The translations under genes and the position numbers were made by a program. Below the pieces are notes generated by a model, which was not told the DNA's origin, searched no databases, and saw nothing but the letters and a program-made list of their open reading frames with translations. From Planctomycetaceae bacterium (GTDB lineage: Bacteria > Planctomycetota > Phycisphaerae > Phycisphaerales > SM1A02), in assembly GCA_947490615.1 (NCBI GenBank), contig CANLHK010000001.1:1-64000 (forward strand): 64,000 nt of DNA. The letters run 5' to 3'. Positions 1 through 64,000 of this stretch are shown here, one piece after another (within the stretch, counting starts at the first letter, position 1; each line of letters begins with the position of its first letter).

Positions 1-3
1 ACA

Positions 4-51
4 TCACTCGTCGCGTCACTCGTCGCGTCACTCGTCACATCACTCGTCGCA
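4..51. repeat. 12-bp tandem repeat, about 4 copies
   Basis: Four head-to-tail copies of a 12-bp unit (tcactcgtcgcg); copies 3 and 4 differ from the first two by one or two bases near their 3' ends. The array touches the window edge and may continue outside. No coding role is visible. Confidence 0.85.
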
Positions 52-90
52 CCACCCACCACCTCTTGCACCAACATTGCTGACTCCTTT

Positions 91-167
91 CTCGTGCCGC
101 TCTCGTGCCGCTCTCGTGCCGCTCTCGTGCCGCTCTCGTGCCGCTCTCGTGCCGCTCTCATGCCGCT
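91..167. repeat. 11-bp tandem repeat, 7 copies
   Basis: Seven contiguous copies of the 11-bp unit ctcgtgccgct; the first six are identical and the seventh has one change (ctcatgccgct). The period is not a multiple of three, so the reading frame rotates. It lies downstream of the histidine kinase gene, beyond its terminator. The rest of 168-370 holds no convincing gene. Confidence 0.9.
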
Positions 168-368
168 CGATTGGCGCGTCGGCACGCGTCGTCACGCCCA
201 CATGCACACCTGCGTGCCACAACCGCGGGGGCGCAGAACAGCCTTCACGCCACCGCGTGCTTTGCCTTTGCCGCCGCAATCCGAGTTCCATTCGCCACCA
301 CGCCGCCCGACTCGTGTTCGGGTTTTGTTAGTGTAGCACTCCGCCGACCGCTGCCAAGGGCTCATCAC

Positions 369-399
369 GAAAAATCAGAAAACTCCGCAAGAGGGAGTT
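369..399 (-). terminator. Rho-independent terminator of the histidine kinase gene
   Basis: On the minus strand a 6-bp stem (aactcc/ggagtt, 381-386 with 394-399) with a 7-nt loop is followed by a T-rich run at 380-369. It lies about 35 bases past the stop codon at 434. Confidence 0.65.
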
Positions 400-433
400 C
401 GACCCGACGCGTGGAGCTGAGTGGCGAGCCGCT

Positions 434-2323
434 TCAGCGAGCAGAGACGGGATCTGTCGTGATCGCCTCGATCGCACGCACGAGTTCCTCGAGATCGAAA
501 GGCTTCTGGAGCAGTCGTCGATCGGTGCGCGTGTCGGGCGGAAGCGTCGAAGCTGGGTTCTGCGAAAGGAAGACGACAGGAATCCGCGTGCCCATCACCG
601 ACTCGACTTGCGCGTGGACTTGCTGGCCAGAAAGCCCACGCGAACCGAGTTCGACGACCAAGGCGGAAACTCGTTCGCCGACTCTCGCATTGGCACGCTC
701 ACGCGCGAGCGAGATTGCGTGCTCACCAGAGTCAGCCTCGACCACGGCGTGACCCATCGCGCGCAACGCCTCGGCCAACATCGGACGCAGCACCGCGTGC
801 GTCTCGGCAAGGAGAACAACTTGCGGTTGCGCCGGAGCAGCTAGAACCGCTGTCGGCGTCGAAACAACCAAGCGCGCAGGGAGAATCAGCGTGAAGCGCG
901 TGCCGTGGCCGAGATCACTCTCGACCGACACCGTGCCGCCAGCGCCAACCACCACGCGCTGCACCGCCGCGAGACCGAGACCCGTTCCGTGCCCTTGCGG
1001 TTTCGTCGTGAAAAACGGCTCGAAGAGGCGAGTGAGGTCCTCCGGCGACACCCCAACACCCGTGTCTTCCACGACGATGCGCACGGCCTCGACGACGGAA
1101 TCTGATTTCAGCGCCACCGCCTCGACACGCAGGCGTCCACCGCCGGGCATCGCATCACGCGCGTTGAGAATCAGATTGATGAGCACCTGTTGGAAGGCAC
1201 TCGGATCAAGCTCGATCTCAACACCTTCCACTTGTTTGACTTCGACGGCGATGTGGATCGACCGCGAAAGTCCAGGCCGCACGATGTCGACGGACTCTTC
1301 GATCGCATTGCGCACTGGAAAGGACACGATCGAATCCTCGGCAGGCTTGCCGAGTGAGAGCATGTTTGTTGCCAGTAATCGCGCTTTCGCGGTCGCGAGT
1401 TGCACTGACTGCAGCGAGTCCAGCGTGGATGCAGACATGCCAGGCTCGGACGCCGCCAGCGCGGCGTGACCACGAATCGCAGCGAGAAGATTGTTGAGGT
1501 CATGCGCGAAACCACCCGCGACAAGCCCCAGCAATTCCAGACGCTGCGCGTTGCGCAGGCGCTTGTCGGCCACTTGCTGCTCGGTGACATCCGCCATCGT
1601 GCCCACCATCCGCGTCGGTCTGCCTGCCGCAAACTCCACGGCGCGACCGCGCTGACGCACCCAACGCTCGACGCCGTCACTTCCGACGACACGGTGCGTG
1701 CACTCGAAGCGCGCGACGGAACCTTCGAGATGCGCGCGCCACGCCTCGACGACGCGCGCGCGATCTGATTGATGAATCGAGGGGATGCGCGAAGGCACGG
1801 TGGTCGGAAGTTCCGAAATCGCACAACCCAGAAACCCTGCCGAGGAGTCGCTGTAGCGCGTCGCGCCGTTGAGATCGCAATCCCACCATGCATCGGCGGT
1901 CGCATCGAGCATCTGCACGAGACGATCGCGCTCAGCCTTGACTACCGCATCACGCGCGACGCGGTCGGAGGTCTCACGGATACTCGCGTGAAAGACCTCT
2001 CGCGGACGATCGCGATCGAGAAAGACACAGAGCTCGATCGGAAAGCGGCGGTTGTTGCAATCGCGCGCCGTGATGTCGATGCGACGACCAATCGCAGGTC
2101 CGTGCCCCGTCTGCTCCAACCGCGTCATGCCGTTGAGATGCTGCGCACCAAACTCACGAGGAATGATCGTCTCCATCAATGACTTCCCGACGAACTCGTC
2201 GCGCGGGAATCCAAAGAGCTTCACCGCCGCATCGTTCACCGAGAGAATCGTGCTCGCGCGATCGATCGACACGATCGCGTCGGGCGACGCGCTCACCAGC
2301 GAACTGAAGAAACCATCCTGCAT
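434..2323 (-). CDS. PAS-domain hybrid histidine kinase with degenerate receiver
   Basis: A 629-residue cytosolic sensor kinase. Two PAS domains (about 5-115 and 130-250) precede an H-box with phosphoacceptor His274 in GGFAHDLNN, an N-box (LINLILNARDAM), G1/G2 boxes (VEDTGVGV, GHGTGLGL) and a C-terminal receiver-like domain from about 500. The PAS-HisKA-HATPase part looks intact. The receiver does not: the acidic pair is Ala506-Glu507 and the usual phosphoacceptor Asp is Glu558 (VVELGSRGLSG), although the LQKPF lysine is kept. There is no membrane segment, so the signal is probably internal. No response regulator gene adjoins it. No clear Shine-Dalgarno precedes the ATG. The ligand is unknown. 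Confidence 0.93.
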   Translation of the reverse strand: MQDGFFSSLVSASPDAIVSIDRASTILSVNDAAVKLFGFPRDEFVGKSLMETIIPREFGAQHLNGMTRLEQTGHGPAIGRRIDITARDCNNRRFPIELCVFLDRDRPREVFHASIRETSDRVARDAVVKAERDRLVQMLDATADAWWDCDLNGATRYSDSSAGFLGCAISELPTTVPSRIPSIHQSDRARVVEAWRAHLEGSVARFECTHRVVGSDGVERWVRQRGRAVEFAAGRPTRMVGTMADVTEQQVADKRLRNAQRLELLGLVAGGFAHDLNNLLAAIRGHAALAASEPGMSASTLDSLQSVQLATAKARLLATNMLSLGKPAEDSIVSFPVRNAIEESVDIVRPGLSRSIHIAVEVKQVEGVEIELDPSAFQQVLINLILNARDAMPGGGRLRVEAVALKSDSVVEAVRIVVEDTGVGVSPEDLTRLFEPFFTTKPQGHGTGLGLAAVQRVVVGAGGTVSVESDLGHGTRFTLILPARLVVSTPTAVLAAPAQPQVVLLAETHAVLRPMLAEALRAMGHAVVEADSGEHAISLARERANARVGERVSALVVELGSRGLSGQQVHAQVESVMGTRIPVVFLSQNPASTLPPDTRTDRRLLQKPFDLEELVRAIEAITTDPVSAR

Positions 2324-2347
2324 GCGCGGATGCTACCGCGAACAACG

Positions 2348-2379
2348 CACACAGCCCGCGGAAGTCCGCGGGCTGTGTG
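2348..2379 (-). terminator. Strong intergenic hairpin, probable terminator
   Basis: A perfect 15-bp inverted repeat (2348-2362 with 2365-2379), very GC-rich, lies between two minus-strand genes, 55 bases past the stop of the dockerin-like gene. The T-run after it is weak, so it may also act as an mRNA 3'-end stabiliser. Confidence 0.6.
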
Positions 2380-2433
2380 AAGTGAGGTGCGTGTGAGAAT
2401 GCGCGTTCGTGGAGAAACGACTGCTCCGCGGGT

Positions 2434-5013
2434 TTAGCTCCAATTCGCCAGCAACATCGCGAGATCCTGTCCGTCGGTGGTGCCGTCGTTGTTGAAGTCG
2501 GTGGCTCCCGCAAGGCCCCAGTTCGAGAGAAGCAAGGCCAAATCCGAACCATCCACCACGCCGTCGCCGTTGGCATCACCAGGTTTCGCCATGCCGACCT
2601 GAGCGGGCACGATGAGCGTGATCTCTCGGAAGCAGCACGGGTGGAAAGTCTCTGAGTGCAGTCCGATGATCAGCACGATCGGCGAGCCTGGTGGCAGCGC
2701 CGTGCTGATGGTGATCGGTCCGACTGCGACAGAGGAGTAGAGTGGAAGCGTCGCGATGTTGATGAGCGTCGGGTTGACCGTCGCGGTGTAGCCAGGCGCC
2801 ACCGCGAGCGAGATCCACTCACCAGCAAAGACTGGAGAGTCCGACAGGTTCATCAGATTCATGTTGAAGGTGAACGCACCAACACCTGGAAGATCCGTCA
2901 CCACCACATCGGTGTCCATGCAGGAGCACTCGGGCAGTTCGATGCAGATCTCTTCGGTGCAGCAGGCATCCTTGTAACTCGCAGCCAGCGTGGCCGTGAA
3001 GCAGAAGGTCGAGCCTGGGAGAGCGTTGTTGATCGGGATGTTGATCACCATCGTTCCCCCAGAAGCCAGTGGAGGATTGATCACGATCACATTGTTGGGT
3101 GCGAACGCAGGATCGCTGAGGATGAGCAGGTTCGCCGCTGAAGGCGAGTTGTTCACGATCTCAAGAGTCCAGAGGAAACTCATCGTGCCATCGGCGTTGG
3201 GCACGCAATCAATGTCGAGGGTGTTGAACTCGCAAGGATCCGTGACGCCGTAGCACGTGATGTCGAGCGAACCCTGCATGGTCTTTATGCCAGTCATGTT
3301 CACGCCAGGACCCAAGAGCGTGTCGAGTTGGCCTGGGTTGCCCTCAACAATCGGAATGCCCGAGATGCCGTAGTAGCTGCCGACCAGTGGATGGCCGAAG
3401 AAGTCGCCAGTCATCCAAGCCTGTGGGCCGTTGGTGCCGTTCACGAAGTCGATACCACCAGCTGAGTTCTGAAAATCGGTTCCTTGTCCCTGCGATCCGA
3501 TGTCGTAGCGAACCGAAGTCCACCCTGCCGCGGCCGCATCAAAGCAGGCACGCCACGCGCGACTGTTGTGCGCCGATGGAGAAGTTGGATCCTGCATCGA
3601 ACGCTCGGCCAAGAGCATGCAGCACTGGTCATCGAAGCTGATGTCGACGATCGGGCTGTTGATGTTTGGATACGGATGACCAGGTGCGTACGGAATGCTG
3701 AGCTCGAGTCGCGAGCTGCCTGCGATGAACGCGCCGTTGGCGTCGATCTGCACCGAGTGCACCGTCTGCGCGCTGCCGTAGGACTCCCACACCGAGTAGT
3801 ACACGCGGTCACCAGCGACCTTCACGGCGTAGACCCCGCGGCCATCGCCGGGGAAGCCAGCAGGTTCGGTCGATACTCCACCTGGATTTGGTCCCTCGGC
3901 GATCGCGTCGCCGTTGCCAGCTGCCGCCTCCGCCTCAACGGTGCCAGTCTCATGGTCGAAGGTGCTGATCGCGCCCGTACCCATCTTGATGGAGTAGATG
4001 CGTCCATCTTCAATGTTGGTCGCGAACAGACACTCGCGGGTGCAATCGAAGTCAAGATTGCCCAGTCCGAGCGCAGCACCAGCTCCTGGTGCCTGCGGAA
4101 GTGTGCGGAAGAGGGTGGGAACCCCCGTGGCGCCATCGATGCGATAGATCACGCCGCGACCATCGCCCGCGGTCGACACACCGAGCGTTCCCAAGACATC
4201 GAAGGAATACGCCACCGTGTGGGACACGAACGCGTTGCCTTGGCCGTCAAAGGTGACACCGAAGATGCTGCCGAGTGTCGCGAGATCCCACTGTGGGTGC
4301 GCGTAGATCGGCGGACTCCAGAGGGCTGCGGAGGAGGTGAGCGGCGCGAGGCTCTGGTCACCAAGACCGACAAAGCGCAGCACACCGATGTTGCCCGCGA
4401 TCGCGTCTTGCGTTCCGAAAGTGACGGCGCCGACCTGTCCTGGCGGGAACGGTGCGGAGAGATTGTCCACGAGTGGCGGACGCGTTCCGCAGCACACGGT
4501 GCAGTCGGGCGGCGTGAGCAATCCGCCGTCGCACGGTGTGCCAACGGCGTTGATGCGCACCTCACCAATCGGTGGGGTTCCGCTGAGTCGCCCCGCGACC
4601 TGAATCATGTAGCGCTCGCCGCAGCGAACTTCACAGCTCACTTCCGATTGCTTGCCGCAGTTGCCGCCTGCATCGTCGTTGCAACAAAGTGGATGAACAT
4701 CTCCGGGGCAGGCGCAGCCAACCGCGGCGGGATAGATCGCCACACCGGTATCAAGACTCGTGAGTCCGCAGGTGCTAATCGTCACCATGCCATTCACATT
4801 GCTGGTCCAACAGAACCAGAAGTCGGAGTTGAACGGTGCCGCTGGATTTGAGCACTGGAGGATGCCAGGACCATCGAGCACGCCGCCCGAGAGATCGAAA
4901 GGAACAAGGACCGAACCGCTGATTGGTGTCGGAACAGCGCAATCCGTCGTGGCCAACGATGGTGCAGCCAAGGCAAGCATCGCGGCAAGTGAGGTGAGTA
5001 TCTGAGACTTCAT
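2434..5013 (-). CDS. Secreted protein with C-terminal dockerin-like repeats
   Basis: An 859-residue exported protein of unknown function. It has a signal peptide (MKSQILTSLAAMLALAAPSLA), then a Cys-rich pre-peptidase-like beta domain (FWFCWTSNVNGMVTIST), a long propeller-like middle region, and two C-terminal calcium-loop motifs (GDANGDGVVDGSDLALLLSN and DFNNDGTTDGQDLAMLLANW) of the dockerin-like type frequent at the ends of Phycisphaerae secreted proteins. The start was chosen because GGAG lies 6 bases before this ATG and the signal peptide begins there; an adjacent in-frame ATG at 5016 is possible. The propeller-like reading is inference from repetitive hydrophobic and Gly-rich text. Confidence 0.9.
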   Translation of the reverse strand: MKSQILTSLAAMLALAAPSLATTDCAVPTPISGSVLVPFDLSGGVLDGPGILQCSNPAAPFNSDFWFCWTSNVNGMVTISTCGLTSLDTGVAIYPAAVGCACPGDVHPLCCNDDAGGNCGKQSEVSCEVRCGERYMIQVAGRLSGTPPIGEVRINAVGTPCDGGLLTPPDCTVCCGTRPPLVDNLSAPFPPGQVGAVTFGTQDAIAGNIGVLRFVGLGDQSLAPLTSSAALWSPPIYAHPQWDLATLGSIFGVTFDGQGNAFVSHTVAYSFDVLGTLGVSTAGDGRGVIYRIDGATGVPTLFRTLPQAPGAGAALGLGNLDFDCTRECLFATNIEDGRIYSIKMGTGAISTFDHETGTVEAEAAAGNGDAIAEGPNPGGVSTEPAGFPGDGRGVYAVKVAGDRVYYSVWESYGSAQTVHSVQIDANGAFIAGSSRLELSIPYAPGHPYPNINSPIVDISFDDQCCMLLAERSMQDPTSPSAHNSRAWRACFDAAAAGWTSVRYDIGSQGQGTDFQNSAGGIDFVNGTNGPQAWMTGDFFGHPLVGSYYGISGIPIVEGNPGQLDTLLGPGVNMTGIKTMQGSLDITCYGVTDPCEFNTLDIDCVPNADGTMSFLWTLEIVNNSPSAANLLILSDPAFAPNNVIVINPPLASGGTMVINIPINNALPGSTFCFTATLAASYKDACCTEEICIELPECSCMDTDVVVTDLPGVGAFTFNMNLMNLSDSPVFAGEWISLAVAPGYTATVNPTLINIATLPLYSSVAVGPITISTALPPGSPIVLIIGLHSETFHPCCFREITLIVPAQVGMAKPGDANGDGVVDGSDLALLLSNWGLAGATDFNNDGTTDGQDLAMLLANWS

Positions 5014-5173
5014 CATGTGCTCCAGGTAGAGGCAATTCGGAGATCGGCGCGTGGCCGTGCTCGTGCATGGGGCCACGCCCGTGGCGTGGTCCGTCAGCAC
5101 CTTCCTCGAACGGCGAGCAAATCTCTCAGCACGATGACGCGAAATCGGCAAGAGCGGGAGAATGCCGCCTCGC

Positions 5174-5179
5174 TACAAT
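5174..5179 (+). promoter_or_regulatory. Putative -10 element of the tRNA-Leu gene
   Basis: TACAAT, five of six matches to TATAAT, lies 17 bases before the mature tRNA. No good -35 is seen at 16-18 bases upstream, so the assignment is tentative. Confidence 0.4.
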
Positions 5180-5196
5180 CCGCGACCCACATGGAC

Positions 5197-5281
5197 GCCG
5201 GTGTGGCGGAACTGGCAGACGCAGCGGATTCAAAATCCGCCGCCCTCTAAAGGCTTGCAGGTTCGATTCCTGTCACCGGCA
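5197..5281 (+). tRNA. tRNA-Leu, anticodon CAA
   Basis: An 85-nt class II tRNA. The acceptor stem pairs 5197-5203 (gccggtg) with 5274-5280 (caccggc), with discriminator A at 5281. The anticodon stem is 5224-5228 with 5236-5240 and the loop carries CAA at 5231-5233. A long variable arm follows, and the T-loop is ttcgatt. The 3' CCA is not encoded, so it must be added by a nucleotidyltransferase. Confidence 0.97.
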
Positions 5282-5285
5282 CTGA

Positions 5286-5321
5286 CGCGCGCCTGCGACC
5301 CCGCAGGCGCGCGTTCTTTTT
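5286..5321 (+). terminator. Rho-independent terminator of tRNA-Leu
   Basis: A perfect 12-bp GC stem (5286-5297 with 5302-5313) with loop accc is followed directly by ttcttttt. It starts 4 bases after the tRNA and is the most canonical terminator in the window. Confidence 0.95.
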
Positions 5322-5389
5322 CCCGCGATCTCCCTGCAAGCACTGGCGAAGGTCGTCGGGTGAACACCCCGCTTCGGTAGTGTGGTGAA

Positions 5390-8335
5390 GTGTCGCCCGC
5401 CGTCGCCCTTCACCTTGCTCTCGCTCTTGGCGCGCCGCCCATCGACTTTGCGCTTGAGATCGCGCCGATTCTCGCAGCCAACTGCCTGCGCTGCCATGGT
5501 GCGCAGAAGCAGCGCAGCGGCTACCGACTCGATGTGCGCTCGATCGCGTTCCTCGGTGGCGAGGCCTCGGCTCCCAACATTCTGCCAGGCGACGCGGCGT
5601 CGAGCTCGCTGATCGAATTCGTGTCAAGCAGCGACCCCGACACGCGCATGCCGCCCGATGGCGACGGACTTTCGCAAGCGCAGATCGCGCTCCTCCGACG
5701 CTGGGTCGACGAAGGCGCGGTCTGGCCTGAGTCGGCGAGTGTCCGCGTAGCCAATCCGCTGGACTGGTGGAGCCTCAAGCCCATCGTCAAGCCTGAAATC
5801 CCCGTGACTGCGCCCAATCCGATTGACGCGTTTCTTCGCGCGCGGCTTACGCAGGACGCCCTCACCATGGCGCCGCAAGCGTCGGACCGCACGCTCTATC
5901 GCCGCCTGTCCTTTGACCTCACGGGCTTGCCGCCGACGCCTGAAGAACTCGACGCCTACGCCGCCGACACCGATCCAAACAAGTACGAGAAACTGGTGGA
6001 CCGTCTTCTCGCGTCACCGCGCTACGGCGAGCGTTTCGCACGGCACTGGCTCGATGTCGTGCACTACGCCGACAGTCATGGCTACGACAAGGACAAGCCC
6101 CGCGAACACGCCTGGCCTTACCGCGACTATGTGATTCGCGCGCTCAATGTGGACAAGCCGTTCGCGCGGTTCGTGCAAGAGCAGCTCGCGGGCGATGCGC
6201 TCTTTCCCAACACGCGTGATGGCATGGAAGCGCTCGGGTTCATCGCAGCAGGACCGTGGGACCTCATCAGCCACGAAGAAGTGAGCGAAGAGAAGATCGA
6301 CGGCAAGTTCGCGCGACACTTCGACCGCGACGACATGGTGGGCAACGCGATCGGTACTTTCGCGAGCGTCACCGTGCAGTGTGCGCAGTGCCACGATCAC
6401 AAGTTTGATCCCGTCACGCAGGAAGATTACTACGCGTTGCAAGCGGTCTTCGCTGCGATCGATCGCACGGAGCGGCGCTTTGATCTCGACGCGACTGTCG
6501 CGTCACAGCGCGCGAGTCTCGAAGGCGAACGCGCGCGCTTGCAGACTGAGCGCACCGCTCTCGACGCTGCGCTGACCGAGGCGGGAGGCGCGGAATTCGC
6601 GGCCCTCGAGCAAGAAATCGCTGCGAGCACGCGCGTTGGACCTGCTCCCGAGTTTGGATTCCACAGCGAGATCACGCTCAACGCCACGACCAGCACCTGG
6701 GTGGCCGTCGATCTCGGGCACTCCCGCGCCTTTGACCGCGTGGTGCTCGCGCCGTGCAGCGACGACTTCAACGGGATCGGTGATGGCTTCGGCTTTCCCG
6801 AAGCGTTCACCATCGAAGTCGCGGACAACGCCGAGTTCGCGCACGGCGTCGTTGAGGTTGCTCACGGTTCTTCCGCCTTGCTTGGAACTCCGCGCACGAC
6901 GCCCGTCGTACTCCACACGCCCAATGCGATGGCGCGTTTCGTGCGCGTGACAGCAACGCATCTTGCAGCACGCCGCGGCGATTACATCTTCGCGCTCGCC
7001 GAATTGCAGGTGTTTGACGCGGCAGGCCGCAACATCGCAGCAGGCGCGCCCGTCGAAAGCCTGAGCAGTATTGAGATGCCGCCGCGCTGGCGAAAGAGCA
7101 ATCTCACGGATGGTGTGTACCCAGCGTTGAAGAGCACTCCGACACGCGCGGGCGAATTGGGCGCGCAACGCCAAGCGCTGCGCAAGCGCCTTGAGTCGGA
7201 CGGCACCGCTGCGCGACGCACCGAACTCGAAGCCGAACTCCAACGCGTCGCTGCGGCGTTCGACAGCCTGCCTGCGCAGAGCGTGGTCTACGCGGGCGCC
7301 GTGCACCACGGCTCGGGTGCGTTTACGGGCACAGGCGGCAACGGCGGGAAACCCCGTGAAATCCGCGTGCTCGCGCGGGGACAGGTCACCAGCCCTGGTG
7401 CCATCGCGCACGCTGGTGCGCTCTCGGCGCTCGAGGCAATGCTGCCGTCACGCTTCGAGCTCGCTCCCGACGCCGACGAGTCACAGCGCCGCGTCGCGCT
7501 CGCGCAGTGGTTGACCGATCCGCGCAATCCGCTGGTCTGGCGATCGATCGTGAACCGCGTCTGGTACTACCACTTCGGACGCGGCCTCGTCGACACGCCC
7601 AACGACTTTGGCCGCATGGGAGCAACGCCAACCCATCCCGAACTCCTCGACTGGCTCGCGGCGACCTTCCGCGATGATCTCGATGGAAGACTCAAATCGC
7701 TCCACCGCCTCATTCTCACCAGCGCTGCGTATCGGCAACGCTCCGACACGACCAACACCGCCGCGGAGTCGATCGACCAGAGCAACACCCTGCTTTGGCG
7801 CGCCAATCCGCGCAAGCTTGAGGCCGAGGCGGTGCGCGACGCGGTGTTGGCCACGAGTGGCGCACTCGATCTGACTCTGGGAGGAAGCGGCTATCGCGAC
7901 TTCGTGATCGAGCAACCCGAACACTCGCCCCACTACCGCTACGACCTCGCTGATCCCAACGATCCCGCGACCTTTCGTCGGTCGATCTATCGCTTCATCG
8001 TGCGCTCGCAGATGCAACCGTTCATGACCACGCTCGATTGCGCCGATCCCTCGCAGCGTGTCGACAAGCGCAACCAGAGTGTGAGTCCCAACCAAGCGCT
8101 CGCGTACCTCAACAACGGCTTCATGCTCGCGCAATCCCAGCGCTTTGCGCAGCGCGTGCGGCAAGAGGTAGGCGAGGCCACCGACGCGCAAGTCGACCGC
8201 GCGATGCGACTCGCGCTTGGCCGCAGCGCCAGCGCCGACGAACGCGCGCGGCTCGTCGGCTACACGAATCAACACGGCCTTGAAAACACCTGCCGCGTGA
8301 TCCTCAACCTCAACGAGTTCTCCTTCGTCGACTGA
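5390..8335 (+). CDS. Planctomycete cytochrome-type protein, PSCyt1-DUF1549-DUF1553
   Basis: A 981-residue protein with the typical planctomycete order: an N-terminal PSCyt1 haem motif (Cys32-x-x-Cys35-His36 in NCLRCHG) after a short hydrophobic leader, a DUF1549/PSCyt2 domain (LPPTPEELDAY ... RHWLDVVHYADSHGYD), a CAQCHDHKFDP motif (a second CxxCH, about 330), a discoidin-like insertion at about 420-560, and DUF1553/PSD1 (NRVWYYHFGRGLVDTPNDFG). The biochemical role of this family is not established. The start is GTG. It sits 6 bases before the DUF1501 gene, so the two are co-transcribed, as in other planctomycetes. Confidence 0.95.
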   Translation: MSPAVALHLALALGAPPIDFALEIAPILAANCLRCHGAQKQRSGYRLDVRSIAFLGGEASAPNILPGDAASSSLIEFVSSSDPDTRMPPDGDGLSQAQIALLRRWVDEGAVWPESASVRVANPLDWWSLKPIVKPEIPVTAPNPIDAFLRARLTQDALTMAPQASDRTLYRRLSFDLTGLPPTPEELDAYAADTDPNKYEKLVDRLLASPRYGERFARHWLDVVHYADSHGYDKDKPREHAWPYRDYVIRALNVDKPFARFVQEQLAGDALFPNTRDGMEALGFIAAGPWDLISHEEVSEEKIDGKFARHFDRDDMVGNAIGTFASVTVQCAQCHDHKFDPVTQEDYYALQAVFAAIDRTERRFDLDATVASQRASLEGERARLQTERTALDAALTEAGGAEFAALEQEIAASTRVGPAPEFGFHSEITLNATTSTWVAVDLGHSRAFDRVVLAPCSDDFNGIGDGFGFPEAFTIEVADNAEFAHGVVEVAHGSSALLGTPRTTPVVLHTPNAMARFVRVTATHLAARRGDYIFALAELQVFDAAGRNIAAGAPVESLSSIEMPPRWRKSNLTDGVYPALKSTPTRAGELGAQRQALRKRLESDGTAARRTELEAELQRVAAAFDSLPAQSVVYAGAVHHGSGAFTGTGGNGGKPREIRVLARGQVTSPGAIAHAGALSALEAMLPSRFELAPDADESQRRVALAQWLTDPRNPLVWRSIVNRVWYYHFGRGLVDTPNDFGRMGATPTHPELLDWLAATFRDDLDGRLKSLHRLILTSAAYRQRSDTTNTAAESIDQSNTLLWRANPRKLEAEAVRDAVLATSGALDLTLGGSGYRDFVIEQPEHSPHYRYDLADPNDPATFRRSIYRFIVRSQMQPFMTTLDCADPSQRVDKRNQSVSPNQALAYLNNGFMLAQSQRFAQRVRQEVGEATDAQVDRAMRLALGRSASADERARLVGYTNQHGLENTCRVILNLNEFSFVD

Positions 8336-8341
8336 GTTCCG

Positions 8342-9862
8342 ATGCGCAACGACTCACCCTTTCATCGCATCGCAAGGCAGTTCGCCGCGCAGCAACCGCG
8401 TTCGCGCCGCGACTTTCTCTGGCATGCGGGCGGCGGGCTTGGTGGCGTGGCACTCGCGTCGATGCTCTCGCGTGATGCGCTTGGGTTTTTCGATGGCCCT
8501 GAGAGCATTGGAGCACCGCCGCCACTCGCACACGCACCGAAAGCCAAGCGGGTCATCCAACTCTTCATGTCGGGCGCGGCGAGTCATCTCGATCTCTTTG
8601 ACTTCAAGCCTGACCTCATCAAGTACGACGGCAAGCCGAGTGACTTTGGCGAGAGCGTCGAGACTTTCCAGGACGGACTCGGTCCGTGGTTGCGCCCGGT
8701 GTGGGAGTTCGAACCCTACGGCCAATGCGGCAAGATGCTCGGCGAGACCGTGGCTGAACTTGGCGCGCATGTCGATGACATCGCCTTCATTCACAATGTC
8801 ACGAGTCGATCGGGTGTGCATTCGACGGCCACGATGCTGCAGTCGACGGGATTCCAACTGCCTGGATTTCCTGGAGCGGGTTGCTGGGTGAGCTACGGGC
8901 TCGGCTCGATGAACGAGAACTTGCCGACCTTCGTGGTGCTGCCTGATCACCGCGGTATGCCGAGTAACGGCGTGAAGAACTGGGACAGCGCGTTCTTGCG
9001 CAACGAGCACAGCGGCACCGTGATCTATCCAGGCACGCCGCATCCCATCGCCGACCTGAACCCGCACGAGGTCGGACGCTTCATCAACGACGCGAGTGAG
9101 CGTGACGCGCAGGAACTTCTCGCGGAACTCAACCGCGCGCATGAAGCCACGCGGCAGCAGGACGAACGGCTCGACGCCCGCATCAAGAGTTACGAGCTCG
9201 CTGCGCGCATGCAGCTGGCGGCACCTGAGGCACTGAACCTCAAAACTGAGCCCGAGCATGTCCTGAGGCTCTACGGACTCGACCACCATCCGCAGACTTG
9301 GGAGAAGGAGATCAACGAGGCCGAGGAGTCGTATGTCTTCGCCCAGAAATGCCTGTGCGCGCGGCGACTGCTTGAGCGAGGCGTGCGCTTCGTGCAGGTG
9401 TGGAGCGGCAACGACAACTCGCATCCACGACGCAATTGGGATTCACACGAAGATGTTCGCCGCGACCACGGCCCACTCTCTCGCGGCATGGCGCGCGGAG
9501 CTGCGGCGTTGATTGCTGATCTCAAGCAGCGCGGCATGCTCGAGGACACCCTGGTGATCTGGACCACTGAATTCGGCCGCATGCCCAGTTCGCAGGCTGG
9601 ACGCGGGCGCGACCACAATCCGTTTGTCTTTACCAACTGGATGTGCGGTGGCGGCATCAAAGGTGGCGTGAGCCACGGAGCGAGCGACCAGTGGGGGTAC
9701 AAGCCTCTTGATCGCAAGAATCCCACGACGGTCTACGACATCCACGCGACGATGCTGCACCAACTTGGCATCGATCACACCAAGTTGACTTGGCGGCACA
9801 ACGGCGCCGATCGAAGGCTCACCGATGTGCACGGACATGTGATTGCGCCGATCCTCGCGTGA
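8342..9862 (+). CDS. DUF1501 family protein, Tat-exported
   Basis: A 506-residue protein with a twin-arginine leader (RRDFLWHAGGGLGGVALASM) and the DUF1501 pattern: RVIQLFMSGAASHLDLFDFK near the start, NDNSHPRRNWDSH and VIWTTEFGRMP in the second half. These fit the sulfatase-like alkaline phosphatase fold. It follows the PSCyt1/DUF1553 gene after 6 bases; these pairs are abundant in planctomycetes and their substrate is unknown. Tat export suggests cofactor loading or folding in the cytoplasm. Confidence 0.95.
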   Translation: MRNDSPFHRIARQFAAQQPRSRRDFLWHAGGGLGGVALASMLSRDALGFFDGPESIGAPPPLAHAPKAKRVIQLFMSGAASHLDLFDFKPDLIKYDGKPSDFGESVETFQDGLGPWLRPVWEFEPYGQCGKMLGETVAELGAHVDDIAFIHNVTSRSGVHSTATMLQSTGFQLPGFPGAGCWVSYGLGSMNENLPTFVVLPDHRGMPSNGVKNWDSAFLRNEHSGTVIYPGTPHPIADLNPHEVGRFINDASERDAQELLAELNRAHEATRQQDERLDARIKSYELAARMQLAAPEALNLKTEPEHVLRLYGLDHHPQTWEKEINEAEESYVFAQKCLCARRLLERGVRFVQVWSGNDNSHPRRNWDSHEDVRRDHGPLSRGMARGAAALIADLKQRGMLEDTLVIWTTEFGRMPSSQAGRGRDHNPFVFTNWMCGGGIKGGVSHGASDQWGYKPLDRKNPTTVYDIHATMLHQLGIDHTKLTWRHNGADRRLTDVHGHVIAPILA

Positions 9863-9887
9863 GAGGCGAAGACATGAGATGCGCGCG

Positions 9888-11369
9888 TCACTCGCCGCGG
9901 ACACTCGCCGTGTAGTTCGGCGCTTCCTTGGTGATGGTGATGTCGTGCGGATGGTTCTCGATGACCGTCGCGCCTGAGACGCGAACAAAGCGCGTGCGAC
10001 TGCGGAACTCTGCGAGCGTCGCGCAACCGCAATAGCCCATCGAGCTGCGCACACCGCCCACGAGTTGGTAGACATACTCCGCCAACGCACCGCGGTACGG
10101 AACCATGCCCTCAACACCTTCGGGCACGAACTTCCGCACATCTTTGATGCTCGCTTGCCCGTATCGATCGCCCGAGCCCGCGCTCATCGCGCCTTCGCTG
10201 CCCATGCCGCGATAGCTCTTGAATCGACGACCGCGGTGGAGCACGACTTCGCCAGGGCTCTCATCGAGTCCCGCGAACATCGAGCCCAGCATGACGCAGG
10301 ACGCGCCCGCCGCGATGGCCTTGGCGATGTCACCGGACTGGCGGATGCCGCCGTCGGCGATGACGGGAACGCCGCGATCCTCGCAGGCGCGGACTGCTTC
10401 GAGAATCGCCGTGATTTGCGGCATTCCCACTCCAGTCACCACGCGGGTGGTGCAGATCGAACCAGGACCGATACCGACCTTTACCGCATCAGCGCCCGCG
10501 TCGATGAGTGCCTTGGCGCCGTCGGCGGTACCGACATTGCCCGCGATGACTTCGATGTTGAAGCGCTTCTTGACCCCTTGCACGGTGTCGATCACATTCT
10601 TTGAGTGACCGTGGGCAGTGTCGACGACGAGCACATCGACTTCAGCTGCGATCAGCTTCTCCGCGCGCTCAAACTGCCGCACACCGATCGCTGCGCCAAC
10701 GCGCAATCTTCCGCGTGCATCACGACACGCGTGAGCGTGGGTGCGGACATTCTCAAGGTCGCGCATGGTGATGAGACCCTTGAGTCGTCGCTGCGCGTCG
10801 ACGAGCAGCAGCTTCTCGACGCGCGCTTGACTCATGAGTTGCTCGGCGCTTTCGGGCTTCGTGTCCGGAGCAGCGGTGATGAGTTTGTCCTTCGTCATGA
10901 CCTCACCGACCTTCGCGTCGGTGCGCCCCACGAGGAACTTCATGTCGCGTCGCGTGAGGATTCCCACGACAGCGCCGCGGCTGGTGCCGTCGGCAGTCAC
11001 GGGAAATCCAGAGACTCCGTGCTCAGCCATCAACTGCGCGGCGCGTCCCACGGTGTCTTCGGGAGACAGCGTGATCGGATCAACAACCACGCCGTGCTCA
11101 CTGCGCTTGACCTTGGCAACTTCGCGCGCCTGCACATCGGGGGGCAGATTCTTGTGGATGATGCCGATGCCGCCTTCTTGCGCAAGAGCGATGGCCAGTG
11201 CACCTTCGGTCACCGTGTCCATCGGGGCACTCACGAGCGGAATTCGCAGGGAGATCGCGCGCGTCAGCCGCGTCGTGGTGTCCACGAGATCAGGCGTGAG
11301 TTCGCTGTATGCCGGAATGAGAAGGACATCATCAAAGGTGATGCCCTCAAGGACAATCTTGGCTTCCAT
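9888..11369 (-). CDS. guaB: Inosine-5'-monophosphate dehydrogenase
   Basis: A 493-residue cytosolic enzyme that oxidises IMP to XMP with NAD+, the committed step to guanine nucleotides. Visible are the N-terminal [15 protein letters not shown], two CBS domains (about 95-210), the catalytic loop [18 protein letters not shown] with its Cys, the phosphate-binding [11 protein letters not shown] and the flap [10 protein letters not shown]. The start at MEAKIVLEG matches the family's N-terminus; the frame stays open upstream, but that part lacks family similarity. It is convergent with the DUF1501 gene and divergent from the PilT-like gene across about 270 bases. Confidence 0.97.
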
Positions 11370-11638
11370 TGGGGGATCATGCAGGAGGCTCTCGCGCGCG
11401 TCAAATGCCGCCCGAGAACCGCCCATTGCCCTCGCGAGCAACACGGTCAATGGTCGCTGTCGCAATTTCCGTTGCGACGGCGTTTGCGGTACTGTGCGGG
11501 ACTTCCCCGCGAAGTCGCGGCGTTGCTGCATGCGACGAGTTGTCGTGTGCGTACAGCAGCGAGATGAAGGCCCCGCTTGATCCACGCGCCGCACTCTGAG
11601 TGACGCGTGGCCCACGCCCAGACCGTCGAGGCATTTGC

Positions 11639-12802
11639 ATGTCAGCCGCCCGTAACGAACTGCTCGTCCCCCTCTCGATTGGCCACCGCGGCACGACCGC
11701 CGGCGAAGGCATGCGCGCGTGGATTTCCTGGTTGGAGGCGATCATCCGCGTCGAGGGATCGGATCTCATCGTCAAGAGCGGACTGCGTCCCCGCGTGCGT
11801 CACCGCGGCGTGTTGAAGGACCTCGAGACTGCGGTCTGCACACCCGACATCATGATGCAGGTGGCGAAAGACATTCTCGATCCCAACCAGATCGGTTACT
11901 TCGAGCGACACGGCTCGATCGACTTCGCGTTTGACTACCGCCGCGCCAGCGACCTCGATGGCTCCTCAGCGCGACGCTTCCGCGTGAACCTCTTCATGGC
12001 GCGTGGCAATCCGTCGCTGGCTGCGCGTCTGATCACGAGCAACATCAAGAAGTTCGAAGAGCTCTACCTGCCGCCGATTCTCGGTGATGTTTCGATGGCC
12101 GCGCAGGGGCTCATCCTCTTCTCAGGTGTCACCGGATCGGGCAAGTCGACTTCGATCGCCTCGATGATCGACTACGTGAACCAACGCAAGAAGGTCCACA
12201 TCATCACCATCGAAGATCCGATCGAGTACATCTTCAACGACGCGAAGGCGACGATCAACCAGCGCGAGATCGGCATCGACGCGACGAACTTCAACGACGC
12301 GCTTCGTGCACTCGTGCGTGAGAATCCCGATGTCGTGCTCGTCGGCGAAATGCGCGACTACGAAACCTTCGAAGCCGCCATCCGCGCCGCCGAAACCGGC
12401 CACTTGGTGTTTGGAACCATCCACGCCAGTTCGGCATGGCAGACCTTCGGCCGTATCTACGACCTCTTCCCAGAGGGCGAGCGCGATCAGATCCGCAAGC
12501 TGCTCGGCTACAACCTGCGCGCGATCATCTACCAGAAGCTGCTCCCGACTCTTCACGCGCACATCGCGCGTATTCCTGCGCTCGAGATTCTGCTCAACAC
12601 GCCCGCCGTGCAGAAGTACATCCTCGACGGCCGCGAAGGTGAGATCCTCGAACTCATCAAGCAAGGTCACGACGAAGGCATGCTCGACTTCACCAGCGCG
12701 CTCGTGAAGCTCGTCGAAGACAACATGATCCATCAACGCATCGCTCTCGAAGCGACGCCGAAGCCCGAAGAACTCAAGATGCGCCTCAAGGGCATCGGGT
12801 AA
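11639..12802 (+). CDS. PilT-like secretion/retraction ATPase
   Basis: A 387-residue type II/IV secretion ATPase of the PilT kind. It has Walker A GVTGSGKS (about 163-170), an Asp box (ITIEDPIEYIF), Walker B with catalytic Glu (VVLVGEMRDYETFEAA) and a His box (GHLVFGTIHASSA), so it should be an active hexameric motor. The ATG at 11639 is preceded by GAGG at 8 bases; a GTG further upstream is less likely. No pilin, platform or secretin gene is in the window. It is followed after 70 bases by a degenerate GspE-like protein, which suggests a motor pair. Whether it serves pili or another machine is open. Confidence 0.93.
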   Translation: MSAARNELLVPLSIGHRGTTAGEGMRAWISWLEAIIRVEGSDLIVKSGLRPRVRHRGVLKDLETAVCTPDIMMQVAKDILDPNQIGYFERHGSIDFAFDYRRASDLDGSSARRFRVNLFMARGNPSLAARLITSNIKKFEELYLPPILGDVSMAAQGLILFSGVTGSGKSTSIASMIDYVNQRKKVHIITIEDPIEYIFNDAKATINQREIGIDATNFNDALRALVRENPDVVLVGEMRDYETFEAAIRAAETGHLVFGTIHASSAWQTFGRIYDLFPEGERDQIRKLLGYNLRAIIYQKLLPTLHAHIARIPALEILLNTPAVQKYILDGREGEILELIKQGHDEGMLDFTSALVKLVEDNMIHQRIALEATPKPEELKMRLKGIG

Positions 12803-12872
12803 ACGACGCGCGCAGGACACCGCCAGCGAACTCCTCTGCACGATCAGGGAACGCCCCGATCGGAGACCACCC

Positions 12873-14588
12873 ATGATGTACGACTCCTCCATGCAAGACC
12901 TTCCCGTCCTGCCGATCCTCGCCCAGGCGCCGATCTTGATGAGCATCGCCAAGCCGATTCTCTTCCTTGCTCTGCTGGTGCCCTTCATGCGCTACACCGC
13001 ACGATTCGAGCCCGACGCTCGCCGTTTCACGCTGCCCGTGGCGAAGATCAACACGATCTTCATCTCGGTGGCCATCGTGTCGCTCGCCGCGGTTGTGCTC
13101 ATCCCGATCTTCTGGATCGGCTTCCCTGTCGCGGCCATGCTGATGGTGGGCACCATGTACGGCTACTGGAAGTTCCGCGACGAGCGCGTGCCTGAGGCGG
13201 AGCGCTTCGAACTCGGCGGCGACAAGTTCGCACGCAAGATGGAAGCGCGGCGCAAGGCTTCGTCGGAGAGCGCCGCCACGGTGCTCTTCACCAATGCCAA
13301 GGGCGCACGCCAGCCCGTGCCGCAGAAGGACGATCCAACGCTCGGCGTCTATGTCGCGCTTGAGCAGCTGCTCGTCGGACCGATCGAGTCGCGCGCGACG
13401 CGCGTGGACCTCGTGAGTTCCGCACAGGGCGTGGGAGTTTCGATGCTCGTCGACGGCATCCGCACCAAGCGGGACGCCCTGCCTCCGGACACCGGCAACG
13501 CCTCGATCGACATGATCAAGAAGTTTGCAGGACTTGATCCTGCCGATCGCCGCCGCCGCCAGGTTGGCAGCTGCTTGATGGATGGACCTGCGGGGCGCAC
13601 GGAACTCACGGTCACCACGCATGGTTCGAGCAGCGGTCAAGTGGTGCGCGTCGACTTCGCCCGCGCTTCGCGGTTCGGTGGCGCGATTGAGACTCTCGGT
13701 CTCGCACCAGGACAACTCGAGGCGCTGCGCGTCTTCGAGAAGGTGGAGAAGCGCAAGGGCGTCATCCTCGTGTCTGCGCCTCCAGGACAAGGGCTCACGA
13801 ACCTCGGTTACACGCTCATTCAGCGACACGACGCCTACACCAGCAATGTGAAGACCCTTGAGCGCGAGCCGCAGTTCCGCGTCGAAGGCGTCGATCACAA
13901 GATGTTCGAGCCTGAGCCAGGCGTCGAAGAGTTCGGCGCGATGCTCACCAAGATCATCCGTCGCGATCCCGATGTCGTCCTCTGCGGCGACATCAGCGAA
14001 GCGGGCAGCGCCAAGGCGGCGACGCTCCTTGGTCTTGAGTCACCATTGGTCTATGTCTTGATTCCAGCCGAGAGCATGGCCGCGACCATCGCCATCTGGA
14101 TGCAAGCCGTGGGTGACCCCAAGCTCGCAACCCGTGGACTCGTGGGCGTGGTCCACCAGCGCCTGATTCGCAAGCTCTGCCCGAATTGCAAGAGCGGCTT
14201 CACTCCTGCTCCCGAGCAAGCCAAGAAGCTCGGCATCGCCGCTGGCAAGGAAGTCCAACTCTTCCGTCCCAGCGGCAAGGTGCAGGTCAAGAACCGCATC
14301 GAAGATTGCCCAGTCTGCCAAGGGACTTCCTACTTCGGTCAGTCGGGCATCTATGAAGTGATGTCCCTCGATGATGAAGCGCGACGCCTCCTCATGGAGA
14401 ACGACTTCCGCACCGCCTACGCCCGCGCCGTGCGCGAGCAGAAGATGCTGCAGTTGCAAGAGTCGGCACTGCTCAAGGTTCGCTCAGGTGAGACGAGCCT
14501 CGATGAGGTGCAACGAGTCTTCGCACCCAAGCAATCGTCGAGCGCCAAGCCCGCCGTCGCCACTGCCAGCACCCCAACGAAGAAGTAA
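12873..14588 (+). CDS. Membrane-anchored GspE/PilB-like pseudo-ATPase
   Basis: A 571-residue GspE-like protein with two or three N-terminal membrane segments (about 25-45 and 55-95), unlike ordinary cytosolic GspE. The ATPase core is recognisable (LAPGQLEAL ... KGVILVSA), but Walker A reads APPGQGLTN at residues 302-310, with Leu308 where the invariant Lys belongs. The Walker B region reads VLCGDISE instead of VGEIRD, and the His box (HLVLSTLHT) is replaced by PLVYVLIPAES. The tetracysteine zinc site is kept (CPNC ... CPVC), as is the C-terminal IYEVMSLDD. GGAG lies 7 bases before the ATG. It probably does not hydrolyse ATP and may act as a scaffold for the neighbouring PilT-like motor. Confidence 0.9.
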   Translation: MMYDSSMQDLPVLPILAQAPILMSIAKPILFLALLVPFMRYTARFEPDARRFTLPVAKINTIFISVAIVSLAAVVLIPIFWIGFPVAAMLMVGTMYGYWKFRDERVPEAERFELGGDKFARKMEARRKASSESAATVLFTNAKGARQPVPQKDDPTLGVYVALEQLLVGPIESRATRVDLVSSAQGVGVSMLVDGIRTKRDALPPDTGNASIDMIKKFAGLDPADRRRRQVGSCLMDGPAGRTELTVTTHGSSSGQVVRVDFARASRFGGAIETLGLAPGQLEALRVFEKVEKRKGVILVSAPPGQGLTNLGYTLIQRHDAYTSNVKTLEREPQFRVEGVDHKMFEPEPGVEEFGAMLTKIIRRDPDVVLCGDISEAGSAKAATLLGLESPLVYVLIPAESMAATIAIWMQAVGDPKLATRGLVGVVHQRLIRKLCPNCKSGFTPAPEQAKKLGIAAGKEVQLFRPSGKVQVKNRIEDCPVCQGTSYFGQSGIYEVMSLDDEARRLLMENDFRTAYARAVREQKMLQLQESALLKVRSGETSLDEVQRVFAPKQSSSAKPAVATASTPTKK

Positions 14589-14686
14589 CTGCGCCCGCTC
14601 ACGCGAAGGTCGCTCTCAGAAATCTCACACGCCAGCCCTCACCGAGAAAGCTCGCTGAACGGCTCGTCAGGTTTGGAAACAGCACG

Positions 14687-16363
14687 ATGGACGCAATCCT
14701 CAACATCCTCGTTCTCGGGTTCGCCTGCCTCATCGCCTACTGGTGGGCGACGCAGGGGCTCTTCGGCGCCGTCTTGCATCTCTCCTGCGTTGTCGCAGCA
14801 GGCGCGCTCGCCTTCGCCACGTGGGAACCCGCGGCGGACCTCATCGCCAGCATGCCTGCACTGGTCCCGTACGCGCGCGGCAGCGGACTTCTCCTGCCGT
14901 TTGCGATCTACCTCTTTGCATCGCGATACGCAGCCGACAAGCTTGCGCCCGACAATCTGAACTTCCCCCACTGGGCAAATCTCAGCATCGGTGGTGCGTT
15001 TGGTGCAGCCGCTGGTGTGCTCACGATCGGTATCGCCTTGATCGGAATCGGTCACCTGCACAGCTCGCGTGACCTCATGGGCGTACTCGGCGCCACGCGC
15101 AGCACCACGAGCCGCGGCCAGCCCGATGTGCGCCCTGCCGCACTGTGGGTTCCGCTTCATGTCCACACCGCTGGGTTCTTTTCGGGGCTCTCGACGGGAT
15201 CGTTCAAGCCGACGCTCGGCGATGCCACCCTGGCCAGCCACCATCCGAATCTTGGTGAGCAAGCGCTCGGCCTGCACCGCGACACCTACAGCCGCACAGG
15301 TTGGCTGGCGCGGACCACTGCCAATCCTGGCTCGATCTCTATCACCAAGGCGATCGTGACCACCGAGGTCGCACTGCCCGACGGACAAACGATGGGCGCC
15401 TATCTCGTCGACCTGCACTTTGAAGGCGGCGCCTCGACCGAAGGCCAGGGCTTTGCGATCTCCGCATCGCAATTGCGTCTCGTTGGAAATGCCGTCGCCA
15501 AGGCAGGCGCTGGATCAGGAATCGGCTACCCCCTCGCGTGGGCGCAACCAAACTCAGGTGGCGGCCGCACGATGTTCATGTTCGACGACATCGGCCACTT
15601 CATGTCAGCGCCACCCGGCGTGCAAACGCTCGATGTGACCTTGGTCTTCCCGTCGGCGCCCTTCCCCGCCACTGCACCGCCACGCTTCCTCACCGCGATG
15701 GGCTTGCACCTCCCGTTCCCGACCATCGCCCAGCAATCGACCGCCGCTGACGCGATCTCGATGCTGCTCGGTGGAACCGGTGGCGGCGTCACTATCCCCG
15801 CGGGGACGATGGCGATGAATCCCGAAGACCTGACGGTCAACGACTCGATCGCTCCAGCCAACGCCGACCTCAACAACATCGGCGCGATGGATGTCAAGGA
15901 CACCAACTACCTCTTCCAAGGTCTTGGCGAGTACGAGCAAGGCGGATTCCGCGGCAACAAGGGCATCGTCGTGAAAGGTATCTGGGCTCCGCCCAACACC
16001 CGCGTCGTGCGGCTCAACATCAGCCGTGGCTCCGCGAGCTCGATCGATCTGTGGAACGACCGCAGCAAGATTCGTGAGGAAGTCGGCGACGAGGCGCAGC
16101 TCGCGCTTGTCGATGACCTCGGGCGTCTCTACTTCCCCATCGGATACATCCACGCGACGGCGACAGGCGACCGCCGCGTCACCATCCGTCTGCAGCGCGA
16201 TGGCCAGTACTACCAGATCGGGACATTCCCCAACCTCTCGAGTTCGGGCTCGGACAAGCTCTACGCGTTGTTCACGCCCGCAGTCGGACGCAAGATCGTT
16301 GCCGTGCGACTCGGCGCCTCGTGGGTCGCGACGACTGAACTCGTCGTGCCGCCACCGAGCTGA
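14687..16363 (+). CDS. CvpA-like membrane protein with long soluble C-terminus
   Basis: A 558-residue protein. The first about 130 residues carry four hydrophobic segments arranged like CvpA (colicin V production) proteins, including GAFGAAAGVLTIGIALIGIG. The remaining about 420 residues are soluble, probably extracytoplasmic, with beta-rich text (KGIWAPPNTRVVRLNISRGS) and no domain I recognise. It follows the pseudo-GspE gene after 98 bases on the same strand, so the three genes from 11639 may form one unit. The CvpA assignment is from topology and composition only. Confidence 0.75.
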   Translation: MDAILNILVLGFACLIAYWWATQGLFGAVLHLSCVVAAGALAFATWEPAADLIASMPALVPYARGSGLLLPFAIYLFASRYAADKLAPDNLNFPHWANLSIGGAFGAAAGVLTIGIALIGIGHLHSSRDLMGVLGATRSTTSRGQPDVRPAALWVPLHVHTAGFFSGLSTGSFKPTLGDATLASHHPNLGEQALGLHRDTYSRTGWLARTTANPGSISITKAIVTTEVALPDGQTMGAYLVDLHFEGGASTEGQGFAISASQLRLVGNAVAKAGAGSGIGYPLAWAQPNSGGGRTMFMFDDIGHFMSAPPGVQTLDVTLVFPSAPFPATAPPRFLTAMGLHLPFPTIAQQSTAADAISMLLGGTGGGVTIPAGTMAMNPEDLTVNDSIAPANADLNNIGAMDVKDTNYLFQGLGEYEQGGFRGNKGIVVKGIWAPPNTRVVRLNISRGSASSIDLWNDRSKIREEVGDEAQLALVDDLGRLYFPIGYIHATATGDRRVTIRLQRDGQYYQIGTFPNLSSSGSDKLYALFTPAVGRKIVAVRLGASWVATTELVVPPPS

Positions 16364-16387
16364 AGCACGAAACAACCCACACGACTT

Positions 16388-16416
16388 CACGCGCCTCGAC
16401 TTGTTCGAGGCGCGTG
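16388..16416. terminator. Hairpin terminator after the CvpA-like gene
   Basis: A perfect 12-bp stem (16388-16399 with 16405-16416) with a 5-nt loop lies 24 bases after the stop at 16363. The following T-run is weak (tcattcatc). Confidence 0.65.
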
Positions 16417-16546
16417 TCATTCATCGATGCGTGGAAGGGCAAGCGCGCCGTTCCCGACCGATCCAACGCGATGGAGAGAAGTGCGGGAAAAGTGCGTGCT
16501 CGTCGTTTTTGGCGTTCAGCGATGCGAGGATCGCACAGACCACTCC

Positions 16547-17278
16547 ATGCACGACCTCGACCCACTCCAACACTCAGGCGACCCGCATCCCGCCCGTGGC
16601 TCCCTCGAATCGAGCCCTGAAACCCGCTGGTTTCACTGGTGGCGACGGCTACCTCTTGCGCGCCATCTTGAGCACGATGGCGTTGGCGCGCTGCTGCCGT
16701 GGCTGCGCAGGATGGTGGCGCGGCCGCTCCTTGCGGCTTTGACGAGGAACTCGTTCGCGCCGACCTTCACGGCGCGACGAGATCCAGGCGAGCGCGCTGC
16801 CGAGCGTTTCTTTCGCGCGCTGGGCTACACCGTCCTCGCGCGAAACTGGCGCAGCCCGCGCGACCGCAAGGACGAGGCCGATCTCATCGTTCGCACGCCT
16901 GACGGCAGCGAAGTCGTCATCGTCGAAGTGAAACGCGCTGCTGGTCCATGGGATCCACTCCAACGCGTCGATGCCCGCAAACGGGAAGTGCTCTGGCGGA
17001 TCCTCACCGATGTCGAGGGACTCCGAGGCGCTGACCAGCCGCGCGAGCGTGTGGAATGGGAACGCAGCGAAAGTGAGCGCGAGCATCTCCCCCGCGCACG
17101 CAGCGCGCTGCCTGACGCAAGGCGTCTCTCACAACCACTGCAAACGGCGCTGCGGCGCGCGCAACGGGTGCGTGTCGATCTCGTCGCTGTGCGCGGCGAG
17201 GGTCGTTCTGCCAGCGTGGTCGAGCACGCCCATGGGATCTTCCTTCGCGAGTTTGAGCGAGGTCGTTACCGCCAGTAG
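16547..17278 (+). CDS. UPF0102 (YraN-like) nuclease-fold protein
   Basis: A 243-residue protein whose central part matches UPF0102: DPGERAAERFFRALGYTVLA, ARNWR, then DEADLIVRTPDG and VVIVEVKRA, the Asp and E-x-K of a restriction-endonuclease-like fold. It is about twice the usual YraN length (about 120), with extra residues at both ends; the C-terminal extension carries Arg-rich segments. The start is the first ATG giving a sensible N-terminus and no strong ribosome site is visible. Its last 13 bases overlap the end of the convergent PPIase gene. The biological role of UPF0102 is unsettled. Confidence 0.8.
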   Translation: MHDLDPLQHSGDPHPARGSLESSPETRWFHWWRRLPLARHLEHDGVGALLPWLRRMVARPLLAALTRNSFAPTFTARRDPGERAAERFFRALGYTVLARNWRSPRDRKDEADLIVRTPDGSEVVIVEVKRAAGPWDPLQRVDARKREVLWRILTDVEGLRGADQPRERVEWERSESEREHLPRARSALPDARRLSQPLQTALRRAQRVRVDLVAVRGEGRSASVVEHAHGIFLREFERGRYRQ

Positions 17279-18561
17279 CGGTCGAGCGCGAAGGCGATCA
17301 GGCGCTCTTCCATCAAGCCGATGTCATCGGTCACCCAGCGGCTGCGCAGGGTGCCGATGTAGCGCGCGCGCTCGATGGTCCTGCGGATTCCATAGAGCTG
17401 CTTGTAAATCGACAGCTGCAAATCGCGGTCGTAGACCGAGCGCGCTGTGGGTTGCTCAATGGCAAGGATGGTGAACCAACTCGTGAAGTCACGCTGCTGC
17501 AGCGGCTCGCTCACGGCGTTCACGCCGAGGTCCTTCAAGCGCGACTTCACGCCATCGCTCAAAGGGAGTCCATCGATTCCTTCTTGCGGAAGGTCGCTCG
17601 ATTGCCAGAGGCCGCCGTCCGTCAGTTCGAACTCCTGCGCGAGCTCCGAGAAGGTCTTCCCTTCCGCGACGAGTGTCTTCATGCGCTCGATCTTCGCGGC
17701 GTCCTGCAGCGTGTCGAATCGGATGCGACCAATCTTGACCTGTCTCGGCGGGTTGTAGACGGCGTGATCGCGTTCGTAGGCCTGCAGCACTTCACGCCAC
17801 GCGACGATGGCGCGCGGCTCGATCCGTTGGTTGAGCAACCGCATCGCCAAAGCGACATCGCGGCGCTGCTGCATGTACTCATCAAGCGATTGAGTGCGCT
17901 CGGCCTCAAGGCTTGCTTCGGCGGCCGCGCGACTTCCACCGCGTTGCGCGATGGTTTCTTCTTGGATGCCGCGCAGCCACGCGATGATGCCCTGTTGTTG
18001 CTCAGGTGAGAGCTGTGACTCTGCTTCGGCAACGATGAGTTCGCTGTCGACGGCTTCTTTGAACTTCGCCATCACCGTGCGGACGAACATGTCGCGGCCA
18101 CCGACGCGGTCGGGATTCGCAGCGTGGCTTCGCAACTCGTCGGCGATCGACTCGAGAAAGGCGTCCGCGAAGATGGGGCGACCGTTGATCTGTCCAACGA
18201 GCGCTTCGACTGGCCAGGTCGCGCCAACACCGACGGTGGTTTCGACGACGCGCGGAGACACCGCATCAAGCGCGGTGGTCCCATCGGCGAGGCGCTCGGA
18301 TACCGCGATGCGCCCGTCTGCCGTCGGCGCAGCGCGGCCGTTGCCAGCATCGACATCGACTTCGACCATCACATCGGGATTCGCCAACACTTCGGGAGAC
18401 ATCTCCACGACATCGACTTTGAGATCGGCGGGAGGATTGGCAAAGTCGGACAGCGCGAGTTGCCGCGCGTCGCCCGATCCGCGCCCCGAGCAACCCGCAA
18501 GCACTCCGCATGCGAGCAGTGTCGCAGCGGGATGAAGTGCCGTAGAGAAGCGTCGTGACAT
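17266..18561 (-). CDS. PpiC/SurA-like peptidyl-prolyl isomerase lipoprotein
   Basis: A 431-residue exported protein. The N-terminus has a lipobox (LLACGVLAGCSG), so it should be lipid-anchored. A SurA-like helical region follows (about 110-250), then a parvulin-like domain (VKIGRIRF ... EGKTFSELAQEFELTDGGLW) and a helical tail. The parvulin core is recognisable but short, so catalysis is uncertain; a chaperone role in envelope protein folding is the best reading. The start was set at MSRRFST, where the signal peptide begins; about 90 in-frame upstream codons do not look like protein. Confidence 0.82.
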   Translation of the reverse strand: MSRRFSTALHPAATLLACGVLAGCSGRGSGDARQLALSDFANPPADLKVDVVEMSPEVLANPDVMVEVDVDAGNGRAAPTADGRIAVSERLADGTTALDAVSPRVVETTVGVGATWPVEALVGQINGRPIFADAFLESIADELRSHAANPDRVGGRDMFVRTVMAKFKEAVDSELIVAEAESQLSPEQQQGIIAWLRGIQEETIAQRGGSRAAAEASLEAERTQSLDEYMQQRRDVALAMRLLNQRIEPRAIVAWREVLQAYERDHAVYNPPRQVKIGRIRFDTLQDAAKIERMKTLVAEGKTFSELAQEFELTDGGLWQSSDLPQEGIDGLPLSDGVKSRLKDLGVNAVSEPLQQRDFTSWFTILAIEQPTARSVYDRDLQLSIYKQLYGIRRTIERARYIGTLRSRWVTDDIGLMEERLIAFALDRYWR

Positions 18562-18617
18562 CCGCCGAATCCTACCGTGCCTGCGCACGCATTTGGTGCT
18601 GCGGGTATTCTCGCACC

Positions 18618-19229
18618 ATGACCGACGAAACTCCCCGTCTGCACATCGACTCGGATTGGAAGGCGCAAGCCCAAGCGGAGAAGGAACGGCTCGCGAGCAA
18701 AGAAGCGAGCAAGGAGTCCGCCCGTGCGCAGCGCTCCGCTGCTGGACATGGTGGCGAGTTGGGCGGAGGCCTCGACGGCGATCCGATGGATCAGGGTGAG
18801 CAAGGCGAAGGCGGCCGTGGCGAGATGCCACCCGCTGACTTCCATGGGCTCATCATGACCCTCGGCAGTCAGGCGATGATGGGGCTCGGCGCCTACGCCG
18901 ACCCGCAAACGGGCCGCGCGATGATTGATCTCGCGGGCGCGCAGTTCGCCATCGACCTTCTTGGCGTGATCGAAGTCAAGACCAAGGGCAATCTCACTCC
19001 CGAAGAGGCTTCTGAGTTCAACGAGATCCTCGTCCATCTCCGCTCCCGCTTTGTGCAAGTCGCGCAGCTTGTTGCCGAGCAGATGCAGCGAGAAGCCCTC
19101 GGTGGACAAGGCCTGGGTGGACCAGGAATGGGTGGACCAGGAATGGGGATGCCAGGAATGGGCGGAGTGTCTGGCGCTGCGGGTGGCGCGCGACCAGCCG
19201 CCAAGAGTGGGCTCATCATCCCTGATTAA
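18618..19229 (+). CDS. DUF1844 family protein
   Basis: A 203-residue soluble protein. After a charged, Lys/Glu-rich N-terminus comes the DUF1844 core (DFHGLIMTLGSQAMMGLGAY ... DLLGVIEVKTKGNLTPEE), residues about 75-150, followed by a low-complexity Gly/Met/Pro tail (GGPGMGGPGMGMPGMGG). Function is unknown in the family. It is divergent from the PPIase lipoprotein and its 3' end overlaps the convergent prenyltransferase gene by 14 bases. Confidence 0.88.
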   Translation: MTDETPRLHIDSDWKAQAQAEKERLASKEASKESARAQRSAAGHGGELGGGLDGDPMDQGEQGEGGRGEMPPADFHGLIMTLGSQAMMGLGAYADPQTGRAMIDLAGAQFAIDLLGVIEVKTKGNLTPEEASEFNEILVHLRSRFVQVAQLVAEQMQREALGGQGLGGPGMGGPGMGMPGMGGVSGAAGGARPAAKSGLIIPD

Positions 19230-20193
19230 GCGGAGTCGGCAACACACTGTGGTTGGCAAGGAAGACGCGCTCGAGGACCTGCACGACCTGCGGGACGAAG
19301 AGCACCGCGCCAAGCAAGACCACAAAGAGCACGATCGACCAACGCACCACGCGATCGGTGCGCAACGCGTCAAGCGGACTATCCGAACTTCCCTCGTTGG
19401 CGCGACGCCAGAAGCGATGAATCGCCACGAGGACGATCGGTGTCAACATGGCCAACCCACTCGCGCGCGCTCCGTAGAGTTGCCAGGTGTGTTCCGAGAG
19501 CGTGTACGAGAGGTACATCAGCGTGGTGATCACCGCTGACACGCCGAGCAGCCACTGCAGCTCCTCTTTGCCGCGGTACTCCGCAGCGCTCTTCCACGCG
19601 CAGCCAGCGCGCTCGGCGATGACCAGATCGGCCATGCGCTTGGTGCAACCCAGAAACAAACAAAGGAAGAAGACGCAGAGCACGAGCCACGGGCTAATGC
19701 GCACATCAATGGCGACAGCGCCCGCAGCCGCACGCAGCGCGAATCCCGTGGCAATGGTCATGACATCGACGACGGCCACGCGCTTCAATCCCCAGTTGTA
19801 CGCCAGCTGCAGCAAGCCGTAGAGAGCAATGGCTACAAAGAGTGCGCGGCTGATCGAGAGCGCTGTCGCAAACGATGCCATGAGCAACACGATGCCCATG
19901 CCTACCGCGAAGGTCTGCGAGATTGCTTCCGATGCCACGGGCCGCGTGCGCTTGGTCGGATGGCCGCGGTCCTTCTCTGCGTCGATCGCGTCGTTGATGC
20001 AGTAGAACCCGCTCGCCACGAGGCAGAAGGCAGCGAACGCGGTCAGCGCAGCAATGGCCTTCGGACTGACCTCCGACATCTCGTTGGCGCGCATGGCGTT
20101 GGCCAACCAGAAGATGAAGGCCAGCAGCACAAAGCTGTTCTTGGTCCAGTCGCCAGGACGGGCCAGTCGGAGCATGTCGCGGAATCGGTTCAT
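19216..20193 (-). CDS. UbiA-family prenyltransferase, DPPR synthase-like
   Basis: A 325-residue polytopic membrane protein with about eight or nine segments. It carries the first Asp-rich motif NDAIDAEKDRGHPTKRTRP and the second region YNWGLKRVAVVDV, plus RPGDWTKNSF at the start, a combination characteristic of decaprenyl-phosphate phosphoribosyltransferase-like UbiA proteins. Such enzymes move phosphoribose to a polyprenyl phosphate, but the actual acceptor here is unknown. The ATG at 20193 follows an in-frame TTG at 20196. It lies 69 bases downstream of hemW on the same strand. Confidence 0.85.
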   Translation of the reverse strand: MNRFRDMLRLARPGDWTKNSFVLLAFIFWLANAMRANEMSEVSPKAIAALTAFAAFCLVASGFYCINDAIDAEKDRGHPTKRTRPVASEAISQTFAVGMGIVLLMASFATALSISRALFVAIALYGLLQLAYNWGLKRVAVVDVMTIATGFALRAAAGAVAIDVRISPWLVLCVFFLCLFLGCTKRMADLVIAERAGCAWKSAAEYRGKEELQWLLGVSAVITTLMYLSYTLSEHTWQLYGARASGLAMLTPIVLVAIHRFWRRANEGSSDSPLDALRTDRVVRWSIVLFVVLLGAVLFVPQVVQVLERVFLANHSVLPTPLNQG

Positions 20194-20262
20194 CAATTCA
20201 GAAGCGTCGAGGGGAGGCCAGAGAGGTGCGGACGGAGTATCGGCGCTTTCCTCGTTCGAGCG

Positions 20263-21528
20263 TCACACCAGTTGCGCCAACACCTCGTTGGCCAGCAGCA
20301 TTCCGCGTTTGGTAAAGCGCAGACGCCCCGCGCGGAGGTCTCGCTCAAGCAGTCCATCGGTCAGAGCCTTCTCGAAGACGCCCCGCCGCGTGGGATCGAG
20401 CTCTATCGCGCGCTGTTCGAGCGCAGCGTCGATTCCCTCGGTCAACCGCAGCGCCACCATGAGCGCCTCGCTGGTGTGGCGCGCTGCGTTGGGCGCTTCG
20501 TGATCGGTGATCGGTTGCGAAGCGTGCTTCGCGCGGTCCAACCAATCGCCGAGCCGCGGCACCACCTTGTAGCGATGTCCCGCGATGAACCCACTCGCAC
20601 TTGGACCGATCGCCCACCACGGCTCGTTGCGCCAGTAGATGAGATTGTGCTGACACTCCGATCCAGGCCGCGCGTAGTTGGAAACCTCGTAGTGGTTGAA
20701 CCCCGCGGCTTCGAGCGTCTCACGCGTCAATTCAAACATCTCCGCCTCAAGCGCCTCATCGCATGCCTCAAACTGTCCGAGCTCCAGCCGCTTGGTCATG
20801 GCGGTGTTGGTCTCGTAGGTCAGTCCGTAGCAGGAGAGGTGGCGTGGACCGATCTCCAGCGCACGCAGGAGATCCGACCGCCATTCCTCGAGCGTTTGCC
20901 CGGGGATCCCGAAGATCAGATCGATGTTGAAGTTCTCGATGCCCGCTGCGCGCAGAAATCCCGCAGCGCGCGCGACATTGACGGGGTCATGCCAACGCTC
21001 GAGCGTCTTGAGATGTCGCAGATCAAAGCTCTGCGCGCCGATCGAAACGCGATTCACGCCCGCGGCTGCGAGCACCTGCGCCTTCGCGCCGTCAATCGTT
21101 TCAGGGTTTGCTTCGACAGTCCACTCAACCTCCTGCGCGAGTGGAAAGCGCTTGATCTGCGCGGTGAGCGTCTGGAGCTCAGTCGCCTCAAGAAGCGTCG
21201 GTGTGCCGCCACCGACAAAGATGGTGTCGATGGTTCCGTCCATGCGCGCGAGCGTCCAATCGACATCGCGTTCGATCTGCTCGAGGTAGGCACCGCTGCG
21301 GCCCTCGCGATCGACGAAGGAGTAGAAGTCGCAGTAGTGACACTTGTGGAAGCAGAACGGCACATGGACATAGAGCCCGCGCGCCCGATGTCGGCCCGCG
21401 GGGAGGGCGGAATCAAGGGTCGTGGCGCCATCGGCAGGCCCGCGAGAGGCCTCCGCCCCACGCTCAGCGCGCCGCTCCCGAATCGGCAGGCTCAGCGCTG
21501 AGTTCGGTTGAGGGGTCGATTCCGTCAC
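20263..21528 (-). CDS. hemW: HemW-like radical SAM protein
   Basis: A 421-residue radical SAM protein. The 4Fe-4S site is CFHKCHYC (CxxxCxxC) in YVHVPFCFHKCHYCDFYSF, followed by VGGGTPTLL and a HemW-type C-terminal region (NLIYWRNEPWWAIGPSASG). HemW proteins are haem chaperones related to HemN; the CxxxCxxC motif lacks the further Cys of HemN. The start is GTG, with a Pro/Arg-rich N-terminal extension of about 45 residues before the core, so a later start is possible. It is upstream of the prenyltransferase gene and probably co-transcribed. Confidence 0.92.
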   Translation of the reverse strand: MTESTPQPNSALSLPIRERRAERGAEASRGPADGATTLDSALPAGRHRARGLYVHVPFCFHKCHYCDFYSFVDREGRSGAYLEQIERDVDWTLARMDGTIDTIFVGGGTPTLLEATELQTLTAQIKRFPLAQEVEWTVEANPETIDGAKAQVLAAAGVNRVSIGAQSFDLRHLKTLERWHDPVNVARAAGFLRAAGIENFNIDLIFGIPGQTLEEWRSDLLRALEIGPRHLSCYGLTYETNTAMTKRLELGQFEACDEALEAEMFELTRETLEAAGFNHYEVSNYARPGSECQHNLIYWRNEPWWAIGPSASGFIAGHRYKVVPRLGDWLDRAKHASQPITDHEAPNAARHTSEALMVALRLTEGIDAALEQRAIELDPTRRGVFEKALTDGLLERDLRAGRLRFTKRGMLLANEVLAQLV

Positions 21529-21643
21529 GGCCGCAGGATAGGAAGTCCCGAAACCGCCGCCGAGAACGAAACAAGTTCAAGATCAGCCTCAATCAAGCCG
21601 ATCCGCCATCGGCGACCGCTCGGCCGTCAACCGGAGGAGTCCG

Positions 21644-21865
21644 ATGGCAGGCGACGAAGTCATCCGAATCATGTGCCCGAACCTCGGGTGTCAGCGCGTG
21701 CTCGCGGTTCCCTCGAGCGCGCGCGGCAAGCTTGTCCGTTGTCGCGGTTGCGGCACGAACATCCGCATTCCCGCCAACCGCCCTGTTCCCGTTGATCTGC
21801 CGCCAGCCGCGGGCGCCGCGCCCGCCAAGCCCGCCCCCTCCGCGCAATCGAAGCCCGCTGCGTGA
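21644..21865 (+). CDS. Small zinc-ribbon protein
   Basis: A 73-residue protein with paired cysteines CPNLGC and CRGC about 24 residues apart (RIMCPNLGCQ ... LVRCRGCGTNIRIP), a compact zinc ribbon, followed by a Pro/Ala tail (LPPAAGAAPAKPAPSAQSKP). A strong ribosome site (GGAGGAG) precedes the ATG. It lies between divergent hemW and purA. Similar short ribbons often bind nucleic acid or begin FHA/DUF proteins; function here is not known. A second one lies at 46978. Confidence 0.8.
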   Translation: MAGDEVIRIMCPNLGCQRVLAVPSSARGKLVRCRGCGTNIRIPANRPVPVDLPPAAGAAPAKPAPSAQSKPAA

Positions 21866-21943
21866 AGCCAGGCGCGTGCGCCGACGGCCTTGAGCGTTAC
21901 TCCCTAGCCTCAAATTCAACGCCTTGCGCGCTAGACTGCGCGC

Positions 21944-23299
21944 TTGCTTCCGCCCACCAACAATCGTGTTCCACCCAACGCCGCCGTCGTCGGACTCCAA
22001 TGGGGTGATGAAGGCAAGGGCAAGATCGTCGACCTCCTGACGGCGCGCTACGACTGCATCGTTCGCTACAACGGCGGAGCCAATGCCGGTCACACCGTGC
22101 AAGTCGGCACGGAGCGATACGCGCTCCACCTCATCCCCTCAGGCATCCTCAGCAAGGGCAAGATCAACATCGTCGGCAACGGCGTGGTGGTCGACCCTGA
22201 GAAGCTCCTCGACGAGGTCGATGGACTTCGAAAGCGCGGCGTTGCCGTGGGCGACAATCTGCGCATCTCCGATCGCGCGCATGTCGTGATGCCGTACCAC
22301 AAGGAACAAGACGCTGCGCTCGAAGAACTGCTCGAGCAGAAGTCGGGCAAGGTCGGCGCAGGACAGATCGGCACCACGCGCCGCGGCATCGGCCCCGCGT
22401 ATTCTGACAAGGTTCGCCGCTCGACCGCGCTGCGCATGGGCGACCTCCTCAACCACAGTTTGCTGCTGCGGAAGCTCGAAACCATCTGCGGATTGCGCAT
22501 GGCCGAACTCGAAGCGCTCGGCGCGAATGTCACGCCACTCGTGCCGCAAGAACTCGCCGATCGCTTCGCCGCTGCAGGCGAACGACTCCGTCCGCACATC
22601 ACCGACACCGTCTACCTCCTGCACGATGAGCTCCGCGCTGGACGCCATGTGCTCTTCGAGGGCGCCAACGCCTGCTTGCTCGACATCGACCACGGCACCT
22701 TCCCGTATGTGACGAGCTCGAACTGCTCGACACTCGGTATTCCCGCAGGCTCGGGCGTTCCTGGCCGCATGATTGGCAAGGTCTACGGCATCATGAAGGC
22801 CTACTCGACGCGCGTCGGCGGCGGGCCGTTCATCACCGAACTCCTCGACCCAACGGGCGACCTCATCCGCAAGCGCGGCCGCGAATACGGCACCACCACA
22901 GGTCGCCCCCGCCGCTGCGGTTGGCTTGATCTGGTTGCGGTGAAGTACTCCGTCATGGTCTGCGGCGCCGACGCGATTGCGTGCACGCTCCTTGATGTGC
23001 TCTCAGGTTTTGACGAGCTCAAGATCTGCGTCGGCTACCGACGCGCCGACGGCACCATCACCGACCGCTTCGTTCCCGACGCGGAACGGATGGAAGGGTT
23101 TACACCCATCTACGAGACGCTTCCTGGTTGGCAGCGTGAACTCACCGACTGCACCGACCGCGACGATCTGCCGCGCGAGGCGCAGTCGTACCTCGCGTTT
23201 GTCGAGCGCTTCGTGGGAATCCCCGTCGAACTCGTGAGCGTTGGCCCTGAGCGCACGCAGACCTTCGAGTCGACCGCGCGCTTTGCAAGCATGAGCTAG
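21944..23299 (+). CDS. purA: Adenylosuccinate synthetase
   Basis: A 451-residue cytosolic enzyme that joins IMP and aspartate using GTP, the first committed step to AMP. Visible are the P-loop-like GDEGKGK (about 21-27), GANAGHTV, the IMP-binding GTTRRGIGPAYSDK and the C-terminal GRPRRCGWLD and VGPERTQT. A TTG start is used because no in-frame ATG lies ahead of the catalytic GDEGKGK. It is followed after 4 bases by uppS. Confidence 0.97.
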   Translation: MLPPTNNRVPPNAAVVGLQWGDEGKGKIVDLLTARYDCIVRYNGGANAGHTVQVGTERYALHLIPSGILSKGKINIVGNGVVVDPEKLLDEVDGLRKRGVAVGDNLRISDRAHVVMPYHKEQDAALEELLEQKSGKVGAGQIGTTRRGIGPAYSDKVRRSTALRMGDLLNHSLLLRKLETICGLRMAELEALGANVTPLVPQELADRFAAAGERLRPHITDTVYLLHDELRAGRHVLFEGANACLLDIDHGTFPYVTSSNCSTLGIPAGSGVPGRMIGKVYGIMKAYSTRVGGGPFITELLDPTGDLIRKRGREYGTTTGRPRRCGWLDLVAVKYSVMVCGADAIACTLLDVLSGFDELKICVGYRRADGTITDRFVPDAERMEGFTPIYETLPGWQRELTDCTDRDDLPREAQSYLAFVERFVGIPVELVSVGPERTQTFESTARFASMS

Positions 23300-23303
23300 T
23301 TTC

Positions 23304-24071
23304 ATGCCCTCGGCCGCAGACCAGTCGTCCTCTCCACGCTCCGATCACGCGCGCTGGCCGCGTCATGTCGCGGTCATCATGGATGGCAACGGCCGCTGGG
23401 CCCAGGCGCGAGGTCTCCCGCGCGCAGCAGGCCACAAGGAAGGCGTCGAAGTCGTCCGACGAATCGTCACGGAGAGCGCGCGGCTTGGCCTCGAGGCGCT
23501 GACGCTCTACTCGTTCTCTAGCGAAAACTGGAAGCGCCCCGCCGACGAGGTCGCAGCGCTCATGCAACTCTGCAGCGAGTTTCTTCGCCTCGAGCGACCG
23601 ACCATGTTGCGGGAGAACATCCGCTTCCATCGGATCGGTCGCCGTGAAGGTCTGCCGTCGGAAGTCCTCGACGAGCTCGACGAAACCGAACGCGCGACGG
23701 CCAAGGCGACGGGACTCAAACTCTGTCTGGCACTGAACTACGGTTCTCGGACAGAAATTGCTGACGCGGCGCGAGAGCTCGCTCGAGAGGTCGCAGCGGG
23801 CACGCGCGATCCCGAATCGATCGACGAAACCGCCCTCGGGAGCCGGCTCTACACCGCGCGCGCAGAGGTCCGCGACCCTGACCTCTTGGTCCGAACCGCG
23901 GGTGAGCTCCGCCTCTCAAACTACTTGCTCTGGCAGATCTCCTACGCGGAACTCCATGTGACTGAGGTGCTCTGGCCCGACTTCACCGAGGCCGACCTCC
24001 ACCGCGCCCTCGACGACTACGCCTCGCGCGAGCGGCGCTTTGGCGGAATCACGGGCTCGCCAAAGACCTGA
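23304..24071 (+). CDS. uppS: Isoprenyl transferase (undecaprenyl diphosphate synthase)
   Basis: A 255-residue cis-prenyltransferase making the long-chain polyprenyl diphosphate carrier for peptidoglycan and other envelope polymers. It shows HVAVIMDGNGRWAQARGLPR with the catalytic Asp, GHKEGVEVVRRIV, YSFSSENWKRP and the C-terminal PDLLVRTAGELRLSNYLLWQ. It is 4 bases from purA, so probably co-transcribed. The nearby UbiA-type enzyme (19216-20193) would use the same kind of product. Confidence 0.96.
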   Translation: MPSAADQSSSPRSDHARWPRHVAVIMDGNGRWAQARGLPRAAGHKEGVEVVRRIVTESARLGLEALTLYSFSSENWKRPADEVAALMQLCSEFLRLERPTMLRENIRFHRIGRREGLPSEVLDELDETERATAKATGLKLCLALNYGSRTEIADAARELAREVAAGTRDPESIDETALGSRLYTARAEVRDPDLLVRTAGELRLSNYLLWQISYAELHVTEVLWPDFTEADLHRALDDYASRERRFGGITGSPKT

Positions 24072-24371
24072 ACCATTGCCTTGGTGAACGGACACTTGGG
24101 CCGTCTCCAAACCCCTGCTCGCCGACGGAATCCCTCCGAATCGCCGCTGCAGCCTGCGGTTGGCTTGCAACTTCGGGCGTACAGAGGATGATGCGGACGG
24201 TGCGATTGTGGCGAGCGGTTTGGATCGCCCGTCGCAGTGGAGTGTGCTTGAACGGCGATGCCGCGCGGGCGGACTCTGATGCGCGCAACGAACCGAGAAG
24301 AGATCGCCGGCGTGCCGGCGGATCGTGCTACAGGCAGCCGCGACTGAGTGCCAACGGAACGAACCTTGCAG
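24072..24371. other. Intergenic region before the secreted operon
   Basis: About 300 bases without a convincing gene. A short GC hairpin (24305-24320) lies about 50 bases before the start of the next gene. No clear -10/-35 pair was found. Confidence 0.6.
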
Positions 24372-27164
24372 ATGAAGACCTCCACCAGTGCATCGATCCT
24401 TCTTGGCCTCTGTGGGCTGACGCTCCTGACGGCGATGCCTGTGCAGCTCGGCTTGCGCGATGGCGTGCACCAGAAGTTCAATACGGAGCTTGACGCGGAA
24501 CTCGACGCGCTTGGATTGCAGAGCTCGGCGGCGTACTCCGACACCGATCTTGTTGCTGGCGCAGCGATGCGCTGGAGCTTTCCATCGCTTGCGGCTGCGC
24601 AACTTCCTGTCGGTGAGCCGCTCACCTTCGTCCTTCCTGGTGGAAGCACCCTCGACATTCCGCTCGTTGAGCGCGTGGTCATGGATAGCGAGTCGATCCA
24701 ATTCACCTTTGCCAATCCATTGACCGGTGATGCCGCCGAAATCACCGTGCGCCACGGTCTTGTCCGCGGACTCCTCCACACCACGATCAAAGGCGCGCGC
24801 GTCGAGTGGTCGCTGGCAACAGGCACCGACGATCACGGCTTGACTGGTGAGTACTACAGCCCTCCGCACGGTGTTGACGGCGCGCACGAGTCCATCGGTT
24901 CGAGCGCCAACGACGATGCTGGCCATGGCGACGGCGGCATCGCTGGAGCTTGCCAGGACAGCGGGCAACTCATCGATGTGCTCCTCGTCTACACGCCCTC
25001 GTTTGCAGCGCAGTTTGGCGGCGACGCGGTGTTGATTCAAGCGGCTCTTTCGGGCGACATCGGCTACGCGAATTCTGCGTTGGCCAACTCGAACGCCGTG
25101 CCGCGCTTTCGCATCGCGGGTTTCGCACAGCTCACCAACAACAGCACGGGATCACTCACGAACGATCTCATCGCGCTGATCGATCCACTCGATGGTTGGA
25201 ACGATCAAGTCGGTGTCCTGCGCAACAACACCGCTGCAGACCTTGTCGCGCTCTACTCCGATGCAGCGACTTTCGGCAGCGTCGCGGTGATCGGCGTCAA
25301 TACTCCTGATGGCTCTGATGCCTTCAGCGCCATCGGTCGAAGTGCAAGTCCCGATCCGAGCGTCTCGCTCGCGCGCGGACTTGGTGCGAATCTCGGCTGC
25401 TGCGCGCAGGCTGACCTCGTTCCACCGTGTGACGGCTTCTACTCCTACTCACAGGCGTGGACCTACTTCGTGGGATCGCAGCTCTACCAGACCGTCATGG
25501 CCAGTGGCAGCGGTTCGGTCGTTCCCGTCTATTCGAATCCGCTCGTTTCGTGGCTTGGAGCTCCTGCGGGCACGCCGACGGCCAACAACGCGCGCACCGC
25601 GAGTCTCACCGCGGGGATCGTCGCCAACTACCGCTGCTCCAATCTCGACATCACCGACTGTGACGGCGATGGCGTGGAAGACGCTGTGGCGATCATCAAT
25701 GGCCTTGTGCCTGATTGCAACGCCACGGGAATTCCCGACAGTTGCGACATCGCGCTGGGGATCAGCCTCGACATCAATCTCGACACGATCCCTGATGAGT
25801 GTCCGCTGAATGACATCGAGTTCAGTGCGAGCGGTGTGACTTCGCTCGACACGCTTGGCTCAGCAGTCGGCATGTCGTCGGCTGCGGGCGATCCCGTCGC
25901 GCTTGCCGTCATCGGCGCGCCTGGAATTGATCTCGGTGCCTCGAACGCTGGTGGCGCGTACCTCTTCACGGTGCAAGCGGGCGCGGTCGTGCCGATTGCG
26001 TTCCTCCAAGCAGGTGATCGACTCACCAACGCGTTCTTCGGTCGCGGCGCGACGGTCTACAAGCGCGCCGCAAGCGCAGCCAACCCCGTCATCGCGGCGC
26101 GCAACTTCGCGCTCGTCGGCGCCTACCGATGGACCGAGACTGCCGCCGTCGGCACCTTCCCCTCCAAGGGAACGGTCTATCTCTTCGCGCAATCGGGCGC
26201 GATCTGGACGCAGCTCTGGCGCTACGCACCGCCGCCAACCAACACTTACCAAGCCCGCGAGAACGCGCTCTTTGGCTACTCGGTGGCGATGGGCCGCAAT
26301 CCGCGCGAAGGCAATGATCAGATCATCGTCGGCGCGCCTGGACACACTGGTGGCCGCGGCAAGGTCTACTTCCTTCGCAACTACATCCCGAGTGGACAGA
26401 CCGTTGAGAAGGGCGGCCTGCTTTCGATGCGCGCGCCTTCGGTGCCTGTCGATGGCGACAACTACGGCGCTGCGGTCGCGCTTGAACCATTCCTTCCCGT
26501 AGCCAACACTTCGCGCGTGCTCGCCGTGATCGGCGCACCTGGACGCAATGTCGGCAAGGGCGCTGCCTATGTCTTTGATCGCGGGCCTGGTTCCGCCAAC
26601 GGCATCGGTGCGTTCCCGCCCACGGGCATCACGCTCAATCCTCCTGGCGTCAACGCGCTCTCGGAAGGCGATCGCTACGGAAGCGCGGTGGCTGTGAGTG
26701 GAAACCTCCTCGCCATCGGTGCACCAGGCGAGTCCGCTGGCCAAGGCATCGTGCATTTCTGGGAGCGCTCGACCAACACGATCGCCGCGATCCCATCGAC
26801 CTACACCTACCGCGGGAACTTCCGCGCGCCAGACGCTGTCGACGGCGACGCGTTTGGCTCGAGCATCAGCATCGCACCAGCAGTCACGGGTGGTGGATTC
26901 ACCGTGGTCGTCGGTGCACCAAAGGCTGACATCCCGACACCAGGCGGATTGCGCAACAGCGCAGGCAAGGTCTATGTCCTGCACAAGACCGTCGGCGCCA
27001 GCGGAGCGGATCTGCTCTCGACGCGCGCGATGTTCAATCCAGCGACGGGTGACGAGTTCGGCTACTCCGCAGCGAGTTCGACGGGCTTCTCACTCATCGG
27101 TGCGCCCTTCAGCGACATCACAGGACTCAACTCGGGCAAGGCCAGATTGCTGACGGTGCCATGA
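24372..27164 (+). CDS. Secreted metallopeptidase-like protein with lost zinc motif and FG-GAP repeats
   Basis: A 930-residue exported protein. After a signal peptide (MKTSTSASILLGLCGLTLLT) and a propeptide-like domain comes a reprolysin-like fold (LIDVLLVYTPSFAAQFGG ... LRNNTAADLVALYSD ... ANNARTASLTAGIVANYR). Where HExxHxxGxxH belongs, the protein reads ARGLGANLGC (residues 334-343), so both zinc histidines and the catalytic Glu are gone. A linker of DCDGDGVEDA/DCNATGIPDSCDI type follows, then about six FG-GAP-like units (VIGAPGID, IIVGAPGH, VIGAPGRN, AIGAPGES, VVGAPKAD, LIGAPFSD) building a beta-propeller. It overlaps the next gene's frame by ATGA. A binding or adhesion role is inferred. 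Confidence 0.88.
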   Translation: MKTSTSASILLGLCGLTLLTAMPVQLGLRDGVHQKFNTELDAELDALGLQSSAAYSDTDLVAGAAMRWSFPSLAAAQLPVGEPLTFVLPGGSTLDIPLVERVVMDSESIQFTFANPLTGDAAEITVRHGLVRGLLHTTIKGARVEWSLATGTDDHGLTGEYYSPPHGVDGAHESIGSSANDDAGHGDGGIAGACQDSGQLIDVLLVYTPSFAAQFGGDAVLIQAALSGDIGYANSALANSNAVPRFRIAGFAQLTNNSTGSLTNDLIALIDPLDGWNDQVGVLRNNTAADLVALYSDAATFGSVAVIGVNTPDGSDAFSAIGRSASPDPSVSLARGLGANLGCCAQADLVPPCDGFYSYSQAWTYFVGSQLYQTVMASGSGSVVPVYSNPLVSWLGAPAGTPTANNARTASLTAGIVANYRCSNLDITDCDGDGVEDAVAIINGLVPDCNATGIPDSCDIALGISLDINLDTIPDECPLNDIEFSASGVTSLDTLGSAVGMSSAAGDPVALAVIGAPGIDLGASNAGGAYLFTVQAGAVVPIAFLQAGDRLTNAFFGRGATVYKRAASAANPVIAARNFALVGAYRWTETAAVGTFPSKGTVYLFAQSGAIWTQLWRYAPPPTNTYQARENALFGYSVAMGRNPREGNDQIIVGAPGHTGGRGKVYFLRNYIPSGQTVEKGGLLSMRAPSVPVDGDNYGAAVALEPFLPVANTSRVLAVIGAPGRNVGKGAAYVFDRGPGSANGIGAFPPTGITLNPPGVNALSEGDRYGSAVAVSGNLLAIGAPGESAGQGIVHFWERSTNTIAAIPSTYTYRGNFRAPDAVDGDAFGSSISIAPAVTGGGFTVVVGAPKADIPTPGGLRNSAGKVYVLHKTVGASGADLLSTRAMFNPATGDEFGYSAASSTGFSLIGAPFSDITGLNSGKARLLTVP

Positions 27165-27238
27165 TGTCCGCCACGAGTTTCGCCACGACCTTCGACCCGC
27201 ACGCCGCTCCATCGACTGCCTCGCTCCACCGACTCTCC

Positions 27239-30223
27239 ATGCGCTCCCTCCGCCCTCTTGCGATCTTCACCCTCCTCCTCGCAACGGCGTTGTTTGCGTT
27301 TGGTGCGCGCGCAGCGGCGCAGGTCGCCTGCACCACCGCGACCAACACCTGCTTCACGCCGAACCTCATTGCGCCAGGCTGCAACAACCCCGACTGCTGC
27401 GGACTCGTTTGCACTGTCGAACCAACCTGCTGCGATGTTGCGTGGGACGATGTCTGCGTTGCGATCGCCACCAAGTATTGCTCGAGTTGCGGCGCGGTCC
27501 CCGAGAGCTGCTTCACGCCGCACCCCTCGCCTTCCTGCAACAACGGTGTCGTCTGCACCGCCGTTTGCGCCGTGCTTGGTCTCGAGTACTGCTGCACGAT
27601 TCAGTGGGATGTGAACTGCGTCCACGAGGCAATCAAGCTCACCGACCAGTGTGGCGAGCCCGCCGCGGGCTCCTGCAATGGTGTGCACGAGAACCCAAAC
27701 TGCAACGACACCGCCTGCTGCACGCAGATCTGCAACATCGATCCCGCCTGCTGCACGGTCGCGTGGGATGAGCCTTGTGTCGCGTGGGCCGAGCGCTTCT
27801 GCTTCAGCTGCGGCAATCCGCGCGCTGGCAACTGCTGCCACCAACACGAGACTCCGTTTTGTAGCGATCGCATCTGCTGCGAAACCGTCTGCGCTGCTGA
27901 TCAGTTCTGCTGCGAGGTTCGCTGGGACACGCTGTGCGGACAGATCGCCACTGATGTCTGCGGCCCCTGCGAGCGCGTCTGCGGTTACAGCGATCCCGCC
28001 AATCCTGCCGCGCGCGCCTGCCGCACCGTGCACATCCAGCCAGGATGCTCCGACGCCGTCTGCTGCGACTCGGTCTGCTACATCGACAACTTCTGCTGCG
28101 CCGTCGGCTGGGACTTCACCTGCGTGGAAGCCGCGCGCGCGACCTGCGCGATGACGCAGGATCCCGTTGTCAACGGAGTTTGCTCCGCGGCCAATGGCAG
28201 CTGCTTCTTCCCGCACAAGACCGCGGGCTGCTCCGATGATGCGTGCTGCGCGATCATCTGCACCAGCGATCCACTCTGCTGCGATACAGCCGTTGGAAAC
28301 TGGGATGAGACTTGCGCCGAGCGCGCCGTGATTGCCTGTAACGGCTGCGGCGACATCAGCGCTGGAAGCTGCCTCTATCCGCACGGCTCACCCGCCTGCC
28401 TTGATCGCAACTGCTGTAACGCCGTGTGCGATCTCGATCCGACCTGCTGCCTCACGCAGTGGGACATCTTCTGCGTGAACAGCGCCACGACGGTCTGCGA
28501 CGGACTCACCATCGATTGCGGCGATCCTCGCACCCGCCCCTGCTCGCTCGCGAGCTATCTGCCTGCCTGCGAAGACGAAAACTGCTGCACCAAGATCTGC
28601 GCGATCGATCCAACCTGCTGCGCGCGCGCCTGGGATGAAACCTGCGCCGCCAACAGTTCGGTCATCTGTGTGAGCCCCAACGGTTGCCCAGGTACGGGTT
28701 CCGCTCTCGCGGTCCACGGCAGCAACGGTTGCTCGGATCCTGAGTGCTGCGCTGCAGTCTGCGCGGTTGATCCGATCTGCTGCTCGTTCGGTTGGAACGA
28801 GCGCTGCGTGACCATCGCCAAGGGAATCTGCTGGAGCTTCGGCGATTGCCCTGGCGAAGAGCCCTGCACCGAAATCCACCTGACGCCAGGCTGCTCCGAT
28901 GCCACCTGTTGCTCAGTGGTCTGCGAAGTCGACCCGCTCTGCTGCGATGTGCAGTGGAACTCGGTCTGCGTCAACGCCGCGCGCAACCTCTGCGTGCCTC
29001 TGGCCACCTGGTCCTGCCCGTGCGCAGGAAGCTGCTTCGAGGAGCACTCAGAAACCGCTGGCTGCGACGACGAAGTCTGCTGCTCAGGCGTCTGCAATGT
29101 GGATCCACTCTGCTGCACGCAGAGTTGGGATGCAGGCTGCGCGACCATCGCGCGCGTCGTCTGCTGTGGTACGCCAGGTTGCGGCGACAGCTGCGCGGGC
29201 GAGTGTCTGCGTCCGCACACCACACCCAACTGCAACGATCCAGCGTGCTGCGAAGCGGTCTGCCGCTTTGAGCCCTTCTGCTGCGAAGTCCGCTGGGATT
29301 CCTCCTGCGTCCTCGCGGCGCGCGAGACCTGCTTCGGTGGCTGCGGTCAACCCGCCAGCGGCAACTGCTTCAACGCCCACGAGGTCCCAGGCTGCGCGAT
29401 TGGCGACTGCTGTGAGCAAGTCTGCGGAACGCCTGAGTTCGAATACTGCTGCATCGTTTCGTGGGACGAAGACTGCGCCGTCGAGGCCCGCAAGGCCTGC
29501 GCGGACTTCCTTCCCAAGTGCGGCGACTACGGCAGCGACGGATGCAACATCGCGCACGCCAAGCCTTCCTGCTCCGATGCGCAATGCTGCGAGGCCGTCT
29601 GCATCATCGACGACTTCTGCTGCACCGCCGAGTGGGATGCCAGCTGCGTGCAGCTGATCTACACAACGGTCGACTGTGAGCGCTACCAGTACAAGTGCGG
29701 CGACGCCTGCGCTGAAAACTGCTGCGAACCACACCCGACTCCGTGGTGCAATGATCAGACCTGCTGCGACGCGGTCTGCCTTGTCGATGTCTTCTGCTGC
29801 ACCAGCGCGTGGGATGCTTTCTGCGCCTCGGTCGCGCGCATCAATCCTGCTTGCGAGAAGGTCTGCCCTGATCCACTTTGCGGCACACCCGAAGCGGGCA
29901 ACTGCTGCTTCCCCCACGACAGCGCCAACTGCAACGACCAAGACTGCTGTGACCTCGTCTGCGAGATCGACGCGACTTGCTGCGAGACGGTGTGGGATGC
30001 CATCTGCTCGTCGATCGCTGGCCCTATTTGCGGGCAATGCAATGGCGGCATCTCCTGCGGACATGTCGATGCGGGCAGTTGCTGCAACGAACACGCCGAG
30101 CCTTACTGCAACGACGCCAAGTGCTGCTCGATCGTCTGCTCGTTTGACGAGACCTGCTGTAACGCAGCGTGGGACACCACCTGTGTGAAACTCGCGCAAG
30201 CGTTCTGCGGTTGCGGCGGCTGA
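27239..30223 (+). CDS. Secreted protein of 17 cysteine-rich CC/WD repeats
   Basis: A 994-residue exported protein. A signal peptide (MRSLRPLAIFTLLLATALFA) is followed almost entirely by 17 tandem units of about 50-60 residues. Each has CxxxxHxxPxC, then (S/N)DxxCC, xxVCxxDPxCC, xxxWDxxCV, xxA and a closing Cys, about eight cysteines per unit. Cysteine pairing or metal binding must be extensive. Unit 2 has lost one CC. An in-frame ATG at 27161 would overlap the preceding stop (ATGA) and give 26 extra residues; I chose the internal ATG because the signal peptide begins there. The repeat is not a family I can name. Co-transcription with the dead-peptidase gene is likely. Confidence 0.9.
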   Translation: MRSLRPLAIFTLLLATALFAFGARAAAQVACTTATNTCFTPNLIAPGCNNPDCCGLVCTVEPTCCDVAWDDVCVAIATKYCSSCGAVPESCFTPHPSPSCNNGVVCTAVCAVLGLEYCCTIQWDVNCVHEAIKLTDQCGEPAAGSCNGVHENPNCNDTACCTQICNIDPACCTVAWDEPCVAWAERFCFSCGNPRAGNCCHQHETPFCSDRICCETVCAADQFCCEVRWDTLCGQIATDVCGPCERVCGYSDPANPAARACRTVHIQPGCSDAVCCDSVCYIDNFCCAVGWDFTCVEAARATCAMTQDPVVNGVCSAANGSCFFPHKTAGCSDDACCAIICTSDPLCCDTAVGNWDETCAERAVIACNGCGDISAGSCLYPHGSPACLDRNCCNAVCDLDPTCCLTQWDIFCVNSATTVCDGLTIDCGDPRTRPCSLASYLPACEDENCCTKICAIDPTCCARAWDETCAANSSVICVSPNGCPGTGSALAVHGSNGCSDPECCAAVCAVDPICCSFGWNERCVTIAKGICWSFGDCPGEEPCTEIHLTPGCSDATCCSVVCEVDPLCCDVQWNSVCVNAARNLCVPLATWSCPCAGSCFEEHSETAGCDDEVCCSGVCNVDPLCCTQSWDAGCATIARVVCCGTPGCGDSCAGECLRPHTTPNCNDPACCEAVCRFEPFCCEVRWDSSCVLAARETCFGGCGQPASGNCFNAHEVPGCAIGDCCEQVCGTPEFEYCCIVSWDEDCAVEARKACADFLPKCGDYGSDGCNIAHAKPSCSDAQCCEAVCIIDDFCCTAEWDASCVQLIYTTVDCERYQYKCGDACAENCCEPHPTPWCNDQTCCDAVCLVDVFCCTSAWDAFCASVARINPACEKVCPDPLCGTPEAGNCCFPHDSANCNDQDCCDLVCEIDATCCETVWDAICSSIAGPICGQCNGGISCGHVDAGSCCNEHAEPYCNDAKCCSIVCSFDETCCNAAWDTTCVKLAQAFCGCGG

Positions 30224-30246
30224 GCCACGCGCGATGGGCGCAGTGT

Positions 30247-31467
30247 TCAGGTAGACGATCGATCGATGCGCGCGATGAGCGCCTTCGTGCGCTCACCGCG
30301 GCGGAACGCGAAGATCACAGCGTCGCCATCGGAGCGTGCTCTCAGCGCTTTGGTCAGCGCGTCCGCGTCAGCGGCCTGTCCGCGCACCCGCACGCTGCGG
30401 GCGCGGAGCCCATGACGCGTGAGCACCTCGGCGATGACTTGGGCTTTCGCAGCACACTCCTCGACCACGCGGAAACTCTCGAACCACGGTGCTGCCAAGG
30501 GCGAGGGTGAAGTCACCAGCCCCACGCCGTACACGAGCTCACGCGCTTCGCCTCCGACAGCCGTCGTGAGCAGCTGCGCGCGCTCAAGCGCTGCACAGGG
30601 CTCGCTGATCCAGTCGTCGACGCGGACAGCGGCCGCGATGCCGATGCGATCCGCGCGCGCGTCGTCGGGAACTCCAACGAGGGTCGCGGGCGTTGCATCG
30701 TTCGACAAGACAGTCGCCCGCGTACAACCCGCGGCCCGCGCAAACGCGCCGCTCCACGCCACCGCCTGCACCAAGCGCGCGGTGTGACCGTCACGCGTCT
30801 CGATGAACTCCCACTCCAACGGGATCGAGCGAAACTCCCGACGATCAACGCCAGGAGAAAACTTGATCGCCCCCGCGCGGGTGATGGTCAGAGCGCGTTC
30901 CATCCACGCGCGACCTGGAGTGTGATCGTCGACCTTCCAACTCCGCGATCCCGCGGCTTCATCGCGACGAGCAGGATCCGCGTGGAGCACTGCACCCTCG
31001 AACGCGAGACTCTCGGCGTCAGCAACCTGCACCGCGCACCGCGCGTTCTGCTCAGCCATCCACGCCCGCCGCGGATCAAGATCGATCGCCGTCACGCGCA
31101 GACCGCACTTCGAAAGCGCCATCGCATCGCCGCCGATCCCGCAGCAGAGATCAAGAATCTGTCCTCCCTCGCCGAGCACTTCCCGCATCCGCAGAGCTTT
31201 CCACGCAGCTACGAGTTCGCCCGATGCCTGCTCGACCCCCGCGACATCGCACCACAGCTCTGCCGCGCGGGACGAGGGAAACTTCAGAGCAGCCTTCCGC
31301 CGCGCTTGCGCCAGCTCCAACGCCGCCGAGACCAGATCCGCGTCGGCAGACCGTCGAAGCCGCGCAATCGCGGAAGCATCCGTCGGATGCACAGCCTCAG
31401 CCGCCGCCTGCACTTCGGGCAGCGCGATCAGCTGCGTCCAGACGGAAAGTGCACGCCAGTCGGGCAT
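30247..31467 (-). CDS. Class I SAM methyltransferase, THUMP-like family
   Basis: A 406-residue soluble protein. The central fold has motif I DLCCGIGGDAMAL, an acidic AIDLDP after beta-2, and ADPARR where N6/N2-methylases have DPP(Y/R), followed by a C-terminal domain ending in RVRGQAADADALTKALRA and FAFRRGERTKALIAR. This order is that of the class I methyltransferases with a C-terminal THUMP-like region. The substrate, probably RNA, is not known. It converges with the Cys-repeat gene and diverges from the lectin gene. Confidence 0.85.
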   Translation of the reverse strand: MPDWRALSVWTQLIALPEVQAAAEAVHPTDASAIARLRRSADADLVSAALELAQARRKAALKFPSSRAAELWCDVAGVEQASGELVAAWKALRMREVLGEGGQILDLCCGIGGDAMALSKCGLRVTAIDLDPRRAWMAEQNARCAVQVADAESLAFEGAVLHADPARRDEAAGSRSWKVDDHTPGRAWMERALTITRAGAIKFSPGVDRREFRSIPLEWEFIETRDGHTARLVQAVAWSGAFARAAGCTRATVLSNDATPATLVGVPDDARADRIGIAAAVRVDDWISEPCAALERAQLLTTAVGGEARELVYGVGLVTSPSPLAAPWFESFRVVEECAAKAQVIAEVLTRHGLRARSVRVRGQAADADALTKALRARSDGDAVIFAFRRGERTKALIARIDRSST

Positions 31468-31742
31468 CTTGGAACGCTATCCGCATCCGCGAGCCAAGGG
31501 TGCAGAGTTTCGTGGATACTCCAACCATGTTGACGCGATCGGCCGCCTCACGAGTCGCTCTGCTCTTAGGCGAAGAACTCTTCGACGCGGTGCCCGTCCC
31601 CCGCCGCGCGAAGTTCCCGCGCGCCGCACTTCTCCTTCTCTTTTGCGCCACGGCGCTCCATGCGACCCGCGTGACAGGCTCTCTCGCGACCGAGGCGCCT
31701 GTTGCGTCGAGGTGGACGAACTCCAACAGCAAGGTGCAAGGG

Positions 31743-32570
31743 ATGACGCACAGCAAGAAGATCGGAGCGGCGGCCACCATCGCCGCGCTGTCCATTGGCT
31801 CACACGCGCTCGCGCAGGACGCGGTCCAATGGCGCGTCGAGGATGGAGGGAACGGGCATTGGTATGCCCTGCTCGTTTCAGGGCCGATCGACTGGCCGAC
31901 TGCTCGAACGACCGCGATCAGTTTGGGGGGCGATCTCGCAACGCTTACGACGCAAGCCGAGCACTTCTTCGCTCTGGCCTTGGTTGAGCAGGTACCAGGT
32001 GGCGGCGAGTCCCCGCTTGCGCTCTACGGACCGTGGCTCGGCGGGTACCAACTCGCGGATTCCGAGGAGCCGGCAGGTGGTTGGACATGGGTTTCCGGTG
32101 AGCCGTGGAGCTACGCACCATGGTTGGTCGCGCAGCCGGACAACGGTGGAGGGAGCTGTGAACCTGAGAAGTGCTTGCATCTCATTGGTCACTGGGCAGG
32201 CCCGAAAGCGTGGGGAATGTGGAACGATCTTCCGGCAGAGGGCTGTGTCGATCAGGTCGTGAGTTTCGTTGTCGAATACTCCGCCGACTGCAACGCCGAC
32301 GGCATCGTCGACTTTGGGCAGATCCTCAACGGCGAGCTTGACGACGCCAACGGCAACAACATCCCCGACTGCTGCGAGAGCAGCACGAGCTGCCACTGCG
32401 TCGGCGATGTGATTCCCGACGGCTCCGTCGACGCCGTCGACCTCGCTGCTGTCCTGAACCAATGGGGCACCGTTGGCGACAAGCAGTTCAATGCCGATGT
32501 GAACTCCGACGGTCTCGTCGATGCGAGTGATCTCTCCATTCTCCTCAACAGTTGGGGAGCGTGCCCGTAG
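31743..32570 (+). CDS. Secreted C-type lectin-like protein with dockerin-like tail
   Basis: A 275-residue exported protein. The signal peptide (MTHSKKIGAAATIAALSIGS) is followed by a C-type lectin-like domain (about 30-180): WPTARTTAISLGGDLATLTT, WLGGYQLADSEEPAGGWTWV, PWLVAQPDNGGG and WNDLPAEGC. Then a DCNADGIVDFGQI linker and two calcium-loop motifs (PDGSVDAVDLAAVLNQWG and DVNSDGLVDASDLSILLNSW). Carbohydrate binding at the surface is the likely job. The start was chosen at the signal peptide; the frame is open far upstream into the methyltransferase gene. Its last bases overlap a sigma-factor gene. Confidence 0.88.
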   Translation: MTHSKKIGAAATIAALSIGSHALAQDAVQWRVEDGGNGHWYALLVSGPIDWPTARTTAISLGGDLATLTTQAEHFFALALVEQVPGGGESPLALYGPWLGGYQLADSEEPAGGWTWVSGEPWSYAPWLVAQPDNGGGSCEPEKCLHLIGHWAGPKAWGMWNDLPAEGCVDQVVSFVVEYSADCNADGIVDFGQILNGELDDANGNNIPDCCESSTSCHCVGDVIPDGSVDAVDLAAVLNQWGTVGDKQFNADVNSDGLVDASDLSILLNSWGACP

Positions 32571-33307
32571 CCACCGATCAGCCCGCGTTTCCGCGGCCGC
32601 CGTTACGGATTGATCCGATCCGCAGCGATCATTTTCCTACGACGCAGCTCACGACGCTTCTCGATGCGCTGCGCAGTGACGAAGTCGCCGACGCCCATGC
32701 GCGCTTGGCGGCGACGATCATGCAGCGCTATGCAGCGCCACTCGTGATCTACGCCAAGGGCTCGTCGTTGCGCGAAGTCGCGGAGCCCGACGAACTCGTC
32801 CACGGTTTCTTCGCCGCTGCGTTGGCCGACCCGCAGTACTTCGATCGCTACAGGAATTCAGGCATGCGTCTGCGGCGATGGCTCATGAATGGACTCCTCC
32901 TCCACGCGCGAGGAGTGGCCCGCGATCGATCGCGCCAAGTGCGCCGCGAAGGGTCGCCACTTCAAAGCGCTGCGAAGTCGGGAGCAACCGCGAGCTCATC
33001 GGCCTCCGCAGAAGACGCGTTCCATCGCGCCTGGGCGCTCGCGCTTCTCTCTGAGGCGTGTGATTCCGTGGAAGTGTCACTCGCCCGCGAAGACCGCGAC
33101 CGCGCGTGGACCGTCTTCCGTCGCCACGCCATCGATGGACGCAGCTACAAGGAACTCGAAGAAGAGCTCGGGCTCGGCCAACAGCAGATGGCCGACCTCG
33201 TGCGCGGTGTGACCAAGCGATTGCGCGTGCGAATCATCGCGCTCCTCGAACTTGAGGGAGGCGACGCTGCCGACGAACTCGCCGAAGTCCTGCGTCTCGT
33301 CGGCTGA
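32552..33307 (+). CDS. Sigma-70 family ECF-like factor
   Basis: A 251-residue sigma factor. Region 2 is recognisable by ELVHGFFAAALADPQYFDRY and LRRWLMNGLLLHARGVARDR, region 4 by RSYKELEEELGLGQQQMADL. It is the ECF-like class common in planctomycetes with a long linker between regions. The start lies inside the end of the lectin gene: TTG at 32552 or GTG at 32561 (preceded by GGGGAG, rather close). Both imply translational coupling. No anti-sigma gene follows; speA is convergent. Confidence 0.82.
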   Translation: MGSVPVATDQPAFPRPPLRIDPIRSDHFPTTQLTTLLDALRSDEVADAHARLAATIMQRYAAPLVIYAKGSSLREVAEPDELVHGFFAAALADPQYFDRYRNSGMRLRRWLMNGLLLHARGVARDRSRQVRREGSPLQSAAKSGATASSSASAEDAFHRAWALALLSEACDSVEVSLAREDRDRAWTVFRRHAIDGRSYKELEEELGLGQQQMADLVRGVTKRLRVRIIALLELEGGDAADELAEVLRLVG

Positions 33308-33341
33308 GTTCCTCTGCGTGCGCTGCGCCCTTACCCCGACC

Positions 33342-35384
33342 TCACATCGCGGCGCCGTTTTCCGTCTCGAGATAGGTGTAGCCCGCGAGGCCTGACTCGT
33401 AGGCGCGGACGAGCGCGTTGGACTCGGCAACGGTCATGTGCTTGTCGCGCACCGCGCGCTCGCACTCGTGGCGAATCGCCTGGCCGAGTCGCGTCGGGTC
33501 GTATTGCACATAGGACAGGACCTCGCGGACGCTGTCGCCCTCGACGATCTCGTCGATCCACCAGTTGCCGTTCTCGTCAAGACGAATGTGGGCCACATGG
33601 GTGTCGCCAAACAAGTTGTGCAAGTCGCCGAGCGTCTCCTGATAGGCACCGACAAGGAAGGCGCCGAGGAAATACTCGTCGCCATCCTTGATGTCGTGCA
33701 GCTCCACGAACTTCTTCACATCGTGGTTGTCGACGAAGCGATCGATCTTGCCATCGGAGTCGCAGGTCATGTCGGCAATCGTCGCCTTGCGCGTCGGTCG
33801 CTCGTCAAGACGATGAATCGGCATGATCGGGAAGAGCTGGTTGATCGCCCAGATGTCGGGAAGCGACTGGAAGATCGAGAGGTTGCAGAAGTAGGTGTCG
33901 CTCGTCGAGGTCTCAAGATCCGTGAGTTCCTCGGGCATCTTGGGCATGTCCTTGGCCTTATCGCGGACACGGGCGCAAGTCGCCCAAAACATCCGCTCGG
34001 CGAGAGCGCGGTGTTCGAGGCTCATGTAGCCCACCGAGAAGAGGTTCATCGCCTCGTCGCGGGACTGCAGCGCATCGTGGAAACACTCGAGGACGCGCCG
34101 CTCGGTCACGCCGTTGTACGCCTCGTAGAGGTCGATGATCGGCCGCGGAATCTCGCCGCTCTCGTCCTTGGACACCGTCTCTAGCGAGGCGGGAACCGTG
34201 AAGCGATCGAGATGATTCGCACCAAGGACATCGAACACCAGCACGCTCTGCTGCGCGACCATGGCGCGACCGCTCTCGGTCACGATGGTTGGGTGCGGCA
34301 CATTCTCTTCGTCGCAAACGCTCATGATCTTGTAGACGACATTGGCCGCGTACTCGGTGAGCGTGTAGTTCGTCGAGAACTCGAAGTTGGTCTGCGAGCC
34401 GTCGTAATCAATGCCGAGTCCACCGCCGACATCGAGGTAGCGCATGCCCGCGCCCATCTTGGCGAGCTCGGTGTAGATGCGCGCGAGTTCGTTCACGCCT
34501 GAACTCACCTGACGGATGTCGTGAATCTGCGATCCCATATGGCAATGGAGCAACTGCATGCAGTCTTCCATGCCGCGCGACTTGAGGTAGTCGAGCACCT
34601 CGATCACTTCGGTGAGAGACAGACCGAACTTCGCCTTCACGCCCGAACTGTGACGCCATCGTCCAGCGCCTGGAGTTGCGAGATTGACGCGCACGCCGAT
34701 CTTGGGACGGATCTGGTACTTGTCGGCGTACTTGACGATCAGCCGCAGTTCCGTGAGGTTTTCGATCACAGGAATGATGGTGCGACCAAGCTTGGCCGCA
34801 AGCGTGACGAACTCGATGTAGCGGTCTTCCTTGAAGCCGTTACAGATGATGAGCCGATCGGGTGAGTCACCCGTCAGACCCATGACCGCGAGCAGCTCAG
34901 GCTTCGAGCCGACCTCAACACCGAAGCCATACTCGGCGCCGTACTGTCGGACTTCTTCCACGACGCGACGCTGCTGGTTCACCTTGATGGGGTAGACCGC
35001 GTTGTACTTACCCTTGTAGCCGTTCTCCTTGATCGCAGTGTCAAACGCCTCGTGCAGATCCTGCAAGCGACGCTTGAGGAGATCGCTGAAGTGCAGCAGC
35101 ACAGGTGTGCGCAGACCGCGCTCGCGCAGTCCCTTGACGACTTCAAAGAGATTGACCTCGTGACCCGGCGTCCGTGTGGGGCGCACCAGCACATGGCCCT
35201 GCTTGTTGATCTCAAAAAACCCTTTGCCCCATCCGCGCAGGTTGTAGAGATCCGCGGCGTCATCGACGGTCCATGGATCGATCCCCGCTTTGACCCGAGC
35301 GCTGGTCGAGGCCGCGGTTGGAGAAGTCGGCGTGGCCGAGGCGAGTGCGGAAGTAACGGCCGCAGAAGGAGTAGCCTGAGACAT
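33342..35384 (-). CDS. speA: Biosynthetic arginine decarboxylase
   Basis: A 680-residue PLP enzyme that decarboxylates arginine to agmatine, the entry to polyamine synthesis. It has the fold III pattern: KYNAVYPIKVNQQRRVVEEV with the PLP lysine, GVEVGSKPELLAVMG, LLHCHMGSQIHDIR, YLDVGGGLGIDYDG and SGRAMVAQQSVLVFDV. The first about 35 residues are a Ser/Thr/Ala-rich extension. The ATG at 35384 has GAGGA 5 bases upstream; the earlier in-frame TTG has no site. A -10-like TATAGT on the minus strand at 35484-35479 could be its promoter, but no good -35 supports it. Confidence 0.96.
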   Translation of the reverse strand: MSQATPSAAVTSALASATPTSPTAASTSARVKAGIDPWTVDDAADLYNLRGWGKGFFEINKQGHVLVRPTRTPGHEVNLFEVVKGLRERGLRTPVLLHFSDLLKRRLQDLHEAFDTAIKENGYKGKYNAVYPIKVNQQRRVVEEVRQYGAEYGFGVEVGSKPELLAVMGLTGDSPDRLIICNGFKEDRYIEFVTLAAKLGRTIIPVIENLTELRLIVKYADKYQIRPKIGVRVNLATPGAGRWRHSSGVKAKFGLSLTEVIEVLDYLKSRGMEDCMQLLHCHMGSQIHDIRQVSSGVNELARIYTELAKMGAGMRYLDVGGGLGIDYDGSQTNFEFSTNYTLTEYAANVVYKIMSVCDEENVPHPTIVTESGRAMVAQQSVLVFDVLGANHLDRFTVPASLETVSKDESGEIPRPIIDLYEAYNGVTERRVLECFHDALQSRDEAMNLFSVGYMSLEHRALAERMFWATCARVRDKAKDMPKMPEELTDLETSTSDTYFCNLSIFQSLPDIWAINQLFPIMPIHRLDERPTRKATIADMTCDSDGKIDRFVDNHDVKKFVELHDIKDGDEYFLGAFLVGAYQETLGDLHNLFGDTHVAHIRLDENGNWWIDEIVEGDSVREVLSYVQYDPTRLGQAIRHECERAVRDKHMTVAESNALVRAYESGLAGYTYLETENGAAM

Positions 35385-35589
35385 CGAAGTCCTCAACCGT
35401 TCCTGTCAGAGCAAGTCAGTCCATGCCCGGACCGAAACGGAACGCTGCGAAACGCACCGATTGGCGCGCAAGGGGCGCACTATACGATTTTCCGCAGCGC
35501 AGCCAAAACCGAAAGTTGGGTGAATCTGCAGGAGAATGGTGTTCGAGCGGCGGCGGCAGCGGTCATACTCGTGCAGGCGCTCCCTCGCG

Positions 35590-35650
35590 CCGCTGTCCCT
35601 CTCATTGTCCCTGTCCCTTTCCCTGTTCGTTCCCTCCAACCCTCTCCCTG
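35590..35650. repeat. Pyrimidine-rich simple sequence upstream of PEP-CTERM-like gene
   Basis: A run of tccct/gtccct-like units almost without purines lies just before the 35663 start. It has no coding sense and could form a leader structure or slip in length. Confidence 0.55.
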
Positions 35651-35662
35651 GGGTCTCCCATC

Positions 35663-36373
35663 ATGACTTCGTATCTCCGCGCCGACGTTCTCTTGTCCGT
35701 CGCCCTCTCTGTGAGCGCGCTCACGCTCGCCCCGGTCGCACTCGCTGGTCCCGACTGGGATGAGGGCGCCCTCGACGCTGGCTCGACGCTCGGCTCGGCG
35801 CAGGCCATCAGCGTCAACGGCGGCATCAACACCATCACGGGTAAGCTCGCTGGCTCCGCCTTCATGGTCGGTGACTATCAGGATTGCTTCCTCGTCTACA
35901 TCGACTCGCCGCAGACCTTCTCGATCAGCACGAGTCCTGGTGCTGGGGGCGCCTCGTCGCTGGATCCGATGTTGTTTCTGTTCCGCGTCGAAGCGGGCAA
36001 CTTCACGCGCGCGATCATGGCCAACAACGATTTCGCGGGCGGAAGCAGCGCCGCAGGCTTGCGCGCTTCAACCAACGACGGCAGCGGCGTGACGGTCTCG
36101 ACGGCGGGTCTCTACCTCATCGCCATCAGTGGATTTGCCTCGCAGCCGATCGATGCCACGGGGGCGGCACTGTTCAACCAGGCGTTCCTGCAACCGGGTG
36201 TGATCGCTGGTCCTGGGCCCGGATCAGGTGACCTCAACCTCTTTGCTTGGAACGCCGAAGGTTCGAGCGGAACCTATGTTCTCACGCTCGAAGGCGTGTC
36301 GGGCGTTCCCGCGCCAGGCGCGTTGTCGTTGCTCGCGCTCGGCGGACTCATCGCCCGCAAGCGTCGCCGCTAA
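35663..36373 (+). CDS. Exported protein with PEP-CTERM-like sorting signal
   Basis: A 236-residue exported protein: signal peptide (LLSVALSVSALTLAPVALA), a pre-peptidase-like beta domain (DYQDCFLVYIDSPQTFSIST ... DPMLFLFRVEAGNFT), and a C-terminal sorting tail with VPAPGALSLLALGGLIA then RKRRR. The tail is motif, hydrophobic helix, then basic cluster, as in PEP-CTERM proteins handled by exosortases, although the motif reads VPAPGAL. No exosortase is in the window. It converges with the kinase gene 6 bases away. Confidence 0.88.
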   Translation: MTSYLRADVLLSVALSVSALTLAPVALAGPDWDEGALDAGSTLGSAQAISVNGGINTITGKLAGSAFMVGDYQDCFLVYIDSPQTFSISTSPGAGGASSLDPMLFLFRVEAGNFTRAIMANNDFAGGSSAAGLRASTNDGSGVTVSTAGLYLIAISGFASQPIDATGAALFNQAFLQPGVIAGPGPGSGDLNLFAWNAEGSSGTYVLTLEGVSGVPAPGALSLLALGGLIARKRRR

Positions 36374-36379
36374 GGCGCC

Positions 36380-38464
36380 TCAAGGCTGCACAGTTCGAAG
36401 CCGCGTGAGAAGCGTCTCCACCTGCACAACGGTCGCGGCGTCACCACCCTTACGGAGCAGCAGAATTTCCCGCGCCTGTTGCGCGTTCGCGATCGCGTCG
36501 GTGGTCCTGCCAAGGCGCTCTTCCATCGAGGCGATGTTGAAGAGACTGCGGCCGATGCGATAGTCGTCAACCGCGAGTTCGGTGCGAATGGTATCCAGCG
36601 CCTTGCTGTAGCCCGACAGAGCCATCTCATGCCGACCCTCGGCGGCGTCGATGAAGGCGCGACCGTTGATGATCGCCGCCATTTCGAGTGCTGGATAGTT
36701 CTCTGTCCTCTGCGCCTCAAGCTCGATCCAGTTGTAGAGCGAAGTCGCTTCACCCAGCTTCTTCTGTCGCCGCAAGCAGCTCGCAAGATGGCGCCAGGAC
36801 AAGAGCGTGCGGACATCGCGCGTGCCATAGGTGTTGGTGCGCAGCGCGATCGCCTCGCGGTAGGCGGCCTCGGCGAGATCGAGCTCAGCCTTGAGAATGC
36901 GCACACGCCCGACATTGTGAAGACTCTCGGCAAGCTCGCCGTCCGAGCAGGCGCCTTGCGCGTGGAGCTCTCGACGGGAGGCGAGCGCCGCACCAAGCGA
37001 TGCCTCGGCGCGTGCGATGTCCTCAAAACCGAGATGCACAATGCCGATGGTGTCGAGTACTCCCGCAAGGACCGCTGGCTCGTTTGCCAGTGCAGCCTCG
37101 GCGTTCTGCTCGATGAGTTCAAGGAATTCCTCGACCGTGAGTCCCGCGCCTCCTGCTGCAGACTCGGGACTCGCACTCCCCACCGCCTCACGGAAGCTCG
37201 AGAGTGTTCGCTCGCTGCGCACTCGTTCGCGATCGGCCTTCGCGTAGGCGAAGGCCAACGCGATACTCGCACCAATGATCGTCAGGAGAAGCGCCGCTGC
37301 GGCGCCCGACGCAAGCCAATGCCGACGAATGATCTTGCTGACGACATACGACAGACTCGCCTCGCGCGCCAAGATCGGGCGGCCATCGAGGGCGCGTGCA
37401 AGATCTTCTGCCAGCGCATCGGCCGTTTCGTAGCGGCGCGCGGGATCCGCTTCGAGAAGCCGCAGCGTGATGACATCGAGATCGCGATCAACCGCAGGAT
37501 TGTGCGCGCTTGGTCGATCCGCCACACCGTGGGTCTTCTGCCCAACCAGTTCACCAATCGAGCGCGCGCCTTCGAACGGGCGCTTTCCAGTCAAGCACTG
37601 GTAGAGCACGACGCCAAGCGCATACAGATCGCAGCGCGAGTCAATCGCCGTTGGGTCACCGCCGAGTTGCTCGGGCGCTGCGTAAGCAAAGGTTCCGAGG
37701 AACTCACCAGCGATCGTGGTGCCGACGGCGCTCGGACGAAATGCAGCATCGCCGTCATCGCGTGCCAGACCAAAGTCAAGCACGCGAGGCACGCCGTCAC
37801 CGTCGACGACGATGTTTCCTGGCTTGAGATCGCGGTGAATGACGCCACGACGATGCGCGTAGGCAATTCCATCCGCAAGGCGCTGAAAGAGTGCAGCGAT
37901 GGCGCGAGGGGTGCAGGCGTGAGCGCGCACATACTCATCAAGGCGTTCACCATCGACAAGCTCCATGGCAAACCACGGCTCGTCGCGGCGCGAGACACCA
38001 CTCTCGTAGAGGGTCACAATCGACGGATGACGCAGACGCGCGACGACCTCGACCTCGCGCTCAAAGCGAATGCGTTCGCGCTCACCTGCAAAGCGACCGC
38101 CAAGCAGCATCTTGACCGCGCACACTCGGCGCGTGGCCAATTGCTCAGCGCGAAAGACCGCCCCCTGCGCGCCACGATGGATCTCTTGACCAAGGTGGTA
38201 CCCAGGAATCGGCCCGTCATCGGATCGCTCAGGCCGCTGCGGAGCCTTGGGCGCTGCGTGCGCACATTCCTGCAGGAACGCGTTGTCCGCAGCAAAGCGC
38301 TCCACCACGGTTCTGCAGATCAGGCATTCGGTGAGATGGTCACAGAGTCCCGCAGCGACAGGAGCTTCAGGATCGGTGCGCGCGATCGCAGCCAACTCCA
38401 AGTCATCTCGGCCAAAGCGCCCGCAGCCTCCCTCGAGGTGAGGCGACGAAAGTTCGTCCCTCAC
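36380..38464 (-). CDS. Ser/Thr protein kinase with N-terminal zinc-finger-like motif and TPR region
   Basis: A 694-residue protein. The first about 75 residues hold His43-x3-Cys47-x2-Cys50 (DHLTECLIC), the pattern of anti-sigma zinc (ZAS) domains. The kinase domain follows (about 85-360): Gly loop IHRGAQGAVF, VAIK-like CAVKMLL, HRDLKPGN, DFGLA, and GTFAYAAPEQL. Then a transmembrane segment (about 390-410) and TPR-like repeats to the end. It starts with GTG sharing GTGA with the sigma-factor stop, so it is translated from the same message. The pair is a common planctomycete arrangement; the ZAS-type motif suggests that the kinase holds the sigma factor. Confidence 0.92.
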   Translation of the reverse strand: MRDELSSPHLEGGCGRFGRDDLELAAIARTDPEAPVAAGLCDHLTECLICRTVVERFAADNAFLQECAHAAPKAPQRPERSDDGPIPGYHLGQEIHRGAQGAVFRAEQLATRRVCAVKMLLGGRFAGERERIRFEREVEVVARLRHPSIVTLYESGVSRRDEPWFAMELVDGERLDEYVRAHACTPRAIAALFQRLADGIAYAHRRGVIHRDLKPGNIVVDGDGVPRVLDFGLARDDGDAAFRPSAVGTTIAGEFLGTFAYAAPEQLGGDPTAIDSRCDLYALGVVLYQCLTGKRPFEGARSIGELVGQKTHGVADRPSAHNPAVDRDLDVITLRLLEADPARRYETADALAEDLARALDGRPILAREASLSYVVSKIIRRHWLASGAAAALLLTIIGASIALAFAYAKADRERVRSERTLSSFREAVGSASPESAAGGAGLTVEEFLELIEQNAEAALANEPAVLAGVLDTIGIVHLGFEDIARAEASLGAALASRRELHAQGACSDGELAESLHNVGRVRILKAELDLAEAAYREAIALRTNTYGTRDVRTLLSWRHLASCLRRQKKLGEATSLYNWIELEAQRTENYPALEMAAIINGRAFIDAAEGRHEMALSGYSKALDTIRTELAVDDYRIGRSLFNIASMEERLGRTTDAIANAQQAREILLLRKGGDAATVVQVETLLTRLRTVQP

Positions 38465-39123
38465 GGAGCGAGTCCCGCTGAGGGCCTCGCGTCTGAACCC
38501 TCCCACTCGCCAGGCGCCTCTTCGTACTCGCTTTCGAGGCGCAAGACGATCTCACGGAGCTTGGCAGCAACGCGGCTCTTGGCCAGATAGACATCGTGCG
38601 TCGACATGGCCATCTGTTCGGCAACCACTTGCGTGGAGAGACCGTGGTAGACGAGCATCTCAAACGCCTTGACGGTGCGCGGGTCGGTTCGCGTGTTGGT
38701 GCGCAGTTCTTCGAGCGCCTCGCGCAACAGCGATTGACGACGCTGCGCTTCGTAGGTCGCACCAAGCGAACGCTCGTCGTCGAGGTCGACCATCGCGCGC
38801 TCACCCGAAGTAATGCGCGCGGTGCCAGCGCGTCGGCGGATGTCGAGCAAGCGATAGCGGGCGATCGTGACGAGCCAGGCACCAAGTCGGCCACGACTTC
38901 GGTCGTACTTGCCTGCGCGATACTCCTCGACAAACCGAACGATCGTCTCCTGCGCGATCTCCGCAGCGTCGTTGTCGCGCGCTCCGCAGTTGCGAGCGAA
39001 GCCGACAAGAATCGGTCGGTAGCGGCGATCGAACGCCTCCCAAGCCGCTGCGTTGCGCGGGTCAAACAGGCCCGTGAGCAACGCGGTGGTCGTTCGATCA
39101 AGGTCGAGACGAGGCGCATCCAT
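38461..39123 (-). CDS. ECF sigma factor paired with the kinase
   Basis: A 220-residue ECF sigma factor. Region 2 shows DNDAAEIAQETIVRFVEEYR and RSRGRLGAWLVTIARYRLLD, region 4 the segment LSTQVVAEQMAMSTHDVYLA. An AGGA site lies 8 bases before the ATG. Its stop is shared with the GTG start of the downstream kinase. Its target promoters cannot be read from this sequence. Confidence 0.92.
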   Translation of the reverse strand: MDAPRLDLDRTTTALLTGLFDPRNAAAWEAFDRRYRPILVGFARNCGARDNDAAEIAQETIVRFVEEYRAGKYDRSRGRLGAWLVTIARYRLLDIRRRAGTARITSGERAMVDLDDERSLGATYEAQRRQSLLREALEELRTNTRTDPRTVKAFEMLVYHGLSTQVVAEQMAMSTHDVYLAKSRVAAKLREIVLRLESEYEEAPGEWEGSDARPSAGLAP

Positions 39124-39172
39124 GGCGCGATCCTACCACGCGCCATGGCCAAATCGAAGCCGTTGGAAGGGG

Positions 39173-41047
39173 TCAACGGCGCAGCGTGTCGGTGATCGCC
39201 CGCTCATGGACAGCGATCGAAAGGCGATCCAACGCCTGTTTTGCAGCATGAAACTCATCGGCGACGACGCTGCGCGGATCGCGTGCCGCAGCGAGGCAAC
39301 GCGCCGAGACATCCAACATCGCTGCGTCCAATTCCACGAGATACGCCGCGTCGAGTTGCGGGCGCACTCGCGCGAGTGCCGAGGCGATCCATTTCAGATC
39401 CAGTTCCGCATGAACGCGCAGATCGATCACGCGGTGAATCGCCATATCGCTGCGCGCATGGACCACGCTCTCATGCTCAAGGCGATCGACTTCTTCGGCC
39501 GTCAGTCCATAGCTCGGCACGATCTGGATCGACGCCGCCACACCGCTGCGTTTCTCAAGCGCAGAGACGAGCAGCACGCCGTTCTGATCGACGGTGAACT
39601 CCACTTCCAACTGCGGGATCCCCGCAGGCATCGGCGGAATCCCGCGCAAATCAAACTGCGCGAGCGATCGACAGTGCTCCACGAGCTCGCGTTCTCCTTG
39701 CAACACCTGAAGCCGCACGCTGGTTTGCCCATCTTTCGAGGTCGAGAAGTGCTCGCGCGCGCGACAAGGGATCGGGCTGTTGCGCATGATGAGTTTGGCG
39801 ATCGCTCCACCGACGGTTTCGATGCCGAGAGAGAGTGGAATCACATCGAGCAGCAACAAGTCGCGACGCGCACCCGACACGATGCCCGCCTGCACCGCAG
39901 CACCGAGCGCCACCACCCGATCGGGATCAAGCGCCGTGTACGGAGGCTTTCGAAAGTACGCGGCGACCGCCTCGCGCACTGCCGCGAGTCGCGTCGAGCC
40001 GCCGACGAGGACCACGCGATCAATCGCTTCGACAGAACACTTCGCGTCGCGCAGTGCGCGCGCGCAGCAGGCCAAAGTGCGCGCAACAAGTGGCGCACAG
40101 AGTTGCGCGAGTTCAGCGCCGGACAGCGAACACGCGTGCGATCCATCACTCAGCGCGGCATCGATCACAACGGCGTCACGCGCAAAAAGGCCGACTTTCG
40201 CGCGTTCTGCGGCCTCCACCAAGGCAGCGCGGTCTTGCGCGAGCGCCGAGGGAATCGCGTTGTTCGCGCACCAATACTGCGCAATCGCGCGATCCACATC
40301 GTCGCCGCCGAGCGCGGTGTCACCCGAAGTGGCCACGACTTGGAAGCAGTCCGCGCCCACGCCGACCGCGGTACCAGGAACGATGTCGAGAATCGTGACA
40401 TCGAAGGTCCCGCCACCGAGGTCGTACACCACGATGCGCTCGGCTCCACGCGATCCACCGATTCCATAGGCGAGTGCCGCGGCGGTTGGTTCGTTCACGA
40501 TGCGAACGGCCTCGAGGCCAGCCAGACGCGCCGCATCGCGCGTGGCCTGTCGCTGCGCGTCGTCGAAGTAGGCGGGCACGGTGACGACCGCGCGCCGAAC
40601 GGGAACTCCAAGATCCGCCTGGGCGATGGCGCGAAGCTCGCGCAAGACTTCCGCGGCGACTTCATGCGGAGTCACGACACGATCCTCGAGTTGCAACGCT
40701 GCGATCCCGCGGGGACCTTCTACAAGCGGCACCGAGAAGGCGCGCGCGAACTCGCTGGTCTCCGCCGCGCTTCGACCCATGAGCCGCTTGGCACTCGACA
40801 CGGTTTGCGTCGGATACTCCGCGCGGGTACTTCGTGCAGCGTCACCAACCACGGCGACTCCGCCATGAAATCGCACGACCGATGGAACGAGGATTCCCGA
40901 CTCGCCTCCGCCGAGTACTCGTGGTCCAGAATCAAAGCAGTAGGCCACGAGCGAGTTGGTCGTGCCGAGGTCGATCCCGATGATCGGGTCGCTTGGGACT
41001 CCTTCTCGTGCTCGTGCGCGTTCAGAGTGGTCGGTCGTTGCTGCCAT
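39173..41047 (-). CDS. hscA: HscA-like Hsp70 chaperone
   Basis: A 624-residue Hsp70. The nucleotide-binding domain is complete: [56 protein letters not shown]. The substrate domain resembles HscA rather than Dna[57 protein letters not shown] and [12 protein letters not shown], with a short C-terminus and a total length near HscA's 616. HscA works on the Fe-S scaffold IscU. No isc gene adjoins, so the name is provisional; plain DnaK paralogue is the alternative. The start was set at MAATTDHS because the upstream codons have no Hsp70 similarity. Confidence 0.87.
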
Positions 41048-41096
41048 CAGCAGCGATGGTAAAGGCAACGCCCACGCCGCCGCGCCCATGAACAAA

Positions 41097-41129
41097 GCCA
41101 AAAAGCACACCCCGCCATCTGGCGGGGTG
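41097..41129 (-). terminator. Rho-independent terminator upstream of hscA
   Basis: A 9-bp stem (41108-41116 with 41121-41129, loop atct) is followed on the minus strand by gctttttgg. It should stop transcription from the upstream ECF sigma/small-ORF pair before the hscA-like gene. Confidence 0.8.
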
Positions 41130-41197
41130 CACGAGAGCATTTGAAGGAGGGTGGCGCGCGCCGCAGCAGAAATCCGCGCAGCGCGAGCCGTCGAGCT

Positions 41198-41512
41198 TCA
41201 ATGTCTAGAAGTTGGCAACTCCTGCTCGGCAAGCCGACCAAGGAGGTAGGCGCCGAGCGGATCGCCTGCGGGGTGACCGCGCGAACGCGAATATCCCGTC
41301 GGCGGAACCTGTACGGGCATCGGGTCCACATGAACCTGATGCTCGTGGGCCATGATGCGGAGGATCCGCTCACGCGCGGCGCGCTTACTCGTCCGCGCCT
41401 CGTTGAGCATCACATGCAGGTCTGGGCTCTCTGCAAGTGGAGCTTCGCAGGCGATTGATTCAGCAAGCGACGGTTCGCGGCGGGTTGGGCTGGTTGAAGT
41501 GGAGGTATCCAT
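41198..41512 (-). CDS. Small hypothetical protein overlapping an ECF sigma gene
   Basis: A 104-residue protein not recognised. It starts inside the 3' end of the sigma gene, overlapping it by 53 bases in another frame, with GAGG 8 bases before the ATG. Text is charged and includes AARERILRIMAHEHQVHVDP and PLGAYLLGRLAEQEL. The position after a sigma factor would fit a regulator, but nothing in the sequence shows it. No transmembrane segment or HxxxCxxC motif was seen. Confidence 0.5.
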   Translation of the reverse strand: MDTSTSTSPTRREPSLAESIACEAPLAESPDLHVMLNEARTSKRAARERILRIMAHEHQVHVDPMPVQVPPTGYSRSRGHPAGDPLGAYLLGRLAEQELPTSRH

Positions 41513-42110
41513 GAGCAAATCCTCGAGGCGCTTCGCGTTCGCGTGATTCGATGAGTTCTCGGAGTTTGGCGCAGGCACGGTGTTTCCAGTTGTTGATGGT
41601 GGAGACGGGGACGCCGAGGGCATTGGCGGCCGCGTGGTAACTCAATTCTTCGAGCACGATCAGCCGAACCGCTGATTGCTCAGACGGCGTCAGCTCTGAC
41701 AACATCTCTTCAAGAACTTTGAACTCCACCCCCCCCGCTGAGGGAGCCGCGCCTGAGGAGCGACCCGAAAGCGACGGTCCGACCTCGGATGTGGAACCAG
41801 TGTCGCGTGACTGCTGCAACTGCGCAGCCAGCCTGCCAGACCGTTCGATGACCTGGCGGTACCGCGTCTCCCGACCGAACTTTCTTCGGATCAGGTTCTC
41901 CGCGATACGAAGGAGATAAGCGACACTCACGGTCATCGTTTCAAGGTTTCGTACACGGAGCAAACGAATGAAGACCTCGTGTGCAATCTCCTCGGCATCG
42001 TCGGCACCAACCTTGCGACTCACAAAGCCGAAGACTCTGTGGTAGCACGACTTGTAGAGGTCGGAGACGAGGCGAGATCGATCCGATTCGAGACCAGAAA
42101 TCGGGTCCAT
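41460..42110 (-). CDS. ECF sigma factor
   Basis: A 216-residue ECF sigma factor. Region 2: CYHRVFGFVSRKVGADDAEE and EVFIRLLRVRN; region 4: LTPSEQSAVRLIVLEELSYH and VPVSTINNWKHRACAKLREL. Between them is a Gln/Ser/Gly-rich linker (about 115-145). The start at MDPISGLES is the first ATG with family-like sequence; the frame is open about 90 codons further upstream. It is followed by the overlapping small ORF and then the terminator at 41097. Confidence 0.88.
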   Translation of the reverse strand: MDPISGLESDRSRLVSDLYKSCYHRVFGFVSRKVGADDAEEIAHEVFIRLLRVRNLETMTVSVAYLLRIAENLIRRKFGRETRYRQVIERSGRLAAQLQQSRDTGSTSEVGPSLSGRSSGAAPSAGGVEFKVLEEMLSELTPSEQSAVRLIVLEELSYHAAANALGVPVSTINNWKHRACAKLRELIESREREAPRGFAHGYLHFNQPNPPRTVAC

Positions 42111-42945
42111 GGAAGTCGACTTACGACTCGATTGACCGTCGACTATTCCCGAGGGAAGAACGCGGCAAAGACGGTCGGAATGATGAGCGGTTCCATGCTC
42201 CATCGAGGGCGCGGATCGTACGCCATCGGTTTCGAGCGGCCGCTTCTCCTGATTCGAATTCACCAAAGCGGTGAAGAGGCGCGGCAAGAATCGCGCTTCG
42301 ACAGTTGGGGTGAACGACGACCCGTGCGTTTGTGGCGCTCGGTGCTGCAGCCCCTGCTCGTTCTGTGCCATCACCATGCGAGGCGCTCCTCAGTGCGAAG
42401 CTGTTGTGCGTCCTGGCAGCCAACATCTCGCGCCTCAGGTCGATTCTCGGACACGCACCCAGTAGACGGGCGCCGCCTCTGCAATCCCCCCTCGAGCGCG
42501 GGTCTTTCACCGACCCGTTCATTTCGCCAACCGGGAAAAAGAAAAGCACCCGTGCAGAGGCAACGCACGGGCACTCGGAGAGTTTCGAAATGAGAGTGAG
42601 CGATCCCGCGGTGCACGCGCGGCACATCCGTGTGCTGCGCGCCACCGCCGCGTGCTGCAGTCCGTTACAGCACGCGCTGAGCCAAGCCAAGCAAACCAGT
42701 GCCAACCAGTGCCAACCTGGAGTCGGTTGAGCAGTCGAAGATTCATTCGTGTTGGTGTTTCGCCGCGGGCCCCGCGGCAAACGATCGAGAGGAGGAATCG
42801 AACGAGACGACCGGTTCGTCGATGCCTGTGTGGGCCTGCGTCCGTGCGGCCCGCTGCGCCCGCATCCATGCGGTGCGCGACAGAGAAGGCTCGTCACCGA
42901 CCGCTTCTTTCGAAGCTGGCTCAGAAATTCGCGGGTTGCCCGCGG
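42111..42945. other. 835-bp gene-poor region
   Basis: No open frame here has protein-like composition or a plausible start; long frames on both strands are unlike any family. It includes a direct repeat ccagtgccaa-type pair (about 42697-42715) and the minus-strand terminator at 42537. It may be a long 3' region of the lipoprotein transcript or hold an RNA gene; nothing more can be supported. Confidence 0.6.
42536..42571 (-). terminator. Minus-strand terminator in the gene-poor region
   Basis: A 7-bp stem (cccgtgc 42549-42555 with gcacggg 42565-42571, loop 9 nt) is followed on the minus strand by cttttcttttt (42546-42536). The nearest minus-strand gene ends 375 bases upstream at 42946. Confidence 0.75.
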
Positions 42946-43428
42946 CTACTTTCGCAGCTCGCCCGTCACGGGCTGCGCGTCGATCACATCGCGGAATTGC
43001 CGCATCGAGACCTCCTTGCAGAACGCCGCCAGTTCGTCGATGGAGAGATCCATCCCGCGCACCTGAAATGATCGGCGCACGGTTCCTTCGTACACGATGA
43101 GTTCACTGCGATCGCCAGCGTCGCCCTTCGTCTTGGGACGATCTGCCACAGCCAACGCTCGCAGGAGCGTGAGGTAGCGCGCGATGTCCGCATCGCTCAG
43201 CGTGGTCTTGAAGTCAAGCGCGCGATCGCGCGCGCGCACGCCGCCTGACGAAGCGAACTCGCCGTCACAACCAACTTGGTAATAGCACGCGCGCGTGAAG
43301 TCACCGCTGATCCAGCGAAACTCCAACGCGAGTCCTTCGGTGCGATCGATCTTCTTGACGGCTGGCGCACAGGCCGCGAGAGATGCAGCCATCAGTCCAG
43401 CGATCCAGAGTGCACACCACCGATGCAT
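42946..43428 (-). CDS. Putative lipoprotein
   Basis: A 160-residue lipoprotein of unknown function; lipobox LMAASLAAC in the first 22 residues. The mature part reads ALEFRWISGDFTRACYYQVG and LSDADIARYLTLLRALAVAD and has no family I recognise. Its ATG shares bases with the stop of the preceding lipoprotein gene (TGATG), so the two are translationally coupled; a GTG at 43431 is an alternative start. Confidence 0.75.
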   Translation of the reverse strand: MHRWCALWIAGLMAASLAACAPAVKKIDRTEGLALEFRWISGDFTRACYYQVGCDGEFASSGGVRARDRALDFKTTLSDADIARYLTLLRALAVADRPKTKGDAGDRSELIVYEGTVRRSFQVRGMDLSIDELAAFCKEVSMRQFRDVIDAQPVTGELRK

Positions 43429-44192
43429 CACGCGCCGCCGCCCGCTGGAGGAGGCGTGGGGCTTGTTGGAGGTTCTGCTTGCGGCGCTGCTGGCGGTGGC
43501 TCAATCGTGACTGGCTCGATCGGCGCTGGCTCTTTGACGATGGCTGCGCGTGGTGCAAACCGCGCATACGGATCTGGACCAGCGTCATAGCGCGCGGGAA
43601 GCTCCGCGCTTTCGGCAAGCGCCTCATCGCTTGACCACGCCAAAGATGCGAGTGAGCGGATCATTCGGCGCATCGCAGGCGAGAGCTCATCACCTGGCTT
43701 GTAGCGACGAACAAAGGCAAAGCGTTCTCCGTGCGCGTGCACTTCGAGTGTCGCGAGTACCTCGCCAACTCCAGGCTCAAGCAGCCGCACATTGGCGCGC
43801 GTGTCCGCCAAGCGCGGATCGGAAAATCCCGCTTCCACAGCGGCGCTCCACACATCAGACATTTGCTCGCGCGAGAGTCGACGCACGCGAGCAGGACGAA
43901 CTCCTGGTGGCGGCACCGTGTCGGCCTCACCGTGCAAGGCGCCGTCAGGAAGTAGCACGAAGCGCGCGACGCGCTCTTCAACCTTGGCACGGTTCTCAAT
44001 CCCGTGACCTGGTCGCACGACGATCTCCATCCACAGATCCGCTGGGACGCTTCCAGCAGGATCGGCGGCTGAACCGCCCGCTGCGGCGCGCTGCGACGAA
44101 GACTCCGAATTGGTTGCACAACCCAACGCACCAAGAGTGAGCGCGGCCAACAGCAACACTGAGATTCGACGCACGCGAGTGCCAAGCGACAT
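43428..44192 (-). CDS. Putative lipoprotein
   Basis: A 254-residue lipoprotein of unknown function; signal peptide with lipobox LGALGC. The mature domain has VRPGHGIENRAKVEERVARF and RRLSREQMSDVWSAAVEAGF, and the C-terminus is Pro-rich (PPPAAPQAEPPTSPTPPP). Its stop overlaps the following lipoprotein's start by one base. The two mature domains could be distant relatives, as both have a threshold-like beta region before an LSxxxxxxY/W helix; this is inference. Confidence 0.72.
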   Translation of the reverse strand: MSLGTRVRRISVLLLAALTLGALGCATNSESSSQRAAAGGSAADPAGSVPADLWMEIVVRPGHGIENRAKVEERVARFVLLPDGALHGEADTVPPPGVRPARVRRLSREQMSDVWSAAVEAGFSDPRLADTRANVRLLEPGVGEVLATLEVHAHGERFAFVRRYKPGDELSPAMRRMIRSLASLAWSSDEALAESAELPARYDAGPDPYARFAPRAAIVKEPAPIEPVTIEPPPAAPQAEPPTSPTPPPAGGGA

Positions 44193-44245
44193 GCCGAGAA
44201 AGGTACCCGAACTTGCCCAGACGAACGCGCTACGCTGCGCGCCCT

Positions 44246-46333
44246 ATGCGCACGAGCGTGCTTTGGATCAACGACTATCTCGATCGCCCCGCCGATGCAG
44301 CGGAGCAGGCTTCGGCACTCACTTCCGCGGGTCTTCCGCTCGACGGCGGCGCCACCGCAGAGAACGGTGAAGTCTGGCAAGAGATCGAGACCACTTCCAA
44401 TCGCGGCGACTGCCTCTGCCATGTCGGCATGGCGCGAGAGATCGCGGCTTCGACGGGTCGCACGCTGGTCATGCCGAAGGTCACGCTCCGCGCTGGTTCG
44501 GTCCGCGCGGCCGATTTCGTACGCGTGAAGAACCACGAGCCAACGCTGTGTCCGCGCTACACCGCGCGCGTGATCAAGGGAGTCAAGGTCGGACCAAGCC
44601 CCGATTGGCTGGCGCGCCGCCTTGTCGCCATCGGGCAGATCCCTCGCAACAACGTCGTCGACGCCACGAACTTCGTGCTCTTCGAACTTGGCCAACCCAC
44701 GCATGTCTTTGATCTTGCGACCCTTTCCGCAGGCGGTTTGCAGGCGGAGATTCATGTGCGTCGCGCCCGTGACGGCGAGGCGTTTCTGCCGCTTGGGAGT
44801 GACGCCAAGGAGCTCAAACTCACTTCAGCTGACCTCGTGATTGCCGACCGCGATCGCGCCGTCGCGCTGGCGGGAGTCAAAGGCGGAGCGATCGCAGGAG
44901 TCACCGAGCGCACCACCGATCTGGTCCTTGAGGCGGCGACCTTTGATGCCGTCAGCGTGCGCTCGGCGAGCCGTCGTCACGGCATCGCCAGTGATTCGTC
45001 CTACCGCTTTGAACGGCAGGTCCACCCTGCGGAAGTCGATGCGGCAGCCGATCGTTTGGCAGCACTCATCATCGAGGTCGCTGGCGGCACGCTCTGTGAG
45101 GGCGTGGTCGCTGACGGCGCACCGATTCCTGCGCCACGCACCATCGTGCTGCGGCCCGAACGCGCGCGACGCATCCTGGGTTTCTCTGTGCCGACGGCGC
45201 GCATGATCGAACTTCTCACCACGCTTGGATTCGCGCCGACGCTCCGTGGTTCGGGCAGCGGCGAGACGATTGAGACGACAGCGCCAGCACGACGCGTTGA
45301 TGTCGAGCGCGAGATTGATCTCATCGAAGAGATCTGCAGGCTCCAAGGTCTCGACTCGATTCCCGTCCAGGACACCATCGCCGTGCGCGTGCTGCGACCC
45401 AATCCCATCGAGCGCGGCACGCGCGCTGTGAAGGACCTTCTCGTCGGTCTCGGCTTCGTGGAAACCGTGACGCACTCACTCATCTCCGATCGCGCGGGTG
45501 AGGCGTTTCTCCGTCAAGGCACGACGCTGCTGCGCGTCGATGACGAGCGTGCTGGCGCAGAGCCAGCGCTGCGTCCGAGCGTCGTCCCCAGTTTGCTTCG
45601 CGTGCGTCGCCACAACGAAGATCGCGGCGAATTGCGCGGCGCGGGATTGCGCCTCTTCGAGTTCGCCAGCGCGTTTCACTATGAGGGCGGCACGCATGTC
45701 GAGCGCCCGCTGCTCGCGTTTGTCTGCGACGCCCCGAGCGAAAGTGGCGGCGCTTCACGCAGCGATGCACAAGACGCGTATCGGTTCGCGCGGGGCGCGG
45801 TCGAGCGCCTGCTCACGCTTGTCGTGCCGCGCTCTGCGAAGATTGAGTTTGCCCCCGCGAGCGATCACGCGTGGCTCACGCCTGCCGCGCGCGTGACCAT
45901 CGATGGACGCGACATTGGCGTCGTCGGCATCGTGTCAGCGCCCGTACTCAAGAGCCATGGATTGGAACGCGCCATGGCTGCTGCTGAACTTGAGTTGCGC
46001 AGCCTGCTCGTTGCGTTTCCCCCTGAAAACGCTGCGAAAGAGCTCCCCGCCTTCCCTGCATCGGATCGCGACATCTCCGCGATCGTTGCCGAGAGCATCA
46101 GCTATGGCGACATCGAACGAGAGATCCGCGCGCTCAAGTTGCCGAATCTCGAATCGATCGCGCTCGTGACGACCTATCGCGGCAAGCAAGTTGGTGAGGG
46201 ACGCAAGAGCGTCTCGCTGCGATTGGTCTTTCGCAAGCACGATGGAACCATGCTTCGTGAAGAGAGCGATGAGGCTGTCGTTCGCGCCGTCGCAAGACTG
46301 CGCGAGGCACTCAGTGCGGAGATCCGCACATGA
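44246..46333 (+). CDS. pheT: Phenylalanine-tRNA ligase beta subunit
   Basis: A 695-residue subunit. Visible are the N-terminal fragment (VLWINDYLDRP), TSNRGDCLCHVGMAREIA, the B3/B4 editing region (CPRYTARVIKGVKVGPSPDW ... VDATNFVLFELGQPTHVFD), B5, and a C-terminal anticodon-binding (FDX-ACB) domain (FPASDRDISAIVAESISYGD). Bacterial PheT is usually about 790-800 residues, with an EMAP-II-like tRNA-binding domain after residue 40; here the text goes straight from GLPLDGG to the RGDCL motif, so that domain is missing. It overlaps the next gene by ATGA. pheS is not in the window. Confidence 0.94.
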   Translation: MRTSVLWINDYLDRPADAAEQASALTSAGLPLDGGATAENGEVWQEIETTSNRGDCLCHVGMAREIAASTGRTLVMPKVTLRAGSVRAADFVRVKNHEPTLCPRYTARVIKGVKVGPSPDWLARRLVAIGQIPRNNVVDATNFVLFELGQPTHVFDLATLSAGGLQAEIHVRRARDGEAFLPLGSDAKELKLTSADLVIADRDRAVALAGVKGGAIAGVTERTTDLVLEAATFDAVSVRSASRRHGIASDSSYRFERQVHPAEVDAAADRLAALIIEVAGGTLCEGVVADGAPIPAPRTIVLRPERARRILGFSVPTARMIELLTTLGFAPTLRGSGSGETIETTAPARRVDVEREIDLIEEICRLQGLDSIPVQDTIAVRVLRPNPIERGTRAVKDLLVGLGFVETVTHSLISDRAGEAFLRQGTTLLRVDDERAGAEPALRPSVVPSLLRVRRHNEDRGELRGAGLRLFEFASAFHYEGGTHVERPLLAFVCDAPSESGGASRSDAQDAYRFARGAVERLLTLVVPRSAKIEFAPASDHAWLTPAARVTIDGRDIGVVGIVSAPVLKSHGLERAMAAAELELRSLLVAFPPENAAKELPAFPASDRDISAIVAESISYGDIEREIRALKLPNLESIALVTTYRGKQVGEGRKSVSLRLVFRKHDGTMLREESDEAVVRAVARLREALSAEIRT

Positions 46334-46935
46334 CGCTTGACTGGCGCGCGATGTCAGTGTCGCAATACCTCGACGAACTCGCTGCCGCGACACCTGTTCC
46401 TGGCGGCGGTGCCGTCGCGGGCGTGACGCTCGCGCAAGCCAACGCGCTGGGCTCGATGGTGGTCGGCTACGCCATCGGCAAACCCAAGTTTGCTGCGCAC
46501 GACGCGGCCCACCGCACGGCCCACGCCTCGTTTGAACGCGGGCGACAATGCGCGCTCGAACTCGCCAACGAAGATGCGCGCGCCTACGCCAGACTCAACG
46601 CGCTGTGGAAACTCCCCAAGGACGCGCCCGAACGCAGCGGTTTTGCCGAAGCCGTGCGCGGCGCGATCGCTGCGCCTGAGGCCACGCTTCTTCTCGCGCA
46701 AGGAACGCTTGAGTGTTTGGCGGCGCTGGTCGGAACCACCAGTGCAAGCCTCGCGAGTGATCTGCGGATTGCCATCGATCTTGCAGCGCTCGGCGCCCGA
46801 GCAGCGCAAGAAAATGTGCGTATCAACCTGCCGTCGATCGCCGACGAGGCCGAGCGCAGCGCGATTGCCGCCCGCACCGAGGCGGTTCTTGCCAGCCTCG
46901 CGCGCGACGCGGCCGACCTGACTCGTCGGATTTGA
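46330..46935 (+). CDS. Cyclodeaminase/cyclohydrolase family protein
   Basis: A 201-residue soluble, mainly helical protein of the formiminotransferase-cyclodeaminase C-terminal family (FchA-like), with the PVPGGGAVAGV substrate loop, NALGSMVVGYAIGK and AALVGTTSASLASDL. In one-carbon metabolism such proteins convert formimino- or methenyl-THF. It overlaps pheT by four bases (ATGA), so it is translated together with the synthetase beta subunit. No formiminotransferase gene is nearby. Confidence 0.87.
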   Translation: MTLDWRAMSVSQYLDELAAATPVPGGGAVAGVTLAQANALGSMVVGYAIGKPKFAAHDAAHRTAHASFERGRQCALELANEDARAYARLNALWKLPKDAPERSGFAEAVRGAIAAPEATLLLAQGTLECLAALVGTTSASLASDLRIAIDLAALGARAAQENVRINLPSIADEAERSAIAARTEAVLASLARDAADLTRRI

Positions 46936-46977
46936 AGTCGCTCAAGTGACGCCCGCTGAGATTCCGATGGAGGAATA

Positions 46978-47247
46978 GTGTCCTCGCCCCGTCAACAGCC
47001 TCAGGATCGACTCGAGGTCTCCTCCTTGCAAGCTGCGTCGCCATCGCAGGCCAGCGACGCGAGCGGCGCAGCGCCGACTCCCAAGCCATTTCTGATGATC
47101 TGGTTTCGGTGCTGCTCGACCTACGCGCGGATTCCGAAGTCACCCGACGGCCTCACCTACCGCGGTCGTTGCCCCAAGTGCCTCGCGAAACTCGAAGTCC
47201 CTGTCGGCGAAGGCGGAACCAACCGACGCATGTTCGAAGCCGAGTGA
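46978..47247 (+). CDS. Small zinc-ribbon protein
   Basis: An 89-residue protein. A disordered Ser/Gln/Ala-rich N-terminus is followed by a ribbon-like core: FRCCSTYARIPK ... RGRCPKCLAKLEVP. GGAGGAA precedes the GTG start at close spacing. It resembles the 21644 protein in build. Function is unknown. Confidence 0.75.
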   Translation: MSSPRQQPQDRLEVSSLQAASPSQASDASGAAPTPKPFLMIWFRCCSTYARIPKSPDGLTYRGRCPKCLAKLEVPVGEGGTNRRMFEAE

Positions 47248-47273
47248 GGACGCGCCTTGGGTAGACTCTCAGC

Positions 47274-48164
47274 GTGATCGAATCGTCGGCCATTCTCGGC
47301 GGCGCTGCCTTTGTCACGGCGGCCGCCTCACTCACCTACGCGGGAACGGTGGCAGGCATCGTCCTCGAGTCGTTGCGTCCAGAGCGCAAGGGCCTCGGTT
47401 GGGCGCTTGGCCGCGGCCTTCCCTCCGAACCAACCGCGTGGGGATTGCCCGCTCGCGAGTGGACGCACGAATACAACGGCGCGCGTTGCCCCGTCTTTGA
47501 GATTGGTGACGAAGATCCAAGCGCGCTCACCGCCATCGTCTTGCATGGCTTCAGTCGCTCGCGCTACGACGCCTTGAGTCGTCTCGGGCCGTTGCTCCAT
47601 CACGCGAAACGCTTCATCCTGCCCGACCTTCCTGGTCACGGCGATGCGCAAGGTCGTGGCACGCGGCTCGGCACCGACGAAGACCTCTTTGTCGAATCGC
47701 TGGCCAAGGCACACACCACGGGTCCATTGCTGTTGGTTGGGCACTCGCTTGGCGCCACCGTGGCGATCCATGCCTCGACGCTGGAAAGCCTGCGTGGACG
47801 CACAGTCGGAGTTCTTGCGCTCGCGCCCTACGAGCGACTCTCCACACCGATTGGTGCACGCCTTGATCTGCGCAGCATGCCGCGACGAGCGTTGGTGACT
47901 CCCACGCTTTCTGCACTTGGAGCGTTTGGAATCCGCGAGCGTTCGACACGCGACGCTGCGGCTCGCGCTGAGTGCCCGATCGCGGTCATCACGGGTGGCG
48001 CGGATCCCGTGACGCCGCCAGCCGAAGCGCACGCGATTGCCGAGGCAGCGAAGCGCGGCTCCTACGCGTTGGTGCTCTCCGCACGCCACGACGACTTCAA
48101 CACGCTCGCAACCCATGAGATCGCAGCGGCACTCGCGTGGATCAGCGACCATGCGCGTCGGTGA
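47274..48164 (+). CDS. Alpha/beta hydrolase
   Basis: A 296-residue protein with an N-terminal hydrophobic segment (AAFVTAAASLTYAGTVAGIV), so probably membrane-associated, then the hydrolase fold: VLHGFSRSRYDALSRLG, the oxyanion region LPDLPGHG, nucleophile elbow VGHSLGATVA (Ser), and a C-terminal ITGGADPVTPP and HDDF providing Asp and His. Substrate unknown. The start is GTG. It lies 26 bases after the zinc-ribbon gene. Confidence 0.87.
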   Translation: MIESSAILGGAAFVTAAASLTYAGTVAGIVLESLRPERKGLGWALGRGLPSEPTAWGLPAREWTHEYNGARCPVFEIGDEDPSALTAIVLHGFSRSRYDALSRLGPLLHHAKRFILPDLPGHGDAQGRGTRLGTDEDLFVESLAKAHTTGPLLLVGHSLGATVAIHASTLESLRGRTVGVLALAPYERLSTPIGARLDLRSMPRRALVTPTLSALGAFGIRERSTRDAAARAECPIAVITGGADPVTPPAEAHAIAEAAKRGSYALVLSARHDDFNTLATHEIAAALAWISDHARR

Positions 48165-48200
48165 GAGGGCTCGCAGAGAACTCGAACTCGTCGCGCGGCC

Positions 48201-50036
48201 TTACTTGGTCGCCGCAGGAAGCAATCGGTAACGGAAGGCGTAACCCGCGGGCAATGCCTTCAGGTCGAAAGTCGCATCGCCGACACAACGGCCGATCGCT
48301 TCGGGCTTGAGCAACTCGGTGAACGCGTTCACATCGTCGAGTCCAACGCCGAGTCCTGGGACTTCCTCGTCTTCCATGCCCGCCATCGCTTCGACCTGGG
48401 TGGACATCGCGCGGAACGACTCAGCGGTCGACTTGAGCTGACGACCAAAGTCCGCCCACGCCGTAAGCACCACTGGGTCCTTCGACATCGCAGCAAACGC
48501 AGCGGCGTATTCCTTGTTTCCAGCGAGACCGACTTCTGCGCCCGCGACAGCCTTCGCGTCGACAGCGCGCAACGCCTGCTCCACTTGCTTGACCTCGCCG
48601 AGGACGAGATATCCGCCGCCCATACCGATCGCGATCGGGGCGAACTCGTCGGAGAGAATCGTCATGCCGTTGAAGTCACGCGACTGCAGGCCAAGCGGAA
48701 GCAGACTGATGAAGTCGCTCACCGCAGCCACCGACTCCTTGTCGTTGCGCATCGCAATCGCCGTGACCGAGGACTCGTCCATCAACACGGCGGGATCCGG
48801 ATCAAGGCTCCAGCCGTGAATCTCCGGGCCGAGCGCTGCGAACGCTGCAGTCATGGCTGGGCGATACATGTCGAGTTGCGGCATGACCATGTCGCCTTGA
48901 TCCGCAGGAAGACCCGCGATCACTTGATCGAGCATCGGAACGAACTGATCAAAGCGCACATTCAAGCGCCAATATCCCGTGGCATCCGACGAAACGATCG
49001 CGGGCGCGGGCTTGGGCTCCGTCGCGAGATCAACGAGGCTCAGCAGCCCGACCTTGCCATCGGGGGTGTAGATCCCGCCACACTGCTCGAGCACTCCGTC
49101 CTTGGCGTGGAGTCCAAAGCTCACCGCCTGCACATTGCCAAACAACCGTGCGATGATCGGCTCGACCATCGTGTATTGCGGCAGTGTCGTGAGGAGCGGC
49201 TTGGCAGCGTCAAGCATGACCGCGCCGTAGATGTCCTGCGTGCCACCTGAGAGTTCGGTCGCCGCCTTGAACGCAGCGCTCTCACCGATGCTCTTGGCGT
49301 GATCGCCATCAACGCGCGCAAGGAGCGTGTCCATCATCGACTTCGAGCTGGCGATGAAGAGCCGGCCCTTGTCGGACGCGACGCAGAATTCCTTGGGCAT
49401 CATGTCGGGCATGCCCATGCCGAAGTCCTGCTCGAAGTCGGGATCCATCTCTCCGTCTTCGCCGCCGTCCGCATCGGCTGCATCGGCGCCCGCTGCCTCA
49501 TCGACAGACGAAGCGATGAGCACGCGACGGCCGCGAACCTCGTCACTCTTGAAGGCGGCGCCCGCTTCCTTGGCCTTCTTTTCCATGGTTTCGAGCATGG
49601 CGTCGCAGAACTTGACGGCCTTGGCTTCGTCGGAGCGCCAATCGCAGAATCCGATGTACTCGAGCATCGGCGCGCCGAGCTCCTCATCGAGACCGATCGT
49701 CAGCGCGAAGCCCGCACTCGAAGGCCAGAAGATGTCTTCGCGCGCCACGCCTGCTTCGACAGCGGCTTCAGTGATGCCCTTCTCCATCCCCTCCTTGAAG
49801 AGCTTCATGGCATCCGCGAGCTCCGCATCGTTCCAGAGCTTTCCAAGCGCGGTCGGCCCGAGTCGCTCAAGCGAGGCTTGGATGTCATCGGCCCCGACGA
49901 CGAGAAGCGCGTTGTCGCGTGCGAGCTCACGAATCGAGAGCTGCCCGTCCGCGAGCGCGAGCGTGCAGCAGAACGAAGCGAGCGAGGCGGCGAGAGAGGC
50001 GACAGTAGAGGCGACAGTAGAGGCGGTGCGATGCAC
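48201..50036 (-). CDS. Secreted hypothetical protein
   Basis: A 611-residue exported protein of unknown function. The signal peptide (TASTVASTVASLAASLASF) contains two copies of a 12-base unit. The mature protein is acidic; recurrent elements such as ELADAMKLFKEGMEKG, VFVASDKGRLFIASSKSMMD-like lines and GVGLDDVNAFTELLKPEAIG suggest a repeated alpha/beta architecture, similar in feel to DUF3352-type proteins, but I cannot assign it. The start GTG has AAGGA upstream; an earlier in-frame start gives no ribosome site. Confidence 0.75.
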   Translation of the reverse strand: MHRTASTVASTVASLAASLASFCCTLALADGQLSIRELARDNALLVVGADDIQASLERLGPTALGKLWNDAELADAMKLFKEGMEKGITEAAVEAGVAREDIFWPSSAGFALTIGLDEELGAPMLEYIGFCDWRSDEAKAVKFCDAMLETMEKKAKEAGAAFKSDEVRGRRVLIASSVDEAAGADAADADGGEDGEMDPDFEQDFGMGMPDMMPKEFCVASDKGRLFIASSKSMMDTLLARVDGDHAKSIGESAAFKAATELSGGTQDIYGAVMLDAAKPLLTTLPQYTMVEPIIARLFGNVQAVSFGLHAKDGVLEQCGGIYTPDGKVGLLSLVDLATEPKPAPAIVSSDATGYWRLNVRFDQFVPMLDQVIAGLPADQGDMVMPQLDMYRPAMTAAFAALGPEIHGWSLDPDPAVLMDESSVTAIAMRNDKESVAAVSDFISLLPLGLQSRDFNGMTILSDEFAPIAIGMGGGYLVLGEVKQVEQALRAVDAKAVAGAEVGLAGNKEYAAAFAAMSKDPVVLTAWADFGRQLKSTAESFRAMSTQVEAMAGMEDEEVPGLGVGLDDVNAFTELLKPEAIGRCVGDATFDLKALPAGYAFRYRLLPAATK

Positions 50037-50187
50037 AGGGTCTTCCTTGTAATCCGTTGGATCGATCAGATCGTCAAAGCGAATCGGTCGTGCTACTCGG
50101 GCGTTGGCGATCGTGCGCCCATAGTGGCGCGCTGATTCCGCCATGAGGTCGCGGGGATTTCACCTCCGCGTCACTCGTACGAAAAAC

Positions 50188-51219
50188 TTACTGCTTGGTC
50201 GTGCCATCCTGGGCACTGCCGTCCTTCAGCGTCGGCGGCGCGCCATCACGCTGACGCGTGGGAGGCTTCTGGTAGTTGTGGCCCGAATTGGGGTTGTTGC
50301 GGTCGTAGGCAAAGGACTCGCGGTTGCGAATGAAGTCCTTCAGATAGCGGGTAGGAATCGCAAACCCCAGGGCTTCTCCGCCGCGAATCCCCATGTTGGT
50401 GATGCCGATGACCTCGCCCATGGTGTTGAAGAGCGGACCACCCGAGTTACCTGGATTGATCGGCGTGTCGGTCTGGATGTAGGTCAGGCCATCGAAGCTC
50501 CGCTGCGTCGTCGAGATCACACCTTGGGTGAGCGTGCGCTCAAGCCCGAGTGGATTGCCGATGGCAAAGACATTCTGTCCAACCTCAAGTTTCTCGGCAT
50601 CCTGCACGGGCGCGAAGAGGAAGTCCTTCCCCTCAGGATGCTTGATTCGAATCAGCGCGAGGTCGACATGGTTGTTCACGGCGATGAGTTCGACATCATC
50701 GATGTCGGTGCGCTTGAGTGTGTGATCAGGCTGCTCGAACCAAACCGTCGCGCGGAGATTGGTTTCACCTTGCACGACATGCGCGTTGGTGACGGCGTAT
50801 CCGTCGCGAGAGAGGATCACGCCAGAACCCAGTCCACCAGGCGTCGACACCTTGATGACAGCGGGCCCGAGGATCTTGGCCTGCTCACGCGGCGGAAGCT
50901 CGGAGAGCCCGACCGCCGTGGTGAAGAGCGTGTCGGCGCGCAACTGCACATTGGCGCCCGCGCTCGCGCTCTCCACACTCGCCACATCGTCCATCGAGAA
51001 ACTCAAGACATCTGCACCGACATCGATCCAGATGCGGCGATCGGAACGCTTCAAGACCGCGCCATCAATGGAGGCGCCGCTCTTGAGCTTCACAACATCG
51101 GCAAGGGCATCAGCACCAAGGACCGAAAGCGTGATCGCGAGCACCAGTGGTGTCGCGGCGCGCGAGAAGAACGAGGAGAGGAAAGTGCTGCCTATGCGCA
51201 TGGGAGGAATCTCTACCAT
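50188..51219 (-). CDS. Trypsin-like periplasmic serine protease
   Basis: A 343-residue exported protease. A signal peptide precedes a short beta domain (VVKLKSGASIDGAVLKRSDR ... FSMDDVASVES), then the chymotrypsin fold of HtrA type: His in TNAHVV, Asp in HVDLALI, Ser in TPINPGNSGGP. The PDZ domains of HtrA/DegP are absent; the C-terminus is a short hydrophilic tail. The ATG at 51219 has GAGG upstream; ATG 51201 is the alternative. It is divergent from the VCBS protein at 51297 with about 77 bases between. Confidence 0.9.
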   Translation of the reverse strand: MVEIPPMRIGSTFLSSFFSRAATPLVLAITLSVLGADALADVVKLKSGASIDGAVLKRSDRRIWIDVGADVLSFSMDDVASVESASAGANVQLRADTLFTTAVGLSELPPREQAKILGPAVIKVSTPGGLGSGVILSRDGYAVTNAHVVQGETNLRATVWFEQPDHTLKRTDIDDVELIAVNNHVDLALIRIKHPEGKDFLFAPVQDAEKLEVGQNVFAIGNPLGLERTLTQGVISTTQRSFDGLTYIQTDTPINPGNSGGPLFNTMGEVIGITNMGIRGGEALGFAIPTRYLKDFIRNRESFAYDRNNPNSGHNYQKPPTRQRDGAPPTLKDGSAQDGTTKQ

Positions 51220-51296
51220 ACCCGAGCGCCTCAGCGGCCGTGCCGCGCCGCAACCGTTTGACGCCCCACTCTCTGACACCTTTTTTGCCGTTTCCC

Positions 51297-53603
51297 ATGC
51301 TTCACTCACTCTCCGTCGTCGCTGCCCTCACGCTCGCACCTGTGGCGTTGGCGCAGGAAGCTGGCATCGCGTCCTACTTTGGATTTGAGGGGCTTGAGGT
51401 GGTGAAGATCGATCCACAGGCGGGGCCAATCGCCGTCGGAGACATCGACGGCGATCATCGCAACGACCTCATCGTCGCCAACAACTTCAAGAGCCGCATC
51501 GAGCTCCATCTGCAGAAGCCTGGCGCCTCACCCGACGATCCCATCGAAGTCTCTGCGGGCGTGAACGAAGTCCCCGCGCACTGGCGCTTCCGTCGCGTCG
51601 AAGTTCCTGTTTCGCACGAAGTCAACGCGATCATTCCCTTCGACTTCAACCAGGACGGACTGCTGGACCTCGTCTATGCGGGGCAGCCTGGAACCATCGT
51701 GTTTCTCAAGCAGACCAAGCCAGGACAGTTCGAAGTCGAACGGCGCATTCCCCAGAAGGGACTCACTTCGAGCCGCGATGGGTTCGTCATCGCCGACCTC
51801 ATCGGCGACTCGAAGCCTGATCTTGCCGCGATCGTTGGCGGCGAAGTAACGGTTTGGCCGCTTGATGGCAGCAAGCTTGGTGAAGCCGTCGAACTCGGTT
51901 CGTCGGATCCCATCGTCGCGCTCATCGTCGGCGACTTCGACGGCGACGGACACAACGATCTCGTGGGAGTTTCGCCCGACAATCCTGCACCGATTCGCCT
52001 GTGGCTCGCGAGCGTCGAGGTTGCGTCCAAAGACGGAGCCAAGACTCAGAGCGCGCGCCTCGGTGCGCAGCGACGCTTTGAAATGCCACCGTTGCGTGAG
52101 GTTTCCGCGCTGCGACTTCCTGGAGCCAAGAAGGACTTGCTCGCGCGCATCGAGCGACAGAGTAAGCGCATCGTGATCGATGAACTCGTGCAGGACTCGA
52201 GCCATTCACGCGAGGCATCGATCGAAGTCTTCTCAACTAAGGGTGGCAAGAAGCGCTCGTTTGCTGTGGCGGATGTGGATGGCGATGGACTCGTCGATGT
52301 GCTTGCCACCGATCCCGCAGCGAGTGCCGTCACGGTGTTTCGTCAGCAGAAAGATCGTGGGCTTCAGCCTGGCGTCTCGCAGCCGAGCTTTGCGGAACTG
52401 AACTCCATCGTCGCGGGCGAGGTCGATGGAAAGCCAGGCGACGAAGTGTTTGTGCTCTCTGAAAAGGAAGGCGTCGTCGGCCGCTCCGCCTGGACGAATG
52501 ATGCGCTGAGTTTCCCCGTCGCGATGCCGCTTTCGCAGGGATCGACTCCCGCGGTGTTGGCGCTGGTGCGACTTGAAACTGGCCCGCGCGTCGCGGTCGT
52601 GACCAAAGACGGACGCAACTACCAGACCGAACTGCTGCCGCTCGATGGCGGCGCGCCGCTTGTGGTCAAGCTCGGCGCGTTGGTGAAGGCACCAGATGCC
52701 ATGCTCGACCTCGACGCCGACCACGACGGCAAGGTCGACCTTCTGCTCTTCACCGCCGACAAACCCATGGCAATGCTGCAAGCCGTCGAGAAGGATGGCG
52801 TGCGCGGATTTGAGCTGCGCGAGAGTAAGGACATGGCGCAGTTTGGACTCGCACAAGCTGCCAACGCGGGCAACTCGGTGGCGTTCGATGTCGATGGCGA
52901 CGGCACCAACGAGCTCGTGATCGCGGATCGAAACTTCATCCGCGCGCTGAAGTACGCGCCCGCTGCGACGCCGCCAGGTTGGCAAGTCGTGGCGCAGATG
53001 AACGCCTCACGAGCGGACGCAAAACTCGTGGCGCTCACGGTTCGTGGCGCGTCACTGGTGGCGAGCGACAAGGAAAACGGCGCGCTTGCGGAGTTCACTC
53101 GCAACAGCGAGGGCGTCTGGTCGCAGACTGATGAACACGCCGTGACGGGCTTCAAGTTTGGTCCCGTTCGCGCGGGCGCCTTCACGGGCAACGATGGAAG
53201 CGATGTCATGCTTGTGGGTGATGATGGATTTGCCATCGCACAACTTGATGGCGCGCGTCTGGCACTGGAAGAGCGCGCGACTTACCGCGGCGATCGTGTG
53301 GCGCAAGTCGATCATGAACTCTCGAGCGGCGATGTGAATGGCGACGGCTACCTCGATCTCCTCGTGCTTGACGCGGGCGAGCAGTCGATGGGAGTCTTGA
53401 GCTTTAGTGAGAGTGGTCGCCTCGTGCCCGTCACGCGCTTCAAAGTTTTTGAATCGCGTCTCTTTCAGGGTGGCGAGCCGCGCGAGTACGAGCCGAGCAT
53501 CGCCTTCGTGTCGGATCTCACGGGCGACGGCGCGGACGATGTCATCCTGCTCTGCCACGATCGCGTCCTGCTCTATCCGCAGATGCGCAAGCCCAAAGTC
53601 TAA
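51297..53603 (+). CDS. Secreted FG-GAP/VCBS repeat protein
   Basis: A 768-residue exported protein. After a signal peptide (MLHSLSVVAALTLAPVALAQ) come about ten repeats of the form VGDIDGDHRNDLIVA, FDFNQDGLLDLVYA, GDFDGDGHNDLVGV, ADVDGDGLVDVLAT, FDVDGDGTNELVIA and GDVNGDGYLDLLVL, with the Asp-rich calcium loops of integrin-type beta-propellers. No catalytic domain is visible; a surface or extracellular binding role is likely. It is convergent with the kinase at 53658. Confidence 0.9.
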   Translation: MLHSLSVVAALTLAPVALAQEAGIASYFGFEGLEVVKIDPQAGPIAVGDIDGDHRNDLIVANNFKSRIELHLQKPGASPDDPIEVSAGVNEVPAHWRFRRVEVPVSHEVNAIIPFDFNQDGLLDLVYAGQPGTIVFLKQTKPGQFEVERRIPQKGLTSSRDGFVIADLIGDSKPDLAAIVGGEVTVWPLDGSKLGEAVELGSSDPIVALIVGDFDGDGHNDLVGVSPDNPAPIRLWLASVEVASKDGAKTQSARLGAQRRFEMPPLREVSALRLPGAKKDLLARIERQSKRIVIDELVQDSSHSREASIEVFSTKGGKKRSFAVADVDGDGLVDVLATDPAASAVTVFRQQKDRGLQPGVSQPSFAELNSIVAGEVDGKPGDEVFVLSEKEGVVGRSAWTNDALSFPVAMPLSQGSTPAVLALVRLETGPRVAVVTKDGRNYQTELLPLDGGAPLVVKLGALVKAPDAMLDLDADHDGKVDLLLFTADKPMAMLQAVEKDGVRGFELRESKDMAQFGLAQAANAGNSVAFDVDGDGTNELVIADRNFIRALKYAPAATPPGWQVVAQMNASRADAKLVALTVRGASLVASDKENGALAEFTRNSEGVWSQTDEHAVTGFKFGPVRAGAFTGNDGSDVMLVGDDGFAIAQLDGARLALEERATYRGDRVAQVDHELSSGDVNGDGYLDLLVLDAGEQSMGVLSFSESGRLVPVTRFKVFESRLFQGGEPREYEPSIAFVSDLTGDGADDVILLCHDRVLLYPQMRKPKV

Positions 53604-53657
53604 GACCAAAAACTGGGCCACGACCTCAATCCACGAGTTGACGGCGCGCGGCAGCGC

Positions 53658-55466
53658 TCACTCCGTTGGCTGACGCAGCGCCACGGCCGACCACGGCGTG
53701 CCATGGGTCCAACTTGCGGGTTGCGAGTCCGCTGGATCGCCCGACTGGTAGTGCATGAGCGCGTCATCGTGGCGCTTGCGAAACGCGCGTTCGTCTGGTG
53801 AACGCTCAAGGGCGCGCGGCGCGAGTCGATCGAGCTCCTGCAGCGCGAGAGCTTGGAGGCGGACAGCGTCGTTGGCGCGGTGCAGTCGGAAGGCAAACCA
53901 CGCCTCGCGCGCGTACCCCGCGACGATCTGCCTGCCGAGTGTGGCGAGACTCTCACGCCGCGCTGCGATCGCGAGACGCTTGGGATCAAGCGTGCCGACC
54001 TCCTTCTCCTTCAAGCTGCCCTGCTCGCCTTCAAGCGCGCTGCGCTTGAGGATCAACTCATCTTGGGCGTTCACCGCACGAAGCTCGATGCACTGCTCGA
54101 CGAGTTCCGCGAGCTTGACTTCCTGCAATCGCAATGCGTCTTCGAGCGACGAGGGCTTCAGCGAGTTCTCGCGTGCCGCTTCATTGAGGAACCACTCGGC
54201 ATCCTCAATACACACGGCCGCGGGCGCCTTCTCGGCGATGAGGCGATGGGCGAAGGAGATCGTGACCGCAGCGAAACAGAGCGCGATCACCAGACTGCCG
54301 CTGTGGGCGCGCGAGTATTTGCGAAGTCGGTAGATCGGCGAGGCTGGAACCGCAGAGACGGTGGTTCCAGCGAGGTAGTTGCGCACATCGTCCGCGAGCG
54401 CTTCGGGTGTCGCGTAGCGGTCGTCGCGCTCCTTCGACATCGCCTTCATGGGGATCCAGCCCAACTCACGCCGCACCACCGAAGCAAGTCGATGCGGCGT
54501 CGCGCGGCGGAACTGCGCGATGCGACGGGCGTGCTCAGAGCCATCACAGTGGATCGCCGAAAGCCGCACGCTCGGGGTGGGCGGATCGTCTTCGCGAATG
54601 ATGCGCTGGATCTCCGACTGCCCGTTGCTGCGCAGTCGCTTGCCATCGAATGGCGTCACACCGACGAGCAACTCGTACAGGATCACGCCGAGCGAGTAGA
54701 CATCGCTGCGGCCATCGACATCCTCGCTGCCCTGCGCTTGCTCAGGGCTCATGTACTCGGGCGTGCCGATCATCTGGCCGCTTTCGGCGTGCACGGTGTG
54801 CTCACTCATCCGTCGCGTGAGCGCTTGGGCGACACCGAAGTCGATGACCTTCGCGTTGGCGCCACCGCTTCCATCCGCTGCCACGAGGATGTTCGAGGGC
54901 TTGAGATCGCGGTGCACGATCTCCTTATGGTGCGCATATTGGATCGCGTCACAGACCTGCAGAAACAGGCGAAGCCGCTCCTCGATCGTCAGGCGATGCT
55001 CATCGGCGTAGCGCGTCAGCGGCTGCCCATCGACGCGCTCCATCACAAAGAACGGGCGTCCTGACGGAGTCGTTCCCGCATCGAAGACCTTGGCCACATG
55101 CGGGTGGTCCATCAGTGCGAGGAGCTGCATTTCCTGGCCAAAGCGCTCAAGGACCGCCTGCGAGTCCATCCCGAGCTTCACGACTTTGATGGCGACCATC
55201 TGCTCGAAATCGGACATGCGCTTGGCAAGCCAGACTGTTCCAAAGCCACCCGATCCAAGCGGCGTGAGCAACTTGTAATGGCCGACCTCGTCGCCTTCCT
55301 TCTCGGTCCCTTCGCGACGCGCGCCGTTGCGCAGCGTCTGTCCAGGCCGATTGGTGTGCCCTGCTCCACGCGACGAATCGCCAAGCGGCATCGTCTCAGC
55401 GAGCATGGACGCACGGTCTTTGATGTCGTCCTCGCCGTAGGAGCGAGAGTCGGCTGGTGAGTCCAT
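53658..55466 (-). CDS. Membrane Ser/Thr protein kinase
   Basis: A 602-residue PknB-type kinase. Kinase domain about 63-350: LGSGGFGTVWLAKR, VAIKVVKLG, HRDLKPSNIL, DFGVA and GTPEYMSPEQA, with DRYATPEALADDVRNYL ending the kinase. One transmembrane segment (SLVIALCFAAVTISF, about 390-410) leads to an outer domain of about 190 residues rich in charged helices (LQEVKLAELVEQCIELRAVN). GAGG precedes the ATG. Its signal is presumably sensed outside the membrane. No sigma factor adjoins, unlike the kinase at 36380. Confidence 0.93.
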   Translation of the reverse strand: MDSPADSRSYGEDDIKDRASMLAETMPLGDSSRGAGHTNRPGQTLRNGARREGTEKEGDEVGHYKLLTPLGSGGFGTVWLAKRMSDFEQMVAIKVVKLGMDSQAVLERFGQEMQLLALMDHPHVAKVFDAGTTPSGRPFFVMERVDGQPLTRYADEHRLTIEERLRLFLQVCDAIQYAHHKEIVHRDLKPSNILVAADGSGGANAKVIDFGVAQALTRRMSEHTVHAESGQMIGTPEYMSPEQAQGSEDVDGRSDVYSLGVILYELLVGVTPFDGKRLRSNGQSEIQRIIREDDPPTPSVRLSAIHCDGSEHARRIAQFRRATPHRLASVVRRELGWIPMKAMSKERDDRYATPEALADDVRNYLAGTTVSAVPASPIYRLRKYSRAHSGSLVIALCFAAVTISFAHRLIAEKAPAAVCIEDAEWFLNEAARENSLKPSSLEDALRLQEVKLAELVEQCIELRAVNAQDELILKRSALEGEQGSLKEKEVGTLDPKRLAIAARRESLATLGRQIVAGYAREAWFAFRLHRANDAVRLQALALQELDRLAPRALERSPDERAFRKRHDDALMHYQSGDPADSQPASWTHGTPWSAVALRQPTE

Positions 55467-55589
55467 GCGTCTTCCTCAAGGGCAGTTTCTGCGCGACACG
55501 GCTGTTTGTCGGCGCAAACGACGATTCACTGAAGTTGCTCGTGCGACGACTGAGGCCGTCTGTGCGGGCGGTAGCGGTCGCGCCACGAA

Positions 55590-55634
55590 CAAAAACACCG
55601 ACGCGCCCGTTGGAAGGGCGCGTCTTGTGTTTGT
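55590..55634. terminator. Bidirectional hairpin terminator after gltA
   Basis: A 9-bp perfect stem (gacgcgccc 55600-55608 with gggcgcgtc 55616-55624, 7-nt loop). On the minus strand it is followed by ggtgtttttg, and on the plus strand by ttgtgtttgttt. It should end gltA transcription beyond the minisatellite. Confidence 0.8.
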
Positions 55635-55642
55635 TTCGGTGC

Positions 55643-55750
55643 CCTGACACGCGCTTAGGCGCGTTGGGACCGCGCACGCGCTTAGCCGCGTTGGGACCTG
55701 ACACGCGCTTAGGCGCGTTGGGACCTCGCACGCGCTTAGCCGCGTTGGGA
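55643..55750. repeat. 27-bp minisatellite, 4 copies, at the gltA 3' end
   Basis: Four head-to-tail 27-bp units; units 1 and 3 are identical and units 2 and 4 nearly so, indicating duplication of a 54-bp dimer. Each unit contains an acgcg-ttag-type hairpin core. The gltA-proximal unit (55724-55750) holds the last codons of gltA. As 27 is a multiple of three, each unit carries an in-frame TAA for the gltA frame. Confidence 0.92.
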
Positions 55751-56977
55751 CATCGCAATGTACGGCGCGGCGTGCGGGCCGTTGTACTTGGCCTGCGGGC
55801 GGATAAGACGGTTGTCCTGAAGCTGCTCGATGCAGTGTCCGCACCAACCCGACATGCGGCTCATGGCAAACATGCAGGTGAAGAGGTCGGTCTTGATGCC
55901 GAGGCAGTGGTAGGTCGTGGCGCTGTAGAAGTCGACATTCGGGAAGATCCCCTTGCCAGCCTTGGCGTCGAGCACGATCCCTTCGATCTTCTGACTCATC
56001 TCAAAGAGCTGGTTGTTGCCCGTGTCCGACGCGATCTGCTTGGCGAAGGTCTTGAGATAGGTCGCGCGCGGGTCGTACGCCTTGTAGACGCGGTGACCGA
56101 AGCCCATGATGAGCTCCTTGCGCTCGAGCTTCCCCTTGATGAACGGCTCGACATTGTCCATCGAGCCGATCTCGTCGAGCATGATCATGACTTCTTCGTT
56201 GGCACCGCCGTGGAGCGGGCCTTTCAGCGTGCCCACTGCGGTGGTCATCGCGCTGTACATGTCGCTAAGTGTGGCGATGGTGACGCGCCCCGCGAAAGTC
56301 GACGCGTTGAGCCCGTGATCGGCGTGCAGAATCAGACAAATGTCGAGTCCGCGCGTCATCGCCTCGGTCGGCTTCTCGCCATTGAGCATCCACAGGAAAT
56401 TCGTGGCGATGTCAAACGAGGCGTTGGGGCGAACAAACGACTTGCCCGAACGATGCCGATCAAAGTTGGCGATCAGAGTCGGAGTCTTGGCGACGAGTCG
56501 CAGCGACTGACGCTTGGCGGACTCGATGCCCTGTGGGGTCGTCTCACTTGAAATCGCGTCGGCGTCGTGGAGCGAAAGCGCCGAAACCAGCGTGCGCAGC
56601 GCGTGCATCGGCACGGCGTCCTTGGGGATCTGCCGAATCATGTCGTAGATCGCGTCAGGAATCTCATACTCCGCCTGCAGCGCCGACTGCAACGCCGTGA
56701 GCTCGCTCTGGTTGGGGAGCCGAGTGTTCCAGAGCAGATAGACGGTCTCTTCGTAGGTCGAGTTGCGCGCGAGCGCGTCGATCTCGATACCGACATACTC
56801 GAGCACACCCTTGCCTCCATCGATGAACGACATCTGCGTCTCAGCTGCGATGGTGTTGGCGAGACCCTTGTCGAAGATCGGTGCAGCGGGCGCGGCCACT
56901 GCTGCGGTTGGAGTGGTGCTCATGGTCGGGGTCGAGGCGGGGTTCATGGCAGGAAGCGGCGACGAGGCGATGGACAT
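55736..56977 (-). CDS. gltA: Citrate synthase
   Basis: A 413-residue TCA-cycle enzyme condensing acetyl-CoA and oxaloacetate. Catalytic and binding motifs: HADHGLNAST, GPLHGGANEEV with the first His, GFGHRVYKAYDPR with the second, the active-site Asp in PNVDFYSATTYH, and a C-terminal RPQAKYNGP. Start alternatives are ATG 56992, 56977 and 56923; the last begins nearest to the family core (MSTTPTAAV), while GGA precedes 56977. The stop lies in the terminal unit of a 27-bp repeat array. Confidence 0.95.
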   Translation of the reverse strand: MSIASSPLPAMNPASTPTMSTTPTAAVAAPAAPIFDKGLANTIAAETQMSFIDGGKGVLEYVGIEIDALARNSTYEETVYLLWNTRLPNQSELTALQSALQAEYEIPDAIYDMIRQIPKDAVPMHALRTLVSALSLHDADAISSETTPQGIESAKRQSLRLVAKTPTLIANFDRHRSGKSFVRPNASFDIATNFLWMLNGEKPTEAMTRGLDICLILHADHGLNASTFAGRVTIATLSDMYSAMTTAVGTLKGPLHGGANEEVMIMLDEIGSMDNVEPFIKGKLERKELIMGFGHRVYKAYDPRATYLKTFAKQIASDTGNNQLFEMSQKIEGIVLDAKAGKGIFPNVDFYSATTYHCLGIKTDLFTCMFAMSRMSGWCGHCIEQLQDNRLIRPQAKYNGPHAAPYIAMSQRG

Positions 56978-57189
56978 CGGGGGTTCCAACATCGGCAGTG
57001 GCCGATCGGAAGGCAACTTTCAGAATCCCCTCTCGGCGCACCACAAAAACGGCGCGATGCCCGCGAAGGACGAAGAGCGAAGATGCTAGCGAAAGCACCT
57101 CGCCGATGGAACCAACAGCGCCCTAAGCACACAATTCACACGCGGTTCTCGGCGCCGCGCGCCTGAGACTGCAAAGACGGCGCGGTAGC

Positions 57190-58386
57190 ATGCAGGGCAT
57201 GTTTCTCATCCCGTTGGGAACCGATCGTGACGGCGGCAAACGGCCCATCGTGGTCCCGCTGTTGGTGATCGTCTGTCTCTTCGTGTTCTTGCTGTCCCGA
57301 GTGGGGACGAAGGACGGCCAGGAAGACTTCATCGATCAGTACGCGATCTCCTACTTAGGCTTCGAGTGGTGGCAGCCGGTCACGCACCAGTTCCTCCACG
57401 GCGGCTGGATGCACCTGATCGGGAACATGTTCTTTCTCGCTGCGTTTGGCGTGGTCCTTGAGAGCCGACTCGGGCATCTCGGTCTTCTCGCGTTCTACTT
57501 GCTCGGTGGAGCACTCGCTGGAATCGCCCAAGTGTGGATTGGCTACTGGGCGGAGCCAGTGAGCAGCGTCATCCCCTGCGTCGGAGCGAGCGGTTCGATC
57601 TCGGCACTCATGGGTGCGGTCTTCGCGCTGCATCCCCGCGCGCAGGTCCGAGGCCTTGCCATTCCGCAGTTCGTTCCCGCGCAAATCTCGATCCGTTGGA
57701 TGATCGCCTTCGCGGTCGCGGTCGATGTCGTGCGCACGATCCTCGACTTCACCCGCGGTGGCGGCAGCGGGATCGCCACACTCGCGCACCTTGGCGGATT
57801 GGCTGCGGGATTCGCGGGTGGCATCCTGCTTCTCAAGACTGGCATTCTCAAGCGCAACGACTTCGACGCGCTCTATCTGTTCAAGCAGTGGCGACGCCGA
57901 CGCGAGCTGCGCGCCGTCATGCAAGAGAGTGGCACGAGCGGCGCTGGAGGCCTCATTGCCGCGCGTGTTGCAGCGCAAGGCCGTGATCAGGAAACTCCCG
58001 CCCAGCGCACACTGCGCGCCACGATCGCTGCAGCACACCGCGAACGGGACATTCCCTTGGCTGCGACGCTTTATGTGGAGCTCCTCGGCACAGCGCCCGA
58101 CGCCACGCTTCCTGCACCGATCCAACTCGATGTCGCCAACACACTCGCCTCGCAAGGGCAGCACCAATCGGCGGTGCGGGCCTACACGCTCTACCTCGAG
58201 CGCTTTCGCACCAGTGCCGCGTGCGACGATGTGCGCTTCATGAAGGCCACCATCGAAGTGCGCCGATTGCGCGACGGCCGCGCTGGTCTGGCGACGCTTG
58301 ACGCGTTCAACGGGCGCGCGCTGAGTCGTGAGCACGCTGAACTCGTCTCACAGTTGCGCGCCGAGTGTGGTGGTGCGAAGGCATGA
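57190..58386 (+). CDS. Rhomboid family intramembrane protease with TPR-like tail
   Basis: A 398-residue membrane protein. The rhomboid core (about 20-220) has about six helices with the HQFLHGGWMHLIGNMFFLA motif, the nucleophile in GASGSISAL and the catalytic His in LAHLGGLAAGF. The C-terminal about 170 residues are soluble with TPR-like helices (LDVANTLASQGQHQSAVRAY). Substrates are unknown. The start ATG at 57190 or 57199 are both acceptable. It overlaps trpF by ATGA. Confidence 0.93.
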   Translation: MQGMFLIPLGTDRDGGKRPIVVPLLVIVCLFVFLLSRVGTKDGQEDFIDQYAISYLGFEWWQPVTHQFLHGGWMHLIGNMFFLAAFGVVLESRLGHLGLLAFYLLGGALAGIAQVWIGYWAEPVSSVIPCVGASGSISALMGAVFALHPRAQVRGLAIPQFVPAQISIRWMIAFAVAVDVVRTILDFTRGGGSGIATLAHLGGLAAGFAGGILLLKTGILKRNDFDALYLFKQWRRRRELRAVMQESGTSGAGGLIAARVAAQGRDQETPAQRTLRATIAAAHRERDIPLAATLYVELLGTAPDATLPAPIQLDVANTLASQGQHQSAVRAYTLYLERFRTSAACDDVRFMKATIEVRRLRDGRAGLATLDAFNGRALSREHAELVSQLRAECGGAKA

Positions 58387-59030
58387 ATCCCGACGCAAGG
58401 CGCGCGAAGATCAAGATCTGCGGCGTGCGCGATCGCGCGACGGTGGAGTGTGCAGCTCATGCGGGAGCCGACTACCTCGGCGTCGTGCTGGTTGCGAGCA
58501 GTCCGCGCGCGGTGACTCCCCTCGAGGCGACCGAACTTTCCAACGCCATTCGTGGAGCTGGCGCGATCCCTGTGGCGGTTCTCCGACTTGACCCCAACGG
58601 CGCGCCGCTCGACGCGACACTTCTGCGCGCGCTCGAGCGTTTCGAGATTCTCCAGTTTCACGGGGACGAACAACCACGCGATCTCGCGCCGTGGCTGCAA
58701 TGGGAATGTTGGAAGGGTCTGCCCTTCGCGCCGATGGCGCTTCGTGAGTGGCTTGACCACGACGGCTCGGTTCGCGTCACACGACTCATTGTTGACGGCG
58801 CGACGGCTGGCAGCGGAGCGTCGTGGAACTACGCGGAGTTTGGCGCGCTCGAGCCGAGCATTCGGGAGCGCTGTTTTCTCGCGGGTGGACTGAGCACCAG
58901 CAGCGTCGCGCACGCGATCGGACAGGCGCGCCCGTGGGGCGTGGATGTCTCAAGCGGAGTTGAAAGCGCTCGCGGTGTGAAGGACCACGCGTTGATCCGC
59001 GCGTTCATCGACGCTGTGCACGCGGCGTAA
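58383..59030 (+). CDS. trpF: Phosphoribosylanthranilate isomerase
   Basis: A 215-residue TIM-barrel enzyme of tryptophan synthesis converting N-(5-phosphoribosyl)anthranilate to CdRP. It shows KICGVRDRATVECAAHAGAD with the catalytic Cys, VVLVASSPRAV, LQFHGDE, LIVDG with the catalytic Asp, LAGGLSTSSV and DVSSGVESARGVKD. It starts within the end of the rhomboid gene (ATGA), far from other trp genes, which is common in this phylum. Confidence 0.95.
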   Translation: MNPDARRAKIKICGVRDRATVECAAHAGADYLGVVLVASSPRAVTPLEATELSNAIRGAGAIPVAVLRLDPNGAPLDATLLRALERFEILQFHGDEQPRDLAPWLQWECWKGLPFAPMALREWLDHDGSVRVTRLIVDGATAGSGASWNYAEFGALEPSIRERCFLAGGLSTSSVAHAIGQARPWGVDVSSGVESARGVKDHALIRAFIDAVHAA

Positions 59031-59039
59031 CGGTCGCGC

Positions 59040-60371
59040 TCACACTCCGACAGCGATCTGCGTGCGCGTCGAGCCAAGCTCGGAGACCCAGTTGCGCATT
59101 TCCGCACGACAGGAATCCCACGCACGCGAGGTGCGCACCGCGAGGAACGCGTGGTACATCGAAAGAAGCGCAGCATCAAAGGTCGCGAAACTGTCGAGGC
59201 GCTCCTCGAGGCCAGCGCGCAGTGACTGCGGCTTGTCCTCAGGCTTCGGAAGTTTCAGCCCTGAGACCTCAAAGCGATCGCCCTGCAGCGTGCACTCCCA
59301 CACCCGATCGTGCGCCGAGACGGTGAGCCCAATCTTGCGTGGCCACTTCCCCAGTTGCACCGCGCGAGCAGTCTCGGCGCGACGCGTTGGAGCATCGCCG
59401 CGAAGACTCGTGCGCCCCGACACTCCCCAAGCGCACTCCAAGTCAAGGGTCTTGTCGAGCACGATGGCGAAGTCGCCTTCATCAGTCTCGACGATCCCTT
59501 CGCGCGTTTCGGCGTGCCACCAGAGCCAGTAGAGAAAGAGATTGCCAAGGAAATCCTGTGGTTCCTGCGCCGTCCACGGGAGTTCAGGGCGATCGGCTGA
59601 CGCACGCGAACCATCTTCGCGGGCGAGTTCGATCTCGGGCGGAGCACTCGAAAGCGGATGCGCGCGCAATTCGTCGTAGTCGCTCGTGCGACCCTTGGTC
59701 ACGAGATAGTCGAGCGCCAGTCGTCCAGCGCTGCGCGGTTCAATGGCGACACCAAGCGAGTCAAGCATGAGACGACGCAACGCCGCGACTTCCACATCGC
59801 TCGTGATCGGCGCATAGAGCGCGCCCTTGGAAAAGTCCCACCAAATGGGCGTGTGCTTGGGACGGCGATACCGTCCTTCGGCGATCTCTTCATCGATGCG
59901 GCGCATCGCTTCGTCTCGCGCATCCTTGCGCGCGGCGCGTGGCAGAAATCCACTGGCATCATCGGTCGAACCCGCTGCACCTGCGTCCCGTGCAGTGCGA
60001 CCGCCTCCACTTGATTTGCTCGCCGACTTCCCGCGCGAGGATGTACGAGACTCGCTCGCAGCCTGCGCGAAATGCGCGTCCTCGGCCATCGCGATGTAGG
60101 CGCGCTTGATCTCAGGTGGCACTCGCACGGCGTCGGCGCGGAATCCAAGCAGAAGGCCGCTGCCAAAGCCGATGCGTTCGTAGTCAAACGCGCGATCAAA
60201 CAAGTGGCGACCCGCTGTCCAGCCGACATGGAGCTCGCCGGGCTTGATCGGCTCGAGTTCACCAAGGGCGTGTGCGCGCAGCGCCTCGAACCGCTCGGGA
60301 TCGAGCATGTCGGGTGCATCGCCAACGACGGAGAAACGACGGTACGAGATGGCGCCAGAACGGAAGGGCAT
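59040..60371 (-). CDS. RdgC-like recombination-associated protein
   Basis: A 443-residue protein with the start pattern MPFRSGAISYRRF and similar features to RdgC-family proteins from non-gammaproteobacteria (GWTAGRHLFDRAFDYERIGF, LDYLVTKGRT). RdgC binds DNA and influences RecA. A Ser/Gly-rich insert (about 105-140) is unusual. The start was chosen at MPFRSG as the family N-terminus. It is 84 bases downstream of hpnH on the same strand. Confidence 0.6.
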   Translation of the reverse strand: MPFRSGAISYRRFSVVGDAPDMLDPERFEALRAHALGELEPIKPGELHVGWTAGRHLFDRAFDYERIGFGSGLLLGFRADAVRVPPEIKRAYIAMAEDAHFAQAASESRTSSRGKSASKSSGGGRTARDAGAAGSTDDASGFLPRAARKDARDEAMRRIDEEIAEGRYRRPKHTPIWWDFSKGALYAPITSDVEVAALRRLMLDSLGVAIEPRSAGRLALDYLVTKGRTSDYDELRAHPLSSAPPEIELAREDGSRASADRPELPWTAQEPQDFLGNLFLYWLWWHAETREGIVETDEGDFAIVLDKTLDLECAWGVSGRTSLRGDAPTRRAETARAVQLGKWPRKIGLTVSAHDRVWECTLQGDRFEVSGLKLPKPEDKPQSLRAGLEERLDSFATFDAALLSMYHAFLAVRTSRAWDSCRAEMRNWVSELGSTRTQIAVGV

Positions 60372-60455
60372 TCCGTCAGTGTCGCTGCAGGAGCGGCCTC
60401 GTGCGCTGCTCAACTCGGAAAGACAAGTTGTGCACAGTGCCGCTTGACGCGGCGC

Positions 60456-61628
60456 TCAATCCCGCGGAAGGCCGACCTGCACCAATGCGCTTCGGGGCGC
60501 GAATTGTCGCGTCGTCCCAGGCCCCTTGCGCTCCGTGAGGTCGAGCGCGAGCTTGTCGGCGGCGCCTCGGTTCTTGTAGCGCCACGCGACCATCGCCTTC
60601 ACCGTCGCGCAGAGTCCGCCAAGACTCCGAAACGTGTGGTCCACCGCCGAGGCCTCGTAGCCCGAGTGCACCATGCAGTCGGCGCACTTGGCGTTGCCGC
60701 TTTTTCGGCCGTAGCGCTCCCACTTCGTCGTGGCCATGAGCTCTGCGAAGGTGTCGGCGTAGCCCTCCTGCAAGAGGTAGCACGGCTTCTGCCAGCCGAA
60801 GATGTTGAAGCACGGCATCCCCCACGGCGTGCACTCGTAGTCGCGCAATCCCATGAGAAACTCCAGGAAGAGCGGCGACTGGTTGAAGCGCCATCGCGGC
60901 TTCTTCGCATCGCTCCTCTGGCACGGAGTTCCGTCGCGGTTCGAGAGAATCATCGCAAACAGCGCCTCCGTGCGTTGGCGGCGAAGGAACGCCCCTTGGT
61001 TGGCAGCCTTCTCGTAGGCGTAACCAGGCGAGAGCATCATCCCCTCGACTCCGAGCTCCATTATCTCATCGAAGAACGCGCGGACGGCGTTGGGATCGGC
61101 ACCCTCGAAGAGCGTGGTGTTCGTGGTCACGCGAAACCCGCGATCGATCGCCAAGCGCATCGCGTCGACGGCCTTGGTGAAAGTTCCCTCTCTGCAGACC
61201 GCAAAGTCGTGGTGCTCCTCGAGCCCATCAAGATGCACGCTCAGCGTCAGATACTTCGACGGCGTGAACCAGCCCGCGAGCAACTTCTCTTTCAGCAGAA
61301 TTGCGTTGGTGCAGAGGTAGACATACTTCCGCCGCGCCACCAATCCCTCGACGATCTCCTTGATGTGCGGATGAAGGAGCGGCTCGCCGCCCGGGATGGA
61401 GACCATCGGCGCGCCGCACTCAGAAACGGCGTCAAAGCACTGCTGCGGCGTGAGCTGCCGCTTGAGAACATGGGCGGGATATTGGATCTTCCCGCAGCCC
61501 GCACAGGCGAGATTGCAGCGCAACAGCGGCTCCAACATGAGGACCAAGGGGTAGCGCGTGCGTCCGCGAAGCCGTTGCTTGAGGACATACGAGGCGACGG
61601 TCCACATCTGGCTAGCGGGTACGGGCAT
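60456..61628 (-). CDS. hpnH: Hopanoid biosynthesis radical SAM protein HpnH
   Basis: A 390-residue radical SAM enzyme, adenosylhopane synthase, which joins the 5'-deoxyadenosyl group of SAM to diploptene. The 4Fe-4S cysteines are Cys38-x3-Cys42-x2-Cys45 (CNLACAGC). Family features include CGKIQYP, VSIPGGEPLLHP, LSVHLDGLEEHHDFA and the PCYLLQEGY region near the end. It is the only hopanoid gene in the window, so the rest of the pathway lies elsewhere or this copy acts alone. Confidence 0.95.
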   Translation of the reverse strand: MPVPASQMWTVASYVLKQRLRGRTRYPLVLMLEPLLRCNLACAGCGKIQYPAHVLKRQLTPQQCFDAVSECGAPMVSIPGGEPLLHPHIKEIVEGLVARRKYVYLCTNAILLKEKLLAGWFTPSKYLTLSVHLDGLEEHHDFAVCREGTFTKAVDAMRLAIDRGFRVTTNTTLFEGADPNAVRAFFDEIMELGVEGMMLSPGYAYEKAANQGAFLRRQRTEALFAMILSNRDGTPCQRSDAKKPRWRFNQSPLFLEFLMGLRDYECTPWGMPCFNIFGWQKPCYLLQEGYADTFAELMATTKWERYGRKSGNAKCADCMVHSGYEASAVDHTFRSLGGLCATVKAMVAWRYKNRGAADKLALDLTERKGPGTTRQFAPRSALVQVGLPRD

Positions 61629-61927
61629 CGGAAGGGAGTTCAGTCAGAGGTCGGACGACGAAGCTCCGATTCTAGGAAATTCAAAGGTCGTCCGAACCGT
61701 GAGCGGAACAAGAGGCGTAGCGCGCAGCCATGCCGCCATCGTTGGCTTTTTCTTTCCACCCAACAGAGCAGTTCGAGGCGCTGGCGGACCTTCTCTCACA
61801 CGAGGTCCCCCTTCGACTGAGCACCGCGTTCTGCTGTCTGACCTCGGCAGTGCGGGAGGGCTGTGCGCGGTCGAGAGTCAGCGTCTGCGGTAGAGTGCGC
61901 GCGCGCCACGGAACGGCGCAACGCACC
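61629..61927. promoter_or_regulatory. Divergent region between hpnH and sigma factor, with a 9-bp inverted repeat
   Basis: About 300 bases. It holds a perfect 9-bp inverted repeat, tcggacgac at 61651-61659 and gtcgtccga at 61687-61695, 27 bases apart, close to the hpnH start. Such a site could be an operator or a hairpin; no -35/-10 pair is certain. Confidence 0.4.
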
Positions 61928-62572
61928 GTGCACGCCGCCAACGATCCCACCACCCTTCAAACCAAGAGCGACGAGGACCTCCTCGTGCTGCACCGCGCTG
62001 GTGACGCGCGGGCGCTTCGCGTGCTCATCGAGCGCTACTCGGGCGAACTCCACGGATTCCTCACCCGCCTCGTCGGTTCCTCCGCGGGAGCCGACGATGT
62101 GTTTCAGGAGGCGTTCCTGCAAGTGCACCTCTCGGCGGATCTCTTTGACGCCGAACGACGCTTCAAGCCCTGGCTCTACACCATCGCCGCGAACAAGGGC
62201 CGCGACTTTCTGCGCCGACAGAAGCGCCGCTTTGCCGTGAGCCTCGATGCGCCAGTCTCCGCTAACGCGAATGCGGGGCTCATCGATCTGCTTCCTGGAA
62301 ACTCCGAGCAGCCGAGTCACGCCAGCGCTTCGAGTGACGATGCCGCGATCGTCAAAGTGGTGATCGATGGACTTCCTGCACACCTGCGGGAAATCCTGCT
62401 GCTCTCGTACTTCCAGAAACTGAGCTACGCACAGATCGCTGACAGCCTGTCGATTCCGCTCGGCACCGTGAAGAGCCGCCTCCACGCAGCCGTCGCGTCG
62501 TTCTCGCAAAGCTGGAAGACTGCGCGCGCAACGCAAGAACTCAACGCACGATCGGCGAGGCCAAATCGATGA
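61928..62572 (+). CDS. ECF sigma factor
   Basis: A 214-residue ECF sigma factor. Region 2 (GADDVFQEAFLQVHLSADLF, FKPWLYTIAANKGRDFLRR) and region 4 (LPAHLREILLLSYFQKLSYA, IPLGTVKSRLHAAV) are typical. The GTG start is inferred from where sigma-like text begins; the frame is open about 65 codons earlier. It is followed after 46 bases by a membrane protein that is probably its partner. Confidence 0.88.
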   Translation: MHAANDPTTLQTKSDEDLLVLHRAGDARALRVLIERYSGELHGFLTRLVGSSAGADDVFQEAFLQVHLSADLFDAERRFKPWLYTIAANKGRDFLRRQKRRFAVSLDAPVSANANAGLIDLLPGNSEQPSHASASSDDAAIVKVVIDGLPAHLREILLLSYFQKLSYAQIADSLSIPLGTVKSRLHAAVASFSQSWKTARATQELNARSARPNR

Positions 62573-62618
62573 GGTCGAGCTTCGCCATCTTCGCTCGGTC
62601 AGCAAGGGTTCACACACG

Positions 62619-63617
62619 ATGACCTTCGACGATTCCACGCAGGACCAGCGCGATCCAACGCTCTCGCCGCTCGATGAGCAAGCGGTCGACCTCCTCGTGG
62701 AGCATGGCTTTGATCTTGAGCGTGCCACTGCGGCAGCTCCAACGCTGCGCGAGCGACTCGCTGCAGCGCATGCAGTCTTTCATGCCACCGAGTCGTATCC
62801 CGTTGCTGCGCCCGATGCCGCATTGATCGACGCCACGCTTGCTCGCATCGACCGCGAAGAAGACGCGCAGGCAAGCCGCATGCGTTTCGGCGCGACGGTG
62901 GGCGATTCGGGCACTGGCGATCTTCCTTCGCGTGGCCTTCCGTCCCTTGGCCGCGGACGCTGGGCGGACTTTGTCGCCGTGGCGTGTGTAGCGATCCTCG
63001 TCGTCTCCATCGGATTGCCGATCCTCGACCAGATGGAGCACCGCAGCGCCGTTGCGGGATGTGCCAACAACATGCGCAGCATCGGCGCTGGGCTCGCGCA
63101 GTACCACGGTGACTTCAATTCGCGGCCCATCGCTGCGGGCTTTGCTCCCGATCTCGCTGGGCTCGCGTCGTGGGCGGGATACGACAACAGCAAGCACCTT
63201 GATGTCCTGCACCAAAAGGGCTACTGCGATCGTGCCTGCCTGAGTTGCGCGAACAACGATGACGACTCGGGCTACGCCTCACAGGTCCCCAACGAGCGCC
63301 TCAACCGCCTTTGGATGATGAACTCGCACCTCCCGCTCTTGGCGGATCGAAACCCTCTGGTGCTGCGGACGGCCTTCGGTCGCCCCATCGGAGCGTTGGC
63401 CGAAAACAGCCTCGACCACGGCGGAACCGGGCAGAACATCCTGTTCGCCGACCTCACGGTGGGCTTTGAGGGTTCACCGCTCCTTTCGGTGCGGTTTGAG
63501 GGCGCGGCAGCGGAAATGCCAGAGAACATCTGGATTCCAGCAGACCGAAGCGGCATCGAAGTCGGGCTGCAGTCGCCTCGCGACTGGAGCGCGCTCGATG
63601 TCTTCCTCCTCCAGTAG
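62619..63617 (+). CDS. Putative membrane anti-sigma partner with DUF1559-like ectodomain
   Basis: A 332-residue protein. The N-terminal about 120 residues are acidic and helical (DEQAVDLLVEHGFDLERATA) and may contact the sigma factor, although no HxxxCxxC motif is present. One transmembrane helix (FVAVACVAILVVSIGLPIL, about 125-145) leads to an outer domain resembling DUF1559: CANNMRSIGAGLAQYHGDF and DHGGTGQNILFADLTV, the last a variant of the H-x9-DG motif with DL for DG. Position directly after the ECF gene supports an anti-sigma role; this is inference. Confidence 0.75.
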   Translation: MTFDDSTQDQRDPTLSPLDEQAVDLLVEHGFDLERATAAAPTLRERLAAAHAVFHATESYPVAAPDAALIDATLARIDREEDAQASRMRFGATVGDSGTGDLPSRGLPSLGRGRWADFVAVACVAILVVSIGLPILDQMEHRSAVAGCANNMRSIGAGLAQYHGDFNSRPIAAGFAPDLAGLASWAGYDNSKHLDVLHQKGYCDRACLSCANNDDDSGYASQVPNERLNRLWMMNSHLPLLADRNPLVLRTAFGRPIGALAENSLDHGGTGQNILFADLTVGFEGSPLLSVRFEGAAAEMPENIWIPADRSGIEVGLQSPRDWSALDVFLLQ

Positions 63618-63654
63618 TGCTTGCCGATAACGGGAGGCAGCGGCTCGCGATGGG

Positions 63655-63682
63655 TTGACCACCGCGGCGCTTCTGCTATGTT
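63655..63682 (+). promoter_or_regulatory. Sigma-70-like promoter of rpmI
   Basis: TTGACC (63655-63660) and TATGTT (63677-63682) are separated by 16 bases, 24 bases before the rpmI ATG. The -35 matches five of six and the -10 four of six consensus bases. Confidence 0.65.
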
Positions 63683-63706
63683 CCTCGACCCGATTGGGAT
63701 TCCATT

Positions 63707-63964
63707 ATGCCGAAGAACAAAAGCCATAAGGGCCTCGCGAAGCGCATCAAAGTGAGCAAGACCGGCAAGGTCCGCTTTGGTCGTCCGCACAGCCGTCACC
63801 TCAAGAGCAACAAGTCAGGCACTGCGATCCAGAGCTATCGCAAGAAGCGGTACGCCCGCAGCGGAGAGATCCGCGCCCTGAGCAAGTTGCTGTTCCGTCC
63901 GCTCCTCTCTGTCGAGAAGGCGGAAAAGCGCGAAGCAGCACGCGAGCTCGAAGTGAAGGCCTAA
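63707..63964 (+). CDS. rpmI: 50S ribosomal protein L35
   Basis: An 85-residue basic protein of the large subunit. The start MPKNKSHKGLAKRIKV and RHLKSNKS match L35. Family members are usually about 65 residues; here about 20 extra acidic-basic residues follow (SVEKAEKREAARELEVKA). rplT normally follows; it would lie beyond the window edge. Confidence 0.93.
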   Translation: MPKNKSHKGLAKRIKVSKTGKVRFGRPHSRHLKSNKSGTAIQSYRKKRYARSGEIRALSKLLFRPLLSVEKAEKREAARELEVKA

Positions 63965-64000
63965 GCCCTCACGCCAAGCACGCAGTCGATACCGAGTTCA

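Follow-up and report, generated by a model that had tools for sequence, protein, structure and literature searches.

Among planctomycetes, the closest described counterparts of the protein analysed here are the YTV-domain cysteine-rich cell-wall proteins, which are reported to be confined to the Planctomycetales (PMC8567305). Like them, our protein is cysteine-rich, apparently extracellular and particular to a planctomycete lineage. Unlike them, it comes from a member of the Phycisphaerales (class Phycisphaerae), outside the order given for YTV proteins. A second system is the planctosome, a peptidase complex built on cohesins and dockerins. It was proposed for CL500-3 / Nemodlikiaceae, a family of fresh water described from 22 Phycisphaerae metagenome-assembled genomes (PMC6461901). 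We infer that the genome behind the window (the whole stretch of 64,000 nucleotides that was analysed) belongs to this family; its planctomycete host probably came from fresh water. In this genome, 7 cohesin and 66 dockerin matches were found together with M12B reprolysin-like peptidases, and several of its proteins with the present unit carry a dockerin, so that its set of parts resembles that of the planctosome; a further resemblance is the LTD-like region that, by eye, comes before the units in some of the more distant arrays. In contrast to planctosome components, the window's array has neither dockerin nor cohesin. The strings "cystein" and "disulfide" are absent from the main text of the planctosome paper (PMC6461901).

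A further comparison is with eukaryotic EGF, LDL-A and Kazal arrays, which share with our protein the build of many small tandem beads; in both cases peptidases and lectins also carry the bead in low copy number. Tandem beads rich in disulphides are familiar above all from the extracellular proteins of animals. The cysteine spacing differs, and the unit has no sequence or Foldseek match to any of these families. The units would be analogous to animal EGF or LDL-A modules rather than members of them. One protein of the genome (in L052) resembles the ADAM-type metzincins in that Cys-rich domains come after a reprolysin-like one; in contrast to ADAM proteins, its Cys-rich part consists of the present unit, and no Pfam disintegrin or ADAM Cys-rich domain was matched. 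The bacterial lineage appears to build its secreted proteins with an independent version of the disulphide bead as a general-purpose part.

A protein of 17 cysteine-rich units

The array protein is encoded on the forward strand at positions 27239 to 30223 and, as read from its open reading frame and from alignment with 12 complete orthologs of the genus, comprises 994 residues with 17 units and 179 cysteines. The open frame spans 27161 to 30223, and 27239 is the likely start codon; in the alignment of 13 sequences, the window included, 7 have methionine at this position. Residues 1 to 27 (27239 to 27319, forward strand) look like a Sec-type signal peptide, judged by eye and from the ortholog alignment: a hydrophobic leader that ends near AQ precedes unit 1 in all 13 sequences. 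Neither Pfam nor NCBIfam recognised an anchor, a dockerin or a cohesin in the array protein.

The unit is about 52 residues long, recurs at a spacing of 53 to 62 residues and follows the consensus xCGxPxAGxCxxxHxxPxCxDxxCCxxVCxxDPxCCxxxWDxxCVxxAxxxC. All units lie on the forward strand. The first is at 27326 to 27481; unit 2 (27482 to 27649) lacks the C22/C50 pair; unit 3 (27647 to 27802) served as the query of the single-unit AlphaFold2 model; and unit 4 (27806 to 27961) has an optional sixth cysteine pair. Unit 5 (27992 to 28147) is followed by unit 6 (28175 to 28339), with a three-residue insert before the tryptophan, and by units 7 (28343 to 28498) and 8 (28514 to 28669). Units 9 (28676 to 28831) and 10 (28838 to 28993) both read WN, and the former has no C8. 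Unit 10 is the first of three units modelled together with AlphaFold2, the others being units 11 (29009 to 29164) and 12 (29177 to 29332). Units 13 (29339 to 29500) and 14 (29516 to 29677) precede three units with the optional sixth pair, namely 15 (29693 to 29854), 16 (29876 to 30031) and 17 (30053 to 30208).

An earlier note, made from the sequence alone, had described 17 units in a single 994-residue protein, and the reading frame, the coordinates and the units were all confirmed. It had also correctly seen that unit 2 lost a cysteine pair. Its count of about 130 cysteines was too low, and of its "invariant WD" only the tryptophan is invariant (17 of 17 units), the full WD being present in 15. 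None of 500 shuffled copies of the array protein matched the unit profile; together with the conservation across the genus orthologs, this indicates that the units are not a product of chance. The note's view of an old repeat also stood: Tandem Repeats Finder detected no DNA-level repeat in the array gene, and identity between units outside the cysteines averages 28% and reaches at most 42%, which points to an old repeat and rules out a recent DNA-level expansion.

We searched the unit and the array against libraries of families and structures. For the whole array, Pfam gave no family at E ≤ 1 and NCBIfam a single match (E 0.34). When 143 single units were used, Pfam returned 13 families, none of which was seen in a third unit, and NCBIfam one match (E 9.9); no zinc-finger or other known metal-binding profile of Pfam matched either the array or single units. 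A phmmer search of the array protein against PDB chains gave nothing at E ≤ 10, and the best match of the unit profile there (E 0.45) was a 17-residue stretch of aldolase. The profile and family searches that had been proposed beforehand gave no convincing match to a characterised domain, and the remark that no known zinc-finger, lectin or EGF pattern fits agrees with the lack of a convincing match in Pfam, NCBIfam and PDB sequences. Among the open-access papers that our searches brought up, none was seen to describe the unit. It is most likely a domain undescribed in these libraries and papers, and one by which more than 100 proteins could be annotated. A phospholipase A2-like reading was considered because of the motif CCxxxWDxxC. 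The signature of such enzymes is CC..HD, and the reading was rejected: one of the 143 units matched PLA2G12 (E 0.019, the best value in the Pfam search), and there was no fold match.

Structure prediction, likewise proposed in the earlier note, gave a confident three-helix bead both for one unit and for three. With the 143 units as input, AlphaFold2 modelled unit 3 at a mean pLDDT of 96.5 and a pTM of 0.79, placing helices at 22-31, 34-37 and 42-51. The model of units 10 to 12 reached a pLDDT of 90.1, with a dip in confidence at a linker, and since its pTM is only 0.62 it does not establish a rigid rod. Against the PDB, Foldseek found nothing at E ≤ 10 for the single unit, a 53-residue query with little power, so that this result does not prove a new fold; the three-unit model had one match (E 8.5). 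Five matches among BFVD structures were all at E 2.3 or worse, and in VIA-align the chains available for comparison numbered one and zero.

The predicted fold offers a reading of the conserved residues. Tryptophan is 100% conserved among the unit profile hits and alanine before the last cysteine 96%; the best conserved residues other than cysteine are this tryptophan, alanine, valine and the aspartates at the helix starts. Three aspartate columns are 72%, 81% and 95% D. In unit 3, a conserved aspartate stands directly before helices 1 and 3 and two residues before helix 2, in the last case followed by proline. Residues just before a helix start are the usual site of helix caps, and the model suggests that the conserved aspartates are placed as such caps would be. 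The invariant tryptophan is presumably buried.

Constancy of the array and its neighbourhood

Our sample of the genus comprised 16 genomes, of which 13, including that of the window, have a complete array and one has an array cut by the contig end (L043); the array was not located in the remaining genomes, G007 and G011. All 13 complete arrays have exactly 17 units. The 12 orthologs are 54 to 78% identical to the window's protein, and in the alignment of all 13 sequences no change is seen in 176 of 179 cysteines, compared with just 196 of 788 other residues. In 9 of the 12 orthologs, every one of the 17 units finds its best match at the same position; this is so for 16 units in two others and for 12 units in the last.

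We also compared the window's array with L032 and with nine arrays less than 46% identical to it, three of which (L047, L049 and L050) come from other genera of the same family. The best alignment of units has a shift of 0 in the five arrays of 17 units, +1 in the three of 18 units and +2 in the two of 19 units, which indicates that a block of 17 units is old and that the extra units were placed in front of it. Among 1000 shuffled unit orders, the observed score was reached by 0 or 1 for five arrays and by 5 to 35 for four, and by 75 for L192, where the result is unclear.

Upstream of the array, the window has purA, uppS and a gene for a 938-residue protein (gene names by frame reading). The last of these, at 24348 to 27164 on the forward strand, has FG-GAP repeats according to Pfam and a reprolysin-like metzincin region that is weakly matched by NCBIfam and also seen by alignment; the FG-GAP repeats bear out the earlier observation that the array follows a propeller protein. 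A metzincin/FG-GAP gene adjoins the array in all 13 other genus loci, that is, the 12 complete ones and the cut L043. Among the nine distant arrays, purA and/or uppS occur in five loci (L047, L049, L050, L147 and L172), none of which has the 938-residue protein. Neither purA/uppS nor this protein was found in the four other distant loci, some of which are short.

The zinc motif of the neighbour, of the HExxHxxGxxH kind, is intact in L032, L033, L041 and L043. It has given way to other residues in the window, L034, L035 and L038, and to different ones in L031, L036, L037, L039 and L042; the sequence of L040 is cut. Because the motif is replaced in several orthologs, a peptidase appears to have turned into a pseudo-enzyme, perhaps more than once, and to have been kept beside the array.

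The unit family and a possible role outside the cell

The unit is not limited to the array. A profile search gave 39 unit matches in 11 proteins of the window's genome. A dockerin is matched at E ≤ 0.01 in eight of the 10 other unit proteins, in three of them over the Pfam cut-off, and the set includes one reprolysin domain with five units and one subtilase. In L052, a metzincin, five units and a dockerin are fused in one protein. Among the loci compared, L044 has a reprolysin-like protein with 9 units, distinct from the array.

Beyond this genome, we annotated 67 further unit proteins with Pfam, these being the non-redundant frames clear of locus ends, with arrays of at least 15 units left out. 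They contain dockerin (16), subtilase (10), galactose-binding-like (9), C-type lectin (5), DUF4215 (3), thrombospondin type 3 (3), peptidase M43 (2) and reprolysin (1) domains. By eye, several distant arrays have an LTD-like (lamin-tail) region and dockerin-type loops before the units, and some have another domain after them; a Pfam search of five distant arrays gave no LTD match and a weak dockerin match in one of the five.

In a draw of near relatives, 23 of 41 genomes, the window's own included, had the unit, all of them in the window's family. When 392 genomes from across the phylum were searched with the profile built from the 17 units, 9 had it, again all of this family. In a draw of 397 genomes from the class, a broader profile detected it in 81: 29 belong to the family of the window and 52 to families f103 and f111-f115, outside the order, and the unit was found in no other family of the order. 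Named genomes scanned for an exact DNA pattern gave at least 119 stretches; of 120 stretches checked with the profile, all have a unit. Among the matches listed (80), 71 have planctomycete titles and 7 are titled as bacteria, with one Wenzhouxiangella and one proteobacterium. The proteobacterial one (L167) is probably a mis-binned planctomycete contig, since it is the one match in its genome and has a dockerin-like end by eye; NCBIfam did not match this end. Plasmid and phage records gave no unit match. In members of the class, the proteins that carry the unit are secreted peptidases, lectin-like proteins and dockerin proteins, most with one to nine copies. The unit is a widely used module of the secreted proteins of this lineage, and the finding is larger than first noted: it concerns a whole family of extracellular domains in one planctomycete class.

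We propose, with a probability of roughly 60%, that the unit is a stapled three-helix domain and that the array, together with its neighbour, acts outside the cell as a protease-resistant scaffold of fixed length or as an adhesive strand. Computation establishes the unit, its family, its conservation and range and the domains that accompany it, and it supports the fold and the cysteine pairing; role, protease resistance, surface location and partner are proposals. The Sec pathway would secrete the array, oxidation would take place outside the cytoplasm, and each unit would fold into a stapled bead, giving a protease-resistant strand of set length. Single units on enzymes might be spacers or binding modules. 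The protein that stays beside it, in many cases an apparently inactive metzincin with FG-GAP repeats, would be the best candidate for a partner. The array is also a candidate for a surface structure in planctomycetes that do not belong to the order in which YTV wall proteins are reported (PMC8567305).

The units could instead act as receptors, each binding a ligand as in LDL-receptor class A or scavenger-receptor arrays, and the array would offer 17 different sites for glycans, proteins or ions. This is possible but considerably less probable. The position-specific identities that the units keep would fit such a role, as would the lectin (5 of 67) or galactose-binding-like (9 of 67) domains in other unit proteins, but no conserved surface motif other than cysteines is evident, the histidine at column 12 being conserved in just 66%.

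Less probable still is a multi-headed protease inhibitor that would protect either the cell or the peptidases it secretes. Tandem domains of 50 to 60 residues, fused to or beside subtilases and metzincins, are what one might look for in such a protein. However, no inhibitor family rose above noise (WAP matched 1 of 143 units, E 0.4), and units also occur in proteins with a Pfam dockerin and no peptidase. The scaffold or adhesive strand remains our preferred reading.

Cysteine pairing and oxidation

We numbered the cysteines by profile column as C1, C8, C17, C22, C23, C27, C33, C34, C42 and C50. The profile hits (725, of which 717 unique) were reduced to 706 by removal of duplicates and gapped cores, and the 686 units with both flanks were placed in 254 greedy clusters for counts of joint loss. 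Of the 945 possible pairings, C1-C23, C8-C17, C22-C50, C27-C34 and C33-C42 leaves the fewest half-lost pairs, both by clusters (53, against 55 for the next and a median of 89) and by units (153, against 169 and 263). Counted by clusters, joint losses number 6 for C27 and C34 (lost 7 and 6 times overall), 11 for C1 and C23 (27 and 19), 6 for C22 and C50 (8 and 22) and 3 for C8 and C17 (12 and 3); C42 was never lost, and C33-C42 was therefore assigned by elimination. Some joint losses fall outside the favoured pairing, namely C8 with C27 (6) and with C34 (5), and others are likewise unexplained, C1 with C50 (11) and C22 with C23 (5). The rival swap, C1-C50 with C22-C23, has just two more broken pairs by clusters, and under a coarser single-linkage clustering, which puts 591 of 686 units in one cluster, four pairings are tied. 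These patterns support five disulphides per unit in the arrangement given, narrowly so for two of them. The search for conserved pairs suggested earlier thus yielded one best set, of which two pairs are favoured only by a small difference.

A sixth disulphide, from column 9 to a cysteine just after C50, is favoured as an optional addition. An extra cysteine just after C50 is present in 152 of 154 units with a cysteine at column 9, against 121 of 517 without (46 of 48 against 55 of 193 by clusters); the counts omit units that have no cysteine 6 to 11 residues after C42 or whose key columns are unaligned.

The enzymes that would form these bonds were sought in the window's genome, which is 96.9% complete. 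Profiles for DsbB, VKOR, Thioredoxin_4 and DSBA had no match there at E ≤ 0.001, and all four do match in control genomes. VKOR passes the cut-off in none of the 16 genus genomes, G006 having a sub-cut-off match with an internal stop, and in 5 of 9 genomes from other families of the order. DSBA is matched in none of the 16, against 3 of the 9, two of them over the cut-off. Such a lack of DsbA, DsbB and VKOR matches is odd for disulphide proteins, and it poses the question of how up to 89 disulphides per chain would be made where these known oxidases were not found.

That the cysteines instead form metal thiolate clusters, as in a metallothionein or a zinc-ribbon array, would suit their very high content and the lack of a match to a known disulphide-forming enzyme in this genome, but it is very improbable given that gains and losses of cysteines mostly involve two at once, which would not be expected of metal sites, that a secretion leader is present, that zinc-finger matches are absent and that the model is confident, compact and helical. 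Of the two builds named in the earlier note, the disulphide build gains support from the mostly paired changes and the compact model, and a surface fibre would fit; the metal-binding array is not supported.

Every one of the 13 sequences of the genus has an odd number of cysteines in the mature protein (12 have 179 and one has 181), so that at least one cysteine must lack a partner in its own chain; it might link two chains into a covalent dimer. A fuller picture, in which a new mini-fold module forms a 17-bead strand of fixed length that is dimerised through the odd cysteine and oxidised by machinery other than DsbA, DsbB or VKOR, in a mostly uncultured class, is rather unlikely to be right in all its parts. 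The distant array L155 has 182 cysteines.

Variant units and disulphide-forming enzymes

At five loci (L054, L103, L115, L200 and L204), the Cys-rich unit occurs in variant form: where the first CC pair would stand there is a CxC, giving a pattern of roughly CxDxxxxxCxCxxDxxCC. These CxC units are a distinct subfamily. A profile search of the whole genome to which the window belongs gave no matches to DsbA, DsbB, VKOR or Thioredoxin_4; the genome is rich in predicted disulphide proteins, yet has no match to any of these four enzyme families.

Units outside planctomycete-titled contigs

A contig titled Wenzhouxiangella holds the only unit match of its genome (L097), in a 133-residue frame (2296-2694, minus strand). 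Besides this single unit, the frame has a leader and an IPTL-CTERM sorting signal that scores over the cut-off. Its presence may reflect transfer into a gammaproteobacterium or, alternatively, mis-binning. Among viral contigs, an exact-pattern scan recovered one stretch, on an IMG/VR contig (L214). The frame around the unit there is very long, staying open for 3128 aa, and exonuclease and HNH endonuclease matches are found nearby, so the unit perhaps belongs to a phage protein.

Genes around the array

The array adjoins a reprolysin-like/FG-GAP protein (24348-27164). In the ortholog alignment, the zinc-binding motif is gone from this protein and from 8 further orthologs, having been lost in at least two different ways, and 4 orthologs still have it. 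This neighbour appears to be a peptidase on its way to becoming a pseudo-enzyme. Downstream of the array, profile matches identify a dockerin gene (31224-32570) with an additional, sub-cut-off C-type lectin match, and a DVUA0089-family protein (35423-36373) whose PEP-CTERM signal is marginal and also below the cut-off. Elsewhere in the window, profiles matched another dockerin protein (2434-5151, minus strand) and a PSCyt1/PSCyt2/PSD1 planctomycete cytochrome protein (5390-8335, plus strand).
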